Assembly (NCBI GenBank): GCA_945872035.1
Contig: CAMBYA010000162.1
Span: 1 to 6,048 of the forward strand
Length of the DNA: 6,048 nucleotides
Direction: 5' to 3'
Origin: Rhizobium sp. Q54
Lineage (GTDB): Bacteria > Pseudomonadota > Alphaproteobacteria > SMXS01
Within the stretch, counting starts at the first letter, position 1, and each line of letters starts with the position of its first letter. Both the position numbers and the translations under genes were made by a program. The notes under the pieces are model-generated. The model did no database searches. It was not told where the DNA came from and saw nothing but the letters and a program-made list of their open reading frames with translations. Shown here piece by piece: positions 1-6,048 of the stretch.

Positions 1-14
1 CGCGGGCAACTGTG

Positions 15-944
15 TTAAGCGCGGAACGGTGTCTGTGTTTTGATGACGGCGTTTGCGGTGACGATGAGTTTTCGAGCGACGGCGATGAGGGCAAGCTTTG
101 CTGGCTTCCCGGTGGCTCTGAGCCTTTTGTAGGTTTCCGCAAAGCAGGAGTTCGTTCGGACGGCGCTGACAGCGGCCATGTAGAGGGCGCGTCGGACACG
201 GGTTCTGCCTCCCTTGATGTGCCGCTGGCCTCGCATCTGGCCCGAGTCTGCATTGAAGGGAGCGAGGCCGGCGAGGGCGGAGATGGTCTTGGCGGGTCTG
301 TGCCCAAGCTCGGGCATGAGCGCCAACAGAGTAGTGGTGGCGACGGGGCCGAACCCTGGGATGCTCCGGAGCAGCCGGCCGGGCTGGCGGAGCCCGGTGT
401 GTGCCGCGATGTGGGCCTCGATGTCCTTGTCGAGCCGTCGGACTTCCTCATCGAGCCAGGCTAGATGCCGGTCGATGGCGCTCCGGCTCTCAACATCGTG
501 TTCTTCGGTGCGTCTGACGCGCTCCCGCTGGCGCATGTCGACGAGCTGGTCGCGGCGCCTGTGAAGGGCGGTAAGACGCTGCCGTTCCGGGCTCTCGAGA
601 CCGGAGTGGGCCAGATCCATGCGCCGGCCCATCTCGGCCAGCATCCGGGCATCGACCGCATCGGTCTTGGCCAGGAAGCCCGCGGCCCTGGCGAAGTCGC
701 GCGCCCGCGCCGGATTGACCCTGACGAAAGGAATGCCAGCAACCGAGAGGGCGAGTTGGAGCAGACGATCGTAACTGCCGGTCGCCTCGAAGATGACCTG
801 GACCGGTTGATCGCCCAGCGCCGTCACAAGGCTGGCGATCTCGGCGCCGTTGTTGCCGATCCGGCGATGCGGGGTCATGCCGTCACTCAGATCAAGCGTG
901 CGCTTCGACACGTCGATCCCAAGCCAAAATGGGGATATGCTCAT
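15..944 (-). CDS. IS110-family transposase (DEDD recombinase)
   Basis: This 309-residue protein catalyses excision and insertion of the element, in this family guided by a structured RNA encoded by the element. The N-terminal RuvC-like DEDD domain has its four acidic residues in place: Asp11 in GIDVSK, Glu53 in FEATGSY, and Asp95 and Asp98 in KTDAVDAR. A charged helical linker, probably coiled coil, covers about residues 117-180. The C-terminal Transposase_20 domain begins at IPGFGPVAT (195-203) and includes GLAPFNADSG, where Ser234 is the likely nucleophile by analogy with the conserved serine of IS621. Length is normal to slightly short for the family, and no frameshift or internal stop is present, so the gene looks intact. 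The ATG at 944 has a purine-rich AGGGACAGG a few bases upstream. The stop TAA lies 14 bases from the window edge. Confidence 0.93.
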   Translation of the reverse strand: MSISPFWLGIDVSKRTLDLSDGMTPHRRIGNNGAEIASLVTALGDQPVQVIFEATGSYDRLLQLALSVAGIPFVRVNPARARDFARAAGFLAKTDAVDARMLAEMGRRMDLAHSGLESPERQRLTALHRRRDQLVDMRQRERVRRTEEHDVESRSAIDRHLAWLDEEVRRLDKDIEAHIAAHTGLRQPGRLLRSIPGFGPVATTTLLALMPELGHRPAKTISALAGLAPFNADSGQMRGQRHIKGGRTRVRRALYMAAVSAVRTNSCFAETYKRLRATGKPAKLALIAVARKLIVTANAVIKTQTPFRA

Positions 945-963
945 AGTGCCTGTCCCTATGGTG

Positions 964-986
964 CGAGGTCTGCGTCAACAGCCTCG
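964..986 (-). repeat. Hairpin just upstream of the transposase (candidate donor-binding loop)
   Basis: CGAGG (964-968) and CTG (970-972) pair with CAG (979-981) and CCTCG (982-986), leaving T969 bulged and a 6-base loop. Next to it on the minus strand lies ACAGTTGC (995 to 988), which recurs exactly after the transposase stop (13 to 6). The position, last in the leader and close to the ATG, fits the donor loop of IS110-group bridge RNAs. It could also affect transposase translation, since it ends about 20 bases before the start codon. Confidence 0.5.
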
Positions 987-1011
987 TGCAACTGTTCAGG
1001 TGGAACGCAAA

Positions 1012-1077
1012 GGCGGTCGGTGACCAAAGCCCGCACGCGGTCTTCAGGACCAGGGACCCAACGGCCTACCGACCGCC
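1012..1077 (-). repeat. Perfect 10-base inverted repeat enclosing a 46-base loop (candidate target-binding loop)
   Basis: GGCGGTCGGT at 1012-1021 is exactly complementary to ACCGACCGCC at 1068-1077. The enclosed loop carries TGGGTCCC (minus strand, 1060 to 1053) on one side and CCGCGTGC (1040 to 1033) on the other, separated by 12 bases that can fold as a small hairpin. Together these two pieces are nearly the contiguous TGGGTCCCCGCGTGC of the REP-like repeat at 1197-1211. A long stem bounding an asymmetric internal loop with guide-like arms is the architecture of a bridge RNA target loop. The stem is seen directly; the role is inferred. Confidence 0.6.
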
Positions 1078-1112
1078 ACCATCCTCGCACATCGCAAACA
1101 CACAGGGACCCA
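1051..1112. repeat. Pair of exact 10-base direct repeats, CAGGGACCCA
   Basis: CAGGGACCCA occurs at 1051-1060 and again at 1103-1112. Its 8-base core GGGACCCA occurs a third time, inverted as TGGGTCCC, at 1197-1204 in the REP-like repeat. The first copy is inside the large leader stem-loop and the second lies between it and the first hairpin. The recurrence is seen directly; a link to target recognition is a guess. Confidence 0.6.
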
Positions 1113-1194
1113 GATGGGGAAGGGTACGAGGCCCTTGTGTGCCTCGATAACGATAGATTCAAGACGCTGCAGACGGGCCGGTGCCCTACGAAGA

Positions 1195-1222
1195 GCTGGG
1201 TCCCCGCGTGCGCGGGGATGAC
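1195..1222. repeat. REP-like palindromic repeat next to the IS element
   Basis: The core TCCCCGCGTGCGCGGGGA (1201-1218) has 8-base complementary arms around a central TG, flanked by CTGGG on one side and TGACG on the other. Dispersed intergenic palindromes with this pattern, GGGTCCCCGCG and CGCGGGGATGAC arms, are common in proteobacterial genomes; their chance translation gives the frequent spurious peptide VPACAGMT, which is also encoded here. Only one copy is in this window. It could act as a stabilising hairpin at the 3' end of the hemW transcript. REP-type repeats are known targets of IS110-family elements (IS621 in E. coli), so its place beside this element may not be accidental. Confidence 0.7.
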
Positions 1223-1233
1223 GATAATGGGTG

Positions 1234-1248
1234 GGGTTAGGCTAACCC
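1234..1248 (-). terminator. Small palindrome overlapping the hemW stop, possible weak transcription end
   Basis: GGGTTAG and CTAACCC form a perfect 15-base palindrome with one central base, and the hemW stop codon TAG lies inside it. As an RNA hairpin it would have about five pairs and a 5-base loop. No run of T follows on the minus strand, so it does not match a canonical intrinsic terminator. With the stronger REP-like hairpin 16 bases downstream it may end or protect the rph-rdgB-hemW transcript. Confidence 0.3.
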
Positions 1249-2399
1249 AGCAGCCGCCGGATCACTTCGTTGAGTACCGGCCAGGCTTGTGGCGTCGCCT
1301 TCAGTGTTTCTGAAGTCCGGATCAACATACCCTGATCGAGCAAATCGGCCAGCCGCTCGCGATCGACCACAACCTCCAGCGCCCCGCCGGAAATCGCCGC
1401 CAGCCGCGCCAGGTCGACGCCCTCGGCGGTGCGCAGGCCCATCATGACCATCTCCTCGGCGCTTTCGGCGGGCGGGACCGGGTTCATCAATTCGGTGCCG
1501 TGGCCCTGCGCCTCGACCAGGTCGAGCCAGGTCTCGGGCTTGCGGCGCTGGGCCGTCGCGGTCACCGCGCCGAGATGCAGGCGGCCATGGGCGCCGGGGC
1601 CGATGCCGGCATATTCGCCGTAGCGCCAGTAGGTCATGTTGTGCCGGCTCTCGCCGCCCGGCGCGGCGTGGTTGGAGATCTCGTAGGCGGGCATGCCGGC
1701 GGCGCCGGTCATGACCTGCGTCAGCTCGTAGAGTTCGGCGGACGTGTCCTCGTCGGGCAGCACCAGTCTGCCGTCGCGGAACGCGGCGTGGAAGGCGGTG
1801 CCCTCCTCGATGGTGAGCTGGTAGAGCGACAGATGATCGCCCGCCATCGCCAGGCCGCGCGCCAGCTCGGCTTCCCACAGCGCGACGGTCTGGCCGGGCC
1901 GGGCATAGATCAGGTCGAAGCTGTAGCGGGGAAAGGTGTCGCGGGCGAGCGCCACGGCATCAAGCGCCTGAGTGACGCTGTGGCCGCGTCCCAGCGCCTT
2001 CAGGTCGGCGTCGTTGAGCGCCTGCACGCCCAGCGAGACCCGGTTGACGCCGGCCTTTTCGTAAGCCGTGAAGCGGCCGGCCTCGACGCTGGTCGGATTG
2101 GCCTCGAGGGTGATCTCGGGATTGTCGGCAAAACCCCAGCGTTCGCCGATCCGTTCGATCACCGCCGCCGTGGTCTCCGGCGCCATCAGCGACGGCGTGC
2201 CGCCGCCGAAGAACACGCTGGTGACGGCGCGGCCCGGGGTCAGCGCCGCGTAGTGGTCGATCTCGCGCAGCAGCCCGGCGCGCCAGCGGTCCTGGTCGAC
2301 CGCCTCGCGCACATGGCTGTTGAAGTCGCAATACGGGCATTTCGACAGGCAGAACGGCCAGTGGACGTAGACCGCGAAGCCAGGCTTAGAAGCACGCAT
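1242..2399 (-). CDS. hemW: Radical SAM heme chaperone HemW
   Basis: HemW binds heme and hands it to respiratory proteins; it is a HemN-like radical SAM protein but not itself a coproporphyrinogen oxidase. The 385-residue product has the iron-sulfur motif CLSKCPYC (17-24) followed by DFNSH, the HemW form rather than the CGC-containing HemN form. The SAM-binding GGGTPS lies at 65-70, with EANP near 100 and NRVSLGVQ near 120. YARPGQT lies near 165-170. Further on are [16 protein letters not shown] and a C-terminal HemN_C-type domain. Length is typical. The ATG at 2399 lies inside the end of rdgB, a 14-base overlap in another frame that points to translational coupling. It is the last gene of the rph-rdgB-hemW block. 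Older annotations often call such proteins oxygen-independent coproporphyrinogen III oxidase. Confidence 0.95.
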
Positions 2400-2985
2400 C
2401 GATCAGCTGCCGGAACGCCACGGCGCGGTGGCTGATCGCGTGCTTCTCGTCGGGGTCCATCTCGCCGAAGGTGATGTGGTGGCCATCGGCGCGGAACATG
2501 GGGTCGTAGCCGAAGCCGTGCACGCCGCGCGGCGGCCAGACCAGGTCGCCATGGATCTCGCCCTCGAACGTCTCCACATGGCCGTCGGGCCAGGCGAGCG
2601 TCAGGGCGCAGGTGAAATGGGCGCGGCTGCCGTCCTTGCCGCCGGCCTGCAGCAGGTCGTGGACCTTTTGCATGGCGACGACGAAATCCTTGGCCTCGCC
2701 GGCCCAGCGCGCCGAATAGATGCCCGGGTCGCCGCCCAGCGCGGCCACCGACAGGCCGGAATCGTCGGCCAGGGCCGGCAGGCCCGACGCCGTCGCGGCG
2801 GCCAGCGCCTTCAGTTCGGCATTGGCGCGGAAGGTGGTGCCGGTCTCCTCCGGCTCGGGCAGGCCCAGTTCGCCCGCCGAGACCGCGTCCACCTTGAACG
2901 GGCGCAGCAGGTCGCCTATCTCGCGCACCTTGCCCGGATTGTGCGTGGCCACCACCAGCCGTCCGCCGGGAAAGCGCCGCGCCAT
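2386..2985 (-). CDS. rdgB: XTP/dITP pyrophosphatase (non-canonical purine NTP pyrophosphatase, RdgB/HAM1 family)
   Basis: The enzyme hydrolyses dITP, ITP and XTP to the monophosphates and keeps deaminated purines out of DNA and RNA. The protein is about 199 residues, normal for the family. Family motifs are all present: [11 protein letters not shown] (13-23) for triphosphate binding, [15 protein letters not shown] (46-60), LADDSGL (72-78) containing the catalytic aspartate, [13 protein letters not shown] soon after, GFGYDP near 160, and SHRA near the C-terminus. Two starts are possible. A GTG at 2988 forms a GTGA overlap with the rph stop, and an ATG at 2985 forms TGATG. I chose the ATG because GGGA lies seven bases before it; the GTG adds one residue. 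The 3' end overlaps hemW. The tight overlaps on both sides place it in one operon with rph and hemW. Confidence 0.95.
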
Positions 2986-3704
2986 CACTCGATCCCGAGC
3001 GCCTGGCGCTGGTAGCGGGCCAGATCGGCGATGCCGGCCTTGGCGAGCGACAGCAGGTGCAGGAATTCAGCTTCCGAGAACGGCTCGTCCTCGGCGGTGC
3101 CCTGGATCTCGACGATGCCGCCCGCGCCGGTCAGCACGAAGTTGGCGTCGGCCTGGGCCTTCGAATCTTCCAGATAGTCAAGGTCGAGCACCGGCTGGCC
3201 GTTGTAGAGGCCGCACGATACCGCGGCGACCTGGCTGGTCAGCGGGATGCTCTCGATCAGGCCCTGGTCCTTCATCTTCTTGAAGCAGAGATAGAGCGCC
3301 ACGTAGCCGCCGGTGATCGAGGCGGTGCGGGTGCCGCCGTCGGCCTGGATCACGTCGCAGTCGATGACGATCTGGCGCTCGCCGAAGGCCTTCATGTTGG
3401 TGACCGCGCGCAGGGAACGGCCGATCAAGCGCTGGATTTCCTGGGTGCGGCCGGTCTGCTTGCCGCGCGCCGCCTCGCGCGAGCTGCGTGTGTGCGTCGA
3501 GCGCGGCAACATGCCGTATTCCGCCGTCACCCACCCGCTGCCCTTGCCGCGCAGGAAGCCGGGCACGCCCTCGTCGAGCGAGGCGGTGCACAGCACGTGG
3601 GTGCCGCCGAAGCGCGCCAGGCACGAGCCTTCCGCATAGGCGGAGAAGCCGGTCTCCAGCGAGATCGGGCGGAGCTGGTCGGGGGATCGGCCGGATGGGC
3701 GCAT
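2985..3704 (-). CDS. rph: Ribonuclease PH
   Basis: RNase PH is a phosphate-dependent 3'-5' exoribonuclease that trims tRNA precursors and acts as a hexameric ring. The 239-residue length is typical. The family's signature block runs through [15 protein letters not shown] (57-71), [10 protein letters not shown] (74-83) and [16 protein letters not shown] (85-100); Arg86 corresponds to the phosphate-binding arginine of characterised enzymes. [19 protein letters not shown] follows, then [18 protein letters not shown]. The C-terminal half has the usual [20 protein letters not shown]. The ATG at 3704 has an ACGGGA seven bases upstream as a ribosome binding site. It is the first gene of the minus-strand block and diverges from hrcA across a 136-base intergenic region, an arrangement known from other alphaproteobacteria. 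Confidence 0.97.
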
Positions 3705-3734
3705 GTTCGTTTCCCGTCAGGAATTGGTGGCAGG

Positions 3735-3763
3735 GTTCTAGTCCGTGCGCTGCCTCGCGTCCA
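3735..3763 (-). promoter_or_regulatory. Candidate sigma-70 promoter for rph-rdgB-hemW
   Basis: On the minus strand TGGACG (3763 to 3758) and TAGAAC (3740 to 3735) are separated by 17 bases, each matching four of six consensus positions. Transcription would start near 3728, leaving a leader of about 24 bases that includes the rph ribosome binding site. The match is modest and rests mainly on position between the divergent genes. Confidence 0.35.
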
Positions 3764-3803
3764 GCGCGACGACCGGCTCCTCCGCTTCACCCATCCGCTT
3801 CAC

Positions 3804-3833
3804 GTTGAACCTCGGGGCGGTTTGCCTACATAG
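3804..3833 (+). promoter_or_regulatory. Candidate promoter for hrcA-grpE, possibly heat-shock type and leaderless
   Basis: GTTGAAC (3804-3810) and CCTACATAG (3825-3833) lie upstream of hrcA. Read as sigma-70 they give TTGAAC, 16 bases, TACATA. Read as an RpoH promoter they resemble the alphaproteobacterial CTTG and CYTATNT elements, with one mismatch in each. The -10 element ends only eight bases before the hrcA ATG, so transcription would start at or next to the start codon. No clear Shine-Dalgarno sequence lies in those eight bases, which agrees with a leaderless message. No CIRCE operator is visible here. Confidence 0.4.
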
Positions 3834-3840
3834 TCGGGTC

Positions 3841-4878
3841 ATGATCGAGGAACTGAACGAACGCACGCGCAGGATCATGCGCGGCATTGTCGAGGCCTAC
3901 CTGGAAACCGGCGAGCCGGTGGGCTCGCGCACTCTTGTCCAGCGCCTCGGCCTCAACCTCTCCTCCGCGAGCATCCGCAACGTCATGGCCGACCTGGAGG
4001 ATGCGGGACTCCTCTATGCGCCGCACACCTCGGCAGGGCGGCTGCCGACCGAGCGCGGCCTGCGCATCTTCGTCGACGGGCTGCTGGAGTTCGGCAATCT
4101 GAGCAATGACGAGCGCAACGCCATCCAGGGCCGCATGGGCTCGGGCGGCCAGACCGTCGACGGCGTGCTGCAGCAGGCGTCGGCCATGCTGTCGGGCCTG
4201 TCGCACGCGGCCGGGCTGGTGATCGCGCCCAAGCTGAACGTGGCGATAAGGCACATCGAGTTCGTCAGTCTCAATCCGGGCCGGGCGCTCGCCGTGCTGG
4301 TGACCGAGGACGGCCAGGTGGAGAACCGGATCATGGAGGTGCCCGCCGACATGATGCCGTCGACGCTGCAGCGCGCCGGCAACTACCTGAACGCGCGCAT
4401 GACCGGCAAGACGCTGGACGAGGCGAAGTCCTTCATCCTGAGCGAGCTGACCGAGCACCAGGCCCAGCTCGACGCGCTGTCAAGCAAGGTGGTCGAGGAT
4501 GGCCTCGCCATCTGGACCGGTCCGACCGAGGGCAACCAGACGCTGATCGTGCGCGGCCAGAGCCATTTGCTGGAGAACCTGGAGGCGGCCGAGGACCTGG
4601 AGCGCATCAGGCGCCTGCTCGAAGACCTTGAAAACAAGCGCGAGTTCATCCATTTGCTGGACCTGGCGAAGGAAGCTGAGGGCGTTCGCGTCTTCATCGG
4701 CTCGGAAAACCAGCTGTTCAGCCTGTCGGGCTCGTCGCTGATCCTGGCTCCCTACGCCAACGAGCAACGAAACGTCATCGGCATCCTGGGCGTTATCGGT
4801 CCGACCCGGATCAACTACGCGCGGATCGTGCCGATGGTCGACTACACCGCCCGCGTCGTGGGCCGGCTTCTGAGTTGA
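3841..4878 (+). CDS. hrcA: Heat-inducible transcription repressor HrcA
   Basis: HrcA is a dimeric repressor that binds CIRCE operators, typically upstream of groESL, and depends on GroEL for activity. The 345-residue length is usual. The N-terminal winged-helix domain runs from residue 1 to about 75, with GEPVGSRTL (24-32) and SSASIRNVMADLEDAGLL (41-58), then the conserved HTSAGRLPTE (62-71). The rest is the GAF-like and dimerisation region, ending with the family's IGPTRINYARIVPMVDY motif near the C-terminus. I chose the ATG at 3841 because the family begins this way (ELNERTRRI); the open frame extends 32 codons further upstream, but those overlap the promoter region and look unrelated. grpE follows with a 4-7 base gap. 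No CIRCE is seen in the window, so its targets are presumably elsewhere. Confidence 0.96.
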   Translation: MIEELNERTRRIMRGIVEAYLETGEPVGSRTLVQRLGLNLSSASIRNVMADLEDAGLLYAPHTSAGRLPTERGLRIFVDGLLEFGNLSNDERNAIQGRMGSGGQTVDGVLQQASAMLSGLSHAAGLVIAPKLNVAIRHIEFVSLNPGRALAVLVTEDGQVENRIMEVPADMMPSTLQRAGNYLNARMTGKTLDEAKSFILSELTEHQAQLDALSSKVVEDGLAIWTGPTEGNQTLIVRGQSHLLENLEAAEDLERIRRLLEDLENKREFIHLLDLAKEAEGVRVFIGSENQLFSLSGSSLILAPYANEQRNVIGILGVIGPTRINYARIVPMVDYTARVVGRLLS

Positions 4879-4885
4879 GGACATG

Positions 4886-5428
4886 ATGAACGACGAACAA
4901 GAAAATCCTGAAACCGATCCCAGCGAGGCCGTCGATCTGGAAGCGCGCCTGGCGCTGGCCCAGGCGGAAATCGCCGACCTGAAGGACAAGATGCTGCGCG
5001 CCGTGGCCGAGGCCGAGAACGTGCGCCGCCGCGCCGTGAAGGACGTGCAGGACGCGCGCAATTACGGCATCGCCGGCTTTGCCCGCGACCTGCTGGCGGT
5101 GGCCGACAATCTGGGCCGGGCGCTCGACGCGCTGCCCGAGGGCGCCGACAAGGACCCGGTATTCGCCAGCTTCGTCGAGGGCGTGCAGCTCACCGGCCGC
5201 GAGCTCGCCAACGTGCTGCAGCGCCACGGCGTCAAGGAAGTGAGCCCGCATGGCGAGAAGTTCGACCACAATCTGCACCAGGCCATGTTCGAGGTGGAGG
5301 ACGCCGACCAGACGCCCGGCACCGTCAACCAGGTGCTGCAGGTGGGCTACACCATCGGCGACCGGCTGCTGCGCCCCGCCATGGTCGGCGTGACCAAGGC
5401 GCCGGCGAAAGCCGACGCCGGGAAGTGA
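4886..5428 (+). CDS. grpE: Co-chaperone GrpE, DnaK nucleotide exchange factor
   Basis: GrpE dimers release ADP from DnaK and so drive the DnaK-DnaJ chaperone cycle in the cytoplasm. The product is about 180 residues. It has an acidic, probably disordered N-terminus, a long helical stretch typical of the dimer stalk (about 17-60, including AEAENVRRRAVKDVQDARNYG), and the C-terminal beta domain with the family signature: FDHNLHQAMFEVED near 126-140, then QVLQVGYTIGDRLLRPAMVGV. Two adjacent ATGs are possible starts, 4883 and 4886. I prefer 4886 because GAGG at 4877-4880 is then five bases away rather than two. It follows hrcA almost directly and its stop overlaps the next gene by four bases (GTGA). 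dnaK does not follow here. Confidence 0.96.
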   Translation: MNDEQENPETDPSEAVDLEARLALAQAEIADLKDKMLRAVAEAENVRRRAVKDVQDARNYGIAGFARDLLAVADNLGRALDALPEGADKDPVFASFVEGVQLTGRELANVLQRHGVKEVSPHGEKFDHNLHQAMFEVEDADQTPGTVNQVLQVGYTIGDRLLRPAMVGVTKAPAKADAGK

Positions 5429-6021
5429 GCCCGGTAAGGTTCGGCGGCGAGACCATCGCCGCCGGGCATGCCGCCTTCCGTGACCTCATCGAAGACGATA
5501 TCGAGGCCGTCGTGCGCTACTGGTACGACAGCGGCGACGACTATTTGGCGTTCCTCGGCATCGACAAGGCCCGTCTCGGCAGCGAGGACGACACACGTGC
5601 CCGCTTCCGCCGGGCGCTGCGCACCGGCGACCCGGACCAGCGCTCCATGGCCTTCGCCATCACCCTCGACGACACGTTCGTGGGCTATACCCTTCTGAAC
5701 CGCTACGGCGCGGACAGCAACTTCTCCCACTGGCACCTGACCAACCCGCTCGCCCGCAAGACCGGCATCTCGACCGCGCTCTATCCGCACCGCATCGCCA
5801 TGTATTGCGAGGCCTGCGACATGAACCGCCTGACCCACCAGACCCGGCCGCGCAACATCGGCGTCAACCGGATGCTGGACAAGTTCGTGCCCATCGCCGA
5901 GACGGTCTGGGTGGAGAACCCGGATGGAATCGCCGGGGCAGGCGAGTTCAACCACCGGTATGTGACGCGGGCGTATGTGCCTAAGCTGTTCAGGATACTG
6001 GATAAACTACGGTCTCGTTGA
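5425..6021 (+). CDS. GNAT-like N-acetyltransferase, substrate unknown
   Basis: This 198-residue protein resembles RimJ/RimL-type GNAT enzymes, which transfer acetyl from acetyl-CoA to an amine. FAITLDDTFVGYTLLN (77-92) fits the central beta strands. RKTGISTAL (111-119) follows the pattern of the acetyl-CoA pyrophosphate loop (R-x-x-G-x-small), and NIGVNRMLDKF (144-154) fits the late asparagine motif of the family. The N-terminal DLIEDDIEAVVRYW is typical of the first GNAT strand and helix. No signal peptide or membrane segment is visible. The GTG start at 5425 overlaps the grpE stop as GTGA, suggesting translational coupling; the nearby ATG at 5468 is in another frame. I cannot name its substrate. 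It has no known place in the heat-shock pathway, so its link to grpE may be only positional. Confidence 0.7.
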   Translation: MSPVRFGGETIAAGHAAFRDLIEDDIEAVVRYWYDSGDDYLAFLGIDKARLGSEDDTRARFRRALRTGDPDQRSMAFAITLDDTFVGYTLLNRYGADSNFSHWHLTNPLARKTGISTALYPHRIAMYCEACDMNRLTHQTRPRNIGVNRMLDKFVPIAETVWVENPDGIAGAGEFNHRYVTRAYVPKLFRILDKLRSR

Positions 6022-6045
6022 GATTAGCGTCCATTTTGGTATATT
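6018..6045 (+). promoter_or_regulatory. Candidate sigma-70 promoter for a gene beyond the window
   Basis: TTGAGA (6018-6023) overlaps the stop codon of the acetyltransferase and is followed after 16 bases by TATATT (6040-6045); each matches five of six consensus bases. A second -10 option, TATTAT at 6042-6047, would give 18-base spacing. The last 27 bases are markedly more AT-rich than the rest of the window, fitting an intergenic promoter. The downstream gene is not visible. Confidence 0.5.
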
Positions 6046-6048
6046 ATG

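Follow-up and report, generated by a model that had tools for sequence, protein, structure and literature searches.

The window analysed here is the whole 6,048-nt stretch of contig CAMBYA010000162.1 (C162) of Rhizobium sp. Q54, which belongs to a fragmented assembly of 2.38 Mb in 338 contigs. At positions 15–944 of its minus strand lies a gene for a DEDD recombinase of 309 aa, assigned through Pfam, the NCBIfam model NF033542 and alignment with IS621. The protein carries both IS110 domains (DEDD, PF01548, and Transposase_20, PF02371), scores 210.4 bits with NF033542, "IS110 family RNA-guided transposase" (cut-off 140), and matches IS621 and ISCro4, the solved relatives, in the PDB. Residues D11, E53, D95, D98 and S234 align with IS621 D11, E60, D102, D105 and S241, as these are named in the available portion of PMC11208158 and with numbering corrected for an offset of two residues in the PDB chain, and the EATG motif around the core-reading glycine is retained. 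NCBIfam TIGR_Tas_endo also matched the same minus-strand gene product, at 34.7 bits and so below its cut-off of 100.

Judged by the sequence of its ends, the recombinase gene is part of a complete ~1.1-kb IS110-group insertion sequence in a REP palindrome beside hemW, occupying positions 5–1106 on the minus strand with the core CC counted at both ends. The right end, placed by sequence, is CACAGTTG (7–14), which covers the 8 nt past the stop codon and constitutes the left-donor sequence; the core CC (5–6) follows it, as read from the sequence and by junction comparison, and then comes the target CGCG (4–1). At the left end, placed by sequence and by the empty site in sister genomes, the core CC (1105–1106) is preceded by the target TGGGTC. 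The right end with its core, ACACAGTTG-CC, is found not only in the window but also in contigs C141, C122 and C186, where other host DNA follows it (core included, CCCGC in C141 and C122 and CCCGA in C186). One genome thus holds at least three right-end junctions of the element on C141, C122 and C186 (L002, L003 and L004), the last of which has no adjoining REP, only CCCGA.

Two sister genomes, L033 and L035, carry a REP palindrome pair on the hemW side and lack the element. In L035 this pair lies downstream of hemW, and window positions 1105–1225 align with it at 81.7% across 126 columns; the alignment with L033 is in shorter pieces. From this alignment we read the empty site as TGGGTC-CC-CGCGTGCGCGGGGATGACG, in short TGGGTC-CC-CGCG. 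Since the left junction GGGTCCC and the right junction CCCGCG share two of the REP's four C residues, the core is CC. Contig C141 runs into the gene that follows hemW in the sister genomes, aligning with L033 at 96.1% across 457 columns, and therefore C162 and C141 very likely flank a single insertion. The REP word TGGGTCCCCGCG occurs seven times in the source genome, against no occurrence of its backward control.

The host REP pair and its spacer, delimited with the help of the sister genomes and other REP copies, span 1107–1230 (no strand assigned) and lie outside the element. They include a hairpin at 1127–1146 that had been counted as the first structure of the leader; it exists as sequence (CGAGGC/GCCTCG) but belongs to host DNA, the left end being at 1105/1106. 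A left end close to the REP that abuts near 1195 was considered and rejected, since both the target guide and the empty site of the sister genomes point to 1105/1106. The REP pair and spacer by hemW (window 1105–1245 against L035 2646–2809) align with the sister genome in an orientation that is inverted relative to hemW, as if flipped between the two inverted REPs. The noncoding left end of the element is long, ~160 nt, against 8 nt at the right; the trait of the IS1111 group, an RNA in a long right end, was looked for and not found in a right end of only 8 nt.

The left end is predicted to encode a bridge RNA of ~130 nt (949–1078, minus strand), a span supported by covariation over 945–1081 and, for its 5′ end, by a rebuilt promoter whose spacing was compared in five elements. 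Folding, covariation and a sequence-only alignment all delineate two modules on that strand. The target-binding loop (1012–1077) consists of a stem 1068–1077/1012–1021, a bulged A at 1067, a second stem 1063–1066/1022–1025 and an apical stem 1048–1052/1038–1042, and the donor-binding loop (949–1000) of a lower stem 997–1000/949–952 and a hairpin 979–986/964–972. The perfect 10-bp stem 1012–1021/1068–1077 around a 46-base loop is present exactly as originally described, as is the bulged hairpin at 964–986, which we recognize as the donor-loop hairpin. The order proposed for these structures (5′ hairpin, target loop, donor loop) holds for its last two items and fails for the first, 1127–1146 lying outside the element. 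Single-sequence folding of a longer leader also offered an outer stem of GUGCGAGG with CCUCGCAC, which we rejected because relatives place that CCUCG in the donor hairpin. A leader peptide was discarded as well, the 68-aa TTG frame at 956–1162 extending out of the element.

A covariance model built from window 945–1081 alone (R1) was searched against 37 sources of our own choosing among loci already collected, with matches counted at E ≤ 1. R1 matched 26 of the 37, namely the window, the sX15 locus L040 and 24 others, and gave no match in 11. In all 24 others the match precedes the transposase start on the strand of that gene, by 32 nt or less in 23 and by 88 nt in L061; the leader travels with the transposase, as had been foreseen. 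Alignment A4 comprises the 13 strongest distinct sequences of the 26 matches, with one of four S. medicae copies kept. In A4, standard pairs fill 93.8% of 386 cells, compared with 75.6 ± 1.2 in shuffles, and 21 of 31 pairs show two-sided changes; cells with such changes number 74, compared with 23.0 ± 3.8, a count equalled in none of 500 shuffles. The covariation score is 0.529, against 0.184 ± 0.017 in shuffles and no more than 0.102 after sliding the partners. Because A4 had been fitted to the structure, the sequences were realigned on sequence alone, and RNAalifold recovered the same four helices with two-sided changes in 15 of 24 pairs. Helix 1, which includes the stem 1012–1021/1068–1077, has 12 of 14 pairs changed on both sides and 96.1% of cells paired, so that the stem singled out beforehand for a covariation check abounds in compensatory changes. 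Two residues conserved in IS110 RNAs according to PMC11208158, the bulged A and the G that follows the stem, were read by eye in 12 and 13 of the 13 rows, respectively. As judged from these alignments, the two-module fold is kept by compensatory changes.

Each loop contains a pair of putative guides on the minus strand. In the target loop, the left guide UGGGUCCC (1053–1060), in DNA letters TGGGTCCC, is identical to the left flank plus core at 8 of 8 positions, and the right guide GCGGG (1030–1034) is complementary to core plus right flank, CCCGC, at 5 of 5. In the donor loop, the left guide AACAGUUG (989–996) contains an ACAGTTG that is found in the right end, and the right guide CAUAGGGA (953–960) contains a CAUAGG that, by reading the sequence, can pair with the left end CCTGTG with one U-G. 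For comparison among elements, guides were cut from fixed alignment columns. The target-guide test covered eight copies with only four guide types: left matches were 8, 8, 8, 8, 8, 6, 7 and 7 of 8 and right matches 5, 4, 4, 5, 4, 3, 5 and 5 of 5, the S. medicae copy L039 matching poorly (left 6/8, right 3/5). With the core removed, the left guide matches its own flank at 4–6 of 6 positions, while 36 swapped pairs average 2.67 and reach 5 at most, and the true guide-target assignment ranked first of 24 permutations for three choices of representatives, which is the best rank attainable with four types.

The donor guides were compared in 26 distinct elements, drawn from 41 with a readable donor motif. 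In 21 of the 26, the 7-mer of the guide recurs in the right end of the same element; when guides and ends of different types were swapped, this was so in 27 of 494 pairs. The five elements in which it was not found include L057, a parsing error (an earlier motif was caught) that is still scored as a miss. As for right donor guides and left ends, L013 combines a left end CCTATG with CAUAGG, and L009, L038 and L066 combine CCTGTG with CACAGG, next to the single U-G of the window.

The short length of the RNA is predicted from a putative promoter. On joined ends, five elements have TTGCCT and, at a spacing of 17 nt, a −10-like hexamer with 3 or 4 of 6 matches, and in the window the putative rebuilt promoter has TTGCCT as its −35 and a weak −10 matching 3 of 6. 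This placement would have the RNA begin at the base of the target-loop stem, leaving no room for a 5′ stem loop; the transcript of roughly 180 nt that had been expected gives way to a prediction of ~130 nt. No sigma-70-like site was found in 850–1260, a stretch that does not contain the circle junction.

A second model (R2), built from the 13 A4 sequences, gave 35 matches in 18 of 385 genomes of the class, and an IS110 transposase was found by tblastn at 21 of the 30 matches that were fetched. Three more (L071, L079 and L081) show an apparent transposase N-terminal start, four (L080, L085, L092 and L096) are interrupted by a contig end, and at L074 and L084 no transposase was seen. This recovery is not fully independent, in that the window and G227 elements are in the model and the elements of G066, G137, G202, G283 and G033 had already been found by protein search before R2. 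A search of genome contigs yielded three loci, L010 and L011 being without the leader; a search of 10 genomes at the level of the order gave no further copy, and a search of viral contigs gave no relative.

Together these data lead us to conclude, with high confidence, that the window carries a complete IS110-group element whose leader likely encodes a ~130-nt bridge RNA that would steer a DEDD recombinase into REPs. The bridge-RNA identity first proposed for the leader is upheld by covariation and by guides that match target and donor ends, except that the hairpin proposed for its 5′ end lies in host DNA. The bridge RNA is a sound candidate with defined guides, ordinary in kind. If the element behaves as IS621 does, its right end (TTG-CC) would be joined to its left end in an excised circle, and the circle junction would rebuild the promoter, from which transcription would begin at the base of the target-loop stem. 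The bridge RNA would then associate with the recombinase and base-pair, through each of its loops, with the two strands of the corresponding DNA. Strand exchange at the common CC core would place the element with TGGGTC on one side and CGCG on the other.

The locus also touches a catalogued small RNA. Rfam model RF02234 (sX15) matches the window's plus strand at 931–1091 with 26.5 bits, short of the gathering cut-off of 55. An sX15 consensus query returned nine Xanthomonas plasmid records, among which a 251-base sX15 stretch is at least 99% identical. In L040 and L041 the sX15 complement stands just upstream of a short, soon-stopped frame starting MNGIGIDVCKAKL, which we take to be an IS110 start. 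R2, trained without sX15, finds the sX15 complement at E 1.1e-10, and the sX15 model in turn matches L041 with 150.9 bits (2501–2659) and, below the cut-off, L046 (47 bits; 2439–2595), L048 (33.2), L009 (32.6) and L057 (27.9), each time opposite a bridge RNA, with no match in 5 of the 10 sources. These reciprocal matches place sX15 over an IS110 bridge RNA region: on the complementary strand it has the two-loop form seen in the window, whereas its recorded strand is opposite to that of the window's bridge RNA. This suggests an identity for the catalogued RNA, whose region would be an IS110 left end viewed from the other strand. Among 60 related genomes sX15 was found in none, and controls likewise scored 0 of 14. 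In the literature searched, sX15 is an entry in a list of predicted RNAs; we found no link there between sX15 and bridge RNAs, and the term is absent from the available text of PMC11208160 and from PMC3771888. sX15 may be an antisense RNA like Asr9 of ISPpu9, which the accessible part of PMC8450116 describes as an antisense RNA over the transposase leader, or it may be a mis-stranded record. That full-length antisense RNAs check IS110 bridge RNAs, with sX15 and Asr9 as known cases and the window's plus strand (~931–1091) as a third, strikes us as unlikely; such a plus-strand RNA would pair along the entire bridge RNA and would gate guide supply and transposase translation together.

Other explanations of the leader would deny it a guide role on the minus strand. 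It could be a structured 5′ untranslated region controlling transposase translation: the leader adjoins the start codon, and ISPpu9 has such a 5′ region according to the portion of PMC8450116 available. However, the loops match the target flank and the right end and co-vary with them between elements, neither of which a translation switch predicts, and we regard this explanation as improbable, although a guide role and translation control could both be possible together. Even less probable is a working RNA on the plus strand as Rfam recorded sX15, with the minus-strand fold as its mirror. The plus-strand match in the window and the orientation of sX15 opposite the transposase strand in L041, L046, L048, L009 and L057 speak for it, but the window match stays under the cut-off, only L041 among the 10 sources exceeds it, no plus-strand promoter-like site was found in 850–1260, and guide polarity, loop order and location agree with IS621 on the minus strand. 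Finally, hairpins that are functionless and due to chance or repeats might be expected in REP-rich surroundings, and the folding energy of the single sequence is unremarkable (z −1.12; 26 of 200 shuffles reach an equal or better energy). The REPs, however, lie outside the element and the inner stems change on both sides across 13 sequences, so that this explanation, contradicted by covariation unless the covariation is an alignment artefact, is the least credible of all.

With a guide-bearing bridge RNA as the preferred reading, the system extends the known bridge recombinases by one whose guide RNA is predicted to be short, whose core is CC and whose natural target is a REP. It is of interest for the short predicted RNA, the core and the sX15 link, and its sequence-defined ends, guides and empty site make it useful for testing how the core is read. 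As far as the available portions of PMC11208160 and PMC11208158 describe IS621, the two elements share the catalytic residues of a DEDD plus Tnp recombinase, a long left end with an RNA in which the target loop precedes the donor loop, guides to both strands, a REP target, and the bulged A with the next G. Unlike the 177-nt IS621 bridge RNA with its 5′ stem loop (accessible text of PMC11208160), the RNA predicted here is ~130 nt long and by its inferred start has no room for such a stem loop, the removal of which was tested in IS621 (PMC11208158, available part). The core differs as well, being CC by junction and empty site and not CT, whose T is almost invariant in IS621 relatives and read by the glycine backbone (same portion of PMC11208158); the AG core of ISPpu9, given in the accessible part of PMC8450116, marks CT as an IS621 preference and not a family requirement. 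The ISEc21 seekRNA, described by its short target-finding part, resembles the window's element in its upstream noncoding region, in a circle-junction promoter, here predicted, and in an RNA matching both target strands, whereas ISEc21 targets lie inside IS3-family transposases (PMC11187229). ISPpu9, in the part of PMC8450116 available, is likewise an IS110-family element in REPs and has an antisense RNA (Asr9) over the transposase leader. It differs by an additional sense RNA (Ssr9) encoded beyond the transposase; the 8-nt right end of the window's element is too short for one.
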